64,000 nucleotides of DNA, taken from assembly GCA_029261855.1 (NCBI GenBank), contig JAJDAN010000017.1, forward strand, positions 1-64,000. Direction: 5' to 3'. This stretch comes from Deltaproteobacteria bacterium. Its GTDB lineage: Bacteria > Myxococcota_A > UBA9160 > UBA4427. The translations under genes were made by a program, and so were the position numbers. Below the pieces are notes generated by a model. It did no database searches. It was not told where the DNA came from and was given only the letters and a program-made list of their open reading frames with translations. The stretch's first letter is position 1, and each line of letters begins with the position of its first letter. Positions 1-64,000 of this stretch are shown one piece after another.

Positions 1-1176
1 TCCCGGGTTCGGCGGGAGCATCCGTCGGTGGACGTGTTGCTCGTCGCCGAGGGGGATGTGGTCGAGTCGTTGTCTTTCGACGAGCCGCGCGGGGTTTCCG
101 TTCTCCTGCGCCCGACATCGGAAATCGAGCTGCGTCAGGCCGTTGAGCAGGTCCTCGACCGGCGACGACTGCGAGGTGACAACCGTCGGCTGGGCGAGCG
201 AGTGCGCACCATCGAGCGTTGCAGTGAGCTGGCGCCGTGTCTCGACCCGGGCGGGGTGTATCCCACCGCCCTGGATCTGCTGCTCGAGCTGCTCTCGCGC
301 CATCGCGGCATCGCGCTCTTCCGGCGTGCGTCGCCCCTGGGCCAGGCGCTGGCCTTTCGAGGCTTCTCGGAGGACGAATCCGGACGCGTTCACGCGGTCC
401 TGGGCAAACAGAAGCCCATCGACCCGACCCGCTACCAGGGCGTCGACCACGTGCGCGGCGGTCCGCTGCATGCCGCGCTGACCGAAGCCGGTGTGCGCGT
501 CGAGAGCGCCATGGCCGTTCCCATCCACGGCGATGGAGACGACGCCGGCATCCTCTGGATCTTCGACGACGCGCGCCCGTTCACCGACGACGACGTGGAC
601 ACCGCGTGCGTGGTGGCAGGCTACGCGGAGGCGTCCCTGCGGAACGCCGAGCGCTATCAGAACGCCAAGGAGCGGGCGTTCATCGATGATGTGACCGAGA
701 TCTACAACGTCCGCTACCTGCTCTCGACCACCGAGAACGAGATCCAGCGCGCGGATCGCTACGAGAAGCCGCTTTCGGTCCTGTTCCTCGACCTCGACCG
801 TTTCAAGCTCGTGAACGACCGCTACGGGCACCTGGTGGGGTCCCAGACCCTCCGGAATCTGAGCCAGCTGCTGCTGCAGTGTGTGCGACAGGTGGACACC
901 CTGGCCCGCTACGGCGGCGACGAGTTCACGATCCTGCTCGTCGATACGAAGCACGAGACCGCGCTCACCATCGCGGAGCGCATCCGGCGAACCGTCGAGG
1001 ACACGGTCTTCGAGGCCGGGGACGAGGGGCAGCTGCGGCTGACCATCTCCATCGGTGTGGCCACCTTCCCCGAGCACGGCAGTGGGCGCGACCCGTTGCT
1101 CGACGCCGCCGACAAGGCCATGTACCGGTCGAAGTCCCTGGGACGCAATCGCGTCAGCTCCGCCGCCGACCTCTAG
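1..1176 (+). CDS. GAF-GGDEF diguanylate cyclase (5' end outside window)
   Basis: The frame is open from the first base, so the true start lies upstream. The first visible residues resemble the last helix of a receiver domain, so this is probably a REC-GAF-GGDEF response regulator. A GAF-like segment covers about residues 80-215 and a GGDEF domain follows to the end. The catalytic loop reads RYGGDEF (GGDEF encoded at 913-927). An RQVD inhibitory I-site sits exactly five residues before it (886-897). Both the active site and product-feedback site therefore look intact, and the protein should make cyclic-di-GMP. The receiver assignment is inference because its phospho-acceptor is not in the window. 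No EAL domain is visible. Confidence 0.9.
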   Translation, partial: SRVRREHPSVDVLLVAEGDVVESLSFDEPRGVSVLLRPTSEIELRQAVEQVLDRRRLRGDNRRLGERVRTIERCSELAPCLDPGGVYPTALDLLLELLSRHRGIALFRRASPLGQALAFRGFSEDESGRVHAVLGKQKPIDPTRYQGVDHVRGGPLHAALTEAGVRVESAMAVPIHGDGDDAGILWIFDDARPFTDDDVDTACVVAGYAEASLRNAERYQNAKERAFIDDVTEIYNVRYLLSTTENEIQRADRYEKPLSVLFLDLDRFKLVNDRYGHLVGSQTLRNLSQLLLQCVRQVDTLARYGGDEFTILLVDTKHETALTIAERIRRTVEDTVFEAGDEGQLRLTISIGVATFPEHGSGRDPLLDAADKAMYRSKSLGRNRVSSAADL

Positions 1177-1203
1177 GAGCGTGCGGCAAGCCGGGACCTG
1201 CGG

Positions 1204-1227
1204 TTCCGGCCGCAAGCGGAGCCGGAA
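1204..1227 (+). terminator. Inverted repeat after the GGDEF gene, possible terminator
   Basis: TTCCGGC (1204-1210) and GCCGGAA (1221-1227) can form a 7-bp stem about 30 nt after the GGDEF stop codon and before aspS. There is no clear T-run, so termination is only suggested. Confidence 0.25.
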
Positions 1228-1332
1228 TCGATCCGACCGCTGCGAGGTTTGACAGGGGCGCGGGGGGTCGCTATCCAACTTGTCGATTTCGCTGGGCTTT
1301 TGCCCCGGCTTCCAATCCGATCGGAGAGTAGG

Positions 1333-3165
1333 GTGAGCAGGACGAGCCTCGTGCTCGACGGCATGGGATCGCTCCGCCGCACACATATGTGCGGTGACGT
1401 CACCGCCACCCTCGAAGGTCAGGAGGTCGTGCTCGCCGGCTGGGTTCATCGTCGGCGCGACCACGGCGGCGTCATCTTCGTCGACCTGCGCGATCGCAGC
1501 GGTGACCTGGTGCAGGTCGTCTTCAAGCCCGAGGTCGCGGCGGAGGCCCACGAGAAGGCCGGCTCCCTGCGCGGCGAGTGGGTGATCCTCGCGCGGGGCA
1601 CCGTCGAGCGCCGTTCGGACGACACCATCAATCGCAAGATGAAGACCGGCGAGGTCGAGGTCAACGTCGTCGAGCTTCGACTGCTCAACACCGCCACGCC
1701 GCCGCCCTTCCTCATCGAGGAGGAATCGGGGGTGGACGAGGCGGTTCGGCTCACGCATCGCATCCACGATCTTCGGCGTCCGCCGCTGCAGCGGTCCCTG
1801 CGCGTCCGCCACGAGCTCTACCAGTCGGCGCGCCGCACCCTGACCGAGCAGGGCTTCCTCGAAATCGACACGCCGATGCTCGCCCGGGCGACGCCCGAAG
1901 GCGCGCGCGACTTCCTGGTGCCGAGCCGCATGCAGCCGGGCCAGTTCTATGCGCTGCCCCAGTCGCCGCAGATCCTCAAGCAGCTGCTGATGGTCGCGGG
2001 ATTCGACCGCTACTTCCAGATCGCGCGCTGCTTCCGCGACGAGGACCAGCGCGCGGACCGACAGCTCGAGTTCAGTCAGATCGACCTCGAGATGTCCTTC
2101 GTGGGGGTCGAGGACGTGCTCGACATCCTCGAGAACGTGACGGTGCGCTGCACCCGGGACGCCATCGGCGCCGAACTCGAACGGCCCTTCAAGCGCATCA
2201 CCTACGCCGAAGCCATGGCGCGCTACGGCATCGACCGCCCGGACACCCGCATCCTGCTCGAGCTGACCGAGCTGACCGACGTCTTCGCCGGCAGCGGCTT
2301 CAAGGCCTTCCGCGGGGCCGTCGACGCCGGCGGCATCGTGAAGTGCCTGCACATCGCCGACGCCGACGGGCTTTCCCGCAGCGAGATCGACCGCCTCGAG
2401 TCCTTCGTCAAGAAGGAGCTCGGCGGCAAGGGGCTCGCCTGGATCCGCGTCAAGGAAGGCGACGAATGGCAGTCCCCGATCGTGAAGTTCCTCTCCGACG
2501 AGGAGAAGAAGCAGATCAGCGAGCGCACGGGCGCCAAGCCCGGCAGCTTGATCTTCTTCCAGGCCGACGAGTTCGAGCGCGCCAACATGATCCTCGCGCG
2601 CTTGCGCGTGGACCTCGGCCGCAAGCTCGGCCGCGTAGACGACCGGGCGTGGGACCCCTTGCTGGTGGTCGACTTCCCGCTCTTCGAGCGGGAAGAGACG
2701 GGCGGGCTGACGCACATGCACATGCCCTTCGTCGCGCCCCTGGAAGAGGACATTCCGCTGCTCGAGAACGAGCCCGAGAAGGTTCGCGGCAGCCACTACG
2801 ACGTGGTCGTGAACGGCGTCGAGCTGGGGTCGGGCTCGTTGCGTAACCACCGTACGGACATCCAGCGGCGCGTTCTCGAGATCATGGGCTACTCGCCGGA
2901 AGAGCAGGACCACGCCTTCGGCTTCATGCTTCGCAGTCTCGAGACGGGCGCGCCGCCCCACGGCGGCTTCGCGTTCGGGGTCGAGCGCTGGATCATGGTG
3001 CTGATCGGCAGCGAGAACATGCGCGACGTGGTCGCGTTCCCAAAGACCCAGCGCGGGCAGGACCTCCTGATGGAGGCACCCTCTTCGGTCACGCCGGAGC
3101 AGCTGGACGAGCTCTCGATCCGGGTGCGGGCGCCCCGAAAACAGGACCGAGAAAAGCAGGATTGA
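1333..3165 (+). CDS. aspS: Aspartyl-tRNA synthetase, possibly non-discriminating
   Basis: Class II bacterial-type AspRS that charges tRNA-Asp (and tRNA-Asn if non-discriminating). The OB-fold anticodon domain begins with WVHRRRDHGG. A motif 2-like FRDEDQRADRQ, a GAD insertion in the middle, and the motif 3 sequence GFAFGVERWIM are visible. I chose GTG 1333 because GGAG lies six bases upstream. ATG 1363 is the alternative and loses ten residues. From 1333 the product is 610 residues, somewhat longer than the roughly 590 of E. coli AspRS. The His in RRRDHGG replaces the Leu found in the discriminating E. coli enzyme. The same His is known from the non-discriminating Pseudomonas aeruginosa enzyme, which points to GatCAB-dependent Asn-tRNA synthesis. 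It precedes the mdh-sucCD operon. Confidence 0.95.
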   Translation: MSRTSLVLDGMGSLRRTHMCGDVTATLEGQEVVLAGWVHRRRDHGGVIFVDLRDRSGDLVQVVFKPEVAAEAHEKAGSLRGEWVILARGTVERRSDDTINRKMKTGEVEVNVVELRLLNTATPPPFLIEEESGVDEAVRLTHRIHDLRRPPLQRSLRVRHELYQSARRTLTEQGFLEIDTPMLARATPEGARDFLVPSRMQPGQFYALPQSPQILKQLLMVAGFDRYFQIARCFRDEDQRADRQLEFSQIDLEMSFVGVEDVLDILENVTVRCTRDAIGAELERPFKRITYAEAMARYGIDRPDTRILLELTELTDVFAGSGFKAFRGAVDAGGIVKCLHIADADGLSRSEIDRLESFVKKELGGKGLAWIRVKEGDEWQSPIVKFLSDEEKKQISERTGAKPGSLIFFQADEFERANMILARLRVDLGRKLGRVDDRAWDPLLVVDFPLFEREETGGLTHMHMPFVAPLEEDIPLLENEPEKVRGSHYDVVVNGVELGSGSLRNHRTDIQRRVLEIMGYSPEEQDHAFGFMLRSLETGAPPHGGFAFGVERWIMVLIGSENMRDVVAFPKTQRGQDLLMEAPSSVTPEQLDELSIRVRAPRKQDREKQD

Positions 3166-3197
3166 GACAGGCAGCACTGAACACCTAGACCGGATAG

Positions 3198-4148
<951 letters not shown>

Positions 4149-4151
4149 AGC

Positions 4152-5330
4152 TTGAACGTTCACGAGTACCAGGCGAAGGCGCTGTTCCGGGACTACGGTG
4201 TTGCCGTGCCCGAAGGCGAACTGGCGACGACTCCGGCCGAGGCCGCTCAGGCGGCGCGCAAGCTCGGAACGGCCGTCGTCGTCGTGAAGGCGCAGGTCCA
4301 CGCTGGTGGTCGCGGCAAGGGCGGGGGCGTGAAGCTCGCCAAGTCGCCGGCCGAGGCCGAGAAGGCCGCCAGCGAGATCCTGGGGATGACCCTCCACACG
4401 CCGCAGACGCCGCCCGAAGGCAAGCTCGTCCGAAAGGTCTACGTGGAAGCGGGGTCCGCCATCGCGCGGGAGCTCTACCTCGCGATCCTGCTCGACCGGG
4501 CCGCGGAGAAATTCGCGATCGTGGCGTCGACGGAAGGCGGCATGGAGATCGAGGTCGTCGCCGAGAAGACGCCCGAGAAGATCCAGACGGTGCTCGTCGA
4601 TCCGAACGAGGGGCTGCATGACTTCCAGGCCCGACAGCTCGCGTTCGGGTTGGGTCTCGAAGGCGACCAGATCGCCCGCTTCGTGACCTTCCTGGGCGGT
4701 CTCTTCCAGTTGTACCTCGCCAAGGACTGCACCCAGGTTGAGATCAACCCGCTCGTGGTGACGGATTCGGGCGAGCTCTTCGCCCTCGACGGCAAACTCG
4801 GCTTCGACGACAACGCTCTCTACCGGCATGCCGACATCGCCGCGCTTCGGGACCCCGAGGAAGAGGATGCACGCGAGCGCGCCGCCCGGGAGATCGACCT
4901 TTCCTATGTCGGTCTCGACGGCAACATCGGCTGCATGGTGAACGGCGCCGGGCTCGCCATGGCGACCCTCGACATGATCTCCCACTGCGGTGGCTCGCCG
5001 GCGAACTTCCTGGACGCCGGCGGAGGCGTGCAGGAGGAACAGGTGAAGGCCGCCTTCAAGCTGATCCTGCAGGACGAGCAGGTGAAGGCGATCCTCGTGA
5101 ACATCTTCGGCGGCATCGTGCGCTGCGACCTGATCGCGGAAGGTGTCGTGGCCGCCGCCAAGGAACTCGACGTGAACGTGCCCGTGGTCGTGAGACTGCA
5201 GGGAACGAACGCTGCCGAGGGGCGGAAGATCCTGTCGGATTCCGGTCTCGCGTTGATCCCCGCCGAGACCCTGAAAGAAGCCGGTGAGAAGGTCGTCGCA
5301 GCCGCGGCGCAAGCGACGGAAGGAGCCTGA
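4152..5330 (+). CDS. sucC: Succinyl-CoA synthetase beta subunit (ADP-forming type)
   Basis: ATP-grasp beta subunit that, with SucD, converts succinyl-CoA, phosphate and NDP to succinate and NTP. It begins MNVHEYQAKALFRDYG, the family N-terminus, from a TTG codon preceded by GGGAG at the end of mdh. The nucleotide-binding segment VKAQVHAGGRGKGGG and the metal-binding QVEINPLVV are present. The C-terminal ligase/CoA-interface domain contains NIFGGIVRCDLIAEGV. The length of 392 residues is standard. It is sandwiched between mdh and sucD with gaps of 3 nt, implying translational coupling. Confidence 0.97.
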   Translation: MNVHEYQAKALFRDYGVAVPEGELATTPAEAAQAARKLGTAVVVVKAQVHAGGRGKGGGVKLAKSPAEAEKAASEILGMTLHTPQTPPEGKLVRKVYVEAGSAIARELYLAILLDRAAEKFAIVASTEGGMEIEVVAEKTPEKIQTVLVDPNEGLHDFQARQLAFGLGLEGDQIARFVTFLGGLFQLYLAKDCTQVEINPLVVTDSGELFALDGKLGFDDNALYRHADIAALRDPEEEDARERAAREIDLSYVGLDGNIGCMVNGAGLAMATLDMISHCGGSPANFLDAGGGVQEEQVKAAFKLILQDEQVKAILVNIFGGIVRCDLIAEGVVAAAKELDVNVPVVVRLQGTNAAEGRKILSDSGLALIPAETLKEAGEKVVAAAAQATEGA

Positions 5331-5333
5331 GTC

Positions 5334-6212
5334 GTGGCGATCCTGTGCGACAAGAACACGAAGCTGTTGGTCCAGGGTGTGGGCCGCATGGGCCAGTTCC
5401 ACGCGAACCTGTCCCGGGAATACGGCACCCAGGTCGTGGGCGGCGTCGCCCCGGGCAAGGGCGGGTCCACGATCGGGGACATGCCCATCTACAACACCGT
5501 CGCGGACGCCGTGAAGGACACCGGCGCCACTGCGTCGGTGATCTTCGTGCCGCCGCCGGGCGCCGCCGATGCCATGCTCGAAGCCGCGGACGCGGGGATC
5601 GAGCTGGCCATCTGTGTCACCGAGGGTATTCCCGTCATCGACATGGCGCGGGCAAAGCGCGCCCTGGCCGGGTCTCCGATGCGTCTCGTGGGACCGAACT
5701 GTCCCGGCGTCGTGACCCCGGAGCAGTGCCGCATCGGCATCATGCCGGCGCAGATCACGCGTCCCGGTCCGGTAGGCGTCGTGTCCCGTTCGGGCACCCT
5801 CACCTACGAGGCGGTCGACCAGCTGTCGCGACTCGGAATCGGGCAGTCCACCTGCCTGGGCATCGGCGGCGACCCGATCATCGGCACGAACTTCATCGAC
5901 GCCCTGACGCTCTTCCAGGCGGACGACGAGACCAAGGCGGTGGTCATGATCGGCGAGATCGGCGGCAGCGCCGAGGAAGAAGCCGCCGAGTTCATCCAGT
6001 CCGAGATGACGAAGCCGGTAGCGGCATTCATCGCCGGTCAGCGCGCACCCAAGGGCAAGAGAATGGGACACGCGGGGGCCATCATCGCCGGAGGCAAGGG
6101 AGCCGCCAGCGACAAGATGGCCGCCCTCGAGCGCTGCGGCGTCGCGGTGTCCGCAAGCCCGGCCGAGATCGGTGAGACCCTCGCCAAGCACGCACCGGGG
6201 ATCTCGGGTTAG
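5334..6212 (+). CDS. sucD: Succinyl-CoA synthetase alpha subunit
   Basis: Alpha subunit with a CoA-binding Rossmann fold and the phosphohistidine site. The N-terminus [13 protein letters not shown] resembles the usual GxTGxxG..H loop but is slightly altered. The active histidine lies in [13 protein letters not shown]. The start is GTG, 3 nt after sucC, and the length is 292 residues as expected. Last gene of the mdh-sucC-sucD operon. The next gene is convergent on the minus strand, with only about 33 nt between them. Confidence 0.96.
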
Positions 6213-6245
6213 CCACTCGCTCGCGGCGTCCTCGGCCCCTGGGAA

Positions 6246-7505
6246 TCAGTCGTAGGGGACGGGGCGCCAGTCCAGGGTCTCGATCCCGTCGAGGGCGACG
6301 GGCCGCGACGAGACCCAGAGGACGACGCGGTGTCCGTCCGTGAAGTAGGGGTCGCCCGTCAGGTTGCCGCGCGGCTCGTCGATGGCCGCCGCACCCACAC
6401 CGCCCACGTAGCCGACCCGTGCGAGAGCCTGGGAATACGCGAGATCCTCGTGTAGGAACTCGCGCGTCTCGTCCACGTCGGGATCGATCTTGTGAGTCGT
6501 GATCGTGCGCCGCGTGAAGCGGACACCGATGTCGCGACTGATCTGGCCGATCCACACCGGGAAGCCCTCCCAGCGAAGATCCGACATCCACAGCCGTAGA
6601 TGGTTGCGTTCGTGAATGTTGTCGCGCGCCTTCTGGAACGCGACATCCTGGGGGCGGCCGAATACGTAGAGCGCGGACACCGGTGAGTAGCGGTACTCGC
6701 TGCCCGTCAGGAAGGAGACCGCCGTTTTCCACAGGGACGAGCCGTGGATCGTCTCCGTCTCGTCCCAACCCGCCCGTATGAACGCGTAGTAGACATCGGC
6801 CGGGCTGCCGATGACGACGAGATTGAGGGGGTCACCGAGGTCCTGGTCCGCCTTGTCGGTCGTGCAACAAGGCAACGCCTCGAGGGCGGCCACGATGTCG
6901 CCGATCTCGCCAAGCGCGACGGCGTCGGCGTTGGTCTCGCGCGCGTCCCAATCGATCGCATCGTGATCGATCTGCAGCCCCGGCACGGAGATGAAGAAGC
7001 TGAACTGCAGGCCAGCCTCGGACCCCATGATGTCGACGTTGAACGACTTCGTGCCCTCGTCGAGCGGCGTGAAGACGAAGCCCGACCGCGTTTCGCCGGG
7101 GCCCACGATCAGACTCATCGAATGCTCGAGGAGGTTGCGCGCGACATCGCGCCCGGACGTATCGTCGCTCGCGGCCTCGGAAAGAAGGGCGGCTTCGATG
7201 GGCGTGTAGTAGCGCGGGTCGAGACCCACGGGCAGGAAGGCCACCTCGTCCTCGAGTCCGTTCTCGACCTCGAGCCAGACCGGTTGGACGCCCTTGTCGT
7301 AGAAGTCCGCATCGAACAGCTCCCGCGTCTCGTCGGCGCTCGGGACCGCGGCGGTGACGCGGACACCGTGGGACTCCTGGGTCAGGGCTCGTTCCCGGAA
7401 GGTCACCGCTTCGATGGGGCGAGGGCCCTGGTTCGTCCGGCAACCACCAGGGACGCCGAGCAGCAGGAGCAGCAACGCCGCCCGCACGAGTCTCGATCGG
7501 ATCAT
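6246..7505 (-). CDS. LssY C-terminal-domain lipoprotein A
   Basis: A 419-residue protein starting MIRSRLVRAALLLLLLGVPG and then a Cys, so a signal peptide with a lax lipobox; probably a lipoprotein. The N-terminal half contains KGVQPVWLEVEN and GTKSFNVDIMG, which look like a beta-sandwich. The C-terminal half matches the LssY_C family by pattern: LNLVVIGSPADVYYAFIRAG, PVSALYVFGRPQDVAFQKAR, NHLRLWMSD, then HKIDPDVDETREFLHED. The function of LssY_C is not known. It starts inside the stop of the upstream paralogue (ATGA overlap at 7502-7505), so the two are co-translated. The family call is from memory of its conserved residues and was not searched. Confidence 0.75.
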   Translation of the reverse strand: MIRSRLVRAALLLLLLGVPGGCRTNQGPRPIEAVTFRERALTQESHGVRVTAAVPSADETRELFDADFYDKGVQPVWLEVENGLEDEVAFLPVGLDPRYYTPIEAALLSEAASDDTSGRDVARNLLEHSMSLIVGPGETRSGFVFTPLDEGTKSFNVDIMGSEAGLQFSFFISVPGLQIDHDAIDWDARETNADAVALGEIGDIVAALEALPCCTTDKADQDLGDPLNLVVIGSPADVYYAFIRAGWDETETIHGSSLWKTAVSFLTGSEYRYSPVSALYVFGRPQDVAFQKARDNIHERNHLRLWMSDLRWEGFPVWIGQISRDIGVRFTRRTITTHKIDPDVDETREFLHEDLAYSQALARVGYVGGVGAAAIDEPRGNLTGDPYFTDGHRVVLWVSSRPVALDGIETLDWRPVPYD

Positions 7506-8752
7506 GGCGATGTCGTCCCCGCTTTGGGAGCCGTTCCCCATTCGAAGGCGGCGGTGCCGGCCATCGCCACCGGCGTACCCGACAGCCACATCACGAGTCG
7601 ACTGCCGTCCGTGAAGTACGACCGGCCCGAGACGCTCGTACGCGGGGCGTCGAAGGGGACGGCACGATCCTCGTCGTCGAGCCAAGCGAATCGGGTCAGG
7701 GACTGTCCGTACCAGAGACTCTGCAGCATGTAGTTGCGTGCGTCGTCGATGTCCGATTCGAGGCGTGCCGCTCCGCTCCCTGCGTGTGTCACCTGCGCGA
7801 CCCAGAGGTCGTCGTCGTCCACCTTCACGGCGCTCAGCCAGAGTCGCAGCTCGTTGCGGTCGGACTTGCCGCGGGCCCGGCGGAATATCGCGTCGGGGGG
7901 GCGCCCCTCCCAGCGCGGACGCGCATCTGCCTCGGCGTCAGGTGCAGTCCGGGACGTCTCGTTCCAGCCGGACCGCAGTAGAGCCTGCAGCAGGTCCCGG
8001 CCTGGAGCCACCAGCAGGACGTTGATCGGCAGACCCTGCTCGGGACCCGTCGGGTCCATCGCGCAGCATTCGAGCGTTTGCTGCCGAATCGGCAGCTCGT
8101 CGACGGTGATCTCCTCGAGCGCGCTGGCGTCGTAGAGGGCGTCGAAGTCCACGGCAGCGTGATCGGGCTCGAAGCCCGGCACGGGTACGAAGAAAGTGAA
8201 GTGATAGTCGGAATCGCCGGATTCGTCGGCTCCGAAGATGTCGACGTTGAAGCTCTTGGTGCCCGGGTCGAGGTGCGTGAAGACGAAGCCGGAACGCTTC
8301 TCACCCGGTCGCACGACGCGCGGCATCGCGATCTCGTGGAAGAAGCGCTCCATACTCTGGAGATCGCCGCCGGAGAAGCCCGCGCGATGCATGTAGGCGA
8401 CCTCGAGCGGGGCAAAGTAGTCGCGGTCCGTGCCGGTGGGTGCGAAGCGCAGCACGACCGGGCCGTCATTCGAGATCTCGAGCCAGACCGGCTGGATCCC
8501 CCGGTCGTACAGCGGCGCCCCGAAGATCGCCCGGGCCTCGGCTTCGCCAGGAACGGAGGCCCGGACCCGAACGGGCCCCTGGTGCTGCGTCTGGGCCCGC
8601 GTGACGACGCCCGTCTCGTCGAGGGAGACCGGAGTGAAGCTTCCGGTCGCGCAGGACGTCATCAGGATCCCTGCGGACAGGATCCCGACGAGGCGGTCGC
8701 ACGCGCTTTTTGTTCGCCCGTTCTTCGGCTCGTCCATCAGCCGCGCGATCAT
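7502..8752 (-). CDS. LssY C-terminal-domain lipoprotein B (paralogue of the next gene)
   Basis: A 416-residue paralogue of the following gene with the same two-part layout. It has a hydrophobic leader ending SAGILMTSC (likely lipobox), an N-terminal domain with RGIQPVWLEISND and GTKSFNVDIFG, then an LssY_C-like domain with INVLLVAPGRDLLQALLRSG, RNELRLWLSA and DIDDARNYMLQSLWYGQSL. The conserved HxIDPDVD stretch of copy A is reduced here to ESDIDDARN, so the copies have diverged. The start is uncertain: ATG 8752 or ATG 8737. Neither has a clear ribosome-binding site. It is third from the end of a minus-strand gene run that begins with korA. Function unknown. Confidence 0.75.
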   Translation of the reverse strand: MIARLMDEPKNGRTKSACDRLVGILSAGILMTSCATGSFTPVSLDETGVVTRAQTQHQGPVRVRASVPGEAEARAIFGAPLYDRGIQPVWLEISNDGPVVLRFAPTGTDRDYFAPLEVAYMHRAGFSGGDLQSMERFFHEIAMPRVVRPGEKRSGFVFTHLDPGTKSFNVDIFGADESGDSDYHFTFFVPVPGFEPDHAAVDFDALYDASALEEITVDELPIRQQTLECCAMDPTGPEQGLPINVLLVAPGRDLLQALLRSGWNETSRTAPDAEADARPRWEGRPPDAIFRRARGKSDRNELRLWLSAVKVDDDDLWVAQVTHAGSGAARLESDIDDARNYMLQSLWYGQSLTRFAWLDDEDRAVPFDAPRTSVSGRSYFTDGSRLVMWLSGTPVAMAGTAAFEWGTAPKAGTTSP

Positions 8753-8771
8753 ACGCGTCGCACCCGTACCT

Positions 8772-10103
8772 CTACAAGTCGTCCGGCAGGTCGAAGCGTT
8801 CCTGGTAGAAGCGGAAGCGTTCTCGCAGGTCGCTGGCTTCCAGGCCCAGGTCTTCGAGCGGGTAGGCGATGGTGCCGTGCTTGCCGCGGACGTTGCGAGT
8901 GGCGAGGGCGTGTATCGCGTCGGCGGCCTCGCCGGAAACGGGCTGGTCCGCCCAGTCGAGCACACGCAGGGCGGTTCCTACGTCGTCTTTCATGAACTCG
9001 TGGAAACGGACGTCGAGGATGCGGCTTCGGTCGAGGATCTTCTCGTGTTCGATCGTCTCGTGCAGCCAGGTCTCGATCCGGTTCGCCCAGTGGCGCCCGA
9101 TGGCGTGGGGGTCGATGGCGTCCTTGCGGAGGGTCATGCGCCGGCCGTAGCTGATCATGGTGGCGAGTGACGCGACGATGCGCGCCGGGTCGCGGTGGGT
9201 GCGAATCACGCGCACGTCGGGGAAGGTGGCGAAGAGTGCGGGCATCTCGGCGATGTGCTGAGGGCTCTTGAGGATCCATCGCGTCGCGTGCGTTCGTTCG
9301 GGGTCAGCCCCGGGGTCGAGGAATTGGCAGACCTGCAGCACGCGCTTCAGGTAGGCGTAGTGCGGCGTCTGGTCCGTGTCGTGGTACCAGTCGGCGTAAC
9401 GGGGCAGGTCGAGCATCGACTCGATCAGGCAGGTCGCGAACTGCATCATCTGCAGCTGCACCTCTTCGTGGGGAACCTCCGGCTCGAACTCGTGCATTGC
9501 GGGGAAGAGCGGCATCACGCGGTTCATGAAGCCCAGAGTGCGCTCGCAGCGGGCGATGCGCGGGTCGGGGTCCCCGGACTCTCTCGCCTGGGGACGATCC
9601 TTCGGGCCGGGGATCGGCTCGAGGCTCTCCCAGTAGGGCAGGCTGCGTAGTCCGGGGTGCTGGGCGATCAGGTTGAAGAGGTGTGTCGTGCCCGTCCGGG
9701 GCAAGCCGGCGATGACGATCGGCTGCGCGATGGGCTGCTCGAGGATCTCGGGATGTGCGGCGATCACCGCTTCGATCCGCAGGCGCGTGTCGAGCAGGCC
9801 GCCGATCATGGCGCGTTGGCTGATGCGTCCGAAGGCGCTGAAGGGTGTGTCCTGGATGCAATCGATGTAGAGACGGAAGGGTTCTTCGAAGGACGCCGGG
9901 CCGAAGTCTTCGAGGCCCGTTCGCCGCCGCGACGCTTCGAGCAGGGCATCTGCGTCGAAGCGGATCCGGGCGGCAATGGGTGCCGCCAGCACATTGAGGG
10001 CCTCGAGCCACCACGGCAGCCGGGGACGCGCAAGGTCCAGGATGCGGACCGGGGAGGCGGGCGGGCTCGAGGAAGGGGAGGCGGGCGGGCTCGAGGACGG
10101 CAT
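8772..10103 (-). CDS. Sulfotransferase family protein (Sulfotransf_3-like)
   Basis: A 443-residue PAPS-dependent sulfotransferase-fold protein. The 5'-phosphosulfate loop reads IAGLPRTGTTHLFNLI near residue 133. A 3'-phosphate-binding segment reads VRVIRTHRDPARIVASL near residue 297. Long helical regions separate the two, as in the large bacterial sulfotransferase group common in mycobacteria and myxobacteria. The acceptor is unknown. The neighbouring fatty acid hydroxylase-family gene, 19 nt upstream, suggests a lipid substrate, but this is inference. The N-terminus holds a duplicated octapeptide SSSPPASP from a 24-bp DNA repeat, so the true start could lie after it. It sits 19 nt upstream of the LssY_C pair. 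Confidence 0.85.
   Translation of the reverse strand: MPSSSPPASPSSSPPASPVRILDLARPRLPWWLEALNVLAAPIAARIRFDADALLEASRRRTGLEDFGPASFEEPFRLYIDCIQDTPFSAFGRISQRAMIGGLLDTRLRIEAVIAAHPEILEQPIAQPIVIAGLPRTGTTHLFNLIAQHPGLRSLPYWESLEPIPGPKDRPQARESGDPDPRIARCERTLGFMNRVMPLFPAMHEFEPEVPHEEVQLQMMQFATCLIESMLDLPRYADWYHDTDQTPHYAYLKRVLQVCQFLDPGADPERTHATRWILKSPQHIAEMPALFATFPDVRVIRTHRDPARIVASLATMISYGRRMTLRKDAIDPHAIGRHWANRIETWLHETIEHEKILDRSRILDVRFHEFMKDDVGTALRVLDWADQPVSGEAADAIHALATRNVRGKHGTIAYPLEDLGLEASDLRERFRFYQERFDLPDDL
10051..10097 (-). repeat. 24-bp tandem duplication in the sulfotransferase N-terminus
   Basis: Two copies of a 23-24 bp unit containing GGCGGGCGGGCTCGAGGA occur at 10051-10073 and 10075-10097. They encode the repeated residues SSSPPASP. 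Confidence 0.8.
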
Positions 10104-10122
10104 CGCCCCGAAGCCTACCGGA

Positions 10123-11013
10123 TCAGGTTGTCTCGGCGGTCCCTTGCGCCCGTCTCTCCCGACGGAAGGGGAACGCGAGCTGTGCCACGAAGCCCGGGGG
10201 AACGGGGTTGTTCTCGATCCCGAGCGGACCGAGCGGGTTGCGGTCCGGGTGGCTGAAGGTGCCGAACACCACGTCCCAGACCGCCGTCGAGCCCGAGTAG
10301 TTCGAGTCCTGGTGTCGACGGTCCTGGGCGTGATGCAGGTTGTGGAGCTGCACCGTCGGAACGAAGTAGTGGGCCCAGCTCGGGAATCGCTGGTCGATGT
10401 TCGAATGCACGAGGTTCCCGTCGAACACGATCCACAGGCCGACCCCGACCATGACTTCGGGCGGTGCGCCGAGCAGCAGCAGGGGCACGGGCTTCAGGAC
10501 AGCGTTGAAGATCTCCTCGCCGAAGTGCAGTCGCCCGGACTTCAGGATGTGCATCTGCGGCGTGTCGTGATGGACCGCATGGAACCACCACAAGCGGTCG
10601 AAGCTGTGAAGACTGCGATGGATCCAGTAGTCGGAGAAAGTCCACAGCACGAGCGCCAGCGCGAACTGGACCGGAAGCGAGGCGGAAGCGGGCCACAGCG
10701 TGCCGAGCCCCCACTGTTGTCGGAAGCCCGCGAGAAGCCCGAGGGTCGCGACGGAGAGCGCTCCTCCCACGGGCCGCGCGAGTGTCGCAAGCAGCAGGCC
10801 GTGGCCGATGTCGTTCAGCGACTGGCGATCCCGGAACACATTCATGTCCGGGTTGCGGGGCAGCAGCTGCTCGGCGCCCAGGATGACGAAGAAATTCAGG
10901 ACGGTGAGCCCGGCGCCCCAGGCGGCTGGATCGTAGCCGCGCTCGAGACCCCAGAAGGCCAAGGCGACGAAGCCGCCCATGATGAGGGGAAAGGCGACGA
11001 AGCCGCCCATCAA
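10123..11013 (-). CDS. Fatty acid hydroxylase / sterol desaturase family membrane protein
   Basis: A di-iron membrane oxygenase-family protein of about 296 residues. The three histidine boxes are present: HRSLH, FHAVHHDTPQMH and QLHNLHHAQD, together with a later YSGSTAVWDVVFGT typical of the family. Several hydrophobic segments lie in the first 170 residues. The start is unclear. The frame has TTG 11013 and ATG 11010 but no ribosome-binding site, and it stays open upstream past the end of korB, so a few more N-terminal residues are possible. The substrate is unknown. It lies between korB and a sulfotransferase in one minus-strand gene run. Confidence 0.85.
   Translation of the reverse strand: MMGGFVAFPLIMGGFVALAFWGLERGYDPAAWGAGLTVLNFFVILGAEQLLPRNPDMNVFRDRQSLNDIGHGLLLATLARPVGGALSVATLGLLAGFRQQWGLGTLWPASASLPVQFALALVLWTFSDYWIHRSLHSFDRLWWFHAVHHDTPQMHILKSGRLHFGEEIFNAVLKPVPLLLLGAPPEVMVGVGLWIVFDGNLVHSNIDQRFPSWAHYFVPTVQLHNLHHAQDRRHQDSNYSGSTAVWDVVFGTFSHPDRNPLGPLGIENNPVPPGFVAQLAFPFRRERRAQGTAETT
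10951..11010 (-). repeat. 30-bp in-frame tandem repeat at the start of the hydroxylase gene
   Basis: The 20-mer AAGGCGACGAAGCCGCCCAT is present at 10961-10980 and again at 10991-11010, a period of 30 bp. It encodes the repeated MGGFVA peptide within the first membrane segment. Confidence 0.8.
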
Positions 11014-11063
11014 GATCGGGAACGCCAGCCACGGGGCGAGTCCGGTCGCTCGCTCGGGCGCGT

Positions 11064-12095
<1,032 letters not shown>

Positions 12096-12098
12096 GGG

Positions 12099-12278
12099 TA
12101 GGGCTCCTCGAGCATGTGCTCGATCTTCGTCTGGATCTCGACGACCCAGAATGATTAGTAGGGCTCCTCGAGCATGTGCTCGATCTTCGTCTGGATCTCG
12201 ACGACCCAGAACGATTAGCTGGACTCTTCGAGCATCTGCTCGATCTTCGTCTGGATCTCGACCACCTTGAACGGCTGG
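12099..12278 (-). repeat. 60-bp repeat: korA 3' end duplicated twice in the korA-korB gap
   Basis: Copies lie at 12099-12158, 12159-12218 and, partly diverged, 12219-12278 inside korA. The period is exactly 60 bp. The two outer copies differ at one base (aatgatt versus aacgatt). On the minus strand the outer copies would encode WVVEIQTKIEHMLEEPY and a stop, close to the real KorA end VVEIQTKIEQMLEESS. Each copy carries a GAGGAG or GAAGAG. The GAGGAG of the last copy is the ribosome-binding site of korB. Confidence 0.92.
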
Positions 12279-14089
12279 CCGGCGACCTTCGTGAACGACT
12301 CGATGTCGATCAGGTAGCGGGCGCGCAGGATCATGGAGAGCTGACCCAGGTTGAGTTCTGGCAGCAGGACTCGTCGGAAGCGGGAAAGCAGGTCGCCGAG
12401 GTCGGCGGGTAGCGGGTTCAGGTGCCGGAGATGGGCATGGGATACATCGAGCCCGCGTTCTCGGGCGCCCTTCACCGCGGCGGTGATGGCGCCGTGGGTG
12501 CTCCCCCAGCCGAGCACGAGCAGCTCGCCGCGGTCGGGTCCGTTGACCTCGATGGGCGGGATGTCGCGCACGATGCCTTCGATCTTCTGATACCGGAGCG
12601 CGACCATCTGCTCGTGGTTGTCGGGGTCGTAGACGACGTTCCCGCTGACCGGAGCCTTGGTGAGGCCACCGATGCGGTGCTCGAGGCCCGCGGTGCCCGG
12701 GATGGCCCAAGGGCGGGCGAGCAACTCCGCGTCCCGCTCATAGGGGCGGAAGCTCTCGGCAGCGTCCGAGGACGGATGCGAGACGGTTGCCCGCGGCAGG
12801 CTCTCGACGTCCGGGATGCGCCAGGGCTCTGCGCTGTTGGCCAGGTAACTGTCGGACAGCACGATTACCGGGGTCATGTACTTCACGGCGATGCGGAACG
12901 CCTCGAGCATGACGTGGAAGCAGTCGCCGGGTGTGGCCGGAGCGAGCACCGGAAGGTGCGCCTGGGAATGCCGTCCATAGAGGGCGGCCAGTAGATCGCC
13001 CTGCTCGGTCTTGGTGGGCGACCCGGTGGCGGGGCCCGCACGCTGGACATCCACGATCACCAGGGGCAGCTCGACCATCACCGCCAGGCCGATCGCTTCC
13101 TGCTTGAGGATGAAGCCCGGTCCGCTGCTGACGGTGACTCCCAGGTGGCCCGCGAAGGCAGCGCCGATGGCCGAGCTGGCGGCCGCCATCTCGTCCTCTG
13201 CCTGGAAGGTCTTGACGTTGAAGTTCCGATGTCGCGCCACTTCGTGGAGCACGTCGCTGGCGGGCGTGATCGGATACGCGCCAAGAAAGACGGGCTTGTC
13301 CAGCTGGACCGCGGACGCGACGATGCCCCAGGCCAGTGCCGCGTTGCCGGTGATGTTGCGGTATGGACCCGGTTCGATCTTCGCCGCGGGCACCAGGAAG
13401 GACGTGGGCAGCAGCTCGGTGGTTTCGCCGAATGCGTGCCCGGCCTTCAGCGTGCGGATGTTGGCCTCGAGAACGTCAGCCTTGAACTTCGACGCGAGCC
13501 AGCGCGCCGTCGGCTCGAGGTCGCGGTGATAGAGCCACAGCAACAGACCCAGGGCGAAGAAGTTCTTGCAGCGATCCACCTCGCGCGACGACAGCGCCAG
13601 TCCCTGCAGTGCCTCACGGTTCAAGGTGGTGACCGGGACCTCGACCACGTTGAAGCGCTCGCGCAGGCCCGGCAGCGGGTCGTCGGTGTAGCCCGCGCGC
13701 TGGAGCGACTTCTTGTTGAAGGCGTCGCTGTTGATGATCACCATGCCGTGACCGCGCACGTCCTCCACGTTCGCGCGCAGCGCCGCCGGATTGAAGGCGA
13801 TCAGCAGATCGACCTCGTCCGCGGGAGTGAAGATGTCTTCGGCTGCGAAGTGGACCTGGTAGCCCGAGACGCCTGCGAGGGTGCCCGCGGGAGCCCGGAT
13901 TTCCGCGGGGAAGTCCGGGAAGGTCGCGACGTCGTTGCCGAACAGGGCCGTCGTGTCGGTGAACTTGCTACCGGTGATCTGCATCCCGTCGCCGGAGTCC
14001 CCGGCGAAGCGGATGGCGACGTGGTCGACCTCGGTGACGGACTTGCGCGGGTGCGAGTCGTCCGCAGGACCGTCGTTGACGGCTCCCAT
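12215..14089 (-). CDS. korA: 2-oxoacid:ferredoxin oxidoreductase alpha subunit (gamma-alpha fusion)
   Basis: A 624-residue subunit with the gamma domain fused at the N-terminus (RFAGDSGDGMQITG near residue 25) and the pyrimidine-binding alpha domain after about residue 210 (AYPITPASDVLHEVARH). The sequence VDVQRAGPATGSPTKTEQGD is typical of KorA-type subunits. It works with KorB to oxidise 2-oxoglutarate (or another 2-oxoacid) to the acyl-CoA while reducing ferredoxin. The ATG at 14089 follows GAGGAG at a good spacing; the longer open frame lacks support. The last codons are the source of the 60-bp duplications downstream. It is the first gene of a six-gene minus-strand run. Confidence 0.93.
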   Translation of the reverse strand: MGAVNDGPADDSHPRKSVTEVDHVAIRFAGDSGDGMQITGSKFTDTTALFGNDVATFPDFPAEIRAPAGTLAGVSGYQVHFAAEDIFTPADEVDLLIAFNPAALRANVEDVRGHGMVIINSDAFNKKSLQRAGYTDDPLPGLRERFNVVEVPVTTLNREALQGLALSSREVDRCKNFFALGLLLWLYHRDLEPTARWLASKFKADVLEANIRTLKAGHAFGETTELLPTSFLVPAAKIEPGPYRNITGNAALAWGIVASAVQLDKPVFLGAYPITPASDVLHEVARHRNFNVKTFQAEDEMAAASSAIGAAFAGHLGVTVSSGPGFILKQEAIGLAVMVELPLVIVDVQRAGPATGSPTKTEQGDLLAALYGRHSQAHLPVLAPATPGDCFHVMLEAFRIAVKYMTPVIVLSDSYLANSAEPWRIPDVESLPRATVSHPSSDAAESFRPYERDAELLARPWAIPGTAGLEHRIGGLTKAPVSGNVVYDPDNHEQMVALRYQKIEGIVRDIPPIEVNGPDRGELLVLGWGSTHGAITAAVKGARERGLDVSHAHLRHLNPLPADLGDLLSRFRRVLLPELNLGQLSMILRARYLIDIESFTKVAGQPFKVVEIQTKIEQMLEESS

Positions 14090-14124
14090 GGGTTTGCTCC
14101 TCGAACGGGGGGCTGGGCGGGGGC

Positions 14125-14152
14125 ATTGTATCCCGCTGGGGATCCCGCGAAA
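14125..14152 (-). promoter_or_regulatory. Possible sigma-70 promoter of korA
   Basis: On the minus strand a TACAAT box (14130-14125) lies 16 nt after TTTCGC (14152-14147), 35 nt before the korA start. The -10 box is good and the -35 box is weak. Confidence 0.3.
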
Positions 14153-14289
14153 GGGCCTGAGGGGCTTCCAGGGCCGTTTCACGGGTGCGCAGGATGTCCG
14201 CGAAAGCGTCGGAGGCATCCGCGCTTGGACCCGCCCGCTGCACCGTCAAGAGGCTCAAGAGGGCCCCGTTCGCTGCCGATGAGCCATGC

Positions 14290-14991
14290 ATGTTCGTGCG
14301 TCGATCCGAGCCCGTCGCGCTCACGGAAGAGGGTCTCGATGGCCTCTGTCCGTCACTGAATCGTCCCGTCGTGGACGCGGGCGGCATGCCCGTGGGTCCG
14401 GCGCGGGCCATCATTGCGCTTCATCGCGACCTCAGTGGACAGCGCTTGCTGCTCGTCGCCGTTCGCTCGGAGGACTCCGGCTCGGTGACGACCTTCGAGT
14501 TCGACGGCGAGCTCAACACCGCGCCGCATCTCGCGCTCGACGCTGGCCTCACCTTCGCCGAGGGCATGGGCTTCCTGTTCGATGAGGACATGTTGATCGC
14601 CGGCGGCCCGGACGGCCGCCGCCGCGCTCTCGAGTCCTGGTGCGAGCTGACGGGAGACGATCTTCCGGAGCCCATCGACCTGGCGATCTTCGACCTTCCG
14701 GGAGTCGAGATCCCGCCGGAGGACGGCGCACTGCAGCTCGAAGACCTGGTCGACTCGATCGAGGACGACCTGAGTGAGGAACTCCTGCTGCCGGGTGAGC
14801 CTCTTCCGGATTCCGCGGTCCTCAGCAAATTCCGCGTGAAGCCGGTCGCTCCGGGTCTCGATCCGAACATCGCCACCCCCAACCCGGAAGATTCCGCGCC
14901 CGCTCAGCTGGGCCGGATCCAGCTGCAGAAGCGCAAGCCGGTCGAGGCAGCGGAACCGCCGTTGCTCGCCCGACTGCTCGCAAGGTTTTGA
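14290..14991 (+). CDS. Hypothetical protein
   Basis: I do not recognise this 233-residue protein. It starts MFVRRSEPVALTEEGLDGLC. Its N-terminal half looks like a compact alpha/beta domain (ARAIIALHRDLSGQRLLLVA, then FDGELNTAPHLALDAG). A strongly acidic stretch follows (LEDLVDSIEDDLSEELL), and the tail ends QKRKPVEAAEPPLLARLLAR. There is no signal peptide or membrane segment. The start is uncertain because no clear ribosome-binding site precedes ATG 14290 and the frame is open upstream to 14185. Third-position GC is high throughout, supporting a real gene. It is divergent from korA and followed after 32 nt by a TPR lipoprotein gene. Confidence 0.7.
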   Translation: MFVRRSEPVALTEEGLDGLCPSLNRPVVDAGGMPVGPARAIIALHRDLSGQRLLLVAVRSEDSGSVTTFEFDGELNTAPHLALDAGLTFAEGMGFLFDEDMLIAGGPDGRRRALESWCELTGDDLPEPIDLAIFDLPGVEIPPEDGALQLEDLVDSIEDDLSEELLLPGEPLPDSAVLSKFRVKPVAPGLDPNIATPNPEDSAPAQLGRIQLQKRKPVEAAEPPLLARLLARF

Positions 14992-15023
14992 CAGGCTCCA
15001 AGCGAGCCGAGAGGAAGCACTCC

Positions 15024-15860
15024 ATGACTTCCAACCCTTCGATTCGTCCTTCGACCCGGCGCTCGACCCGGCGCTCGATCCCGCGGCGAACGGCCCTTCT
15101 GGCTGGACTGGTCGTGTTCGCGCTGGGAAGCGGCTGCGCGTCGACTCCGCAATCGGACCCCGAGCAGTACGCTACCGACCTGCGGATCGCGCATGCAAAG
15201 CGGAATGTCGGTGTGGACCACCTCGCCAACGGCCGGACGCCCCTGGCGATTCGCGAGCTGCAGTTCGCCTACGAGCTGAACCCCGACGATCCCAAGACCG
15301 TTCAGTGGCTGGGAGAGGCGTACCGCCGTCGCGGTCTCCTCGACAAAGCGCTCGAGCACATGCTCATCGCGCGGGAAATGGACCCCGCCGACCACGCCAT
15401 GCTGCTGAATCTCACCGGCTTGTACGTGCAGCTCAAGCGCTTCCCGGACGCGATCGAGGTCTCCCAGGTGCTGATCGATGATCCGACCTTCAGCGCTCCC
15501 TGGCAGGCGTACACCAACAAGGGCTGGGCGCTCCTACAGCTCAACCAATTCGCCGAGGCCCGCGCGAACTTCGAGGAGGCGCTGGCCTTCCAGCCGCGTT
15601 ACTGGCCGGCACGGCTCAACCTGGGAATCCTCGACGCCAACGAGGGGCGGGGTCTCCAGGCCATCGTGAATTTCGAGAAGGTGCTCGAGCGCAACATCGG
15701 GAAGAACGCGGAGGCCGAGACCAACTATCGTCTGGGCGAGGCCTACGTGTCCCTGGGCCGCCGGGACAAGGCCTTGGAGTACTTCAAGGTTGCGGCGGAG
15801 ACGGCGCCGTACCACCGTTGGGGGCAGCAGTCACAGGAGTATCTGAAGCTCCTCCACTGA
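15024..15860 (+). CDS. TPR lipoprotein, PilF/PilW-like
   Basis: A 278-residue lipoprotein. The basic Ser/Thr/Arg-rich leader is followed by a hydrophobic stretch and the lipobox LGSGC near residue 36. Several tetratricopeptide repeats follow (KALEHMLIAREMDPADHAML, AEARANFEEALAFQPRYWPA, AETNYRLGEAYVSLGRRDKA). In type IV pilus systems PilF/PilW is an outer-membrane TPR pilotin for the secretin. The next gene is RodZ-like, the same order as pilW(yfgC-region)-rodZ in gamma-proteobacteria, which supports the assignment. ATG 15024 has GAGAGGAAG upstream, so the longer frame from 14988 was rejected. The precise role is inferred from family and position. Confidence 0.8.
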   Translation: MTSNPSIRPSTRRSTRRSIPRRTALLAGLVVFALGSGCASTPQSDPEQYATDLRIAHAKRNVGVDHLANGRTPLAIRELQFAYELNPDDPKTVQWLGEAYRRRGLLDKALEHMLIAREMDPADHAMLLNLTGLYVQLKRFPDAIEVSQVLIDDPTFSAPWQAYTNKGWALLQLNQFAEARANFEEALAFQPRYWPARLNLGILDANEGRGLQAIVNFEKVLERNIGKNAEAETNYRLGEAYVSLGRRDKALEYFKVAAETAPYHRWGQQSQEYLKLLH

Positions 15861-15902
15861 GGTCGCCGCATCGGGGCGGCTGGCCTGGATCTCGGGGGAA
15901 GC

Positions 15903-16538
15903 ATGAGCGGAACGAAGAAAGAGCCGTCCGACCCCGACGTCTTGCCTGCTGCAGTCCCGGGCGCCGACGCCTCCTCGGGGGCGCCTTCGTCTCCGCCCGA
16001 ATCGATCGGCAACTACCTGTCTTCCCAGCGCCGGCTGCGTGGGATCAGCATCGAGGAGCTGTCGCAGCAGACGCGGATTCCCCTGCGGTCCCTCGAGCGC
16101 CTGGAAGCGGGCTCGTTCGATGCCGACGTCGACGGCTTCGTGCGGGGCTTCGTCCGCACCGTCGCCGAGGCCCTGGGTCTCGACGCCGACGAAACGCTGA
16201 ATCGGACCCTGCGAGAGCCCGGCGCCGCATCCCGTCGCGTGTCGCCGCGCTTGTCCCTGGCGCGTGTCGTCGCGAGCGTTCTCGGGCTGGGGGTCCTGGT
16301 CGGGGTGGGCTTCGCGATCCAGCTGATCGCGGTTTCGCTGTCCGATGCGGGAACCGCATCGAGTTCTCGTTCCCTCATCGTCGTACGGCGGGACCCGGTT
16401 CGCGCTCTGGCGGAAGCCCAGGGGGTCGCGGCTCTCGCGCCGGGTCCGGCCGTGTCCCTCGCGCGCCGCGAACCCCGGCCCGTCGCCGATGCGGTGCCCG
16501 CGGAAGATGCCTCGCCGTCCCCGGTCGCGAGGCCCTGA
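15903..16538 (+). CDS. RodZ-like helix-turn-helix membrane protein
   Basis: A 211-residue protein with an Xre-type HTH in the cytoplasmic part (residues 38-105: IGNYLSSQRRLRGISIEELS, then RIPLRSLERLEAGSFD) and one transmembrane helix near residues 117-140 (ARVVASVLGLGVLVGVGFAI). This is the start of the RodZ architecture, in which the HTH binds MreB. The C-terminal periplasmic domain of RodZ is absent: only about 70 Pro/Ala/Arg-rich residues follow the helix. It may be a short RodZ relative or another cytoskeletal or regulatory membrane anchor. It lies 7 nt upstream of recO. Confidence 0.78.
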   Translation: MSGTKKEPSDPDVLPAAVPGADASSGAPSSPPESIGNYLSSQRRLRGISIEELSQQTRIPLRSLERLEAGSFDADVDGFVRGFVRTVAEALGLDADETLNRTLREPGAASRRVSPRLSLARVVASVLGLGVLVGVGFAIQLIAVSLSDAGTASSSRSLIVVRRDPVRALAEAQGVAALAPGPAVSLARREPRPVADAVPAEDASPSPVARP

Positions 16539-16544
16539 GCGTCG

Positions 16545-17378
16545 GTGGCGGCCATCGGTAACCGGACGCGCGATCGGGTGCGGGCTCCGCTCGACGACGT
16601 TCCGGCTCTGGTCCTGCGAACGGTCGAGTTCGGCGAGGCCGATCTGATCGTCCACCTGCTGACACCGACCCGCGGCCGCGTCACGGCCATGGCCAAGCAC
16701 GCACGCAAGAGCGTGCGCCGCTTCCCCGGATCCCTCGACCTCTTCAACCATCTCGAGGTGAAGATCCACCCGCGCCGTCGCGGGGGCATGCCGCTGCTCG
16801 ACCGTGCACGGCTGCTGAGTCCCTTTCTGGCCCTGCGCGACGATGCCGCTCGCTACGGGCTCGCCTGCTACGTGATGGAGCTGCTGTCGCGGTTGGCGCC
16901 AGAAGAGGGGGTCGGGCCGGAGATGCGCGGCATCTTCCACTTCGCGCTCGAGGTGCTGGAGGCGCTGGAACACAGCCGCCCCGATGAGCGCATGCGCGTG
17001 CTCGTCGAGCTGCGCGCGCTCGACGCGCTCGGCATGCGTCCCGAACTTCGCAACTGCGTTCGCTGTGGTCGCGAAGTCGAAGGCCCCAGCGTGCACTTCC
17101 ACGTGGCGGACGGTGGCGTCATCTGTCGTCGCTGTTCGCGAGACGAGGAGCTTCCCCTTCGCGCGCACCTCGGGACCTTGCGCGCACTCGAGCAGGGCTT
17201 GCGTTTTCCCCTGGCGGAGCTGTCGAGATTGGCGCTCTCCGGGCAGAGTCTGGCGGAGGCGCACGCGATCGTGGCGCGTTTCCAGCGCTACCACGTGGGG
17301 CTCGAGCTGCGGAGCGAACGCTTCCTGAATCAGATCCTGCGATCGTCCGGGGGGGCCGGTCCGACGCCGGCGGCTTGA
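16545..17378 (+). CDS. recO: DNA repair protein RecO
   Basis: Recombination mediator that loads RecA through RecF/RecR. The N-terminal OB fold reads ALVLRTVEFGEADLIVHLLT, then RGRVTAMAKHARKS. The helical C-terminal domain has a zinc-binding pair CVRCGREV and CRRCSRD. It has 277 residues from a GTG start six bases after the RodZ-like stop, a little longer than E. coli RecO (242). The N-terminal extension (MAAIGNRTRDRVRAPLDDV) may mean the true start is slightly downstream, though none is obvious. Confidence 0.93.
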   Translation: MAAIGNRTRDRVRAPLDDVPALVLRTVEFGEADLIVHLLTPTRGRVTAMAKHARKSVRRFPGSLDLFNHLEVKIHPRRRGGMPLLDRARLLSPFLALRDDAARYGLACYVMELLSRLAPEEGVGPEMRGIFHFALEVLEALEHSRPDERMRVLVELRALDALGMRPELRNCVRCGREVEGPSVHFHVADGGVICRRCSRDEELPLRAHLGTLRALEQGLRFPLAELSRLALSGQSLAEAHAIVARFQRYHVGLELRSERFLNQILRSSGGAGPTPAA

Positions 17379-17450
17379 CCCTGCGCGTCGCGGAGGGGAT
17401 ACTCCGCGCCCTCCGCGGGACCCCGCCAGAAACCCAGCCAGGAACCCCCC

Positions 17451-18803
17451 ATGAGTCCGAAATCCGCTCCGTCCGCCCCGTCCACCTCGTCGGTCACGAT
17501 GGACAAGATCGTTTCCCTTTGCGCGCGCCGGGGGTTCATCTTCCCGTCCGGCGACATCTACGGCGGGATCAACGGCTTCTGGGACTACGGGCCCCTCGGC
17601 GTCGAGCTGAAGAACGCCGTCAAGGCCTTCTGGTGGCAGCGGATGGTTCGCGACCGCGACGACGTGGTGGGGATCGACTCCGCGATCATCACGCACCCTC
17701 GCACCTGGGACGCGTCCGGTCACACCGAGAACTTCAGCGATCCGATGGTCGACTGCAGGGCCTGCAAGAAGCGCTTCCGGGCCGACCAGCTCGATGACGC
17801 CGGGCGCTGTGACGCCCGCGATGGCAGCTCGGAGCACGACCTCACCGAGCCTCGGAACTTCAACCTGATGCTCCAGACCCACATCGGAGCCTCGGCGGAC
17901 GCGGCGTCGGTCGCGCACCTGCGTCCCGAGACCTGTCAGCCGATCTTCACGGACTTCAAGCGGGTCCGGGAGGTGGCGCGCCAGAAGGTCCCGTTCGGGA
18001 TCGCGCAGGTCGGGAAAGCCTTTCGCAACGAGATCACGCCGCGCAACTTCACCTTCCGATCGCGGGAATTCGAGCAGGCCGAGCTCGAGTTCTTCATCCA
18101 TCCGTCCGAGCGAGAGAAGTGGTTCGCCCACTGGCTTGGGGAGCGGAACCGCTTCCACACGGATCTGGGATTCGCGAAGGAATCCCTGCGCAACCGAGCC
18201 CACGCGGCGGACGAGCTGGCCCACTACGCCAACGCCGCCGAGGACGTGGAGTACCTCTTCCCGTTCGGCTGGCAGGAAATCGAGGGCATCCACGACCGCG
18301 GCGACTGGGACCTCCGCCGCCATACGGAGTACTCGGGCAAGGACCTCTCGTACACCGATGCGGAGAGCAAGGAGAGCTTCATGCCCATGTGCATCGAGAC
18401 GTCCATGGGCGTCGATCGCACCTGCCTGGCGCTGCTCTGCAACGCCTACGAGGAAGAAGAGATCGGCGAGGGCGACGTCCGCACGGTGATGCACTTCACA
18501 CCAGAGATCGCACCCATCAAGGCGGCGGTGCTGCCGCTGTCGAAGAAGCTGGCCGAGCCGGCCCGCGCCCTCGAGCGGACCCTGCGGCGCAGCTGGAACG
18601 TCGCCTACGACGAGTCCGGCAACATCGGCCGGCGCTACCGCCGGCAGGACGAAGTCGGCACGCCCTTCTGCCTGACCTTCGACTTCGAGTCCGTCGACGA
18701 TGGCTGCGTCACCGTCCGGGAACGCGACAGCATGGAGCAGGAACGGGTCGCCATCACCGATCTCGTCAGCGTGTTGCGCGAGCGTCTGGAGCCGGTCCAT
18801 TGA
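17451..18803 (+). CDS. glyS: Glycyl-tRNA synthetase, dimeric alpha2 type
   Basis: Class II synthetase of the single-chain alpha2 type, not the GlyQ/GlyS heterotetramer. It starts MSPKSAPSAPSTSSVTMDKI and then VSLCARRGFIFPSGDIYGG. The family hallmarks GINGFWDYGPLGVELKNAVK, TWDASGHTENFSDPM, the FRNEITPRNFTFRSREFEQA motif 2 region and the C-terminal anticodon domain (APIKAAVLPLSKKLAEPARA, then YDESGNIGRRYRRQDEVGTP) are all present. At 450 residues it is typical of the bacterial alpha2 enzyme. Its stop codon overlaps the TTG start of ppdK (18800-18803), an unusual pairing implying translational coupling. Confidence 0.94.
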   Translation: MSPKSAPSAPSTSSVTMDKIVSLCARRGFIFPSGDIYGGINGFWDYGPLGVELKNAVKAFWWQRMVRDRDDVVGIDSAIITHPRTWDASGHTENFSDPMVDCRACKKRFRADQLDDAGRCDARDGSSEHDLTEPRNFNLMLQTHIGASADAASVAHLRPETCQPIFTDFKRVREVARQKVPFGIAQVGKAFRNEITPRNFTFRSREFEQAELEFFIHPSEREKWFAHWLGERNRFHTDLGFAKESLRNRAHAADELAHYANAAEDVEYLFPFGWQEIEGIHDRGDWDLRRHTEYSGKDLSYTDAESKESFMPMCIETSMGVDRTCLALLCNAYEEEEIGEGDVRTVMHFTPEIAPIKAAVLPLSKKLAEPARALERTLRRSWNVAYDESGNIGRRYRRQDEVGTPFCLTFDFESVDDGCVTVRERDSMEQERVAITDLVSVLRERLEPVH

Positions 18804-21646
18804 CCGCGCGAAAGAAGAAGGCACCCGCACGCAAGAAGAGCGCGCGCGCGAAGGCACCCCGGACGAAGGCACCCCGGAAGAAGGCACCCCGGAAGAAGGC
18901 GCCGCGGAAGAAGGCGCCGCGGAAGAAGGCACCCCGCAAGAAGAAGGCACCCGGCAAGAAGGCACCGGCCAAGAAGGTGGCGCGCACGCGCCCGTCCCGG
19001 CGGGTCTTCTCTTTCGGCAACGGTCGCGCCGACGGCCGCGCGTCCATGCGCGACCTACTGGGAGGCAAGGGTGCAAACCTCGCTGAGATGTCCCATCTGG
19101 GCATCCCCGTCCCGCCCGGCTTCACCATCTCGACCGAGGTCTGCGGCGAGTGCCAGGCTCGGGGCTCCCTCTCTCGTGCGGTCAAGTCGGACATCCTGAC
19201 CGCCTTGACCCGCGTCGAGCGCGCGATCGGGAAGCGCTTCGGCAATCCCGACGACCCGCTGCTGGTGTCCGTCCGTTCGGGCGCCCGGGTGTCGATGCCC
19301 GGCATGATGGATACGGTGCTCAATCTCGGTCTCAACGACGTCACCGTACGCGGGCTGGCCGCGCGGGCGGACGCCCGTTTCGCCTACGACAGCTATCGGC
19401 GCTTCATCCAGATGTACGGCGACGTGGTCCTCGAGGTGCCGCGCGAGCTGTTCGAGCGTTGCATCGAGGCCGTGAAGGAAGATCGTCGCGTCTATCTCGA
19501 TACCGACCTCGAAGCCGAGGACTGGCAGGGCATCGTTCGGCGCTTCCAGGAAATCGTCGAGGTCCAGACCGGCAAGCCCTTCCCACAGAACCCGGCCGAG
19601 CAGCTGTGGGGGGCCGTCGGCGCCGTCTTTCGTTCCTGGGGCAATGACCGCGCAAAGGCCTACCGCAAGCTTCACGATATCTCCGACGACTGGGGGACCG
19701 GCGTCAACGTACAGGCCATGGTCTTCGGCAACATGGGCGACGACTGCGCGACCGGAGTCGTCTTCACGCGAAACCCGACCAACGGCGCGGACCACCTGTA
19801 TGGCGAGTACCTGAAGAACGCCCAGGGCGAGGACGTGGTCGCGGGCGTTCGGACCCCGCAGCCGATCGACGACGCCAGCCGACAGGGGCACGCGGGGAAG
19901 CTCCCGACCCTCGCCGAGGAGATGCCCGCCGCCTACGAGGAGCTGCGCGGCCTGTGCAAGAGGCTCGAGAAGCACTACCGCGAGATGCAGGACATCGAGT
20001 TCACGATCGAGAGCGGGACGCTCTGGTTGCTGCAGACCCGGACCGGGAAGCGCACGCCGCCGGCGCAGGTGCAGGTCGCCGTCGACTTCGTCCGCGAGCG
20101 TTTGATCAGTCAACAAGAGGCGTTGCTGCGGGTGGACGCCTCTGCGCTCGACCAGCTGCTGCATCCGATGCTCGATCGCAGCGGGCCGTTGACGGTGCTG
20201 TCGACGGGCCTGCCCGCCTCCCCCGGAGCCGGCGTGGGCAAGGTGGTGTTCGACGCGGAGACCGCCGAGAACCGAGCGAAGGCAGGCGACAAGGTGATCC
20301 TCGTGCGTTCGGAGACGTCTCCCGAGGACATCGTCGGCATGCACGCCTCCCAGGGCATCCTCACCCGGACGGGCGGCATGACGTCCCATGCGGCGGTGGT
20401 CGCTCGCGGCATGGGGAAGTGTTGCGTCGTGGGGTGCGAAGACCTGCAGGTCGATCCGGAACAGCGCCTCATGCGGATTGGAGAAACCGTGATCCGTGAG
20501 GGCGACTGGCTGACTCTCGACGGTGGTTCGGGCGAGGTGATCCTGGGCAAGGCGCCGACGGTGCTTCCCGAGCTGGGCGGGGCCTTCGACAGCCTGATGA
20601 AGTGGGCCGATCGCTATCGCAAGCTCAAAGTCCGGACCAACGCCGACACACCTCAGGACGCGCTCGTGGCCCGGAAGTTCGGTGCCGAGGGGATCGGTCT
20701 GTGCCGGACCGAGCACATGTTCTTCGAGCCGGCGCGCATCCTCGCCGTCCGGCGCATGATCCTCGCCAACGACGAGGTCGAGCGGGAGAAGGCGCTCGAG
20801 GGCTTGCTGCCCATGCAGCGCAGCGATTTCGAGGGGATCTTCCGGGCGATGGACGGCCTGCCGGTCACCATCCGCCTGCTGGACCCGCCGCTTCACGAGT
20901 TCCTGCCCCACGAAGAGGACGAGAAGGCCGAGCTCGCGAAGGAACTCGGCATCAGCCTCGCCGTGCTGCGTTCGAAGCTCGAAGGGCTGCACGAATTCAA
21001 CCCGATGCTGGGCCACCGCGGTTGTCGCCTGGGTGTGAGCTATCCGGAGATCTACGTCACCCAGGTGCGGGCGATCACCGAGGCTGCTTGCGCGGTCGCG
21101 GCGGCGGGCGTTCGCGTCAAGCCCGAGATCATGATTCCCCTCGTTTCCCACGAGGGCGAGCTCGAGCGCCTGCGCGCGCAGTGCGAGAAGACCATCGGGG
21201 ACGTCCGGGCCGCGTTCCCGGGGACGCGCGTTCGACCGGCCATCGGCACCATGATCGAGGTCCCGCGCGCGGCGCTGACCGCGGACGTGATCGCAAAGCA
21301 CGCAGACTTCTTCTCGTTCGGTACGAACGACCTCACGCAGATGGGCTATGCGCTGTCCCGGGACGACGTCGGGAAGTTCCTTCCCGACTACCTGGAGAAG
21401 GGCATCCTCGAGGACGACCCCTTCGTTTCCATCGACCAGGAGGGCATCGGACAGCTCGTCGAAATCGGCGCGGCCCGGGGTCGCGCGACGCGTCCGGACC
21501 TGAAGCTCGGCGTGTGCGGCGAGCACGGCGGGGACCCGAAGAGCATCCTGTTCTTCGCGCGGGTGGGGCTCGACTACGTGTCCTGCTCGCCGTATCGCGT
21601 CCCACTGGCGCGACTCGCAGCAGCCCAGGCAGCGCTTTCCCCGTGA
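18800..21646 (+). CDS. ppdK: Pyruvate phosphate dikinase with a basic Lys-Ala-Pro N-terminal tail
   Basis: Interconverts pyruvate + ATP + Pi and PEP + AMP + PPi. The core begins RRVFSFGNGRADGRASMRDL, then LGGKGANLAEM. The phosphohistidine domain has GGMTSHAAVVARGMG. The PEP domain has GIGLCRTEHMFFEP, SFGTNDLTQMG and the catalytic cysteine in GVCGEHGGD. The family is about 875 residues; here the product is 948 because some 65 residues of KKAPRKKAP-type repeat precede the core, like a histone H1 or AlgP tail. TTG 18800 overlaps the glyS stop (TTGA). GTG 18977, immediately before the core, is the alternative start and would remove the tail. Both choices need protein evidence. Confidence 0.92.
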   Translation: MTARKKKAPARKKSARAKAPRTKAPRKKAPRKKAPRKKAPRKKAPRKKKAPGKKAPAKKVARTRPSRRVFSFGNGRADGRASMRDLLGGKGANLAEMSHLGIPVPPGFTISTEVCGECQARGSLSRAVKSDILTALTRVERAIGKRFGNPDDPLLVSVRSGARVSMPGMMDTVLNLGLNDVTVRGLAARADARFAYDSYRRFIQMYGDVVLEVPRELFERCIEAVKEDRRVYLDTDLEAEDWQGIVRRFQEIVEVQTGKPFPQNPAEQLWGAVGAVFRSWGNDRAKAYRKLHDISDDWGTGVNVQAMVFGNMGDDCATGVVFTRNPTNGADHLYGEYLKNAQGEDVVAGVRTPQPIDDASRQGHAGKLPTLAEEMPAAYEELRGLCKRLEKHYREMQDIEFTIESGTLWLLQTRTGKRTPPAQVQVAVDFVRERLISQQEALLRVDASALDQLLHPMLDRSGPLTVLSTGLPASPGAGVGKVVFDAETAENRAKAGDKVILVRSETSPEDIVGMHASQGILTRTGGMTSHAAVVARGMGKCCVVGCEDLQVDPEQRLMRIGETVIREGDWLTLDGGSGEVILGKAPTVLPELGGAFDSLMKWADRYRKLKVRTNADTPQDALVARKFGAEGIGLCRTEHMFFEPARILAVRRMILANDEVEREKALEGLLPMQRSDFEGIFRAMDGLPVTIRLLDPPLHEFLPHEEDEKAELAKELGISLAVLRSKLEGLHEFNPMLGHRGCRLGVSYPEIYVTQVRAITEAACAVAAAGVRVKPEIMIPLVSHEGELERLRAQCEKTIGDVRAAFPGTRVRPAIGTMIEVPRAALTADVIAKHADFFSFGTNDLTQMGYALSRDDVGKFLPDYLEKGILEDDPFVSIDQEGIGQLVEIGAARGRATRPDLKLGVCGEHGGDPKSILFFARVGLDYVSCSPYRVPLARLAAAQAALSP
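18851..18973 (+). repeat. Eight 15-bp repeats encoding KAPRK units
   Basis: Units of the form AAGGCACCCCGGAAG recur eight times in register with a single 3-bp insertion. Third and fourth positions vary (gcacccc, gcgccgc), mostly synonymously, giving K-A-P-R-K each time. Variation at silent sites suggests selection for the peptide. Confidence 0.9.
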
Positions 21647-22173
21647 CGGCCAGGCGGCACCTGCTGGGTCTGCTGGTCTGCTGGGGGGCGTGTGGGCTGC
21701 TGGCCTGCACCTCACCGTTCTCGTCGGACCTCGATCCCCGCCCTCTCGACCCGGTCGAGCGCGGCGAATACGACGGCGCGCGCCCCACCGTGACCGGCGC
21801 GCGCGCCGCGAGCACCCTCGAGGTAGAGCAGCTCGCGCGGGTGTTCTACACGCGCATCATCAACCGCCGCTTCAACAGCATCGCGACTTTCCACGATCCG
21901 GCGCTGCGCGAGCTCTTCGCGTCCCCTGAAGCCTTCGCCGACTACTTCGCCGCCTTCGCCGACGCCTTGTCCGTCGCCCACTTCGAGGCTTTGCGGCCGA
22001 CGGCCGCAAAGCTCGAGAAGGTGAGCGTGCTCGATCCCGACGCCGTGCTGGTGACCATCCGCTTCCGCGGCCAGAACTCCCTGCCGCTGCGCTGGTGGAG
22101 CGTCGAACTCGCGCGCACCGACCGCTGGGAACGGAGCGAGGGCCGTTGGTGGATCATCCCCGGCAAGCTGTGA
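21643..22173 (+). CDS. Small lipoprotein of unknown function
   Basis: A 176-residue protein starting at a GTG inside the ppdK stop (GTGA overlap). The signal peptide MTARRHLLGLLVCWGACGLL is followed by AC, a lipobox Cys near residue 22. The mature part has EVEQLARVFYTRIINRRFNS, an FHDPALRELFASPEAFADYF helix, and a beta-rich end (VLVTIRFRGQNSLPLRWW, then RSEGRWWIIPGKL). This resembles an NTF2/SnoaL-like cone fold by pattern, but I could not confirm it. The coupling to ppdK may be only transcriptional convenience. Last gene before a 563-nt gap. Confidence 0.75.
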   Translation: MTARRHLLGLLVCWGACGLLACTSPFSSDLDPRPLDPVERGEYDGARPTVTGARAASTLEVEQLARVFYTRIINRRFNSIATFHDPALRELFASPEAFADYFAAFADALSVAHFEALRPTAAKLEKVSVLDPDAVLVTIRFRGQNSLPLRWWSVELARTDRWERSEGRWWIIPGKL

Positions 22174-22190
22174 GCGGGTGCCACCGCCCG

Positions 22191-22201
22191 CCCCCCCCCC
22201 C
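22191..22201 (+). repeat. Poly-C tract of 11
   Basis: Eleven consecutive C bases shortly after the lipoprotein stop. Homopolymers like this are prone to length change or sequencing error. Confidence 0.9.
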
Positions 22202-22224
22202 GAGCCCTCGAATTAAGAAAAGGG

Positions 22225-22238
22225 CGAATCCGGATTCG
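22225..22238. promoter_or_regulatory. 14-bp perfect palindrome, possible operator
   Basis: CGAATCCGGATTCG is perfectly self-complementary. It lies about 200 bp upstream of the sigma-54 promoter, within range of an enhancer-binding activator site, but no regulator is known for it. Confidence 0.35.
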
Positions 22239-22346
22239 GGGCTAGAAACTTCCCATTTCTGGTAAGACCGTTGGTGCAGCCGCTCGCGGTGGTGAACCGG
22301 CGGTTCCATTAGAGGAAAACTCTTTCTACTCCTCCCGCCGGGGACG

Positions 22347-22407
22347 AGGGCTTTCCCGCAGTCCCGCCGAGGGGAAAAGCCCTTTGGGGGCGGATGGATC
22401 CGCCCCC
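22347..22407 (+). terminator. Two adjacent hairpins, probable terminator of the ppdK operon
   Basis: AGGGCTTTCCC (22347-22357) pairs with GGGGAAAAGCCCT (22371-22383) with one bulge and is followed by TTT. Directly after it GGGGGCGGAT (22386-22395) and ATCCGCCCCC (22398-22407) form a perfect inverted repeat. Confidence 0.5.
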
Positions 22408-22428
22408 AGCTGCGGCCTCGCGAGTGAC

Positions 22429-22444
22429 TGGCACGGAGCTTGCT
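22429..22444 (+). promoter_or_regulatory. Consensus sigma-54 (RpoN) promoter
   Basis: TGGCACGGAGCTTGCT matches the -24/-12 consensus TGGCACG-N4-TTGCW at every fixed position, with the GG and GC dinucleotides correctly spaced. The predicted transcription start is near 22455, about 280 nt before the first ECF sigma gene. Confidence 0.75.
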
Positions 22445-22736
22445 CTCCCCAAGGGCGGGACGCGAGTCCCAACTTTCGGAAAGCCAACCGGTTTCGCGAG
22501 GATCGACAGGAGGACGTCACAAAACGATCGAACCGCTGGTGGTGCGTTTCGGGGCTGTAACTGTTCGACGAAGTGTTTCGAGGATGAAGCGTTTCAACGA
22601 ACGGACGGACCAACCCGGGACCGGGGACCCGCCAGCAAGCAACACCCATCCGATCGATGGTTCGGCGTCATGAAGGGCCCAGGTCCGGAAAATCCACGGC
22701 GATCCTCCCGCGAGAGCCAGAGCGGGAGATAGTGCA

Positions 22737-23381
22737 GTGCCCAATACGAGTAGCCGGACGAACACCCGGACGAATACCCGGACGAAGACCGCGACCAAGA
22801 CCCGAGCGAACGACAAGCCGTGGCCGTGCGATCGCGAGCTCGTCGATGAGATCATCGGCGGCAGCAAAGAGCACTTCGACATGCTCTACGGCTGCTACTT
22901 CCCGCGCGTCTACCGCTTTGCGCTGAAGCGGCTGCGCGACCCGGGAGAAGCCGAAGACGTCGCGCAGGACGTCTTCATGACCTTGCTCAAGGCGCTGCCC
23001 TCGTACCAGGGACAGTCGTCGCTGCTGGTCTGGATCTTCGGGATCACCCGCAACACGGTCAACCGTCGCTTTCGTCGCCCGCGCCCCCGCCTCGAGCCGC
23101 TCGAGGAAGGAGGCGCTCTCGACGTCGCAGGCCGGGAAGCACCCCAGGATCAGAGCGTCGAAGCGAGACGCATGCTGGGACGCTGCGAAGAGATCATCGA
23201 GTCCGAGCTGACGCCGTTGCAGCGCCGCATCTTCCACCTGAAGCATCTGCGGCGACAGCCGATCCGGACGATCGCCGAGGTGCTCGGCAAGTCCGAGGAC
23301 GCCGTCAAGGCGAACCTGTACCGGATGCGGCGCGCCATCGCGGACGGCACGCCCGGGCTGGAGAGCCTCGTGCGCAGCTGA
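22737..23381 (+). CDS. ECF-type RNA polymerase sigma factor 1
   Basis: A 214-residue group 4 sigma factor. Region 2 spans about residues 35-105 (FDMLYGCYFPRVYRFALKRL, then RDPGEAEDVAQDVFMTLLKA). Region 4 is near residues 155-205 (ELTPLQRRIFHLKHLRRQPI, then RTIAEVLGKSEDAVKANLYR). There is no region 3. The first 22 residues are a low-complexity Thr/Asn/Arg stretch from a 12-bp repeat (cggacgaacacc-type), so the start could be later. GTG 22737 has GGGAG upstream. No membrane anti-sigma gene adjoins it. It is very likely transcribed from the sigma-54 promoter at 22429 and is paralogous to the next gene. Confidence 0.9.
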   Translation: MPNTSSRTNTRTNTRTKTATKTRANDKPWPCDRELVDEIIGGSKEHFDMLYGCYFPRVYRFALKRLRDPGEAEDVAQDVFMTLLKALPSYQGQSSLLVWIFGITRNTVNRRFRRPRPRLEPLEEGGALDVAGREAPQDQSVEARRMLGRCEEIIESELTPLQRRIFHLKHLRRQPIRTIAEVLGKSEDAVKANLYRMRRAIADGTPGLESLVRS

Positions 23382-23384
23382 TCT

Positions 23385-23406
23385 GAAGCGCATTCTCACG
23401 CGCTTC
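23385..23406 (+). terminator. Hairpin just after sigma factor 1
   Basis: GAAGCGC (23385-23391) and GCGCTTC (23400-23406) form a perfect 7-bp stem with an 8-nt loop. There is no T-run, so it may be a terminator or a processing site. Confidence 0.35.
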
Positions 23407-23461
23407 CCTCTGGGGCCTCACTTTCTTTGCCACGCGCAGGGGGAGAGGGCCACTTAGAGGA

Positions 23462-23485
23462 GGACGGGGGCGATATCACCCGTCC
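23462..23485 (+). promoter_or_regulatory. Leader hairpin of sigma factor 2
   Basis: GGACGGG (23462-23468) pairs with CCCGTCC (23479-23485). A second small stem, CAACT/AGTTG (23505-23519), encloses the GGGAG ribosome-binding site ahead of TTG 23525, so translation could be controlled by folding. Confidence 0.35.
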
Positions 23486-23524
23486 AGACAGTCCTGGGAA
23501 GGGACAACTGCGGGAGTTGCCGCG

Positions 23525-24301
23525 TTGCCCCGAGCTGTAAGTGCTGAGGACGCCCGCCCGTCGGCGGGCGTCAATGTGGAAGCAGAAGAGATCAGCAAGC
23601 CGACTGCCGCACCCGTGCGCGCGGCGGCTGCGCCCGTGCCGCTCACCGAGCAGAGCGACGGGCAGCTGCTGGATGGCCTGCGGGGCGGCAGCGAGAGCCA
23701 CTTCAATGAGCTGTACCGGCGCTATTTCCAGCGGATCTACAGCTTCGTTTATACCCGCATGCGCAACCACGCCGACGCGGAGGAGGTCGTTCAGGAGACC
23801 TTCACTGCCGTCTACCGGTCCTTCGAGAGCTACCGCGGCACCTCTTCGCTGCTCTCCTGGATCTACGGCATCGCGAAGAACACCCTGAACAACAGTCTGC
23901 GCCGCGCGCGTACCGAAGGTCAGCGACTGGAAGCGCTGAGGCCCGAAGCCCTGCGCCCGGCTTCTTCGTTCGGGGACTGCACGCCCGAGGAGCATCTCAA
24001 TCTGCGTCGCTACACGGAAGCGGTGAGCGAGCAGCTCGAGAGCATGTCCGAGTGGCAGTGCGAGATCTTCGTCATGCGGCATCTGGAGAACATGAGCATC
24101 AAGGAGATCTCGAGGCGAACGGATCGCAGCAGCGATTCGGTGCGCTCGAGTCTCTATCGGGTGAAGCGGCTGCTGTTCGAGACGGCAGACCTCTCACCTG
24201 CAGGCAGTCGGCCTCGAGGGGGGGCGTCATGGGGCGAGACCGATCCAGATCGGGAGAAGCCGGCGGGGACGAGCCGGCTGCGGGGAGCGCAGCAGTCATG
24301 A
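23525..24301 (+). CDS. ECF-type RNA polymerase sigma factor 2
   Basis: A 258-residue paralogue of sigma factor 1. An Ala/Pro-rich N-terminal extension of about 40 residues precedes region 2 (FNELYRRYFQRIYSFVYTRM, then NHADAEEVVQETFTAVYRSF). Region 4 holds SEWQCEIFVMRHLENMSIKE, then ISRRTDRSSDSVRSSLYRVK. About 35 extra residues follow region 4. The TTG 23525 start has GGGAG nearby but is uncertain. Its stop overlaps the ATG of a 58-residue protein (ATGA), a typical arrangement for a sigma factor and its regulator. Confidence 0.9.
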   Translation: MPRAVSAEDARPSAGVNVEAEEISKPTAAPVRAAAAPVPLTEQSDGQLLDGLRGGSESHFNELYRRYFQRIYSFVYTRMRNHADAEEVVQETFTAVYRSFESYRGTSSLLSWIYGIAKNTLNNSLRRARTEGQRLEALRPEALRPASSFGDCTPEEHLNLRRYTEAVSEQLESMSEWQCEIFVMRHLENMSIKEISRRTDRSSDSVRSSLYRVKRLLFETADLSPAGSRPRGGASWGETDPDREKPAGTSRLRGAQQS

Positions 24302-24474
24302 GCGAGTCGGACTGGCAGGCGATCTTCGACGATCCCATGGGCTTCGATCCCGACGAGCTGCGCGAGTTCCTCGCCGCCGACATGATGGACGTGCCCGTCG
24401 ACCCGGTCTTCCGGGAAGAGCTGCGGAAGCGGCTTTGGGACATGGTGCGCAAGCGCTACGGCGGTGACGGCTAG
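24298..24474 (+). CDS. 58-residue protein coupled to sigma factor 2
   Basis: A small acidic-then-basic protein, MSESDWQAIFDDPMGFDPDE followed by LREFLAADMMDVPVDPVFRE and a final helix ELRKRLWDMVRKRYGGDG. ATG 24298 overlaps the upstream stop, so it is translationally coupled to sigma factor 2. GGGAG lies 12 nt upstream. A longer version from ATG 24229 is possible. There is no membrane segment, so it is not a classic transmembrane anti-sigma factor. A soluble anti-sigma or a remnant of one is the natural guess from position; no family was recognised. A copy of the dispersed hairpin element begins at its stop codon. Confidence 0.6.
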   Translation: MSESDWQAIFDDPMGFDPDELREFLAADMMDVPVDPVFREELRKRLWDMVRKRYGGDG

Positions 24475-24546
24475 GACCCTGACCCAAGACTGATCCAAGA
24501 CGCAGTCTTGGGGAACCAGGCGACGCGGCAGGTCGCCAGACCGCAG
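24471..24546 (-). repeat. Dispersed bipartite hairpin element, copy 1 (reverse)
   Basis: Read on the minus strand it starts CTGCGGTCTGGCGACC and ends GGGTCCTAG, whose CTAG covers the stop codon of the 58-residue gene. Two stems are present: GGCGAC/GTCGCC, and CCAAGAC/GTCTTGG with a TGC loop. It is 76 bp, with about 8 extra bases relative to the other two copies near its end. Confidence 0.88.
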
Positions 24547-24615
24547 CCTAGATCCTCCTGATCCGCTCGCTTGCGCTCGCCCGCAGAGAGCGGCCGGATT
24601 ACGCTCCTCGTCCGA

Positions 24616-25212
24616 ATGCGGAACCCGATCCGGATCAAGAATCTGCGCCTGCGCTTCGCACCGCTCTATGCGCTCGGGTTCGCGCTCGTCATCTTCGTGC
24701 GCCCCGGCGCCGTCGAGTACGCGCTCGGTGCGGCATTGATTGCCGTCGGGGCGGTCGTGCGGACCTGGGGAGCCGGACACCTGGTGAAGACGACCCGGCT
24801 GACGGTGACCGGTCCCTACGCGCACCTGCGGCACCCGTTGTATCTCGGAACACTGCTGATCGGGTCCGGGGCGGCGGTGATGGCAGGCGGCTGGTGGGCC
24901 GCCGGGGCACTCGTGGTCTTTGTTCCCTGGTTCTTCCTCGACTACTTCCCGCGCAAGGAGCGGACCGAGTCGGGGAGGCTCGAAGAGCTGTACGGCGAGG
25001 CCTTTCGGGACTATCGCGCCGCCGTGCCGGCGCTGCTGCCGCGCGTCTCGTCGTGGGACCCTTCGCCGGCGACGAGCGCGCTGTCCGACCCCGCCCGGCG
25101 CTGGTCCCTCGATCGCTACTCGGAAAACAACGAGCTGGGGACCCTGCTCGCGCTGGTCGCACTCGTCGCGGTCTTCGGCCTGCGCGCACTCATCGCGCTG
25201 GGGCCGACGTGA
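24616..25212 (+). CDS. Isoprenylcysteine/phospholipid methyltransferase-family membrane protein
   Basis: A 198-residue integral membrane protein of the ICMT/PEMT-like family. Hydrophobic segments cover about residues 14-30, 32-50, 74-95 and 98-115, and a further one lies near the C-terminus (LGTLLALVALVAVFGLRAL). The conserved SAM-binding pattern is seen as TGPYAHLRHPLYLGTLLIGS and the later YGEAFRDYRAAVPALLPR. The substrate is unknown; related enzymes methylate lipids, isoprenyl cysteines or other small hydrophobic thiols. ATG 24616 was chosen since earlier codons of the frame overlap the repeat flank. The kinase-like gene starts inside its stop (GTGA). Confidence 0.83.
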   Translation: MRNPIRIKNLRLRFAPLYALGFALVIFVRPGAVEYALGAALIAVGAVVRTWGAGHLVKTTRLTVTGPYAHLRHPLYLGTLLIGSGAAVMAGGWWAAGALVVFVPWFFLDYFPRKERTESGRLEELYGEAFRDYRAAVPALLPRVSSWDPSPATSALSDPARRWSLDRYSENNELGTLLALVALVAVFGLRALIALGPT

Positions 25213-25769
25213 TCCCGAGCCGTCTCGACCTGGCGGGCGACCAGGTCGAGCAGCTGAGAGGGGGAGGTGGCCGCAAGCCCGACGTCCTCTGCGTTCGCGC
25301 GGGAGAGAGCGTCTGCGTGGTGAAGGATGCGGCAGCGGGCGGGCGCCTGGGGCGACGCTTCCGAGGCTGGCTGGTCCGCCGGGAGCTGCGGGCCTACGAG
25401 CAGCTCGCCGGTCACCCTGCCGTGCCGCGCGCCTTCGGGCGGGTGGATGACCTGGCCTTCGCGCTGGAGTACCGGCCCGGCGAGGTCATGGGGCCGCGCC
25501 TGTCCGGGCAGGTGCCCGGTGGCTTCATCCCGGAGCTGCGGGACGCGGTGCATGAGATGCACGCGCGCGGCGTCGTGCATCTCGACCTGCGCCATCGCAG
25601 CAACGTGCTCGCGGGGAGAGATGGTCATCCCGTCCTGATCGACTTCGCGTCCGCGATCTGCTTCCGGCCGGGAGGGTGGGGGGCGCGCCTCGTCCTGCCC
25701 CTGCTTGCCTGGGTCGACCGCCGGGCGGTGGACAAGTGGGAGCGCCAGCTGCGTGCCGCGAGCTCGTAG
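25209..25769 (+). CDS. Small kinase-fold protein (lipopolysaccharide-kinase/RIO-like)
   Basis: A 186-residue protein with a reduced protein-kinase fold. CVVKDAAAGGRLGRRFRG gives the N-lobe lysine, ALEYRPGEVMG is the hinge, and the catalytic loop VVHLDLRHRSNVL has the HxD and Asn. LIDFASA is the DFG-equivalent metal site. All main catalytic residues are thus present, although the N-lobe is short. Similar small kinases phosphorylate Kdo/heptose in LPS or belong to the RIO/ABC1 group; the substrate here is not deducible. The GTG start overlaps the methyltransferase stop, so the pair is co-translated. The C-terminal RLVLPLLAWVDRRA is hydrophobic and may sit at the membrane. Confidence 0.8.
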   Translation: MIPSRLDLAGDQVEQLRGGGGRKPDVLCVRAGESVCVVKDAAAGGRLGRRFRGWLVRRELRAYEQLAGHPAVPRAFGRVDDLAFALEYRPGEVMGPRLSGQVPGGFIPELRDAVHEMHARGVVHLDLRHRSNVLAGRDGHPVLIDFASAICFRPGGWGARLVLPLLAWVDRRAVDKWERQLRAASS

Positions 25770-25827
25770 CGCGTCTCCCAGCGTGTCTCGCGGCCCGTCT
25801 AGCCCCAGGCCGTAGGACGGATCAGCG

Positions 25828-26415
25828 CTACTCCCAGGGCTCGGGTACGGGCTCCGTCGGGTCGCGCGGCGCGAGACGACCGATGAAGTGCCGGAACGTC
25901 TCGAGCGTGAGCCGCGCGTCCGCGAGGGCGCGGTGGGCGACGCCCCCAGGCTCTAGGAGACCGGCAGTCGTCGCGGACTGACGCAGGGACAGGGCGGGGA
26001 CCGTCTCTCCGGCGACCAGCGACCAGGCGTAGAAGAGGCTCGCCAGGTCGATGACGTGGTAGTCGAAGGGGTAGGGGATCTCGCACTTCTTGTAGGCGAG
26101 CTCCAGGAAGGTCACGTCCATGCGGACGTTCTGTCCCGCCGGGACCATCGTCACGTCCGCGGGCATCATCGCGGACAGCTCGGTCAGCACCTGGCGCACA
26201 CCCGGGGCCTCGGCCCAGACCGCCTCGTCGTAGCCGAAGATCTTCGCGGCCTCCTCGGACACCCGCTCCGGTCGAGGCCGGACCTTCCACTCGGCCGTCG
26301 AGAGTTCTTTGAGCCGGTAGTCGGTAACGACCACGCCGATCTCGGTGATGTCGTGAATCAGGGGATCGAGGCCCCCGAACTCACAATCCAGAAACGCAAA
26401 CGCAAAACGACTCAA
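25828..26415 (-). CDS. DEDDh-type 3'-5' exonuclease
   Basis: A 195-residue exonuclease of the DnaQ/RNase T fold. Motif I is AFLDCEFGGLDPLIHDITEI (Asp, Glu), motif II contains AGQNVRMDVTFLE, and motif III is HRALADARLTLETF (H-x4-D). All four acidic residues and the histidine are present. I prefer TTG 26415 since AGGTGG lies six bases upstream and the fold starts directly after; GTG 26475 is the alternative. It could act on DNA or trim RNA 3' ends; the sequence does not decide. It lies downstream of tRNA-Glu on the same strand, separated by the tandem array. Confidence 0.85.
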   Translation of the reverse strand: MSRFAFAFLDCEFGGLDPLIHDITEIGVVVTDYRLKELSTAEWKVRPRPERVSEEAAKIFGYDEAVWAEAPGVRQVLTELSAMMPADVTMVPAGQNVRMDVTFLELAYKKCEIPYPFDYHVIDLASLFYAWSLVAGETVPALSLRQSATTAGLLEPGGVAHRALADARLTLETFRHFIGRLAPRDPTEPVPEPWE

Positions 26416-26510
26416 GGGGACCACCTGAAGCAAGGGAAGAGGGGGCCGTCCAGAGTAGAGCGCTTCCGCCCACACGCGAACCCGCGCTCTCAGCCACCGC
26501 CAGAGCCTTC

Positions 26511-26757
26511 AGCGCAGCAAGTCGAGCCTGCGGCGTCGACTCGCGGAAACACAGCCTCGACTTGCGGAAACAGCCCTGAGCGCAGCAAGTCGAGCCTGCG
26601 GCGTCGACTCGCGGAAACAGAGCCTCGGCTTGCGGAAACACAGCCCTGAGCGCAGCAAGTCGAGCCTGCGGCTCGACTTGCGGAAACAGAGCCTCGACTT
26701 GCGGAAACAGCCCTGAGCTCAGCAAGTCGGGCCTGCGGCCTCGACTTGCGGAAATGG
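26511..26757 (-). repeat. Tandem array of 67-70 bp units between tRNA-Glu and the exonuclease
   Basis: Four units begin AGCGCAGCAAGTCGAGCCTG at 26511, 26579 and 26649, and as AGCTCAGCAAGTCGGGCCTG at 26716 (partial). Each full unit also holds two TCGACTTGCGGAAACA-like segments. Unit 3 contains GCAAGTCGAGCC (26655-26666) and GGCTCGACTTGC (26670-26681), a perfect 12-bp stem with a TGC loop. The last unit runs directly into the tRNA CCA end. Unit lengths (68, 70, 67) are not multiples of three, so the array is not coding. Confidence 0.9.
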
Positions 26758-26830
26758 TGCTCCCAACGGGAATCGAACCCGTGTTTGAGCCTTGAGAGGG
26801 CCCCGTCCTAGGCCGCTAGACGATGGGAGC
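26755..26830 (-). tRNA. tRNA-Glu (anticodon CTC)
   Basis: Read on the minus strand the gene starts GCTCCCATCGTCTAGCGGCC and ends TTCGATTCCCGTTGGGAGCA followed by CCA. The acceptor stem GCTCCCA/TGGGAGC is perfect, the anticodon stem GGGCC/GGCTC has one G-U pair, and the loop CTCTCAA gives CTC. The D-arm GTCTAGCGGCCTAGGAC is characteristic of tRNA-Glu. The CCA is encoded. Confidence 0.95.
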
Positions 26831-26848
26831 ACGGGTCTGGCGCGGGGC

Positions 26849-26877
26849 ACCTTAGCCAGCCCAGGGGGGCAGATCAA
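26849..26877 (-). promoter_or_regulatory. Probable sigma-70 promoter of tRNA-Glu
   Basis: On the minus strand TTGATC (26877-26872) and TAAGGT (26854-26849) are separated by 17 nt, and the tRNA begins 18 nt after the -10 box. Confidence 0.5.
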
Positions 26878-27060
26878 CATCGCGTGGGAACCGGGCCGGT
26901 GCCGCGATTCGTCGTCCCGGCTGACGCGTTTCGTCACTGTCACCAGCTCCCCACGCCCTGGAAGACGCCCGCGAGCGACCGGCAAGGGATCCGAATACCG
27001 CTGCCAACTCTCAAGTGCTGCGGCCGTACCTGCCGATGCAGGAAGCGGCATCCGCGAGGT

Positions 27061-27076
27061 TGGCACGTCCGTTGCT
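27061..27076 (+). promoter_or_regulatory. Consensus sigma-54 promoter of the pilin gene
   Basis: TGGCACGTCCGTTGCT matches TGGCACG-N4-TTGCW at every fixed base. The predicted transcription start is near 27087, giving a leader of about 90 nt. Pilin genes in Pseudomonas, Myxococcus and Geobacter are known to use sigma-54 with PilR, which supports the call. Confidence 0.85.
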
Positions 27077-27120
27077 CTAGTCCCCCGCCAGATAGCGAAC
27101 CCGGGGAACACGGCAGCGTC

Positions 27121-27143
27121 CGCTCCCCAACGTCGGGGGAGCG
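27121..27143 (+). promoter_or_regulatory. Hairpin in the pilin mRNA leader
   Basis: CGCTCCCC (27121-27128) and GGGGAGCG (27136-27143) form a perfect 8-bp stem with a 7-nt loop, inside the predicted 5' leader and 33 nt before the ATG. It may protect the abundant mRNA. Confidence 0.45.
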
Positions 27144-27175
27144 AGCCGATCCCGGCCAAAACAAAGGAAACATCG

Positions 27176-27751
27176 ATGAAGAGATTGCAGGGCAAGCGCA
27201 CCGAGGGTTTCACCCTCATCGAGCTGATGATCGTGGTTGCGATCATCGGAATTCTGGCGGCCATCGCCATTCCGAACTTCCTCCGCTTTCAGCTGAAGGC
27301 GCGGAGCTCGGAAGGCAAGGTCAACGTTGCAGCCATCCGCACCGCTGAGGTGGCTTACAACTCTGAGTTCGCCACCTACATCCCGGCTCTTGCTTCGCCG
27401 GTTGCGCTTCCCGTCGGGAAGGTGCCGTTCGTGAACAACACCGCCGGTCTGGGCTTCGACATCCTGGGCTGGGCGCCCGAGGGCAGCGTGTACTTCCAGT
27501 ACACGACCGTCACCAATGCCGCTGCGCCGCTGCCGTCGAACGCCTACACGGTGACCGCCCAGGCGGACATCGACCAGGACGGTGCCGTGCTCCAGAGCTG
27601 GGGCTACGTGAAGGCAGCTCCCGGCACGGTCGTTGGCGTCGCGGGCCCCGGTTGCGCCAATACGGGCGTGTGGGACTCGGTGGCCGGTGCGGCCACGCTG
27701 ATCGACACGGTCGGTCCGTGCAACGCGACGTCTGGCCAGAGCGACTTCTAG
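27176..27751 (+). CDS. pilA: Type IV pilin 1 (major pilin candidate)
   Basis: Prepilin of 191 residues. The leader MKRLQGKRTEG is followed by FTLIELMIVVAIIGILAAIA, so PilD cleaves after the Gly and the Glu at mature position 5 is present. The long N-terminal helix is classic type IVa. The globular part contains YNSEFATYIPALASP and a C-terminal region with two cysteines (GPGCANTGV and TVGPCNATSG), a likely D-region disulfide. AAGGAAA lies 7 nt before the ATG. It has its own sigma-54 promoter, and a strong hairpin follows the stop, so it is probably made at a high level relative to the genes downstream. Confidence 0.93.
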   Translation: MKRLQGKRTEGFTLIELMIVVAIIGILAAIAIPNFLRFQLKARSSEGKVNVAAIRTAEVAYNSEFATYIPALASPVALPVGKVPFVNNTAGLGFDILGWAPEGSVYFQYTTVTNAAAPLPSNAYTVTAQADIDQDGAVLQSWGYVKAAPGTVVGVAGPGCANTGVWDSVAGAATLIDTVGPCNATSGQSDF

Positions 27752-27769
27752 CAAGACGTGGACATGTGC

Positions 27770-27796
27770 GGGAGGGCCGGACTTTCCGGCCCTCCC
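27770..27796 (+). terminator. Strong hairpin between the two pilin genes
   Basis: GGGAGGGCCGG (27770-27780) pairs perfectly with CCGGCCCTCCC (27786-27796) around ACTTT. It is followed by CATTGT rather than a long T-run, so it may act as a partial terminator or an mRNA stabiliser. Confidence 0.65.
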
Positions 27797-27904
27797 CATT
27801 GTCCGTTCTATCCGATTCGGTCCGCCGCCTCCAAGGCTCCCCCCGAAACAAGGCCCCCAGACACGGCCATAGGCCCGATGCAAATCCAGAACGGGAGACA
27901 CAAG

Positions 27905-28480
27905 ATGAAGCTCCGAGCTCGGCGAGACGGCGGTTTTACCATGCTCGAACTGATGATCGCCGTGGCCATCATCGGCACCCTGGCGGCGGTCGCGATTCCC
28001 TCCTTCCGCAACTACCAGTGGAAGGCGAAGCGAAGCGAGGCCTTCACCAATCTCGGAAGCCTGGCCAAGACCCAGAAGGCCTATTTCGGCTCCTCCGAGG
28101 TGTTCCTCACCGTTCCCATCGGTGAGCCCGGCCTGACGCTCGGCAACGTCCCCACCGATTCTCCCCGCGACAGCGCGGCCGTGGCGACTGCGTTCGCCAC
28201 GATCGGCTGGGCGGCAGAAGGTCAGGTCTACTTCGACTACGACACCAACACGCCCGCCGGCATCGGCGGCTGCGCCTGTGTCGGCCAGTGCTTCACGGCG
28301 AGCGCCTACGGCGACATCGACGGTGACCTCGGCATGAGCGCGATCATGTACGTGCACCCGGACGCGGGAGGCGGCACCTGCACGTCGTCGATGTTCGGTT
28401 ACACGACGCCGATCGACGCCAATGCACTGCCCATCTTCGATCAGGTCGCGGCCAACCGCGGTGCCGCGGACGACTACTAG
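27905..28480 (+). CDS. Type IV pilin 2 (pilin-like)
   Basis: A 191-residue second prepilin, leader MKLRARRDGG then FTMLELMIAVAIIGTLAAVA. Cleavage Gly and Glu5 are conserved. The body shares segments with pilin 1 (GWAAEGQVYFDY versus GWAPEGSVYFQY; DIDGDLGMSAIMY versus DIDQDGAVLQSWGY), so it arose by tandem duplication. It has more cysteines (GGCACVGQC, TCTSS), suggesting a different fold stabilisation or a minor pilin role. GGGAG lies 8 nt before the ATG. No sigma-54 promoter of its own was found; it probably depends on read-through past the hairpin. A hairpin element begins at its stop codon. Confidence 0.9.
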   Translation: MKLRARRDGGFTMLELMIAVAIIGTLAAVAIPSFRNYQWKAKRSEAFTNLGSLAKTQKAYFGSSEVFLTVPIGEPGLTLGNVPTDSPRDSAAVATAFATIGWAAEGQVYFDYDTNTPAGIGGCACVGQCFTASAYGDIDGDLGMSAIMYVHPDAGGGTCTSSMFGYTTPIDANALPIFDQVAANRGAADDY

Positions 28481-28548
28481 CTGCGGTCTGACGACCTTTG
28501 CGTCGTCGCCTGCTTCCCTAAGACTGCGTCTTGGATCAAGGCTCCTAG
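28481..28548 (+). repeat. Dispersed bipartite hairpin element, copy 2
   Basis: It begins CTGCGGTCTGACGACC immediately after the pilin 2 TAG and ends GGCTCCTAG. Stems are GACGAC/GTCGTC and AAGAC/GTCTT with a TGC loop. Length 68 bp, nearly identical to copy 3. Confidence 0.9.
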
Positions 28549-28609
28549 TTCCGGCGCCCAGAAGCCGAAGGGGCTCATCTAGAGCGCTTCAAGAGCCGAA
28601 GAAGGTTTC

Positions 28610-29596
28610 ATGCACATCCTGGGGGGGATCGTGGCGAGGCGGTTGGGAATCGCCGTCATTCTGATCGCGGTAGTCGTCCTGACGACTGCCGCGCATCGTC
28701 GTCTGCCGAGCGCCGTCCGCACGCAGCAGGGCGACGACTACGTGCCGCAGCCCCAGTTCGCGAAGGCAATGTCCCTAGGCTTCGACGCGGTGCACGCGGA
28801 CTACTACTGGGTCCAGGCGGTGCTGCTCGCCGGGGAGAGTGAGAATCCCCAGGCCGAGTCGAAGCACCTCGGCCGCCTGATCGACGTCGTGACCACCCTC
28901 GACCCCTGGGTCGAACACCCGTACCGCTTTGCCGCAGTCTGGCTCATCGACAGCCTCGACGACGTGCGGCACGCCAACATGCTGCTGCGGCGGTCCTTCG
29001 ACTATCACCCGGACGAGTGGCGCAATCGCTTCTATCTCGGCTTCAACCTCTTCTACTACCTCGAGGACAACGCCGCCGCAGCGGACGCGCTCGAGGAGGC
29101 GACCGGGATGACGGGGGCGCCGACCTACCTGTCCCGGCTCGTGGCGCGTCTGCGGTCCGAGAGCTCGAGCCTCGCGGCCGCTGGCCTCTTCCTGGAAGAG
29201 CTGGTTCGCACCACCGAGGACGAGGCGGCGAAGGCCGACTACCAGTCCGCCCTCGACGAGGTGCAGATCGAGTGGCGCGCACGCCAGCTCGACGAGGCGC
29301 GCGAGAACTACGAGAAGCTGCACGGGCGCGACATCGAGTTCGTCGAAGAGCTGGTGCTCGGCAACCAGGCGGTGCTGTCGGCATTGCCCGATGCCGAGCC
29401 GTCGTCCGTGCCGGCCTCCCTACGTCGCGGCTCGAAGTGGCTCCTCGACGACGAGACCGGCGCGATCGTCTCCAGCTACTACAACCGACGCTACGAGCTG
29501 CACATCGACGAACACGACCCGTCTCGGAACCGGGTCGTCTCGGAGAGGAAGCGCGAAGCGCCCGAAAACCAGGGGGAAGACTCTGATGGCGTCTGA
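28610..29596 (+). CDS. pilG: TPR-like membrane protein of the pilus cluster (PilG position)
   Basis: A 328-residue protein with one N-terminal signal anchor (RLGIAVILIAVVVLTTAAHR, residues 11-30) and a helical, TPR-like periplasmic body (ADYYWVQAVLLAGESENPQA, FYLGFNLFYYLEDNAAAADA, LARLRSE-type helices). It ends in a charged tail. In Myxococcus the genes between pilA and pilD are pilG, pilH and pilI, where PilH and PilI are ABC-transporter components needed for pilus formation. The position here is the same, so the pilG label rests on synteny, not on recognised sequence. It overlaps the next gene by 11 nt, implying co-translation. Confidence 0.72.
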   Translation: MHILGGIVARRLGIAVILIAVVVLTTAAHRRLPSAVRTQQGDDYVPQPQFAKAMSLGFDAVHADYYWVQAVLLAGESENPQAESKHLGRLIDVVTTLDPWVEHPYRFAAVWLIDSLDDVRHANMLLRRSFDYHPDEWRNRFYLGFNLFYYLEDNAAAADALEEATGMTGAPTYLSRLVARLRSESSSLAAAGLFLEELVRTTEDEAAKADYQSALDEVQIEWRARQLDEARENYEKLHGRDIEFVEELVLGNQAVLSALPDAEPSSVPASLRRGSKWLLDDETGAIVSSYYNRRYELHIDEHDPSRNRVVSERKREAPENQGEDSDGV

Positions 29597-30581
29597 AGTT
29601 TCAGAGGTGGTGCGGGTCGACGGTGTCGTGAAGGACTTCCGCCCGGGTTTCGGCCTGCGGGTGAAGCGCGTGCTCCACGGCATCTCGTTCGATGTGAAGC
29701 GAGGCGAGATCTTCGGGTTCGTCGGGCCCAACGGCGCGGGCAAGACGACCACCTTGAAGATCCTGATGGGGCTGATCCGGGCCAGTGACGGTCGCGCCGA
29801 GATCCTGGGTAGCGACGTCCGCGAGACCGACTTCCGCAAGCACGTCGGCTTCCTGCCCGAGAATCCGTACTTCTACGACTTCCTGACCGGGCGAGAGATC
29901 CTGCGCTTCTACGCGAAGCTCTCTGGCGTGCCCGCGGCCTCCCGTGAGGCCCGGGTCGAAACCTTGCTCGAGTGGGTCGGTCTCGCAGACGCCGCCGATG
30001 CGCGGCTGCGCACCTACTCGAAGGGCATGCTCCAGCGGACCGGCATCGCCCAGGCCCTGGTCCACGACCCGGACGTGATCTTCCTCGACGAGCCGATGAG
30101 CGGACTCGATCCCATCGGCCGCATGGAGATCCGCAACCTGATCCTGCGGCTGCGAGGCGAGGGCAAGACCGTCTTCATGAACACCCACATCCTCTCCGAC
30201 GTCGAGATGCTGTGCGACCGCGTGGCGGTGATCGTCCACGGTCGCATCCGCTACGAGGGCCGGATCGAATCTCTCGCCAGCGAGGACGGTCGCATGAGCG
30301 AGCTGGTCGTCGCGGGCATCGCACCCGACATCGCCCAGCGAGTCGAGGAAGAGATGCAGGGCGAGCTGAGGGGACACGGGGAGCGCATCGCGATCCGCAT
30401 CCGGGAGAAAGACGTCGGAGATGCCCTGCAGCTCGTGCTGTCCTCTGGCGCCGATGTGCTGTCGGTGACGCCCGAGCGCGCCAAGCTCGAGGACATCTTC
30501 ATGACCGCCGTGGAAGCCGACCAGCGGGACGCGGCCGGGGACGGCGCTGCCACTGAGACGGGTGGGGAGGCCGTCCGATGA
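29586..30581 (+). CDS. pilH: ABC transporter ATPase (PilH-like)
   Basis: A 331-residue ABC ATPase. Walker A is [10 protein letters not shown], the Q-loop region is [16 protein letters not shown], the signature is YSKGMLQR, Walker B is [15 protein letters not shown], and the switch histidine is in [15 protein letters not shown]-terminal extension of about 90 residues is typical of drug/lipid exporters of the CcmA/NodI class. ATG 29586 lies inside the previous gene, so the earlier open frame is not used. With the following permease it forms a one-ATPase, one-permease exporter of unknown substrate. The position after a pilin points to the Myxococcus PilGHI system. Confidence 0.9.
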
Positions 30582-31351
30582 TCTTCGTTCGCATCTGGAC
30601 CCTGGCGCAGAACACCGTGCGGGAAGCGATTCGCAACAGGCTGCTCTACACGCTGCTCTTCTTCGCGATCGCACTGATCGGCACCGGTGTGCTGGTGTCG
30701 ACGCTCTCCTATGTCGAGAGTGACCGGATCCTGCAGGATGTCGGTCTCGCGGCGATCCGCCTGATGAGCGTCGGGATCGCGATCTTCGTCGGAGTCGGGT
30801 TGATTCACGGCGAGGTCGAACGCCGCACCATCTACACCATCTTGTCGAAGCCCGTGTCGCGCGTGGAGTTCCTGTTGGGCAAGTACATCGGCCTCGTCCT
30901 GACCACCTGGATGATGCTCGGTGTGATGGGCGTGGCCTTCGCCTGCGTCTCGCTCGCCACGGGTGCGCCGCTCGACAGCGGCCACCTGGCCTGCTTCTTC
31001 CTGATCGGAATGGAGCTGGTGGTGATGGTGGCGACCGCGACCCTGTTCTCCGCGTTCACCACGCCCATGCTGGCGTCCCTGTTTACCGTGGGTGTGTACC
31101 TGCTGGGGCACCTGAGCCGGGACCTGCGCCTGCTGGGGGAGCAGTCGGACGCCGGCGCCATCAAGCCCGTGGTGAGCTTCCTGTTCGAGGTGCTTCCGGA
31201 TCTCGAGAGCTTCAACGTCACGATCGCGGCGGTGCATCAGCTTCCGATCCCGACGGGCGAAGTCCTGTGGGCCACCGCCTATGGGCTGGGCTACGCGACG
31301 CTCCTGCTCTTCCTGGCGAGCTATCTCTTCGCGCGGCGCGACTTTCGCTAA
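30578..31351 (+). CDS. pilI: ABC-2-type permease (PilI-like)
   Basis: A 257-residue permease with six likely transmembrane helices (for example LLYTLLFFAIALIGTGVLVS, IGLVLTTWMMLGVMGVAFAC, GYATLLLFLASYLFARRDF). The conserved cytoplasmic segment GEVERRTIYTILSKPVSRVE is the coupling region that contacts the ATPase. It starts in the stop of the ATPase gene (ATGA), so the two are co-translated. The substrate is unknown. In Myxococcus the equivalent gene is needed for pilus assembly; that role here is inferred from gene order. A hairpin element begins directly at its stop codon. Confidence 0.88.
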   Translation: MIFVRIWTLAQNTVREAIRNRLLYTLLFFAIALIGTGVLVSTLSYVESDRILQDVGLAAIRLMSVGIAIFVGVGLIHGEVERRTIYTILSKPVSRVEFLLGKYIGLVLTTWMMLGVMGVAFACVSLATGAPLDSGHLACFFLIGMELVVMVATATLFSAFTTPMLASLFTVGVYLLGHLSRDLRLLGEQSDAGAIKPVVSFLFEVLPDLESFNVTIAAVHQLPIPTGEVLWATAYGLGYATLLLFLASYLFARRDFR

Positions 31352-31418
31352 CTGCGGTCTGACGACCTTTGCGTCGTCGCCTGTTTCCCCAAGACTGCGT
31401 CTTGGGTCAGGCTCCTAG
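31352..31418 (+). repeat. Dispersed bipartite hairpin element, copy 3
   Basis: It begins CTGCGGTCTGACGACC directly after the permease TAA and ends GGCTCCTAG. Stem 1: GACGAC (31361-31366) with GTCGTC (31373-31378). Stem 2: CCCAAGAC (31388-31395) with GTCTTGGG (31399-31406). Length 67 bp. Confidence 0.9.
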
Positions 31419-31497
31419 GTACGCGTTGATGACGCGGTGCGCCGGGTGTGCGCTGGCTAGGCGCTGAAGTAGCGTCGCGCGAGAGGAGGGGGTGGGG

Positions 31498-32364
31498 GTG
31501 GAGTCGATGGCCTGGGTCGGGTTCGCGTTCGCGTACGGGCTCGCGATCGGCTCGTTTCTGAACGTCGTCGTCTATCGCCTTCCGGCAGGTCTGTCGATCG
31601 TGTCGCCGGGATCGCGCTGCCCCGCCTGCGGTCACGCGATCACCGCGCGAGACAACATCCCGGTGCTCTCGTATCTACTGCTGCGCGGTCGTTGCCGGCA
31701 CTGTGCGGCGCGCATTTCGGCTCGCTACCCGGCGGTCGAACTCGCCACCGGGATCGTCTTTGCTGCGGTGGCCTGGCGCTTCGGCGAAAGCTGGATGACC
31801 CCGCTCGGCGCACTCTTCGCTGCGGCGCTGATTGCGGCAGCTCTCATCGACTTCGATCACCAGATCATCCCCGACGAGATCTCGCTCGGGGGGCTGGCCG
31901 CGAGTCTCGTGCTGGCGCCGGCCGCGCGCGTCCTGGACGCGGGCATCGGCGTCGCCGGATAGGGGGGCGCTCTCGCCGAGAGCGCTCTCGGCGCGCTGCT
32001 GGGGGCCGGCCTGCTGTGGTCCGTCGGCTTCTTCCACGCGCGGCTCTCCGTTGCCCTGGGCCGCACCTTCTCGCACTGGCCCGGAGAGGGCGAGGAGGTG
32101 CCGCGCTTCGCGAGCGCGGACTACTGGCTCTGGTTCCCGGGCCTCGGGCTCGGGGACGTCAAGCTGCTGGCCATGATCGGGGCCTTCCTGGGACCTTGGG
32201 GCGTCCTCGAGACGATCCTCTCGGCGTCGTTGCTGGGGCTCTTGCTGGGGCTCGGCTGGGCGGCGGCGACCCGAAGCCTGAGCGCTCCGTTCGGATTCGG
32301 GCCGGCGATCGCCGCCGGAGCCCTGCTGTCCCTGCTGTTTCCGCTGCGGGGTTGGCTGCTGTGA
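31498..32364 (+). pseudogene. pilD: Prepilin peptidase interrupted by an in-frame TAG
   Basis: One continuous reading frame encodes a whole type IV prepilin peptidase except for a TAG at 31960-31962. Before the stop: GLAIGSFLNVVVYRLPAG, the zinc-type cysteines CPACGHAI and CRHC, and the first catalytic aspartate region LIDFDHQIIPDEI. After it: GLGLGDVKLLAMIGAFLG with the second catalytic aspartate (GxGD) and the last helices. The domain is split between its two active-site aspartates, so the short product should be inactive. Neither a frameshift nor a good internal start with ribosome-binding site was found. GTG 31498 has GAGGAGG eight bases upstream. TAG ends other genes here, so general recoding is unlikely. 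A sequencing error, a recent nonsense mutation or programmed read-through are the options. Confidence 0.82.
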
Positions 32365-32393
32365 TTGAGGTTCGGCGCGCAGTCTCCTAATCT
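32365..32393 (+). promoter_or_regulatory. Possible promoter of tRNA-Gln
   Basis: TTGAGG (32365-32370) and TAATCT (32388-32393) are spaced 17 nt apart, directly after the pilD stop and 41 nt before the tRNA. Confidence 0.4.
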
Positions 32394-32434
32394 CTGCGCC
32401 CACGTCTCCGCCTTCACGGATGACGCGCAGCCTG

Positions 32435-32509
32435 TTCCCCGGTCGTCTAACGGCAGGACAGCGGACTCTGAATCCGCGAATCGAGGTTCGAATCCTCGCT
32501 GGGGAACCA
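32435..32509 (+). tRNA. tRNA-Gln (anticodon CTG)
   Basis: It starts TTCCCCGGTCGTCTAACGGC and ends with TGGGGAA and encoded CCA. The acceptor stem TTCCCCG/TGGGGAA has one G-U pair. The anticodon stem GCGGA/TCCGC is perfect and the loop CTCTGAA gives CTG. The T-arm GAGGTTCGAATCCTC is canonical. It lies just beyond gltX, which is convergent. Confidence 0.95.
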
Positions 32510-32574
32510 GGGCGCGCCCGCGAGTCCGCCGACCCACCCGCCTCACCGGACCCACCCGACCCAACCCACCCGAC

Positions 32575-34014
32575 TCAGGAGCTGAACTCGCCCTTCACGG
32601 CGCGCGCCGCCGCGTCCTCGATGCGGGCGAGGCTCAGGTCGCGCCCCACCACCTCGAGGGTCTCGTAGATGCCCGGCGAGACGGTGCCGCCGGTGAGTGC
32701 AACGCGTACGGGTTGCGCGACCTTGCCCATCTTCACCTCGCGCTCGGCGGCGACCGCATCGAACACCGCGGCGAGGCTGGCCTCGTCCCAGGCAGGCGCG
32801 ACCGCGAGCCGCGCGGCGAGGTCCCGCAGCAGCACCCCGGCGTCGGGGGTGAGATTCTTGCGCGCCGCCTTGGGGTCGAAGACGACCTCGTCGCGCGCCA
32901 GCCACGCCGTGTGGCCCGCCAGTTCGACGAGTGTCTTGCCGCGCAGGCGGTTGAGATCGACGAGCTTCGCGATGGCGGGGGACGTTTCCACGGGCTTCCC
33001 CAGCGACCGCTCGAGGTACGGCGAGGTCAGCGGCAACAGCTCCGCCAGGTCCATGTGCTGGATGTAGTGATGATTGAGCCACGCGAGCTTGTCGGCATCG
33101 GCGCGTGCACCCGAGCGACCGACGCCCTCGAGGTCGAACAGGTCGGCGATCTCGTCCCGGGAGAAGACTTCCTGGTCGCCGTGTGACCAACCCAGGCGGA
33201 CGATCCAGTTGCGCAGGGCATCGGCCACGTAGCCCTCGTCCCGGAAGTGCTGGACCGAGACCGGGTCGCGACGCTTGGAGAGCTTCTTGCCGGTGTCCCC
33301 CAGGATCAGCGGGACGTGGGCGAATTCCGGGGGGTCGGCGTCGAGCGCCCGGTAGATCGCCACGTGCAGCGGTGTGTTGGGCTGATGGTCGGCGCCCCGG
33401 ATGACGTGGCTGATGTCCATGTCGAGGTCGTCCACCACCCCCGCCAGGTGATACAGGGCGGTGCCGTCTGCCCGGGCGATGATGCGGTCGCCGATCTCGC
33501 TGGCGTCCTGGCCGCTGGGCCCGAAGACCAGGTCGTCCCAGCCGAGCCATCCGGTTTCCGGCAGTCGCAGTCGGACCGTGTGCTCGCCGCAATCGGCGGC
33601 ATATTCCCGGTCCCGACACAGGCCGTCGTAGGTCCACTTGCCGCCGGCGGCGATGGTCTCCTGCCGGCGCACCTCGAGCTCGTCCCGGGTGCAGATGCAG
33701 CGGTAGGCCTGGCCGGTCTCGAGCAGCTCGGCCACAGCCTCGCGATGCCGCGCTCCCCGTTCGCTCTGTCGGAAGGGCCCCTCGTCCCAGTCGATCCCGA
33801 GCCAGGCGAGGCCCTCCAGGAGCTGGCGTTCGGATTCCTCGGTGGAGCGGTCCCGGTCCGTGTCCTCGACCCGCAGCACGTAGGTGCCGCCGGTCCGCCG
33901 GGCGTAGGCCCAGTTGAACAGAGCGGTCCGGGCGCTGCCGATGTGCAGGAATCCCGTGGGGCTCGGAGCGAAGCGCGTGCGGACGCCTTCGCCGGTCTGC
34001 TGGTTGGCCGTCAT
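32575..34014 (-). CDS. gltX: Glutamyl-tRNA synthetase
   Basis: Class I synthetase of 479 residues. The HIGH motif is PSPTGFLHIGSARTALFNWA and the KMSKS motif is TGKKLSKRRDPVSVQHFRDE. A zinc site is suggested by YRCICTRDE and the later YDGLCRD. The helical C-terminal anticodon domain is complete. There is no clear sign separating discriminating from non-discriminating enzymes that I can read with confidence; no glutaminyl-tRNA synthetase is in the window, and a neighbouring tRNA-Gln would need GluRS plus GatCAB if the organism lacks one. It starts at ATG 34014, divergent from yceD. Confidence 0.96.
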   Translation of the reverse strand: MTANQQTGEGVRTRFAPSPTGFLHIGSARTALFNWAYARRTGGTYVLRVEDTDRDRSTEESERQLLEGLAWLGIDWDEGPFRQSERGARHREAVAELLETGQAYRCICTRDELEVRRQETIAAGGKWTYDGLCRDREYAADCGEHTVRLRLPETGWLGWDDLVFGPSGQDASEIGDRIIARADGTALYHLAGVVDDLDMDISHVIRGADHQPNTPLHVAIYRALDADPPEFAHVPLILGDTGKKLSKRRDPVSVQHFRDEGYVADALRNWIVRLGWSHGDQEVFSRDEIADLFDLEGVGRSGARADADKLAWLNHHYIQHMDLAELLPLTSPYLERSLGKPVETSPAIAKLVDLNRLRGKTLVELAGHTAWLARDEVVFDPKAARKNLTPDAGVLLRDLAARLAVAPAWDEASLAAVFDAVAAEREVKMGKVAQPVRVALTGGTVSPGIYETLEVVGRDLSLARIEDAAARAVKGEFSS

Positions 34015-34133
34015 GCGGCGAGGAAGATAGGCGTCCGGTGGTCCGACCGCCGGATTCCCCTGCTAGTTTCCCGACTTTCCCGCTTTCCGCCCGACCCGAA
34101 GTGCCCCACTTGACCCGCCCATCCCCGACGATC

Positions 34134-34739
34134 ATGCAGACCATGAAGATCCAGATCGACAAGCTCGAGGCGACCCCGACCGCCCACGTCTTCGAAGCCT
34201 CTCCCGCCTGGTGGCAGGAGCAGGTCATCGAGGCGCGCGACCTCGGGCATCAGGTCGAGGGTCCGTTCGTCTTCGAGACGCAGGCCTATCAGGTCGGCGA
34301 GGAGGTGTTCCTCGGGGGGACATTTCGCGGGACCATCGAAGTGGAGTGCGGGCGCTGTCTGCAGCGCTATCGTCACGCGCTCTGCGAGAGCTTCCGGCTG
34401 GTGCTGGAGTCGGCCGGAGAGCGGCAACCGCCCGATCCGGATGGGGTTATCGCCCTGGCTCGGGATGGGATGTGTCTCGCGGAGGAGCTCGAGCTGGGAT
34501 GGTACCGGGGGCAGGTGATCTGCCTCGATGCCTTCTTCACGGAGCTGATCTCACTGGCGCTACCCCTGCAGCCGATCTGCCGTGAAACGTGCAAGGGGCT
34601 GTGCCCTCATTGTGGTGTGGATCGCAACCAAACCGATTGCGATTGTGAAGAAGTGAAGAGACCCCCGTCGCCGTTCGCGGCGCTGGCCGCGCTGCGGCTG
34701 GCCGGAGAGGACGGAGAAAAGACCGGAGGAAAGTCCTGA
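34134..34739 (+). CDS. yceD: YceD/DUF177 family protein (23S rRNA-linked)
   Basis: A 201-residue protein of the family found upstream of rpmF in most bacteria and linked to 23S rRNA accumulation in E. coli and plants. Two cysteine clusters suit the family: [14 protein letters not shown], and the C-terminal [39 protein letters not shown] is the conserved DUF177 signature. ATG 34134 is used; ATG 34143 (MKIQIDKLE) is equally likely. The stop overlaps the rpmF start (TGATG), as in many genomes. Confidence 0.92.
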
Positions 34740-34921
34740 TGGCCGTTCCCAAGCAGAAGACATCGAAGGCGAAGCGCGACAAACGGCGCGCGCACGATGC
34801 CTTGGTTGCACCCGCGCGCAGCGTGTGCCCGCAATGCAATGCGCCCAAGCAGCCGCATCGCATCTGTCCCACCTGCGGTAGCTACAAGGGCCGCACCGTC
34901 ATCGAAACCGACGAGGACTGA
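34739..34921 (+). CDS. rpmF: 50S ribosomal protein L32
   Basis: A 60-residue ribosomal protein, [20 protein letters not shown], then a zinc-binding form with [18 protein letters not shown] (two CxxC pairs). The length and N-terminus are typical. It is co-translated with yceD and followed by fabD. Retention of all four cysteines means this is the zinc-dependent (C+) type. Confidence 0.98.
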
Positions 34922-34934
34922 GAGGCCGCTTCCG

Positions 34935-35882
34935 GTGCTTGCGCTCCTCTTTCCCGGACAGGGATCCCAGGAAGTCGGCATGGGCCGCGATGCCTTCGAG
35001 GCATCGCCGGCCGCGCGTCGCGTCTTCGAGCAGGCGGACGAAGCGCTCGGCTTTTCGCTTTCGAACCTGTGTTTCGAGGGGCCCGAGGACGGTCTGGTCG
35101 CGACGGAGATCCAGCAACCCGCGATCCTGACCACGAGCATCGCTCTCTACCGCGCGTTGCAGGAGCAGTTTCCGGACCTCGCTCCCGCCTATGTCGCCGG
35201 ACACAGCCTGGGCGAGTACTCGGCGTTGGTGGCCGCGGGTGCCATCCGCCTCGAGGACGCGGTGCGTCTCGTGCACGCCCGGGGCCGATTCATGCAGCAG
35301 GCCGTTCCCGAGGGCGCCGGCGCCATGACGGCGATCCTGGGCATCGGACCCGACGAAGTCGCCGCCGCCTGCCGAGAAGCCGCGGACGCGACGGGTGAGG
35401 TGGTCACGCCTGCGAACTACAACTCGCCCCAGCAGACCGTGATCGCTGGAGCCGCGGGGGGTGTCGCCAAGGCGATCGAATGCGTGACCGAGCGCGGGGC
35501 CAAGCGCGCCGTCCCCCTCAAGGTGTCCGCACCGTTCCACTGTTCCCTGATGGCGCCCGCCGCCGAGCAGCTCGCCGTCGAGATGAAGGCCATCGCGTTC
35601 GAAGACGCGAAGCCGCCGGTGGTCAGCAACGTCGAGGCGGAGCCGAACGCGCAGGCGAGCCGGATCCCCGATCTGCTGGAGCAGCAGGTGACGGCGCCGG
35701 TGCGTTTTACTGAAATGGTCGAGAAGCTCACGACGCTGGGTGTCGGTCACTTCCTCGAAGTCGGCCCGGGACGGGTCCTCTCGGGGCTCGTGGCCAGGAT
35801 CCAGCGGCGCAGCGTCCGGGCGAACTTCGGGTCCATGCAGGATCTGGAGGATGTGCGGACCTTTCTTTCTGACGCAGACTGA
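34935..35882 (+). CDS. fabD: Malonyl-CoA:ACP transacylase
   Basis: Transfers malonyl from CoA to ACP for fatty acid synthesis. It begins LALLFPGQGSQEVGMGRDAF, has the nucleophile serine in AGHSLGEYSALVAAGA, the arginine in HARGRFMQQAVPEG, and the catalytic histidine in VSAPFHCSLMAPA. The length of 315 residues is typical. GTG 34935 was selected because the family N-terminus starts there; the open frame upstream overlaps rpmF. It sits between rpmF and acpP, where other bacteria also have plsX, fabH and fabG. Confidence 0.95.
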   Translation: MLALLFPGQGSQEVGMGRDAFEASPAARRVFEQADEALGFSLSNLCFEGPEDGLVATEIQQPAILTTSIALYRALQEQFPDLAPAYVAGHSLGEYSALVAAGAIRLEDAVRLVHARGRFMQQAVPEGAGAMTAILGIGPDEVAAACREAADATGEVVTPANYNSPQQTVIAGAAGGVAKAIECVTERGAKRAVPLKVSAPFHCSLMAPAAEQLAVEMKAIAFEDAKPPVVSNVEAEPNAQASRIPDLLEQQVTAPVRFTEMVEKLTTLGVGHFLEVGPGRVLSGLVARIQRRSVRANFGSMQDLEDVRTFLSDAD

Positions 35883-35936
35883 AGCAATCTGAGGCTCCCG
35901 CGACGCTGTCGCGCGCGGGGGTGGAGGTTCCCTGGG

Positions 35937-36173
35937 ATGGCATTGGAAGACCGCGTTACGGATCTGATCGTCGAGCAGCTGGGCGTCTCCAAGGAGGAGG
36001 CGGTGGTCGGTGCTTCGTTCATCGACGACCTGGGTGCCGACTCCCTGGACATCGTCGAGCTCGTGATGTCCCTGGAAGAGGAGTTCGACATCGAAATCCC
36101 CGACGAGGACGCCGAGAAGATCCAGACGATCGGAGACGCGATCGATTATCTCAAAGAAGCAACGTCTTCGTGA
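35937..36173 (+). CDS. acpP: Acyl carrier protein
   Basis: A 78-residue acidic carrier protein. Ser36 in [19 protein letters not shown] is the 4'-phosphopantetheine attachment site. Start [20 protein letters not shown] and length are standard. It follows fabD after 54 nt with GGAGG before the ATG. The stop codon lies in an inverted repeat. Confidence 0.97.
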
Positions 36174-36192
36174 GTTCACGAGGTGAACTCAC
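36170..36192 (+). terminator. Perfect inverted repeat over the acpP stop codon
   Basis: GTGAGTTCAC (36170-36179) and GTGAACTCAC (36183-36192) form a 10-bp stem with a GAG loop. It covers the acpP TGA. There is no T-run, so it may be a weak terminator or an operator ahead of glyA. Confidence 0.5.
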
Positions 36193-36272
36193 CGCTCAGG
36201 GCTGTTTCCTGACTTCCCCTCTCGGGACTGCTCGATAATCCGCCACTCCCCCCAGGCGCTCGGAGAGCATGC

Positions 36273-37535
36273 GTGGCGACTCCCCATCTCGACAAGACCG
36301 ACCCGGACATCTCGCGGCTCATCCGCAAGGAGGCCAAGCGACAGGGCTTGTCCATCGAGCTGATCGCTTCGGAGAACTTCGTCTCTGAAGCCGTGCTGGA
36401 GGCAGTCGGCACGGTGCTCACCAACAAGTACGCCGAGGGTTATCCCGGTCGGCGCTACTACGGTGGCTGCGAGATCGTCGACGACATCGAGCAGCTGGCC
36501 ATCGACCGGGCCCGAGAGCTTTTCGGCATGGACCACGCAAACGTCCAGCCGCACTCGGGTTCCCAGGCGAATGCCGCCGTCTACCAGGCCGCGCTCGACT
36601 ACGGCGACACGATCCTCGCCATGAACCTCGACCACGGAGGCCACCTCACCCACGGCAGTCCCGTGAACTTCTCGGGCAAGGCCTACAAGATCGTGCCCTA
36701 CGGCGTGTCCCAGGCGGACGAGTGCATCGACTACGACGAGCTGCGTCGGCTGGCCAAGGAACATCGGCCCAAGCTCATCCAGTGCGGCGCCACCGCCTAT
36801 TCGCGGGTGATCGATTTCGCGAAGTTCAGGGAGATCGCCGACGAGGTGGGGGCGGTGCTCTTCGCGGACATCGCGCACATCGCGGGCCTGGTCGCGGCGG
36901 GTGTGCATCCGACACCGGCGGGTCACGCCCAGATCGTCACGACCACCACCCACAAGACCCTGCGCGGACCGCGCGGCGGCATGATCTTGTGCGACGAGGA
37001 GTGGGCCAAGAAGATCAACAGCGCGATCTTCCCCGGCCTGCAGGGCGGTCCGCTGATGCACGTGATCGCCGGCAAGGCGGTGGCCTTCAAGGAGGCCCTC
37101 GAGCCGGATTTCAAGGTCTACTGTCAGCAGATCGTCGCGAACGCCAAGGCGCTGTGCGAAGCGGTCACGTCGGGCGGTTTCAAGGTGGTCTCCGGCGGCA
37201 CCGACAACCACCTCTTCCTGCTCTCGCTCGTGGACCGCGACACGACGGGCAAGATGGCGCAGGTCGCCTTCGACCGAGCCGGAATCACCGCCAACAAGAA
37301 CATGGTGCCCTTCGATCCGCGCAAGCCGATGGTGACCTCGGGCATTCGCATCGGGACCCCGGCGGTCACGACGCGCGGCATGTGCGAGCCGGAAATGGCG
37401 GAGATCGGCGCCTTCATCAGGCGGGTGCTCGACAATCCGGGCGATGTCGAGGAACTCGACGCCGTGCGTGCCGAGGTCGAGATGCTGTGCCGCCGCTTCC
37501 CGCTCTACACCGGACGCTGGTCCGAAAGCGACTGA
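36273..37535 (+). CDS. glyA: Serine hydroxymethyltransferase
   Basis: PLP enzyme that converts serine and tetrahydrofolate to glycine and 5,10-methylene-THF. The family start [20 protein letters not shown], the [15 protein letters not shown] loop, and the PLP lysine in [17 protein letters not shown] are present. [15 protein letters not shown] is the C-terminal substrate region. The length of 420 residues is standard. The GTG start follows CGGAGAG at six bases. It stands between acpP and nrdR-ribD, as in several proteobacteria. Confidence 0.97.
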
Positions 37536-37544
37536 AGGCGCGAC

Positions 37545-38057
37545 GTGCGCTGTCCCTACTGCGGTGACGACGCGAGCCGGGTCGTCGACACGCGCATGGC
37601 CGGGTCGGGCGAGGAGATCCGCCGGCGCCGCGAGTGCGAGGAATGCGGTCGTCGCTTCACCACGCGCGAGCGCACCGAGATGGTGCTGCCGCGCATCATC
37701 AAGCGCGACGAGCGTCGAGAGGACTACGCACGGGACAAGCTGCTGCGCGGGATCGACCACGCCTGTGTGAAGCGGCCGATCCGCACGGACGCCATCGAAC
37801 GGGTCGTCGACCGGGTCGAACGCTGGCTGCAGGAGACCGGCGAGAAAGAGGTCGAGAGCCTGCGTATCGGCGAACGGGTCATGGCCGAGCTGACGGCGCT
37901 CGACTCGCTCGCGGCGGTGCGCTTCGCTTCGGTGTTCCGGAACTTCCAGGCCACCGACGACTACGCGGAGTTCTTCGAGGCAGTGGAGAGCAAGCGCGAC
38001 TCGCGTCCCGGCACGCCGTCAGAACGAGCCCACCCCGACGACGAAGCACCGGAATGA
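37545..38057 (+). CDS. nrdR: Transcriptional repressor NrdR
   Basis: Represses ribonucleotide reductase genes according to ATP/dATP. An N-terminal zinc ribbon (MRCPYCGDD and CEECGRRFTTRERTE) is followed by an ATP-cone (VLPRIIKRDERREDYARDKL, then LRGIDHACVKRPI). The length of 170 residues is normal with a short C-terminal Ser/Pro tail. The GTG start lies 9 nt after glyA. The stop overlaps the ribD start (ATGA). The glyA-nrdR-ribD order is common in bacteria. Confidence 0.96.
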   Translation: MRCPYCGDDASRVVDTRMAGSGEEIRRRRECEECGRRFTTRERTEMVLPRIIKRDERREDYARDKLLRGIDHACVKRPIRTDAIERVVDRVERWLQETGEKEVESLRIGERVMAELTALDSLAAVRFASVFRNFQATDDYAEFFEAVESKRDSRPGTPSERAHPDDEAPE

Positions 38058-39151
38058 CGCCCGAAGAAGCCATGCGGGCGGCGCTCCGACAGGCCCGCCG
38101 CGGCCAGGGTCGCACGCACCCGAATCCCAGCGTCGGGGCGGTGGTCTTCCGGCAGGGCGGCGTCCTCGGCGCCGGGCGCACGCAGCCTCCGCCCGGTGCC
38201 CATGCGGAGGTCGTGGCACTTGCGGCCGCAGGCAGGCGGGGTCGCGTGCACGGGGCTTCCCTGGCCGTCACCCTCGAGCCCTGCTGCTTCCAGGGTCGCA
38301 CCGGTCCTTGTACCGAGGCGATCATCGCGTCGGGTGTTTCCCGGGTCTACGTCGGCGCGCGCGACCCCCACCCGCGCGTGGCCGGTCGCGGCGTTCGGCG
38401 GCTGCGCCGCGCGGGCATCGAGGTGGTGACGGGCGTACTCGAGGACGCCTGTCGCGAGCAGCATCGCGGCTTCTTTACGCTGTGCGCCCGCGGCCGTCCG
38501 TTCGTGACCCTCAAACTCGCCACCTCCCTCGACGGCCGGATCGCCACCCGCAGTGGGGACTCCCGCTGGATCAGCGGGCCCGCAGCCCGGGCCTTCGTCC
38601 ACGGCCTGCGCGCGCGCGTCGACGGGGTCATGGTGGGCTCGGGAACGGCGCTCGCCGATGACCCGGCGCTGTCGGCTCGCAAGGCCGGGCGCGTCGTCCA
38701 TCGGCCCACCCGGGTCCTGGTCGATTCGCGCCTGCGAGTCCCCGTGACCGCGAAGCTGTACCGCGGTGCGCCCGCGACACCCACCCTGGTCCTGGCGCGG
38801 AGAGGCGCGCGGGGCGCTACGGCACGACAGGCGGCCGGGGCGCGGGTGCTCGCCGTGCGGGCGGCTCGTCCAGGCATCGACCTTGCGCGCGGTCTCGAGG
38901 TTCTCGGGACGGAAGGTCTGACCCACCTGCTGGTCGAAGGCGGCGGAAAGCTCGCGGCCGCGCTACTCCGTGCGAGGCTCGTCGACGAGCTGTTGTGGAT
39001 CCAGGCGCCGCTGCTGCTGGGAGGGGATGGCCGCCCGGGTCTGGGCGAGTTGGGTTTCGACCGGCTGTCGGAAGCGATCCGTCTCGCAGACGTGACGCGT
39101 CGAGCGCTCGGCCCGGATCTCCTGTGGCGGGCCAGACTGGAGCAGCCGTGA
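38054..39151 (+). CDS. ribD: Bifunctional riboflavin deaminase/reductase
   Basis: Two-domain enzyme of riboflavin synthesis, 365 residues. The N-terminal deaminase has [16 protein letters not shown] and the zinc ligands [17 protein letters not shown]; the usual TPPC is replaced by TGPC. The C-terminal reductase begins [20 protein letters not shown] and contains [15 protein letters not shown] and [20 protein letters not shown]. The start overlaps nrdR and the stop overlaps ribH, so the three are co-translated. ribE and ribBA, often between ribD and ribH, are absent here and presumably elsewhere. Confidence 0.95.
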
Positions 39152-39624
39152 ACTTCCAAGCGAGCAACCGAGATGCCAGCGGGCTTCGCTTCGCAGTGGT
39201 CGTGGGGCGCTTCAATCATTTGATCGGCGTGCGGCTGCTCGAGGGCTGTGTGAGCGAGTTGGTCGCGCGCGGAGCGGACGCGGGCGAGATCGACGTCTTC
39301 TGGGTGCCCGGCGCCTTCGAGATCCCCCAGGCGGCGCGGCTTGCTGCAGGCAGCGGCCGCTATGCGGCCGTCGTCACCCTGGGCGCGGTGATCCGCGGCG
39401 GAACACCGCATTTCGACTACGTGTGCGACGCGGTGACCGACGGCGTGCGAGAGGTGATCCGCGACACCGGCGTGCCTGTCGCGTTCGGGGTGCTCACCAC
39501 GGACGACGCCGAACAGGCGCTCTCCCGGGCCGGGGGGCCTGGCCACAACAACGGCTCGGACGCTGCGGCAGCCGCCGTCGAGATGGCACGGCTGCGCAGC
39601 AGCTTCGCGGACACACCCCGATGA
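39148..39624 (+). CDS. ribH: 6,7-dimethyl-8-ribityllumazine synthase
   Basis: A 158-residue lumazine synthase. [35 protein letters not shown] and the active-site segment [20 protein letters not shown] are recognisable. [17 protein letters not shown] replaces the usual TPE and GNKG stretches only slightly: [20 protein letters not shown] is present. The GTG start lies in the ribD stop (GTGA), and the stop overlaps nusB (ATGA). Length is at the short end of the family. Confidence 0.94.
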
Positions 39625-40196
39625 AGGGTCGGGGCGGAGGCTCCCGCCACCGCTCGCGGGAACTCGCCCTGCAGGCGCTGTACGCCATCGATCTGGGGCT
39701 GCGCCGGGTCGGACGTCCGCCACTGCCCAGCCGCGAGATCGACGTCGCCCTCGAGGCACCGCCATCCGAGGTGGAGGCGGTGCTCGACGCCGCCGAACGC
39801 CAGCCGGACACGATCACTCTCGGCCCGGACGACGCCCGCGAGGTGTTCGACGCGATCGCCGAGCACTTCGAGGCGCCGCCTGCGGCCCGGTCCATCGCCT
39901 GGGAGCTGGTGTCCGCGGTGTCCGCCCACAGCGACGAGCTCGACGACCGGATCGCGGCCCGGGCCCGCAACTGGCGCGTGTCCCGGATGGCCGCTGTCGA
40001 CCGGAACATCCTGCGCCTCGGCGTCTACGAGCTCGCCCACACGAAGACTCCTTCCGCGGTGGTGATCGACGAGGCCGTGGAGCTGGCGCGGCGCTTCGGC
40101 AGCGACCCGTCACCCGCGTTCGTGAACGGTATCCTCGACGCGTTGGCCGGCGATCTGCGACCCGACGAGCGCCGCATGGCAAGGGGGGAGAGGTGA
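39621..40196 (+). CDS. nusB: Transcription antitermination factor NusB
   Basis: All-helical antitermination factor of 191 residues. The N-terminal [18 protein letters not shown] and the C-terminal [20 protein letters not shown], then [20 protein letters not shown] are diagnostic. The region between (about residues 28-75, [20 protein letters not shown]) is longer than in E. coli NusB (139 residues), so a low-complexity insertion separates the first helices. The ribH-nusB pairing is widely conserved. It is coupled to ribH (ATGA). Confidence 0.93.
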
Positions 40197-40197
40197 C

Positions 40198-40761
40198 ATG
40201 ACCGCGTCCATCGAGCTTCGTGTCGAGACGACTCCCTTCGAGCGCATCGCCGCGGATCTCGCGGTCGCGGGCTTCTTCCTCGACGAGCGTCCCCTGCGAG
40301 GCCCGGCCGGGCGGGCAGACTGGCGCCTGTGCGGCGTCGTGACCGACCTGGTGGGGGAGGGCCGTCTCCGCGGCAAAGTCGGCGAGGCGACCCTGGTGCC
40401 CTCCATGGGCCGTCTGGGCGCAGATCGGGTGCTGCTGCTCGGGCTCGGCCGCCGGTCTGCCTTCCGCGTGGGGCGGGCCCGGGATACCAGCCACGCCGCC
40501 GTCAGCCGGGGCCTCGACCTGGGGGCCCGCAGCGTCGTGATCGCGCCGCCCATGGGCGGTCCCGAGTCCTTCGCGAGGCACGCGAGCGGGTTCGTCCGGG
40601 GTGCCATCGAGGGCGCCCAGGACCGGGATGGGACCCTCGAGCTGTGTGTCGCGATGGCCCCGAGCCAGGCCCGCGAGGGCGTCGACTCCCTCGAGAAGGC
40701 GGTTGCAGCAGATGCCGACGGAGCCCTCCTGTGGCGGGGGCTCGTCACCCGTCAGGCCTGA
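40198..40761 (+). CDS. Stand-alone leucyl aminopeptidase N-terminal (M17_N-like) domain protein
   Basis: A 187-residue protein that resembles only the N-terminal macro-like domain of M17 leucyl aminopeptidases: IELRVETTPFERIAADLAVA, FFLDERPLRGPAGRADWRLC, VVTDLVGEGRLRGKVGE and DRVLLLGLGRRSAF. The catalytic metal-binding domain of about 300 residues is missing, and no remnant is visible in the 209 nt after the stop. It has good codon bias and starts one base after nusB, so it seems to be a real gene. The role could be regulatory or oligomerisation with a full-length PepA elsewhere; that is a guess. Confidence 0.7.
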   Translation: MTASIELRVETTPFERIAADLAVAGFFLDERPLRGPAGRADWRLCGVVTDLVGEGRLRGKVGEATLVPSMGRLGADRVLLLGLGRRSAFRVGRARDTSHAAVSRGLDLGARSVVIAPPMGGPESFARHASGFVRGAIEGAQDRDGTLELCVAMAPSQAREGVDSLEKAVAADADGALLWRGLVTRQA

Positions 40762-40970
40762 CCCCGCGGGGCGTCTCCGTCAGTGATGGCGCGGGGCGAT
40801 GATGGCCTCGAACCCCTCGTGAGGGGATCGAATTGCAGGAGACGTTCAAGTCCCTCCGCCCAAAGCCCGATTCCCTCGTGTGGACGCGTATTCCGCAGGC
40901 CGGCCCGCCGGCTCGTGCGGGTGGACCGTGCTCGTGGGGAGCCGGTCCTGGGGCCCCAGCAGGGAGTTGA

Positions 40971-42902
40971 ATGAGTCTCATCGGCAGTCTCGAGGACCTG
41001 GGACTCGGGGACATCCTGCAGATCATCAGCTTGTCGCAGAAATCGGGCGTTCTCTCGATTCGCGGCGACGACGGTGAGGGGCAGATCGTTCTGCGCGACG
41101 GGCTGGTGCGCGGGGCGTCCTTGAAGGGAGGTCCCGAGGATCTCCGCGGCGTGCTCGTTGGCGGTCGCTTCCTCGAGTCCGACGAGTTCGACGACTGCTG
41201 CGAGCACGCGCGAGGCGCGGGCATCACCGTCGACGAGGCGCTTGCGTCGCGCACAGAGCTGACCGCAGAACGGATCGATTCGCTGCGGCGGGAGTGCGTC
41301 GAGGCCGCCGTGATGGCGATGTTCGCGTGGCAGAGCGGCGAGTTCAGCTTCGACGTCCGCTCGGAATCCGGCGGCGACGAAGCGCCGCTGTTCCTGCCTC
41401 AGGGCATCAACGCCCAGTATCTCGCGATGGAGGGCTCGCGCATCGAGGACGAGTCCGCGCACATCCGGTCCGAGTTCCAGGAAGAGGCGCACGGCGAGGG
41501 TCGCCACGACGGCGACGACCAGTTGCCCGACGAGCCGCCGGAGATGTCCGCAGAAGAGATGTTCGGAGTCGTGGAAGCGGCGGACGCACTCGCCATCGGC
41601 CCGGGGATCGGCGAGCCGCGCGAGCTCGACGATGACCACGATCCCAACGAGGACACCTTCAGCACCGATCCGCTCCCGGATCCCGTCGAAGCCATGGCCC
41701 TCGCCACGGCGGAGCGAGTCGACGCCGAGCCCGAGCCCGAGCCGCCGATCGTCGAAGCGCTCGCGGACGACGGACCCCCCTTCGAGGACGAGGGTTTCGC
41801 ATTCGCCGAGCCCGTGGCGGCCGACTTCGAAGACGAAGCCGCACCTGCCCTCGAGGTCGTCGCCGCGGCCGCGCCGGTTGCGGAAGCGACCGCGGTCGCC
41901 GCGCTCCCGAGTGCACCGCTCGTCGTCATCGATCCGGATCTCGTGGCACTCGAGTGGATCAAGCAGACGCTCAAGGATTCGTTCCCGCGCATCCACATCT
42001 TCCAGCGCTGGGATCTGGGGCTGAATCCGATCCGCCAGTACCTTGCGCGCGCGACCCGGCCCGTCGTGTTGCTGCGGCCGGAGGCGGAAGGCGATCCCCT
42101 TTCCGGTATCCGCAATACGCATGATTTCGTAGCGCGCTTGAAGAGCCAGCAGCCGCGCCTGCCCATTCTGTGGCTATGCGAGAACGAAGCACCGCCCATG
42201 ACTCGCGTGGAGCCCGCCGACGGTGCGCTCACTCGACCCAGCTCGCAGCAGCTGCGTAGTTCGCGCGCGTCCGGGCAGCTGCAGGACCTGGCCACCGGGC
42301 TGCGCGAGGAGCTCGCGCGGGTGATGTCCCGGGACGTCGAGAGCCCCGCCCGACCCGCTCCGACGACCGGCGGATCCGAATCGCTGCAGCGCCTCAAGGA
42401 AGCCACTCGTTCCCTGTCGGAAGCGTCGTCGCGCGGCGAGGTGCTGCCGCTCGTCATCCGTTTTGCTGCCGAGGTCTTCGATCGCGTCGCCATGTTCATG
42501 GTCCGCGACGAGGCGGTGGTCGGGATGGCACAGCAGGGCCTCCCTACGGCGGGGGGTCCCGACGACGAGGGTCTGCGCCGGGTCGAGGTCAGTGCCCGGG
42601 GTTCGAGTTGGTTCCGGTCCGTGTTCGAGACTCGCGCACCCGTGCGGTCCGGCCCGACCGACGGTGGCGACTACACGCTGTCGGCGCTGCTCGGGAACTC
42701 GGCGCCGCGGGAGTCCTACCTGGCGCCCATCGAGAGCGGCGGTGAGATCGTGGCCCTCCTGTACGCGGACAATCTCCCCGGGCAGGAAGCGCTAGGAGAC
42801 ACCGAGGCCCTGGAAGTCGTGCTGCAGCATGCGGGCCTGGCTCTCGAGCGCGCGGTCCTCGAGCGAGCGCTGGCCGCAGCCGAGAGCCCGACGAGCGACT
42901 GA
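40971..42902 (+). CDS. DUF4388 (PATAN-like) - receiver-like - GAF protein
   Basis: A 643-residue cytoplasmic signalling protein. The N-terminal DUF4388/PATAN-like domain (MSLIGSLEDLGLGDILQIIS, then SGVLSIRGDDGEGQIVLRDG) covers about residues 1-150. An acidic linker runs to about 310. A receiver-like segment follows (LVVIDPDLVALEWIKQTLKD, then RPVVLLRPEAEGDPLSGIR); the usual phospho-acceptor Asp is not evident. A GAF-like domain occupies about 465-620 (LPLVIRFAAEVFDRVAMFMV). It directly precedes the chemosensory operon and probably feeds into it. PATAN domains are known from PatA-type regulators of phototaxis and gliding in cyanobacteria. Confidence 0.82.
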   Translation: MSLIGSLEDLGLGDILQIISLSQKSGVLSIRGDDGEGQIVLRDGLVRGASLKGGPEDLRGVLVGGRFLESDEFDDCCEHARGAGITVDEALASRTELTAERIDSLRRECVEAAVMAMFAWQSGEFSFDVRSESGGDEAPLFLPQGINAQYLAMEGSRIEDESAHIRSEFQEEAHGEGRHDGDDQLPDEPPEMSAEEMFGVVEAADALAIGPGIGEPRELDDDHDPNEDTFSTDPLPDPVEAMALATAERVDAEPEPEPPIVEALADDGPPFEDEGFAFAEPVAADFEDEAAPALEVVAAAAPVAEATAVAALPSAPLVVIDPDLVALEWIKQTLKDSFPRIHIFQRWDLGLNPIRQYLARATRPVVLLRPEAEGDPLSGIRNTHDFVARLKSQQPRLPILWLCENEAPPMTRVEPADGALTRPSSQQLRSSRASGQLQDLATGLREELARVMSRDVESPARPAPTTGGSESLQRLKEATRSLSEASSRGEVLPLVIRFAAEVFDRVAMFMVRDEAVVGMAQQGLPTAGGPDDEGLRRVEVSARGSSWFRSVFETRAPVRSGPTDGGDYTLSALLGNSAPRESYLAPIESGGEIVALLYADNLPGQEALGDTEALEVVLQHAGLALERAVLERALAAAESPTSD

Positions 42903-43026
42903 GGCCGGTCCGGGGCTCGCTCGGACGCCCCTCAGCCGTTTCGGAACGCTGCTTCGAGGGTTTTCTCCCGCGTGCGCCTCGGGTGAAGGCCACTCGCGGG
43001 GGCGGGGCGGAAGTCCTCCAACCGCC

Positions 43027-43053
43027 TCAAGAATCACCCTCAGCGACCGATAC
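43027..43053 (+). promoter_or_regulatory. Weak sigma-28-like promoter before cheY1
   Basis: TCAAGAAT, 11 nt, ACCGATAC resembles TAAAGTTT-N11-GCCGATAA (five and six of eight bases). It lies about 43 nt before the GTG start. No flagellar gene is in the window, so this is tentative. Confidence 0.28.
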
Positions 43054-43096
43054 GTGCATCGAATCGTAGAGCGCGAATCTCGCGCAGGGGAGACCA

Positions 43097-43474
43097 GTGC
43101 AGCGAATTCTCATCGTGGAAGATTCCGAGACGATGCGATCGCTCCTCGCGTCGTCCCTCGAAGACCTCGACGCCGGCGTCAAGATCACGGAAGCGGCGAG
43201 CGGCTTCGAGGCGCTGCGCGTATTGCCGCGCGAAGACTTCGATCTGGTGCTGACCGACATCAACATGCCGGACATCAACGGTCTCGAGCTGCTGTCGTTC
43301 GTTCGTCGCGACGAGCGCTATCGCAAGATCCCCGTCGTCATCGTCTCGACCGAGGGCTCCGAACGAGACCGCGACAAGGGCCTCGAGCTGGGTGCCGACG
43401 CGTACCTGGTGAAACCCTTCGATCCTGAGGCACTGCGAGCCGTGGTCAGCGACCTGCTCGCCAGGCCCCGATAG
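43097..43474 (+). CDS. cheY: CheY-like response regulator 1
   Basis: A 125-residue single receiver domain. Acidic pocket VEDSETMR, phospho-acceptor Asp54 in LVLTDINMPDINGLELL, the Thr/Ser switch in VIVSTEG and the lysine in DAYLVKPFD are all present. It starts at GTG 43097. Its stop codon TAG is part of the AGGAG ribosome-binding site of cheA, 12 nt downstream. It is likely the phospho-output of CheA. Whether it acts on flagella or pili is not clear; the neighbouring pil block 12 kb away suggests twitching motility. Confidence 0.93.
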   Translation: MQRILIVEDSETMRSLLASSLEDLDAGVKITEAASGFEALRVLPREDFDLVLTDINMPDINGLELLSFVRRDERYRKIPVVIVSTEGSERDRDKGLELGADAYLVKPFDPEALRAVVSDLLARPR

Positions 43475-43485
43475 GAGTCGGGATC

Positions 43486-45576
43486 GTGGCTGCCAGGAAG
43501 AAGAAGACGCGGAAGAGCAAAGCGCAGCGAGAGTTCGTCTCCGAAGCGGAGGAGACGCTCGAGGGTATGCGCGAGGGCCTCGCCGATCTCATGGATCAGC
43601 GCGCGGGCCTCGACGCGGATGGCGAGGTCGATCCCGATCTCATCAATCGCATCTTCCGTGCGGCCCACTCGCTCAAGGGCCTGTCGGGCATGTTCGGCCT
43701 GGAGAGTCTCTCGAACCTCGCGCATCACCTCGAAGACGTGCTCGACGGACTCCGGCTCGGCCGGGTCGGGGCGGACTCCCCGGCCGTCGAACTGCTGGAC
43801 GAGGCCGCCGAGCTTTTCGCTGCACAGCTCGAGCAGGTCGGCGAGAAGGACTTCGCCGAAGCCAGCGCCGCAGCCATCGACGAGTTGATCGGGAGGATCG
43901 ACGCCGCCGTGCGGCAGGCCCCCCCCGAGCCCGATGACCTCGCCGGTCTCGACCTGGATCCCGCGCTGCTGCGCGCGCTGACCGAGTACGAGGAACATCG
44001 ACTGCGCGAGAACCTTCGCCGGGGTCGTCGACTCTTCCTCGTGGATACGAGCTTCGAGATCCTGTCCTTCGAAGAAGGCCTGGCCGAGCTGTCGGAAGCC
44101 ATCCGCGGTGCCGGCGAGCTGGTCTCCACGCTGCCGTCGCCGGGCGAGGCGCCGGAATCCCAGATCCGCTTCTCTCTGCTGGTCGCCACGCCCCTCGGCG
44201 AGACCGAGCTGGGCGAGCAGCTCGACTTTCCGGGTGCCACCTTGCGCGCCGTCAACGAACCCGCGCTGGCCCCCGCCGAGTCCGCTGGCGCCGCCGCCGC
44301 CCCGGTCGAGGCCGTCGAAGATGTCAGCCCGCTGGAGGCGCCGGCTCCCATCGACGCGGGGGGCGAGCTCGATTCCCTGCGTTCGATCAGCGACACCGTT
44401 CGCGTCGACATCCGGAAGCTCGACGAGCTGATGAACCTGGTCGGCGAGCTGTCGATCCACCGCACCCAGGTCGAGCACATCGCGAACCGTCTGTCCCAGA
44501 ATCTCGACACGGCCCGGGTCGGCGACGAGCTGTCGCGGATCCACAAGCTGTTCGACCGCAAGCTGAAGGAGCTGCAGGCGGGTGTCCTGGACGTCCGTAT
44601 GGTGCCGCTCCGCCAGGTCTTCGAGAAACTGTCCCGCGTGGTGCGTCGCCTTCGCCGTGAGCTCGACAAGGAAGTCGCGCTCGAGTTCAGCGGGTCCGAC
44701 ACCGAGCTCGACAAGCTCATCGTGGAGCAGTTGATCGATCCGCTGATGCACGTGGTGCGCAACGCCTTCGATCACGCCATCGAGTCAGGCCCCGAGCGGC
44801 GGGCCGCCGGCAAGCCGAGCGAGGGGAGCATCTTCATTCGGGCGATCCAGCGCGGCAATCACGTGCTCATCGAGGTGCAGGACGACGGGCGCGGCATCGA
44901 CGTCGAGCGCGTCCGCGCTCTCGGCGTGGAGCGCGACCTCATCGATCCCCAGGAATCCCTGAGCGACAAGGAAGTCCTCGAGCTGGTCTTCCAGCCCGGT
45001 TTCTCGACTCGCGAAGAGGTGACCGAGACGAGCGGGCGTGGCGTCGGCATGGACGTGGTCCGCACCAATCTCGCCGCGCTCGGCGGCATGGTCGAGCTGG
45101 CCACCGAGCTGGGTCGTGGGACCACGGTGACCCTGACCCTCCCGATCACCCTGGCCATCATCCAGGCCTTGATCGTCGGCGTGGGTGAGGAGCGCTTTGC
45201 GATCCCGCTCAACTCGGTGCTCGAGACCCTGAACGTGGACCGCGACTCGATCCAGCGCAGCGAGGGGCGCGAGATGTTGAACCTTCGTGGCGAGGCGCTG
45301 CCGCTGCGGCGTCTGGCCGACGAGTTCGAGTTGCCGTCTACGAACGTTGAAACCAAGCAGTTCGTCGTCGTCCTCGGGCTCGGCGACCGCCGCATGGGTC
45401 TGATCGTCGACCGCCTCGAAGGCCAGCAGGACACGGTCATCAAGCCCATCCAGGGACCGATCCAGCAGGTGCGCGGCATCGCGGGTGCGACCGAGCAGGG
45501 AGAGGGCGGGGCGATCCTCGTTATCGACGTTGCCTCGATCGTCGACGAGGCGGTCCGCCGGAGGGACGCGGCATGA
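43486..45576 (+). CDS. cheA: Chemotaxis histidine kinase CheA
   Basis: A 696-residue CheA. The Hpt domain has His61 in RAAHSLKGLSGMFG. A P2-like response-regulator-binding domain lies near 165-270 (LFLVDTSFEILSFEEGL). The dimerisation and kinase domains have VRVDIRKLDELMNLVGELSI, VRNAFDHAIESGPERRAAGK (N box), DDGRGIDVERV and GVGMDVVRTNLAALGGMVEL. The C-terminal CheW-like domain is complete (VGVGEERFAIPLNSVLETLN). GTG 43486 follows AGGAG. It phosphorylates the CheYs and CheB of the same operon. cheW1 begins within its stop codon. Confidence 0.96.
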   Translation: MAARKKKTRKSKAQREFVSEAEETLEGMREGLADLMDQRAGLDADGEVDPDLINRIFRAAHSLKGLSGMFGLESLSNLAHHLEDVLDGLRLGRVGADSPAVELLDEAAELFAAQLEQVGEKDFAEASAAAIDELIGRIDAAVRQAPPEPDDLAGLDLDPALLRALTEYEEHRLRENLRRGRRLFLVDTSFEILSFEEGLAELSEAIRGAGELVSTLPSPGEAPESQIRFSLLVATPLGETELGEQLDFPGATLRAVNEPALAPAESAGAAAAPVEAVEDVSPLEAPAPIDAGGELDSLRSISDTVRVDIRKLDELMNLVGELSIHRTQVEHIANRLSQNLDTARVGDELSRIHKLFDRKLKELQAGVLDVRMVPLRQVFEKLSRVVRRLRRELDKEVALEFSGSDTELDKLIVEQLIDPLMHVVRNAFDHAIESGPERRAAGKPSEGSIFIRAIQRGNHVLIEVQDDGRGIDVERVRALGVERDLIDPQESLSDKEVLELVFQPGFSTREEVTETSGRGVGMDVVRTNLAALGGMVELATELGRGTTVTLTLPITLAIIQALIVGVGEERFAIPLNSVLETLNVDRDSIQRSEGREMLNLRGEALPLRRLADEFELPSTNVETKQFVVVLGLGDRRMGLIVDRLEGQQDTVIKPIQGPIQQVRGIAGATEQGEGGAILVIDVASIVDEAVRRRDAA

Positions 45577-46094
45577 GCGGTGGAGAGGGATTCGCCACGG
45601 GAAACGAGGGCGACTGGGAGGCGCTCGCCCGGAACGCGGCGACCGGCCGGGACGTCTCCGACGAGCCCGCCGTGCTGCGCGAGCTGCTGATCTTCCTGTT
45701 GGGCGACTCGCCCTATGCGATGCCCGTCGAACGCGTGCGCGAGATCGTCCGCATGCGTGCGATGACTCCGGTTCCCCGGGTGCCGGCGGAGATTCGCGGC
45801 GTGATCACCTTGCGCGGTGAGATCGTGCAGGTCGTCGACCTGCGCATGCGGCTGGGACTGGCCACACCAGAGGCCGGCCGTCGGACGCGCATCATCGTGT
45901 TGCATGGAGACGACGACCGGGTGACCGGCGTGCTCGTGGACGCCGTCCGGGAGGTCGTGCGCGTGTCGGAAGACGACGTCCGGCCCGCGACGGGAGGCGA
46001 AGGCGACGCGGTCGCCGAGCTCTTCTTGTCCGGAGAGAACTTCGTTTCGATCATCGAACTGGACCGGGTGTTGGACTTCGATGGAACCGACTGA
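45573..46094 (+). CDS. cheW: CheW scaffold protein 1
   Basis: A 173-residue CheW. Core sequences LLIFLLGDSPYAMPVERVRE, IRGVITLRGEIVQVVDLRMR and ENFVSIIELDRVL are typical. An N-terminal extension of about 35 residues precedes the fold. It is coupled to cheA (ATGA) and overlaps cheW2 by 14 nt. It links MCP arrays to CheA. Confidence 0.95.
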   Translation: MSGGEGFATGNEGDWEALARNAATGRDVSDEPAVLRELLIFLLGDSPYAMPVERVREIVRMRAMTPVPRVPAEIRGVITLRGEIVQVVDLRMRLGLATPEAGRRTRIIVLHGDDDRVTGVLVDAVREVVRVSEDDVRPATGGEGDAVAELFLSGENFVSIIELDRVLDFDGTD

Positions 46095-46599
46095 ACACAG
46101 GACCGACCTCGCGGCGCGTGGCGCAAGCGCGAGCGCTGCCAATCTCGTGAACCTCGCCTGCTTCGAGGTGAAGGGACGGGTCTACGCCCTCGACGTCGCG
46201 CATGTGCGGGAGATCGTTCGCACCCAGGAGATCACACCCTTGCCCATGTCGCCGGCGCTCATCGAAGGGGTCGTCGAGCTGCGGGACGGCGTCGTGCCGG
46301 TCATCGACCTGGGGCGCGCCCTCGGTGGCGATGCCTGTGAGATCTCCGACAAGGCCCGCATCGCCGTGCTCGAGATGGACGGCCTGGTGATGGGCCTGCT
46401 CGTCGAGCGCGCCGCCGACGTCTTGTCGCTGGAGGCCCAGGCGCTCGAAGATCCGCCCAGCCTCGCAACCCAGGCCGGCTACGAGGCGGTTCGGGCCGTC
46501 GTGCGACGGCCCGGGGAGCGTCCGGTCCTGGTCCTGTCCCTCGACCACATTCTCGAGAGCGTCTATCGCTCGCAGCTCTCGCAGGGGAATCCTTCATGA
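46081..46599 (+). CDS. cheW: CheW scaffold protein 2
   Basis: A 172-residue CheW, diverged from cheW1. LACFEVKGRVYALDVAHVRE, ALIEGVVELRDGVVPVIDLG, and RPVLVLSLDHILESVYRSQL are the family signatures. The start ATG overlaps cheW1 and the stop overlaps the MCP gene. Two CheWs in one operon suggest one for each MCP or asymmetric arrays. Confidence 0.94.
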   Translation: MEPTEHRTDLAARGASASAANLVNLACFEVKGRVYALDVAHVREIVRTQEITPLPMSPALIEGVVELRDGVVPVIDLGRALGGDACEISDKARIAVLEMDGLVMGLLVERAADVLSLEAQALEDPPSLATQAGYEAVRAVVRRPGERPVLVLSLDHILESVYRSQLSQGNPS

Positions 46600-49163
46600 G
46601 CGCAGAACTTCCGACCTCGTCGCGGCTTCGGCTTCGGCTGTCCCTGCTCGACGCGGGGCTTCCGGTCGGAACCCTCGTGCTGATGGTGCTCTACCTGGCC
46701 GCTCTGCTCGACCTGTCGTGGGTGGAGTGGAAGGCATTCGCGATGGTGATTGGCGCCTTCGGGGCGGCCTGTGGCGTCGTGCTCGAACCCATCCGTCGTC
46801 GCGCGCAGCATCCGATCATGCGCTTCCTCGACGCGGAGCGCGAAGGCTCGGTCTCGGCCGAGGAGCTGCGACTCGGGTTCGCGGCGGTCATCCGTCTCCC
46901 CTCGACGACGCAGAAGATCATCGCGTCGGGCTGGGGAGCCGCGGCGGTGGTACTGCCTGCCGGCATGGTGGTGCTCGGCTATTCGAGCTGGGGCAGCGGG
47001 TTCCAGCTCTTCGCCCTGGTCGCCGCGGCGTCCTCGGGCGCAGCACTCACGGCGGTCGCTTCCTTCTTCCTTTCCAAGCGCGAGCTCACCGTCGTGCGCG
47101 AAGCCATCGCGACACGGCTGCCGGACGCGGAAGAGCGCCGCTCGCTCGTGCATCGCGTGTCGCTCGGGCGCAAGCTGCAGCTGGCCATCGCCGGCACCGT
47201 GGCCACATCCCTGGTCTTCGCGATGGCACTCTCCTATTCCCGGGCGGGGCGCGCGCTCGACGAGTACGCGGTGCAGTGGCAGATGCAAGCGGTCGAGCAG
47301 CTCGCCGAGGACGAAGAACTCCAGACGGCCTTCGGCTTCGTCAAGCGCCACACCCTGGGCGCCGAGCAGCTGATCCCGTTTCCCGCCGACTTCGAGATCG
47401 TGAGCCGCGCGCGGGTCCTCGAGCTCGACTGGATCGATGCGTCCGAGATGGGTGCGAGCCTGGAAGGCGGCGCCACCGGTGGTGTCTACGGCACCGACCA
47501 CGGCAGCCTGATGGTGCGCTGGCGCGACCTCGGCGACGGGAATCTGCTGATCAGCTCCATTCCCCGGGGCGCGCTGCGGCCGGGGCTGGCGTCGTTGCGC
47601 GTGCTGCTGGGACTGGTACTCGTGATCGCGACGGCAGTCGCCGCCGGGATCGGGTGGCTGCTGTGGAGCGATCTTCGTCGGGCGACGACCCTGCTGTCCG
47701 AGGCCGCCGATCGTATGGCGCGGGGCGACCTGCGCCGCGGTCAGGTGCTCGAATCGGAGGACGAGATGGGCGACCTGGCCCGCTCTTTCGAGAGGATGGG
47801 GGGCGCCCTGCGCGCCACGGTCGGACGCGTTTCGGAAGCCGCGGACCGCGTCGACACGGCCGCCGGGCAGATCGCCAACGTGTCCGAGCTGGTCTCCGCC
47901 GCGAGCAGCGAGCAGGCCGGCCGCATCGAGCAGGCGATGGAGCTGATGGTCCGGATCAACGGCCAGGTGGCAGACGTTTCGAACTCGGCGCGCGCGCTCA
48001 ACGTGTCCGTCGAGGAGTCGAGCAGCTCGATCCTCGAGCTCGGAGCCGCGGGAGAAGAGCTCAACGATACGGCGTCGGTGCTGTCGGAGAAGGTCGACGA
48101 GGTCTCGACCTCGATCGAGGAGATGGTCCGCAGCGTGAAGCAGGTGCGATCCATCGGCGACAGCCTCGGGGACGCCGCCAGCGAGACGTCATCGAGCATG
48201 GAAGAGATGGCGAGCGCCATGCGCGCAGTGGACAACACCGCCAGCAAGACCGCCGAGCTTTCGCGCGAGGTGGTCGACAGCGCCGAGAGCGGTCAGACGA
48301 AGGTGGCCCAGACGATCGAAGGCATGCAGGCGATTCGAGACGCGACGGACTCCGCGGAGAGCGTGATCCGGGGCCTCGGCGTATCGACGAAGGAGATCGG
48401 GGCGATCCTCGACGTGATCGACGATGTCGCCGACGAGACCAACCTGCTTGCACTCAACGCGGCCATCATCGCTGCGCAGGCGGGCGAACACGGCCGGGCG
48501 TTCAGCGTCGTCGCGGAAGAGATCAAGGAACTCGCCGATCGGGTCCTGTCGAGCACCAAGGAAATCGGAGGCTTGATCCGCTCGGTGCAGGGGGAGAGCA
48601 GCAACGCGGTGGGCGCCATCGAGGACGGCTCGCGCAGCGTTGCAAGCGGCGTCGAGCTTTCTGCCGACGCGGGTGTGTCCCTCGAGGGCATCACGAAGAA
48701 GGCGCGTGAGAGCGGGAACCACATTGCCGAAATTGTCGGTGCCGTGCAGGAACAGACAAAGGCCGCCGGTCACGTGGTGGAACTGATGGATCGGGTGCGA
48801 ACCGGTGTCGACCAGATTGCGTCGGCCGGCGCCGAGCAGGACCGCGGCAACGAGACCGTCTACCGCAGCGCCGTGACCATGAGCGAGGTGGCCCAGCAGG
48901 TGCGCCGAACCACCGAAGAGCAGTCGCGGGGCTTCGGACGCATTCGCGAGAGCGTCGAGGGAGTGCGCGACGCCGTCGAGCGGATCAACTCTTCCCTGCA
49001 GGAGCAGTCGAGCGCTTGCTCCCAGGTGGCGGAATTTCTCGAGCAGGTAGTCGATCGAACCCGGGGCAACGAGCAGGCCGCGGGAAACATGAGCGAGGCG
49101 GTGGATTCGTTGATCCGCCAGGCCGAGGCGTTGCGCGAAGACGTGGCGCGATTCCAGATTTGA
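46596..49163 (+). CDS. Methyl-accepting chemotaxis protein 1 with multi-helix N-terminus
   Basis: An 855-residue MCP. The N-terminus has four hydrophobic segments (about residues 22-41, 48-65, 108-130, 136-157) before a fifth at 191-213. A periplasmic-like loop runs to about 330, a sixth segment covers 333-355, then a HAMP domain. The cytoplasmic signalling domain contains the hairpin tip DVADETNLLALNAAIIAAQA, then EHGRAFSVVAEEIKELADRV. The canonical tip Glu and Arg positions (AAIEAARAGE) are Ile and Gln here. It ends LREDVARFQI with no NWETF-type CheR tether. The four-helix N-terminal part is not a familiar ligand domain; MCP2 shares it. Confidence 0.93.
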   Translation: MSAELPTSSRLRLRLSLLDAGLPVGTLVLMVLYLAALLDLSWVEWKAFAMVIGAFGAACGVVLEPIRRRAQHPIMRFLDAEREGSVSAEELRLGFAAVIRLPSTTQKIIASGWGAAAVVLPAGMVVLGYSSWGSGFQLFALVAAASSGAALTAVASFFLSKRELTVVREAIATRLPDAEERRSLVHRVSLGRKLQLAIAGTVATSLVFAMALSYSRAGRALDEYAVQWQMQAVEQLAEDEELQTAFGFVKRHTLGAEQLIPFPADFEIVSRARVLELDWIDASEMGASLEGGATGGVYGTDHGSLMVRWRDLGDGNLLISSIPRGALRPGLASLRVLLGLVLVIATAVAAGIGWLLWSDLRRATTLLSEAADRMARGDLRRGQVLESEDEMGDLARSFERMGGALRATVGRVSEAADRVDTAAGQIANVSELVSAASSEQAGRIEQAMELMVRINGQVADVSNSARALNVSVEESSSSILELGAAGEELNDTASVLSEKVDEVSTSIEEMVRSVKQVRSIGDSLGDAASETSSSMEEMASAMRAVDNTASKTAELSREVVDSAESGQTKVAQTIEGMQAIRDATDSAESVIRGLGVSTKEIGAILDVIDDVADETNLLALNAAIIAAQAGEHGRAFSVVAEEIKELADRVLSSTKEIGGLIRSVQGESSNAVGAIEDGSRSVASGVELSADAGVSLEGITKKARESGNHIAEIVGAVQEQTKAAGHVVELMDRVRTGVDQIASAGAEQDRGNETVYRSAVTMSEVAQQVRRTTEEQSRGFGRIRESVEGVRDAVERINSSLQEQSSACSQVAEFLEQVVDRTRGNEQAAGNMSEAVDSLIRQAEALREDVARFQI

Positions 49164-49197
49164 AGCCTCGGGTCGGAAGCTTTCAAGGAGTGCGGCG

Positions 49198-50277
49198 ATG
49201 ATTGCGGCTTGTCCCAAGTGCCAAGCGAAATATCGGGTGGACGCGGAGCGTCTGTCCCCCGAAGGAGCGCGCCTTCGCTGCGCGAAGTGCGAGGCCGTGT
49301 TCCGGGTGCGGGCACCCGATGCGCCCCAGGCGGCTGCGCCCGTCGCGCCCGCAGCCGTGGCCCCGCCCCAGCCGCAATCCCAGCCCCAGCCGCCGCCCGA
49401 TCCGGGGCCGCTCGTGGCTCCGCGGGTCGCGCCGCCGCAGATGGCCTCTACGCCCTCGATGGAGCCCAGCGTCGAGCCGCCGATCGACCGCGAGCGTCTC
49501 GTGATCGTCGCCGACCCCGACGTCGAGACCGGCAAGCGCGTGATGGGCGCCCTGGCTTCCTGGGGCTTGCAGCCCGTGCTGGTGCATGACGGCGTCGAGG
49601 CGATGCTCACGATCCAGCGCATGCTGCCGCGCGCAGCCATTCTGGATGCCGCGTTGCCCAAGATGTACGGCTTCCAGATCTGCGAGATGGTCAAGCGCAA
49701 CGAGAGCCTGCGCTCGATGAACGTCGTGCTCGTGGGCTCGGTCCACCACCAGGACCGCTACCGCCGTCCTCCGACCGAGATGTACGGCGCCGACGTCTAC
49801 ATGGAGAAGCCCGACCTGCCGGCCAAGCTCGCCGCCGTCCTGCAGGGCTTCGGATATCCGCTCGCCGCTGCCCCGGCGGCCGCTCCGCCGCCGCCCCAGG
49901 CCGCTGCCCCCGTCGCGCAACCGCCTACCCCGCAGCCGATCGCGCAGCCGCCGGCCCAGGCCGCACCGGCTCCCGCTCCCGCGCCTCAGGCCCCCGTGCC
50001 CCAGGCTCCTGCGCCACAGGTCGCCGACGACGGGCTCGGCGAGCAGCGCGCCAATGCCGAGCGCCTGGCCCGGATCATCGTGTCGGACATCCTGCTCTAT
50101 CACCCCGAACAGTTCGAAGCCGGCATGGCGTCCGGTCAGATCGCCCAGGCCCTGGAGGCCGCCATCGCGGAAGGGCGAGGATTCTTCACCCAGCGCGTCG
50201 ACGCCCGGGTGCGCGACGAGCGCGACTTCATCATGGATGAGCTGCATCGCGTCGCCCGGGAACGAGGCGGGCAATGA
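49198..50277 (+). CDS. Zinc-ribbon plus receiver-domain protein
   Basis: A 359-residue protein. Residues 1-40 are an MJ0042-type zinc ribbon (AACPKCQAKYRVDAERLSPE, then RLRCAKCEAVFRV). A Pro/Ala/Gln-rich linker follows. A receiver domain covers about 100-220 with acidic VADPDVE, an Asp in AAILDAALPKMYGFQI and Lys in YMEKPDL, so phosphorylation looks possible. A second Pro/Ala linker leads to a helical C-terminal domain (ERLARIIVSDILLYHPEQFE). This combination occurs in gliding/chemosensory clusters of myxobacteria as I recall. Function unknown; position suggests a CheA output. AAGGAG lies before the ATG, and the HEAT gene overlaps its stop. Confidence 0.8.
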   Translation: MIAACPKCQAKYRVDAERLSPEGARLRCAKCEAVFRVRAPDAPQAAAPVAPAAVAPPQPQSQPQPPPDPGPLVAPRVAPPQMASTPSMEPSVEPPIDRERLVIVADPDVETGKRVMGALASWGLQPVLVHDGVEAMLTIQRMLPRAAILDAALPKMYGFQICEMVKRNESLRSMNVVLVGSVHHQDRYRRPPTEMYGADVYMEKPDLPAKLAAVLQGFGYPLAAAPAAAPPPPQAAAPVAQPPTPQPIAQPPAQAAPAPAPAPQAPVPQAPAPQVADDGLGEQRANAERLARIIVSDILLYHPEQFEAGMASGQIAQALEAAIAEGRGFFTQRVDARVRDERDFIMDELHRVARERGGQ

Positions 50278-52373
50278 GCGTAGAGACCCAGCAGCAGATC
50301 CTCGGGGATCTGACGAACGTCGACGAGGAGATCCGGCGACTGGCCGTGGAGCGCCTGTCTTCACTGCCGTCGCGCGAGGCGATCCCGCGTATGATCGAGA
50401 GCCTCGGCGACCTGAGCTGGCGCGTTCGCAAGGCCGCCGTGGAGCGACTCGTCAGCTGTGCCGAGGCCGAGGACGTCGCAGACGCGCTGGTAGAGGCGTT
50501 GGCGGACGGAGAGAACCCCGGCCGCCGCAACTCGGCCGTCGAGGCGCTGATGGCTTGCGGAACGGCCGTCGTTCCCCGCCTGATCGCTGCGCTCCCGACC
50601 GACGACATCGACGTTCGCAAGCTGCTCGTCGATGCGCTGGCGGGGATCGGAGACGAGCGCGCCCGGGCATCGATGATCGCGATCCTGGCGGATCCCGACG
50701 CCAACGTGCGCGCTGCGGCGGCGGACGCTCTCGGTGTGCTGGGCGGCGACGACGGCGCGAACGCGCTGGAACAAGCGGCCGTCGACCCGGCGCAGGACCA
50801 GCTGGTGCGCTTCTCAGCCCTGCGTTCCCTGTCGAGGCTCGAACACTCGGTCGTGTCGAGCAGCCTCGAGGGCGTGCTGTCCGACCCCGTCTTGCGGCCC
50901 GCGGTCTTCGCGCTGCTGGGCTTCAGTGAGGACGACGGCGCGGAGGCGATGTTGCTCAAGGGCTTGGCCTTGTCCGGCCGCGCAGCGCGCGAAGCCGCGA
51001 TGGAGGCCCTGTTGGTGCGTCTCTCGCGTCTCGATCCGGGCGCTGCCGAAGGGCTTGCCGGTCGTATCCGGGACTCCGTAGAGGCCGAGGACGGGCTTCT
51101 GGACGTCACCATCGAGCGGTCGCGCGAAGCAGACCTCTCGTCGCGTCTGATGCTCGTGCAGTTCCTGGGCCTCGTGGGATCCGCGCGCTGCGTCGTCCCG
51201 ATCCTCGAGAGCGGACTGGACGAGGCCGTCGCCGAGATCGCGGACGCGCTGCTCGAAGGAATGGGCGCGGTGACCGAAGCGGCTCTCGACGAAGCCTGGC
51301 CGCGCCTCGACCGAAATCTTCGCTGCGCCGCTTGTGGCCTGCTCGCAAGGACACGCGGCTCCCATCCCGAAACCCGCTTGACCGAAGCCCTCGACGATCC
51401 GGACGCAGAGCTGCGCGCGGCAGCCGCCCGCGCCCTGGGCGCAAGACGCTCCCTCGAGTCCTTGTCCGGTCTCGTCCGGCGTCTCGAGATCGCAGCCCTC
51501 GATGAAGACCCGGAAGCCGTGGAAGAGCTCGACGCCCTCGTCGACGCGCTCGTCTCCCTGGCGGGCCCCGACGATTCGGACGCCACCGCGATGGCCGTCG
51601 AGCGACTGGCATCCCAGCTCGAGAGTTCGGCGGAGCCCGTGCGACGGGCGGCGACCGCTGTGCTGGCACGTGTCGCGCGTCCGACGGACACGGATCGCAT
51701 TACGGCCCTGCTCAAGGACCCGAGTGCCGCGGTCCGCCGGCTTGCGGTCGAAGGACTCGCCCGCTTCGATGCCGACGTCGCCACTGAACCGCTGCGTCTG
51801 GCCCTGGCCGACGAGTCGCCGCTGGTGCGGATGGCTGCCGCAGTCTCCTTTGGCGCTTCTTCGTCTTCCGAGGCGCTCGAAGACTTGCAGCGCCTCCTGG
51901 TCGACGACGATTCTCGGGTGTGCGCGGCCGCCGTGCGCGCCATCGGCTGCTACTGCGCCGCGGACCGGGACCGGTCCGACGTCGAAAGAAACCATGCGCT
52001 CGAACTGCTGACGGCCCCGCTAGCCGAATCCGGTCGCGGCGGGATGGTGGCCATGGCTGCCCTCGAGGCGCTCGAGGCGATTGGCGGAGTGGAGGCTGCC
52101 CAGGCGTGCGTTCCGGGTCTCAGCAGCGGCGAGCCCGAGGTCGTGCAGGCCGCAGTGGGCTGCATTGGCCGCCACGGCGACGATGATACGGTCAGCGAGC
52201 TGATCGGTGTGGTCCAGCACCCCAGCTGGGCGGTGCGGGGCGAGGTCATCGAGACTCTCGCCGAGCGGCGCGTCTCTCGCGCGCTGCCCGCCATCATGCG
52301 CCGGCTCGAAACCGAGCAGGACTCCTTCGTCCGCGACGTGATCGTGCGGGCCCTCCGGCGGCTCGAGGGGTGA
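50274..52373 (+). CDS. HEAT-repeat protein in the chemosensory operon
   Basis: A 699-residue protein made almost entirely of HEAT/PBS-lyase-type helical repeats (RRLAVERLSSLPSREAIPRM, then IESLGDLSWRVRKAAVERLV; DPDANVRAAAADALGVLGG; DPSAAVRRLAVEGLARFDAD; HPSWAVRGEVIETLAERRVS). At least 15 repeat units are visible. There is no catalytic motif, signal or membrane helix. Such superhelices bind proteins, and here it could scaffold or allosterically regulate CheR/CheB or the receivers. It is translationally coupled to the gene before (ATGA). It may be confused with PBS-lyase HEAT phycocyanobilin lyases, but there is no phycobilisome context. Confidence 0.85.
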   Translation: MSVETQQQILGDLTNVDEEIRRLAVERLSSLPSREAIPRMIESLGDLSWRVRKAAVERLVSCAEAEDVADALVEALADGENPGRRNSAVEALMACGTAVVPRLIAALPTDDIDVRKLLVDALAGIGDERARASMIAILADPDANVRAAAADALGVLGGDDGANALEQAAVDPAQDQLVRFSALRSLSRLEHSVVSSSLEGVLSDPVLRPAVFALLGFSEDDGAEAMLLKGLALSGRAAREAAMEALLVRLSRLDPGAAEGLAGRIRDSVEAEDGLLDVTIERSREADLSSRLMLVQFLGLVGSARCVVPILESGLDEAVAEIADALLEGMGAVTEAALDEAWPRLDRNLRCAACGLLARTRGSHPETRLTEALDDPDAELRAAAARALGARRSLESLSGLVRRLEIAALDEDPEAVEELDALVDALVSLAGPDDSDATAMAVERLASQLESSAEPVRRAATAVLARVARPTDTDRITALLKDPSAAVRRLAVEGLARFDADVATEPLRLALADESPLVRMAAAVSFGASSSSEALEDLQRLLVDDDSRVCAAAVRAIGCYCAADRDRSDVERNHALELLTAPLAESGRGGMVAMAALEALEAIGGVEAAQACVPGLSSGEPEVVQAAVGCIGRHGDDDTVSELIGVVQHPSWAVRGEVIETLAERRVSRALPAIMRRLETEQDSFVRDVIVRALRRLEG

Positions 52374-52380
52374 TCTCAGG

Positions 52381-53307
52381 GTGAGCCTGCTTTCGGATCC
52401 CACGCCCGAGATGAGTGATTCGGAGTTCCGCATGTACTGCGAGCTTCTGCGGAAGCATTGCGGGCTGAACTTCGAGGAATCCTCTCGCTTCCTGCTCGAG
52501 AAGCGTGTGGGGCGTCGCGTCCAGGAGCTGGGGCTCGGTGGCTTCGCGGCCTATCACTTCCAGCTTCGAAGTGCGGGCGGGGACGAGGAACTCGCCCACC
52601 TGGTGGACATCCTCACCACGAACGAGACCTACTTCTTCCGCGAGCGATCCCAGCTGCAGGCGCTGGTGGGAGAGATCGTTCCGCAGCTGCTGCTGCAGCG
52701 GGACCGGGGGTCCAGTCGGCCCGTCGCGATCTGGTCCGCTGGCTGCAGCTCGGGCGAGGAGCCCTACAGCATCGTCGCGCTCGCCATGGAGGCCGGACTG
52801 CGCCCGGGGCGGGACTTCCGGGTCTACGCGTCCGACATCTCGCGCCCGGTGCTGACGAAGTCGCGCCGTGGCATCTATCGGGAAGCGTCGTTCCGGGAGA
52901 CTTCGGACGAGCTGCGTTCGCGCTACTTCGTCGAGAAGGATGGCCAGGTCCGAATCTGCGACGAGATCAAGAAGCACGTCGACTTCATCCACCTGAACCT
53001 GCTCGACGACTCGAAGATCTCCCTGCTCGGCACGATGGATGTGGTCCTGTGTCGCAACGTGATCATCTACTTCGACGCGGAGACCAAGCGGCGGGTCATC
53101 CAGACCTTCTATGACCGCCTGCGCCCGGGAGGCTTCCTGCTGCTCGGCCATTCCGAGTCCCTGATCAATGTCTCCAGCGCCTTCGAGCTGGCGCACCTCA
53201 AGCGCGACCTCGTCTATCGCCGTCCCGTACCGGGCGAGGAGATCCACGACGCCTGGCACGCGATCGCCCGCAATAGCATCGCGACCGAGGAGGAGGGCGA
53301 GCAATGA
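52381..53307 (+). CDS. cheR: Chemotaxis methyltransferase CheR
   Basis: SAM-dependent glutamate methyltransferase for MCPs, 308 residues. The helical N-terminal domain is followed by the SAM-binding ATWSAGCSSGEE-like segment (IWSAGCSSGEEPYSIVALA), VYASDISRPVLTKSRRGIYR, and LCRNVIIYFDAETKRRVIQT. GTG 52381 lies 7 nt after the HEAT stop. The cheB ATG overlaps its stop. It has no TPR extension. Confidence 0.95.
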   Translation: MSLLSDPTPEMSDSEFRMYCELLRKHCGLNFEESSRFLLEKRVGRRVQELGLGGFAAYHFQLRSAGGDEELAHLVDILTTNETYFFRERSQLQALVGEIVPQLLLQRDRGSSRPVAIWSAGCSSGEEPYSIVALAMEAGLRPGRDFRVYASDISRPVLTKSRRGIYREASFRETSDELRSRYFVEKDGQVRICDEIKKHVDFIHLNLLDDSKISLLGTMDVVLCRNVIIYFDAETKRRVIQTFYDRLRPGGFLLLGHSESLINVSSAFELAHLKRDLVYRRPVPGEEIHDAWHAIARNSIATEEEGEQ

Positions 53308-54401
53308 GCCAGAAGCAGCTCATTCGCGTCCTCGTCATCGACGATTCGGCCTTCAGCCGTCAGACGATCACTCGCATGTTGCGGACCTCGCCGCTGGTGG
53401 AGGTGGTCGGTGTCGCGCGCGACGGAGAGGAAGCGCTTCGCAAGACCTTCGAGCTGCATCCGGACCTGATCACCCTCGATCTCGAGATGCCGCGCATGGA
53501 CGGCTTCACCTTCCTGCGTCTGGTCATGAACAAGCGCCCCACACCGGTCCTGGTCATCAGTGGCCGTGCGGGGGAGCAGGACGTCTTCAAGGCTCTCGAC
53601 CTGGGTGCCGTCGACTTCATCGCCAAGCCCGACTCGAGGGCCACACCCGAACTCTCGACCATCCAGTCCGAGCTGATCCGCAAGGTCCATTCGATGCGCG
53701 ATCTGCGCATCGACAAGGTGCGCGAGCGCATCGAGTCGCCCCCGCCGGCGCTGAGGCGGCCGAAGCCCAGCTCCGAGCCGGTGCAGGTGCCCGGAGCGCC
53801 CGTGGTGGTCATCGGGTCGTCGACGGGCGGCCCGAGTGCGCTGATGCAGACCCTCGCCGCGTTCTCCGACCCTCCGGACTGTTCGTTCCTGATCGCGCAG
53901 CACATGCCGGCGGGCTTCACCAAGGGCTTTGCAGAGCGCCTCGACCGTCTGACACCGCTCTTCGTGCGCGAAGCCGCGGGTGGAGAGCCGCTGGTCGCGG
54001 GCTCGGTCTGGGTCGCGCCCGGTGGTCACCATCTCGAGCTCGAGAGCCGGGGTGGGCGCGTGGTGACGCGCGTCGTGGCTTCGGAGCCGGGAGACAAGTA
54101 CAGCCCGTCGGTGGACCGTCTCTTCGAGTCGGCTGCCAAGCACTTCGGCCCGGATCTGCTCGCGGTCGTGCTCACGGGAATGGGTGACGACGGCCGTCGC
54201 GGAGTGATGGCCGTCAAGCAGGGAGGCGGAATGGTGATTGCGGAATCGGAAGAGTCGGCAGTCATCTTTGGAATGCCGCAGCAGGCGATCCGGTCGGGAT
54301 GTGTCGACCGTGTGCTGGCGTTGGGCGACATCCCGACGGCGATTCAGTCGGGACTAGCGCGGGACTTTGCTGAGCCCGCGCAGGGAAAGGGAGCGAGATG
54401 A
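53304..54401 (+). CDS. cheB: Chemotaxis methylesterase CheB
   Basis: Receiver plus methylesterase, 365 residues. The receiver has IDDSAFSRQ and Asp59 in LITLDLEMPRMDGFTFLRLV. The esterase has the Ser in GSSTGGPSALMQTL, the His in IAQHMPAGFTKGFAERL and the Asp in LTGMGDDGRRG. All catalytic residues are present, so it can demethylate or deamidate MCPs. Coupled to cheR and to the GAF gene (ATGA at 54398-54401). Confidence 0.96.
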   Translation: MSQKQLIRVLVIDDSAFSRQTITRMLRTSPLVEVVGVARDGEEALRKTFELHPDLITLDLEMPRMDGFTFLRLVMNKRPTPVLVISGRAGEQDVFKALDLGAVDFIAKPDSRATPELSTIQSELIRKVHSMRDLRIDKVRERIESPPPALRRPKPSSEPVQVPGAPVVVIGSSTGGPSALMQTLAAFSDPPDCSFLIAQHMPAGFTKGFAERLDRLTPLFVREAAGGEPLVAGSVWVAPGGHHLELESRGGRVVTRVVASEPGDKYSPSVDRLFESAAKHFGPDLLAVVLTGMGDDGRRGVMAVKQGGGMVIAESEESAVIFGMPQQAIRSGCVDRVLALGDIPTAIQSGLARDFAEPAQGKGAR

Positions 54402-55228
54402 GCGACGGCAGGGGAGACAACGGCGATCGCGGCGAAGCCGTGCTCGCGATCTTCCAGCGCGGCGCCGACTTCACTCGGGAGCTACTGGCCGAGAACGAGC
54501 GCTTGCGGACGCGGATCAACGGGATCGAGACGAGGCAGCAGGAAGCCGCTCAGTCGCCTGGCGACTGGGACAAGCTTCGTCACGAGCTCATCCACCGGAT
54601 CGAGAATCTCGAGTCGGAGAACCGCGACATCCTGGAACAGCTCCAGCAGGTGGAGTCGGAAAATCAGCAATTCGCTGAGCGCTACATCGAGATCGAGGAA
54701 GAGAACAACAACCTCGCCAACCTCTATGTGGCGAGCTACCAGCTGCACTCGACCCTCGATCCCAGCGAAGTGCTCCGCATCATCGTGGAGATCGTGATCA
54801 ACCTGATCGGCGCCGAGATCTTCTGCGTCTACGTGTGCCCCGAGAACGCGAACCTGCTCGAGCCCGTAGCGTCGGAAGGTGCGGATCTCGACCAGTTCCC
54901 CGAGATCGAGATCGGTCACGGCCCGGTGGGCGAGGCGGTGGCGCAGGGCAACGTGGTTTGCAGCGACGCCGATGGCGACAGCGGAGTCGCGCTGTCGGAC
55001 CAGGTGCCGATCGTGGCGATCCCGCTGCGGGTGGAAGACCTGCCCGTGGGCGCCATCGCGGTGCACCGCTTGCTGCAACAGAAGGCGGGGTTCTCGGCTC
55101 TCGATCACGAGTTGTTCACCCTGCTGGCCGGGCACGCTGCGACGGCGATCTTCGCGTCGCGGCTCTACGCCCAGTCGGAGCGCAAGCTCTCCACCATCCA
55201 GGGATTCATCGACCTTCTCACGAAGTAA
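54398..55228 (+). CDS. Coiled-coil GAF-domain protein
   Basis: A 276-residue cytoplasmic protein. A long coiled coil covers about residues 20-100 (LLAENERLRTRINGIETRQQ, then LRHELIHRIENLESENRDIL). A GAF domain follows at about 110-265 (LDPSEVLRIIVEIVINLIGA and HGPVGEAVAQGNVVCSDADG). No kinase, GGDEF or other output is present, so it is a sensory adaptor that probably acts through protein contacts. Co-translated with cheB, and followed by cheY2 after 41 nt. Confidence 0.88.
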   Translation: MSDGRGDNGDRGEAVLAIFQRGADFTRELLAENERLRTRINGIETRQQEAAQSPGDWDKLRHELIHRIENLESENRDILEQLQQVESENQQFAERYIEIEEENNNLANLYVASYQLHSTLDPSEVLRIIVEIVINLIGAEIFCVYVCPENANLLEPVASEGADLDQFPEIEIGHGPVGEAVAQGNVVCSDADGDSGVALSDQVPIVAIPLRVEDLPVGAIAVHRLLQQKAGFSALDHELFTLLAGHAATAIFASRLYAQSERKLSTIQGFIDLLTK

Positions 55229-55269
55229 GCGAGGGCCCCGCGGAGGGGCCGTGTCACAAGGAGTTCACC

Positions 55270-55647
55270 ATGGCCGAGCATCGGATTCTGATCGTCGAGG
55301 ACAGCCCGACGATGCGGCAGTTGCTCTTGTTCGCCCTGAAGCGCCTGAAGAACGTCGAGATCGTCGAGGCCAGCGACGGCATGGACGGCCTGCGCAAGGT
55401 CACGAGCGATCACTTCGACCTGGCCTTCGTCGACATCAACATGCCCGTCATGGACGGCCTGAAGCTCATCTCGCTGATCCGTGGCGAGCAGAGTCTCGAA
55501 GCGATGTCGATCTGCGTCATCACCACCGAGGGCGCCAGCGAGGATCGCGAGCGCGCTCTCACTCTCGGCGCGAACGAGTACCTGACGAAGCCGATCCAGG
55601 CGAACAAGGTGCTCGCTGTGGCGAAGAGCCTCCTCAAGATCGATTGA
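55270..55647 (+). CDS. cheY: CheY-like response regulator 2
   Basis: A 125-residue single receiver. VEDSPTMRQL, phospho-acceptor Asp in LAFVDINMPVMDGLKLISLI, VITTEGA and NEYLTKPIQ show a complete active site. AAGGAG precedes the ATG. Two CheY proteins in one operon suggest one output and one phosphate sink, but which is which is not visible. Confidence 0.94.
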   Translation: MAEHRILIVEDSPTMRQLLLFALKRLKNVEIVEASDGMDGLRKVTSDHFDLAFVDINMPVMDGLKLISLIRGEQSLEAMSICVITTEGASEDRERALTLGANEYLTKPIQANKVLAVAKSLLKID

Positions 55648-55678
55648 CCCCGGCTGGTCCGGGGCGAAGGGCCGCGTT

Positions 55679-58240
55679 ATGGACGAGTCGCAAGCGACGT
55701 CAGGGTCGGCGTTCTATCGCCGACTGATGCTCTTCCTGGGCCTGATGTCCACCGCGGCCGTCGCGGTCATCTCCCTGTATTTCAGTGCGCTGCTGAGTCT
55801 CTCGGCTTCCGAGTGGCGGGAGTTCCTGCTCGTCCTGGCGGTCCTGGCGCCCGCGATGTTCGTCGGGACGAGCCTGCTGAACCGGCCGCTCTACCTTCCG
55901 ATCGTCGGCTACCTCGACAGCCATGCCGCCGGTTCCGCCAACCCGAGCGAGCTCCGTGACGCGTTCCGGGCGGTCTGCGATCTGCCCTATCGCCTCTTCG
56001 TCAACGGGCTCTTCTGGTGGGCGGCGGCTGGACTCTTCGTCGCGGTCTGGATGGGGTGGCGCTTCGAGGCCTTCGGTGTCTTTCGCGCGACCGCGCTCAT
56101 GCTGTCGTCGGCGAGCGGTGGCTTCGTCTGCTCGGTCTTCGTCTTCTTCGGGTTGAAGCGCTTCCTGGCGGAGCTGCGCGGTCAGCTCAGTGCTCGCATC
56201 CCGGACCCCGCGGAGAGAGAGACGCTGGTTCGTCGCATCGACCTGGGCCGCAAGCTGCGCTGGTCCGTGACCGGGGTCACCTTCGTCACGGTCGGCTTCG
56301 CGCTCTTCCTGTCACTGGTCCACGTGAGCGGTCCACTCGAGGCGAACGCGGTGGAGGTGCAGTCGCGCTTCCTTGCTGCGCGCGCGTCGTCGCTCGAGGA
56401 AGACCCGGGCAGCCTCGGGAGGCTGCGCGACGAGGCGCTCTCGTTGGGGATCGCGTCCGAGTTGCTGCTCTTCGACCCGGTGGCGGGAGAGGTGGTCGAC
56501 GGAGACGGCGAGCTGCTGATCCGTGCCGAGGTGGGAGCGCTCAGCGACATCGCCGGCCGCAGCACGGCGATCGACTCACCCAACGCCTTCGCCTGGCAGG
56601 CCATCGGCGACGAGGGCCTCGTGCTGGTCGCCGTGAAGCCGTGGGAATCGCTTCGCCCGGACGCCTGGTCTTCGTGGCTTCGCTTCGGTCTCACCTTGCT
56701 GTGTTCCGCAGGGATCGCCCTGGCCCTCGCGCAAGAGCTGTCCCGGGAGATCGCGACGACCACCCGCACACTGAGCGAGAGCGCCGAGCGCGTGGCGGCG
56801 GGAGACCTGCGTCGGGGCGACGTGCTCGAGTCGGAAGACGAGCTCGGCGAGCTATCGCGCGCTTTCGAACGCATGGCCGGCGCGCTGCGGGCGACAGTCG
56901 GACGCGTGTCGGAGACCGCGGATCGCGTGGAGGAGTCGGCGTTGGAGACGGCCACGGTTTCCGAATCCGTGGCGTCCGCCGCCGAGACCCAGTCGAAGGG
57001 AGTCGTCGAGACGGTCGAGGCGATGGCGTCGTTGACCACGCAGGTCTCGGACATCTCGGGGTCGGCCCAGGAGCTGAACCTGCTCGTCGAAGACTCGAGC
57101 AGCTCGATCATGGAACTCGGCGCCTCCGGTGAGCAGCTGGCGGAGACCGCGAACGCACTCTTCTCGAAGGTCGACGAGGCGTCGAGCGCAATCCGGGAAG
57201 GGGCGGCGAGCATGCGCGAGGTGGTGACCAACGCGGCCGCCCTGGCAGAGGCCGCGGAGAACACCTCCACGAGTAGCGCGCAGATGGCGGAGAACATGCG
57301 CGGCGTGAACGCGGCTGCGGAGGACAGCGCGGAACGCTCGAGGCAGGTCGTCGAAACGGCGGAGCATGGGCGCGAGACCGTGCGGCAGACCGTCGCGAGC
57401 ATGGACGAGATTCGCCGGTCGACGGATTCCGCCGGGCAAGTGATCCGGGGTCTCGGAGAACGCGCGACCGAGATCGGTTCGATCGTCGACGTGATCGGCG
57501 ACGTCGCGGACGAGACGAACCTGTTGGCGTTGAACGCCGCCATCATCGCGGCCCAGGCCGGTGACCAGGGGCGTGCGTTTTCGGTGGTCGCGGAAGAAAT
57601 CAAGGAGCTGGCGGACCGGGTGCTGTCGAGCACCAAGGAGATCGGTGACCTGATCCGCGCCGTCCAGGAAGAGAGCAGCAACGCCGTCGAAGCGATGGCG
57701 ACCGGTGCTCACAGTGTCGCCGAGGGGGTTCGACTGTCGAACGAGGCCGGCGAATCGCTGGAGGCCATCACGCTCGCTTCTCGCGAGAGCGGGGAGCGGA
57801 TCGACCGCATCCTCGACGCGGTCAAGGAGCAGGCGCGAGCGTCTTCGTACGTGGTCGAGCAGATGGAGTCGGTCAAGGAAGGCGTAGACGCGATCCAGCG
57901 CGCGACCGCGGAACAGGACCGGGGCAACGAGGCCATCCTGCATTCCACCGAGGCGATGCGCGAGATCGCGCAGCAGCTCCAGGCGACGACCGCCGAGCAG
58001 GCGCGTGGCTCGGGTCGCATCCGCGAGAGCATCGAGGGCGTGCGCAACGCCACCGAGACGATCAACACGGCGCTGCGCGGCGAGGGGCAGTCGGCTCAGG
58101 CCGTGAGCGGCTTCCTCGAAGAGCTGGCCAGCAAGGGCGAGAGCAACGAAGAATCCGCGCGCCGGATGCAGGAGGTGACCCGGCAGCTGCTCGCCCAGGC
58201 CGAAGCCCTGCGCGAGAACGTGGAGCGCTTCCGGGTCTAG
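55679..58240 (+). CDS. Methyl-accepting chemotaxis protein 2 with multi-helix N-terminus
   Basis: An 853-residue paralogue of MCP1 with the same plan. Hydrophobic segments are at about 15-38, 48-66, 103-126, 132-157 and 193-215, then a loop of about 115 residues, a sixth segment at 333-355, a HAMP domain and the signalling domain. The tip reads DVADETNLLALNAAIIAAQA, then DQGRAFSVVAEEIKELADRV, identical in kind to MCP1. The variable loop between segments five and six differs from MCP1 (EANAVEVQSRFLAARASSLE), consistent with a different ligand. It ends LRENVERFRV. Last gene of the chemosensory operon. Confidence 0.93.
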   Translation: MDESQATSGSAFYRRLMLFLGLMSTAAVAVISLYFSALLSLSASEWREFLLVLAVLAPAMFVGTSLLNRPLYLPIVGYLDSHAAGSANPSELRDAFRAVCDLPYRLFVNGLFWWAAAGLFVAVWMGWRFEAFGVFRATALMLSSASGGFVCSVFVFFGLKRFLAELRGQLSARIPDPAERETLVRRIDLGRKLRWSVTGVTFVTVGFALFLSLVHVSGPLEANAVEVQSRFLAARASSLEEDPGSLGRLRDEALSLGIASELLLFDPVAGEVVDGDGELLIRAEVGALSDIAGRSTAIDSPNAFAWQAIGDEGLVLVAVKPWESLRPDAWSSWLRFGLTLLCSAGIALALAQELSREIATTTRTLSESAERVAAGDLRRGDVLESEDELGELSRAFERMAGALRATVGRVSETADRVEESALETATVSESVASAAETQSKGVVETVEAMASLTTQVSDISGSAQELNLLVEDSSSSIMELGASGEQLAETANALFSKVDEASSAIREGAASMREVVTNAAALAEAAENTSTSSAQMAENMRGVNAAAEDSAERSRQVVETAEHGRETVRQTVASMDEIRRSTDSAGQVIRGLGERATEIGSIVDVIGDVADETNLLALNAAIIAAQAGDQGRAFSVVAEEIKELADRVLSSTKEIGDLIRAVQEESSNAVEAMATGAHSVAEGVRLSNEAGESLEAITLASRESGERIDRILDAVKEQARASSYVVEQMESVKEGVDAIQRATAEQDRGNEAILHSTEAMREIAQQLQATTAEQARGSGRIRESIEGVRNATETINTALRGEGQSAQAVSGFLEELASKGESNEESARRMQEVTRQLLAQAEALRENVERFRV

Positions 58241-58290
58241 AGAAGTCGGCAGTCGCGCCCTCCCGCGGGGCTGCGTGCTATATCTGCCGC

Positions 58291-58881
58291 GTGCTTCGCC
58301 CGGCGCCGCTCCTGGGATCACCCCTCGCATGGACCCTGGCCCTGACCCTGACCGTGCTCACGGCGGGTTGTGGCTATCGGCTCGTGCGCCACGCGGACGG
58401 GCGAGATCTGACGGTGTCGGTGGTGACCCTCGGCAACGACTCGGTGGAGCCGGGCATCGAGTTGACGGTGACCCGGGCTCTGCGTCAGGAATTCCTGCGC
58501 CGCGCAGCGCCTCGTCTGGTCGCTCGGCCGGGAGCGGCGAACGTCGTGATCCGCGGCCGGGTGCTGGCCCTCGACACCCGGGCCAACAGCTTCGACACGG
58601 TGGCGCTGGCGCTCGAGTACCGGGTCGAGGTGGCGCTCGATCTCCAGATCGCCGTGCGGGAAGGCCGCCCGATCGAACTGGACGGGGGCAGCCTGAAAGA
58701 ATCCGAGCTCTATCTCGCGAGCGCCGATCCGGAAGCCACCCGCAAGAACCGAGACGAGGCCCTGCGCCGGATCGCCGACGTGTTGGCCGGCCGCGTCCAC
58801 GACGCCATCGGCCTGCAGCTGGCGGACCGCGCGCGCGAAGACGGCCCGGATCTCCCCGACGCGGAAGGCGGTTCGTCGTGA
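58291..58881 (+). CDS. lptE: LPS-assembly lipoprotein LptE
   Basis: Outer-membrane lipoprotein that plugs LptD and delivers LPS. The signal peptide LAWTLALTLTVLTAGCGYRL contains the lipobox LTAGC and the LptE-like CGYRL start of the mature protein. The body has VSVVTLGNDSVEPGIELTVT, then RALRQEFLRR and the family-type ESELYLASADPEATRKNRDE. A length of 196 residues is normal. GTG 58291 is used. The holA gene overlaps it (GTGA), the same gene order as in E. coli. Confidence 0.88.
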   Translation: MLRPAPLLGSPLAWTLALTLTVLTAGCGYRLVRHADGRDLTVSVVTLGNDSVEPGIELTVTRALRQEFLRRAAPRLVARPGAANVVIRGRVLALDTRANSFDTVALALEYRVEVALDLQIAVREGRPIELDGGSLKESELYLASADPEATRKNRDEALRRIADVLAGRVHDAIGLQLADRAREDGPDLPDAEGGSS

Positions 58882-59855
58882 ACCTCGACGAGCTGCGCAA
58901 GGAACTCGCAGGCGGAACGATCCGACCGGCCTACCTGTTGGTCGGAGAAGAACCCCTGCTGCGAGACGACGCCCTGGCGGCAATCCACGAGGCGGTTCTC
59001 GACGGCGCCGCGGAAGACTTCAACCTCGACCGCATGGCCGGGGACAGCGCGACCGCGGCTGCGGTGCGGGATGCCGTCGGCGCGCTGCCGATGATGGCGA
59101 AGCGGAGGCTCGTGGTTCTGCGCGAGCCGGAAGGCCGGCGCGGGTCGTCGAAGGCGCTGACGGACGGCCTCGCGGAGATCGTCCCCGAGCTGGCTTCTCA
59201 GGATAGCTCGGTGCTGGTGGTCGCGGCCGGCAAGGTCGACAAGCGCCAACGCTGGGTCAAGGCATTCGGCGAGCCGGCCGTGCTCGTCGATTGCGCGCCT
59301 CCGAAAGCGGGCCGGGCGCTCACGGCGTTCGTCCGCGAGGAGGCCAAACGCCAGGACGTCAGTCTCGAGCGAGGCGTCGCGGAGCTACTGGCCGAACGCG
59401 TCGGTCCGCAGCTGTTGTTGATGCGACAGGAGATCGCGAAGGCCTCGCTGCTGGCGGGCGAGGGCCAGAAGGTCAGTCTGGCGCACGCCGAAGCCTCCAC
59501 GGGCCAGGTCGCCGAGCAGCCGATCTGGGACCTCACCGACGCCATCGGCGAAGGCCGCACCGCCGACGCCATCGCCATGTTGTCGCGCCTGCTCGATGGA
59601 GGCGCACCGGTCCCCGTCGTGCTGGGCACGCTGGCGTCGCACTTCCGGAAGCTGCTCCGCCTGGGCACCGGTGGCCGGGTACCCGGCCCGCCCTTCGTAG
59701 TCCGCAAGCTCGAGAGCCAGGCCCGCCGCTACCCGCCCGCTCGCCTGATGACCTGCATGCAGGCCATCCACGACGCGGATACCGCGATCAAAGGCGGCTC
59801 GACGATGCGACCCGAGATGGCGCTGGAGCGGCTCGTCCTCGGCCTCGCCAGCTAG
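58878..59855 (+). CDS. holA: DNA polymerase III delta subunit
   Basis: Clamp-loader subunit of 325 residues. The N-terminal IRPAYLLVGEEPLLRDDALA and later PMMAKRRLVVLREPE, VEQPIWDLTDAIGEGRTADA (as AEQPIWDL) and VPVVLGTLASHFRKLLRLGT are DnaX/HolA hallmarks. The start is GTG overlapping the lptE stop. It faces rpsT across a 388-nt gap; holA next to rpsT is found in many bacteria. Confidence 0.93.
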   Translation: MNLDELRKELAGGTIRPAYLLVGEEPLLRDDALAAIHEAVLDGAAEDFNLDRMAGDSATAAAVRDAVGALPMMAKRRLVVLREPEGRRGSSKALTDGLAEIVPELASQDSSVLVVAAGKVDKRQRWVKAFGEPAVLVDCAPPKAGRALTAFVREEAKRQDVSLERGVAELLAERVGPQLLLMRQEIAKASLLAGEGQKVSLAHAEASTGQVAEQPIWDLTDAIGEGRTADAIAMLSRLLDGGAPVPVVLGTLASHFRKLLRLGTGGRVPGPPFVVRKLESQARRYPPARLMTCMQAIHDADTAIKGGSTMRPEMALERLVLGLAS

Positions 59856-60243
59856 GAGCCTCCAGGCGGTTCTTGCCAGGTCTCGTGACTGGATGGTGGG
59901 GGCGCGGGATCGTGGGACGGGTTTTATTGCCAGGGGGCGGGCTGTGGGAAGGGCCTGCTCCTCCCTGGGCGGCGCTGTTTTCCCTTTGCCGGGTCTTCGT
60001 CATGCCATACGTCGTCGCATGCCCCTGCCCACACCCCACCCCTCGTGACTGGGTTGCAGGGACGTTGGGGCGGGCGCTTGTTGCCGTGACGGTGTCGAGC
60101 GGCGGGGCGGGGTGGGCGCGGCGCGGAAGTCACGCACCGCCGCGACGCGTCAGCGGCTCCGGCAACTGCCAGCGAGCCATGGAGCTCCGGGCCCACTGCG
60201 CTCCGGCGCGGGATCGCGGGGCGGAGTCTGGAGCCGGAGGTAT
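59856..60243. other. 388-nt gap between the convergent holA and rpsT genes
   Basis: No gene is supported. TCGTGACTGG occurs twice (59884 and 60046). CTCCGGC and GCCGGAG can pair across about 30 nt near the rpsT end (60200-60240) and may end rpsT transcription. A TTTTATT run lies near 59924. Nothing else stands out. Confidence 0.6.
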
Positions 60244-60513
60244 TTAGGAGGAGGCGAGGGTGTTCAGGCGCTTGTTCATGCGACTGACGGTCCGGTCGGC
60301 TCGCTTCTTGGGGATGATCCCCTTGCTGGCGGCCGTGCGGAGGGACTTCTCGGCGGCTCGCACCTGGGCGCGTGCGGCTTCGACGTCGTCGCCTTCGAGG
60401 GCGGTGCGGCCCTTCTTCACGGTCGTCCGCATGTCCGTCCGGATCGTCTTGTTGTGGATCCGGCGCTTCTCGTTCTGGCGGATGCGCTTCTCCGCCGACT
60501 TGTGGTTCGCCAA
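60244..60513 (-). CDS. rpsT: 30S ribosomal protein S20, TTG start
   Basis: An 89-residue S20, ANHKSAEKRIRQNEKRRIHN and then KTIRTDMRTTVKKGRTALEG with the C-terminal IIPKKRADRTVSRMNKRLNT. The start codon is TTG (60511-60513) with GGAG six bases upstream. E. coli rpsT also uses UUG, where it is part of autoregulation, so a similar control may exist here. Convergent with holA and divergent from the next gene. Confidence 0.97.
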   Translation of the reverse strand: MANHKSAEKRIRQNEKRRIHNKTIRTDMRTTVKKGRTALEGDDVEAARAQVRAAEKSLRTAASKGIIPKKRADRTVSRMNKRLNTLASS

Positions 60514-60750
60514 GGTCGTCTCCGTGGGGCCGTCCCGCTGGGGCCAGGGTGGGGCAGGGATGGTGCAGGGGGCGGGACTGTAGCCCGCATTCTGGCGCCT
60601 TCCAGCCGCGCCGGAGGTCGGGCAGATTCCGCAGTTGGCTTCCCCCGGGGTTATTCAGCGTTCGGGGCGGATCGCCGATATGCGGTCCAGGCGCAGCGCG
60701 CGCCCGCGCCGGACGTGGGCCCTGGAAACGGGGCCGGTAGGGGACACGAG

Positions 60751-62985
60751 TTGGAAGAGAACCAGTCGCATCGCAGGCCCGACAAGACCGAGGTGCGGGA
60801 ATACCGGGGGGTTCGCCGCCGTCACTCGGGCTTCCGGATTCCCTTCGGGTTCCTCGCGGGTATCGCCGCCGTTGCCTTGATCCTGCAGTGGGCCGGCATC
60901 GTGGACCTCGGGATCCCGATCGGACCGGGCACAGAATCGCCGCGAAGCGGGCAGCCCACGCGCCCCGGGTCGATGCAGGACGCCCAGTCCGATCTTCGCC
61001 AGATGGCACAATCGGCGGCCTCGATGGTTCGGGGCAAGGGCCAGGGCCAGGAGGCTGCCGGCAGCGAAGGACCGCCTCCGCCCGCTGGAACCCAGTCGCA
61101 CGCACCCGCCCAACAGCCCCTACAGCAGGCGGCGGCCGCCGACGACGGTCCGGGCGGATCGGCTGCGCAGCAGGCGCGACGTCGGCCCGGGAGCGACGCC
61201 GCCATCACCCCCGTCGAGATGCCGACGGATCCTTCCGCGATTCCGCGACCGCAGGCTCGCGCGGACGGCTACCGGTCCGAGGTCGAGCGCGCCTGGTTCA
61301 ATGGCGGTCGGAGTCTCTCGAACCGGGCACTGTCTGCCCGGACCCGCGCTTTGCAGCTCGGCGCCGGCAACTACGAGGCGGCAGCGCGCGCCATGCTGGC
61401 GCCCAAGGCGGACGGCACGCGTCTCGAGCGATCCTTGTTGGCCGTGCGACTGTCCCCCGACCTGCCGATGGCCCGGATGGAACTCGCGGCCGCAAACCTC
61501 GAGGAAGGCCAATACCTGACGGCCGCGCGCGAAGCCATTGCGGGAGTCGAGGCGATCCCCCGCAACCTGGAGGCCACGTTGTGGCTGGCCGCGTCGCTGC
61601 TCGCCATGTTCGCGGCCGTCCTGACCCTGGGTTCGATGACCTTCATCGTGTGGGTGGGGGTGAGCGTCTTCCGTCACGCGGCCCATGACTTCGGTGACCT
61701 CGTGTCGCGACAGATGCCCGAGTTCGCGCGCGTCGCGCTGCTGGGCTCGGTGATGCTGGTGCCGGTCGTGTTGGGGGAGGCCCTGATGGGCGTCGTCCTC
61801 GGGCTCTTCCTGTTGGGCTTCTCCTATTGCGAGGCCGGCTACCGGCGTGCGCTGGCGCTGGCCGCCGTGCTGATGCTGCTCGGCATCTATCCCGTCACAC
61901 GACTCGCGGGCGTCGCGCTGACGTCCCTCGATTCGGACCCGGTGGCCGCCGCCGCGGACGCCGTCGTACGCAGCATGACGGCGCCCGGAGACGTGGCGAC
62001 CTTGGCATCGGCGGCCCAGGACGACGGCCTTGCCGAAGCCGCGCTTGCTTTGCACGAGCGTCGTTCCGGAGACTCCGATGTCGCCAAGGCGCGCTACGAG
62101 AGGCTGCTCGCCCAGAATCCCACGGATCCGGTGGTGCTCGCCGTCCTGTCGAACATGCACTTCGAGCGGGGCAACAACGAGCAGGCGATCAAGCTCGGCG
62201 AACGTGCCGCCGCGCTGACGCGTTCGGCGACCCTGCTGTTCAACCTGTCCCAGGTGTATGCCCGGTCGTTTCGGATGGACGAGTTCGAAGGCGCCATGGC
62301 CCAGGCCCAGCTCGTGAACGCTTCCGTCGTGGCGGACCTTTCGCGCACGAAGGCCCCGGACTTCGTGGCGGATCTCGGCTTTCGGACGTCTTCGATCCGC
62401 GATCGCATGATCCAGCGGGCGGGCGGCGAGCGCTTCGTCGACCCCGTCTCCCGCGCCATCATGCCCGGTCGCATTGGCGAGCGTTGGCAGACCACCGCGG
62501 CCGTATTCGCGGCGGCGGCCGTCCTGGGCCTGTTGATCGGCGGACGCTGGGAGCGCGCCAGCAACTGCCGCCGCTGCGGACGTCGCATCTGCGGGCGCTG
62601 TGACGGGACGGTCTGGAACAGTCAGATCTGCGACGGCTGCCATCATCTGTTCCACCGCCCCGAGACGACGGACCCGGCCATGCGCATGGCCCGCCTCGGC
62701 GAGCTGCGAGCCCGGGAGACCCGAGTCGGTCGACTGGTCACGGCGGCCTCGCTGCTGGTACCGGGCGTCGCCGGTCTGGTCGCGAAGCGGCCGGACCTCA
62801 GCTTCCTCGGGTTGGTCTTCTTTGCCTGGGCCGTGGTTCTCGTTCTGTGGCGGGACGGGGTCGTCGTCGATCCGCTCGCGATCGGCGCCGCGGGCCCCTT
62901 GCTATTCGGCGCCGCCGCGGGGACCGCCGTTCTCGGCTACGCGCTGATCGTCGGCCTGGGCCTGATGATCCGGAGGAACCTCTGA
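60751..62985 (+). CDS. Large TPR / zinc-ribbon membrane protein
   Basis: A 744-residue protein I cannot name. TTG 60751 with AGGGGA upstream is the best start; the frame upstream overlaps the rpsT promoter region. A transmembrane helix lies near 35-52 (IPFGFLAGIAAVALILQWAG), then a Gln/Ala/Pro linker. TPR-like helices lie near 185-250 and 420-510 (LAVLSNMHFERGNNEQAIKL). Four or more membrane segments lie near 260-380, and there is a second membrane-proximal unit at about 570-740. A zinc ribbon sits near 605-635 (CRRCGRRICGRCDGTVW, CDGCHHLF). It precedes the DUF4388 gene, whose start overlaps its stop, so they likely work together. Unknown function. Confidence 0.75.
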   Translation: MEENQSHRRPDKTEVREYRGVRRRHSGFRIPFGFLAGIAAVALILQWAGIVDLGIPIGPGTESPRSGQPTRPGSMQDAQSDLRQMAQSAASMVRGKGQGQEAAGSEGPPPPAGTQSHAPAQQPLQQAAAADDGPGGSAAQQARRRPGSDAAITPVEMPTDPSAIPRPQARADGYRSEVERAWFNGGRSLSNRALSARTRALQLGAGNYEAAARAMLAPKADGTRLERSLLAVRLSPDLPMARMELAAANLEEGQYLTAAREAIAGVEAIPRNLEATLWLAASLLAMFAAVLTLGSMTFIVWVGVSVFRHAAHDFGDLVSRQMPEFARVALLGSVMLVPVVLGEALMGVVLGLFLLGFSYCEAGYRRALALAAVLMLLGIYPVTRLAGVALTSLDSDPVAAAADAVVRSMTAPGDVATLASAAQDDGLAEAALALHERRSGDSDVAKARYERLLAQNPTDPVVLAVLSNMHFERGNNEQAIKLGERAAALTRSATLLFNLSQVYARSFRMDEFEGAMAQAQLVNASVVADLSRTKAPDFVADLGFRTSSIRDRMIQRAGGERFVDPVSRAIMPGRIGERWQTTAAVFAAAAVLGLLIGGRWERASNCRRCGRRICGRCDGTVWNSQICDGCHHLFHRPETTDPAMRMARLGELRARETRVGRLVTAASLLVPGVAGLVAKRPDLSFLGLVFFAWAVVLVLWRDGVVVDPLAIGAAGPLLFGAAAGTAVLGYALIVGLGLMIRRNL

Positions 62986-64000
62986 TGTCCGCCGCACTGC
63001 ACGGCAAGCTGCAGGACTTCGGGATCGCCGAGGTGTTCCAGCTCATCGGTCAGCAACGCAAGACCGGAACCCTCGACGTCACGCGCGGGAAGCAGACGCT
63101 ACGCCTCGCCTTCGACGAGGGTTGCGTGGTCTGGGGGAGACCCGTCGGGCCCAAGGACGACTCGGTGATCGGCGAGCGACTGGTGCGCTGCGGCCTGATC
63201 ACCCAGGAACGTCTCGCACAGCTGCAGGCCGAGAGCGGTGTCTCGGCGCGGCACGTTGCCCAGCTCGCAGTCGACGCCGGGGATCTGAGCGCCCAGGACG
63301 CGGCCCAGATCGAGGAGCTCGTCACCAGCGACACCATCTTCGTCGTGCTCCGCTGGTCGGACGGGTCCTTCGATTTCTCCGCGCAGCCGGTTCGTCACGA
63401 TCGTCCGGCGGACAAGCTGCTGCATGCGGAGCAGATCCTGATGGACGGCCTGCGCATGGTGGACGAATGGCAGACCTTCGCCGACCTCGTTCCGGACAGC
63501 GAGACCGTCTTCGAGCGCAGCGCACCCATTGCGCTCTACAAGCGCGGTCTCACCGGCGAAGCCAAGAGCCGTCTGCCCGCCGTCGAGCGGATCCATGGCC
63601 TGGTCGATGGCCGCATGACCTCACAGCGTGTCATCGACCTGTCACGTCTCGGGCTCTTCGATGCCACCCGCGCGCTCGCCGAGCTGCATCACCACGAGGT
63701 GATCGTTCCGCTCTCCAAGCGGCAGGCGCGGTCGCGGCGGCGGACGAGCGATCGTCCGATGCAGGGTGCGCTCGAGCTGGTGCGCTTCTGGGTGGCGGCT
63801 GCGCTTCCGTTGGTCCTGCTCGCCGGTCTGGTGTCCATGATCGTGGGGCGAGGGCCCGCCTCGTCGGTGGGAACGGTGTTCCCGATCACGCGCGCCCCCC
63901 TCGAGGACGCCCGCAGCGTCTTCGAGAAGCGCCGGGTGCAGCACGTCCTCGAGGCACAGCATCTCCTCACGGGCCATTGGCCCAGCGATCTCGCCGGCAA
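62985..64000 (+). CDS. DUF4388 (PATAN-like) membrane-linked protein (3' end outside window)
   Basis: The frame starts at ATG 62985 in the stop of the preceding gene (TGATG) and stays open to the end of the window, so the C-terminus is missing. The start, SAALHGKLQDFGIAEVFQLI followed by RKTGTLDVTRGKQTLRLAFD, is a DUF4388 domain like that at 40971. A helical continuation follows. RFWVAAALPLVLLAGLVSMI (about residues 268-287) is a single transmembrane helix, followed by a periplasmic segment of at least 45 residues. It probably links a sensor or output domain to the TPR/zinc-ribbon protein. The family label is by similarity to the first PATAN gene in this window. Confidence 0.82.
   Translation, partial: MSAALHGKLQDFGIAEVFQLIGQQRKTGTLDVTRGKQTLRLAFDEGCVVWGRPVGPKDDSVIGERLVRCGLITQERLAQLQAESGVSARHVAQLAVDAGDLSAQDAAQIEELVTSDTIFVVLRWSDGSFDFSAQPVRHDRPADKLLHAEQILMDGLRMVDEWQTFADLVPDSETVFERSAPIALYKRGLTGEAKSRLPAVERIHGLVDGRMTSQRVIDLSRLGLFDATRALAELHHHEVIVPLSKRQARSRRRTSDRPMQGALELVRFWVAAALPLVLLAGLVSMIVGRGPASSVGTVFPITRAPLEDARSVFEKRRVQHVLEAQHLLTGHWPSDLAG

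Follow-up and report, generated by a model that had tools for sequence, protein, structure and literature searches.

The only prepilin peptidase gene of a draft Myxococcota genome is interrupted by a single in-frame TAG, and our preferred reading, which we hold with a little more confidence than doubt, is that this gene is a recent, isolated null allele. The gene lies in the window, the 64,000-nucleotide stretch of DNA analyzed here, and the genome comprises 6.96 Mb in 91 contigs at 98.6% completeness. Translation of positions 31498–32364 on the forward strand gives 288 residues in which the TAG at codon 155 (31960–31962) is the sole internal stop and, that codon apart, the frame encodes, to judge by its sequence, the whole of a PilD-type prepilin peptidase of class A24, predicted to cleave and methylate prepilins.

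The PilD frame and its internal stop

The features of the gene and its immediate surroundings are as follows.

31492, 31498 and 31507, forward strand: candidate PilD starts (GTG, GTG and ATG), with AGGAGG at 31484–31489
31498–32364, forward strand: PilD frame (Peptidase_A24 and A24_N_bact) with one interruption, from translation and profile matches
31618–31704, forward strand: CxxC...CxxC zinc/methyltransferase motif (C41, C44, C66 and C69), 5' of the stop
31849–31851, forward strand: putative first catalytic aspartate, D118, 5' of the stop
31960–31962, forward strand: in-frame TAG, codon 155, in the turn between predicted helices 126–148 and 154–186
32098–32364, forward strand: the only downstream in-frame open reading frame from a common start (GTG), 88 amino acids, without helix 154–186
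32146–32157, forward strand: GLGD (GxGD; G217-x-G219-D220) with the putative second catalytic aspartate, D220, 3' of the stop
32436–32509, forward strand: ordinary tRNA-Gln, anticodon CTG, not a suppressor, directly 3' of the peptidase

In profile searches residues 13–95 matched A24_N_bact (E=3e-37), and Peptidase_A24 was covered by two adjoining halves, the piece before the stop accounting for profile positions 2–47 and the piece after it for positions 46–104; the whole-genome search likewise scored both pieces as a single gene with "1 TAG" inside. Because neighboring pieces in the same frame match consecutive parts of one family, the split frame is no chance effect. The first-pass annotation had described a PilD complete in one frame, with the cysteines and D118 before the TAG and the GxGD aspartate D220 after it, and both translation and profiles agree; the context of the stop, GGA TAG GGG GGC, also reads letter for letter as it was given there. 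The catalytic role of D118 and D220 is one that we assign from established knowledge of the family, and the four zinc cysteines are invariant in an alignment with relatives. The A24_N_bact domain, the cysteine motif and the two aspartates place the gene among the bacterial prepilin peptidases (PilD, A24), with the TAG at 31960–31962 breaking what would be a continuous open reading frame. Its likeness to the PilD/XcpA-type peptidases (MEROPS family A24, Pfam PF06750 and PF01478) extends to domain order, the four-cysteine motif, both aspartates and the predicted polytopic helices, whereas it differs from them in the in-frame TAG and in four extra codons, which lie in the turn behind the helix following the first catalytic aspartate. 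An AlphaFold model of the read-through frame, with one arbitrary residue replacing the stop (mean pLDDT 91, pTM 0.88), puts the stop position at the start of helix 154–186, just past a short turn. For the peptidase, a Foldseek search of the PDB returned nothing at E ≤ 0.001, and neither a profile search of PDB sequences nor an NCBIfam search gave a match.

Copy number, dependent systems and relatives

The idea, raised when the stop was first noticed, that another peptidase serves in place of this one found no support in the whole-genome search, which yielded the TAG-bearing gene as the one Peptidase_A24 match in a 98.6%-complete genome and no second enzyme as a substitute. The machinery that would need such an enzyme is extensive. 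We found 12 N-methylation (prepilin) leaders, on contigs C11, C17 (the window contig), C21 and C86, together with three long matches and shorter paralogues of the assembly ATPase, three platform-protein genes (six domain matches) and four secretins, none of them interrupted. Two prepilin-like genes stand upstream of the peptidase.

27194–27751, forward strand: prepilin-like gene with an N-methylation leader at 27194–27271, a presumed substrate
27920–28480, forward strand: second prepilin-like gene with a leader match at 27920–27997, a presumed substrate

The first-pass annotation had seen these two leaders and an otherwise intact pilus block, and both observations hold, the second also at the distant pilus and secretion loci. 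Its view of the pilus block was right about the prepilins of the window but too narrow, as most of the machinery for pili and secretion is encoded elsewhere, on contigs C11, C21 and C86. PilD processes pilins and type II pseudopilins alike (PMC13170266, PMC9765573), and from this established role and the single copy it follows that all four prepilin loci depend on the window enzyme. Since one enzyme serves at least four prepilin loci (12 leaders), its loss would be expected to carry a cost.

The Peptidase_A24 family occurs in 81 of 91 same-class genomes with about 100 matches, in which the only stop is that of the window gene; the peptidases of the other 80 match-bearing genomes are all free of stops, and no further stop was found in a nearer set of 61 genomes searched separately. 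Comparison of the codon in relatives, a check proposed at the outset, leaves the TAG unique to the window gene, with no relative split. The peptidase is ∼57–76% identical to proteins from related Myxococcota and Deltaproteobacteria MAGs, the nearest being IP29b_bin.86 of the same genus (∼76% identical in the peptidase protein). All 61 residues that are invariant in 46 relatives are kept, 29 before the stop and 32 after it, and against the nearest relative dN/dS is ∼0.23 before the stop (dN 0.156, dS 0.681) and ∼0.15 after it (dN 0.127, dS 0.829). Averaged over the 45 other relatives, the amino acid distance across the distal half comes to 0.316 here, and the intact nearest relative gives 0.320, a difference of −0.004 (95% CI −0.037 to 0.029). 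A test for pseudogene decay found neither relaxed selection nor further lesions, and a distal half evolving no faster. Given the retained invariant residues and this unaccelerated distal evolution, any loss must be very recent; with no sign of decay, the sequence comparison suggests a stop that arose very recently, is an artifact, or is in some way tolerated.

The stop site and the decoding of TAG

Three elements characterize the site itself.

31942–31977, forward strand: inter-helix turn, four codons longer than in nearly all relatives in the alignment
31967–31985, forward strand: inverted repeat GCGCTCTCG / CGAGAGCGC, 1 nt between the arms
31974–31993, forward strand: perfect 20-bp palindrome CGCCGAGAGCGCTCTCGGCG, within the pilD coding frame

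The segment from G132 to G165 is 33 residues long here, whereas 39 relatives have 29 and the remaining 7 have 30, and the turn that holds the stop varies in sequence among relatives while its length is nearly fixed; judged from this alignment, the TAG lies inside a 4-codon insertion peculiar to this lineage, or at its edge. The palindrome starts twelve nucleotides 3' of the stop, is the only perfect 20-bp palindrome of the window (16 such occur in 1.65 Mb of the genome) and is absent from the codon listings of relatives. It is overlapped by the inverted repeat and by an imperfect direct repeat, GCGCTCTCGCCG (31967–31978), which recurs at 31982–31993 with 11/12 agreement, and a G6 run adjoins. 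No template for the bases around the TAG was found as an exact match of ≥12 nt in 1.65 Mb. In IMG/VR an exact 18-mer beside the site occurs in 10 stretches, but when the surrounding 2 kb was compared with them by BLAST just one matched, along 52 bases, so that none of the ten contains this gene. In E. coli, template-switch mutation is reported to concentrate at quasi-palindromes (PMC7202029), and the coincidence of the stop with a 4-codon insertion and a rare palindrome makes a mutation hot spot plausible here.

The same surroundings would suit an error. That the TAG is a base-call or consensus fault of the draft assembly, the living organism having an intact pilD, is a serious possibility to which we nevertheless give clearly less than even credence. 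A GC-rich inverted repeat, a G6 run and GGC motifs are all at the site, and Illumina miscalls have been reported after inverted repeats and GGC motifs (PMC3622629); an error would also fit a gene under full purifying selection before as well as after the stop, an enzyme present in one copy while the several systems relying on it are intact, and relatives that are all stop-free. Against it, the consensus looks clean, with no other interruption in 171 domain matches or in a 1.65-Mb TAG scan, GGC by itself is a weak predictor of miscalls (PMC3622629), and a random miscall leaves the adjoining 4-codon insertion unexplained. The palindromic G-rich context is compatible with a real local mutation and with an error alike; we infer that the adjoining insertion shifts the balance somewhat toward a real local event, the palindrome having been noticed post hoc. 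Besides its expected cost, three points count against the null allele: in a 91-contig draft one wrong base would look identical, the nearest relative is only ∼76% identical in the protein, and the inserted bases have no template found in 1.65 Mb.

Readings in which the TAG is decoded fare much worse. A coding-potential scan trained on domain-verified genes and covering 1.65 of the 6.96 Mb, which sought frames broken by a stop but with coding signal before and after it and no start codon nearby, returned one TAG interruption, the window peptidase. Internal stops were likewise absent from all 171 domain matches inspected (adh_short, 116; ABC_tran, 55), which marks the window stop as an isolated event. 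The terminators of 969 confident genes in the 1.65 Mb are TAG in 328, TGA in 609 and TAA in 32, in line with the earlier judgment that the code is not globally changed. No tRNA with a CTA anticodon was found among 47 tRNA places (Rfam model, ARAGORN), a search that a very unusual tRNA could escape; RF1 is in the genome, the best PylS match reached 22.6 bits against a cut-off of 178, and the RNA 3' of the stop folds no differently from shuffled sequence (z = −0.10). A suppressor tRNA or pyrrolysine was rejected on the missing CTA tRNA and the sub-threshold PylS, and a read-through hairpin on a fold energy no better than that of the shuffles.

Occasional read-through of the amber codon, giving a low level of full-length peptidase perhaps as a form of control, had been among the options first listed and now appears improbable. 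Conservation of the entire distal half and a possible hairpin 4–5 nt 3' of the stop speak for it, but the tRNA, RF1, PylS and folding results all disfavor it, as do the frequent use of TAG as a terminator, the absence of the stop from every relative and the lack of any other TAG-interrupted gene in 1.65 Mb. Still more doubtful is a regulated, leaky amber in which a stable zinc-domain short product, perhaps the methyltransferase alone, would be made beside an occasional read-through peptidase; were it true, there would be just enough peptidase for piliation to be rare or noisy in the population. We regard as very unlikely a two-piece enzyme, split at the inter-helix turn and assembled in the membrane: the stop does fall at a length-variable turn between predicted helices, a tolerant spot in a membrane protein, but the first in-frame ATG, GTG or TTG after it is the GTG at 32098, 46 codons on, whose product would miss helix 154–186, and a conserved split was sought in relatives and rejected, none having a split peptidase. 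That TAG is a sense codon genome-wide, through a changed code or pyrrolysine, is barely credible, since its only support is a frame conserved on both sides of the stop and it is opposed by the 328 of 969 genes that end in TAG, by 1.65 Mb free of any other TAG interruption, and by the tRNA, RF1 and PylS results.

The scan also picked up a number of UGA sites, their frames thioredoxin-fold-like or related, in a genome that has a tRNA-Sec (L067:3323–3421), which suggests that the scan is capable of detecting true recoding. The window gene resembles UGA-selenocysteine and UAG-pyrrolysine recoding in having an in-frame stop in a conserved frame, and differs from programmed recoding in that its stop is a UAG shared by no relative, the search for a matching tRNA came up empty and PylS is below the cut-off. 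A new mechanism of decoding has no support.

The UGA sites are of interest in their own right. Probable selenoproteins of peroxiredoxin/thioredoxin-like type with UGA-xxC lie at L165:17424 (+), L080:14689 (−), L204:12198 (+) and L202:12301 (+), the sites on contigs C21, C32, C34 and C89 reading GHW-U-PYC, GHW-U-PFC, HFG-U-LFC and AVW-U-PPC. About 900 bases from another UGA candidate, L165:16517 (+) on contig C21 has an in-frame UGA in VPL-U-PVCHQT, which we take to resemble the selenocysteine site of glycine/proline reductase-type selenoproteins, and L167:1038 (+) on the same contig, a possible selenoprotein, has UGA in CLF-U-IDANSAVG within an AhpD/carboxymuconolactone-decarboxylase-like frame. 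Separately, near L218 position 3029 (contig C34) a run of ∼15 C follows a TAG in intergenic-looking sequence, an unusually long homopolymer that is possibly prone to slippage or assembly faults.

A candidate null allele and its meaning

Recent loss and sequencing error are what remain of the explanations first offered, an overall interpretation that is borne out in part. For the recent null allele that we prefer, the premature stop removes the second catalytic aspartate and all helices from 154 on. The base taken as real, the allele would have arisen in an inter-helix turn whose G-rich, palindromic sequence is unstable, presumably by a template-switch-like local mutation that created the in-frame TAG. 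Translation would then stop at ∼154 residues, and the product, a zinc domain with the first catalytic aspartate, would be missing both the second aspartate and the helix beyond the turn and should have no peptidase activity. Carrier cells would fail to process pilins and type II pseudopilins, and would have neither pili nor type II secretion. Selection by phages that depend on pili or secretion, or a pilus-free life, could maintain such an allele.

There is repeated precedent for this kind of lesion. In Ralstonia solanacearum BIMs, phages have selected pilD loss-of-function alleles that include frameshifts and premature stops (PMC9765573), and PO4-resistant mutants of Pseudomonas aeruginosa include a pilD frameshift and a 12-bp, 4-residue duplication (PMC13170266). 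The latter duplicates F184–V187 between the catalytic aspartates D149 and D217 and delays prepilin processing (PMC13170266), so that, like the insertion in the window, its four residues lie between the two catalytic aspartates. In these phage-selected alleles a lesion of the single pilD impairs or turns off both pili and type II secretion, and null pilD alleles are an ordinary outcome under phages that need either. Those alleles were selected in the laboratory from known parents, whereas the window allele comes from a natural draft genome and its selective cause is one that we infer.

Under either the null allele or an assembly error, what is known of the genetic code is unchanged, and an error would usefully illustrate how a consensus can go wrong at a GC-rich palindrome. 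A real base would make the gene a natural and very recent knockout of the enzyme behind several surface filaments and secretion systems, a field counterpart, in an uncultured myxococcal lineage, of the phage-selected laboratory pilD mutants. It would also serve as a warning, as pili would be overpredicted in this organism by anyone inferring pathways from the genes present.
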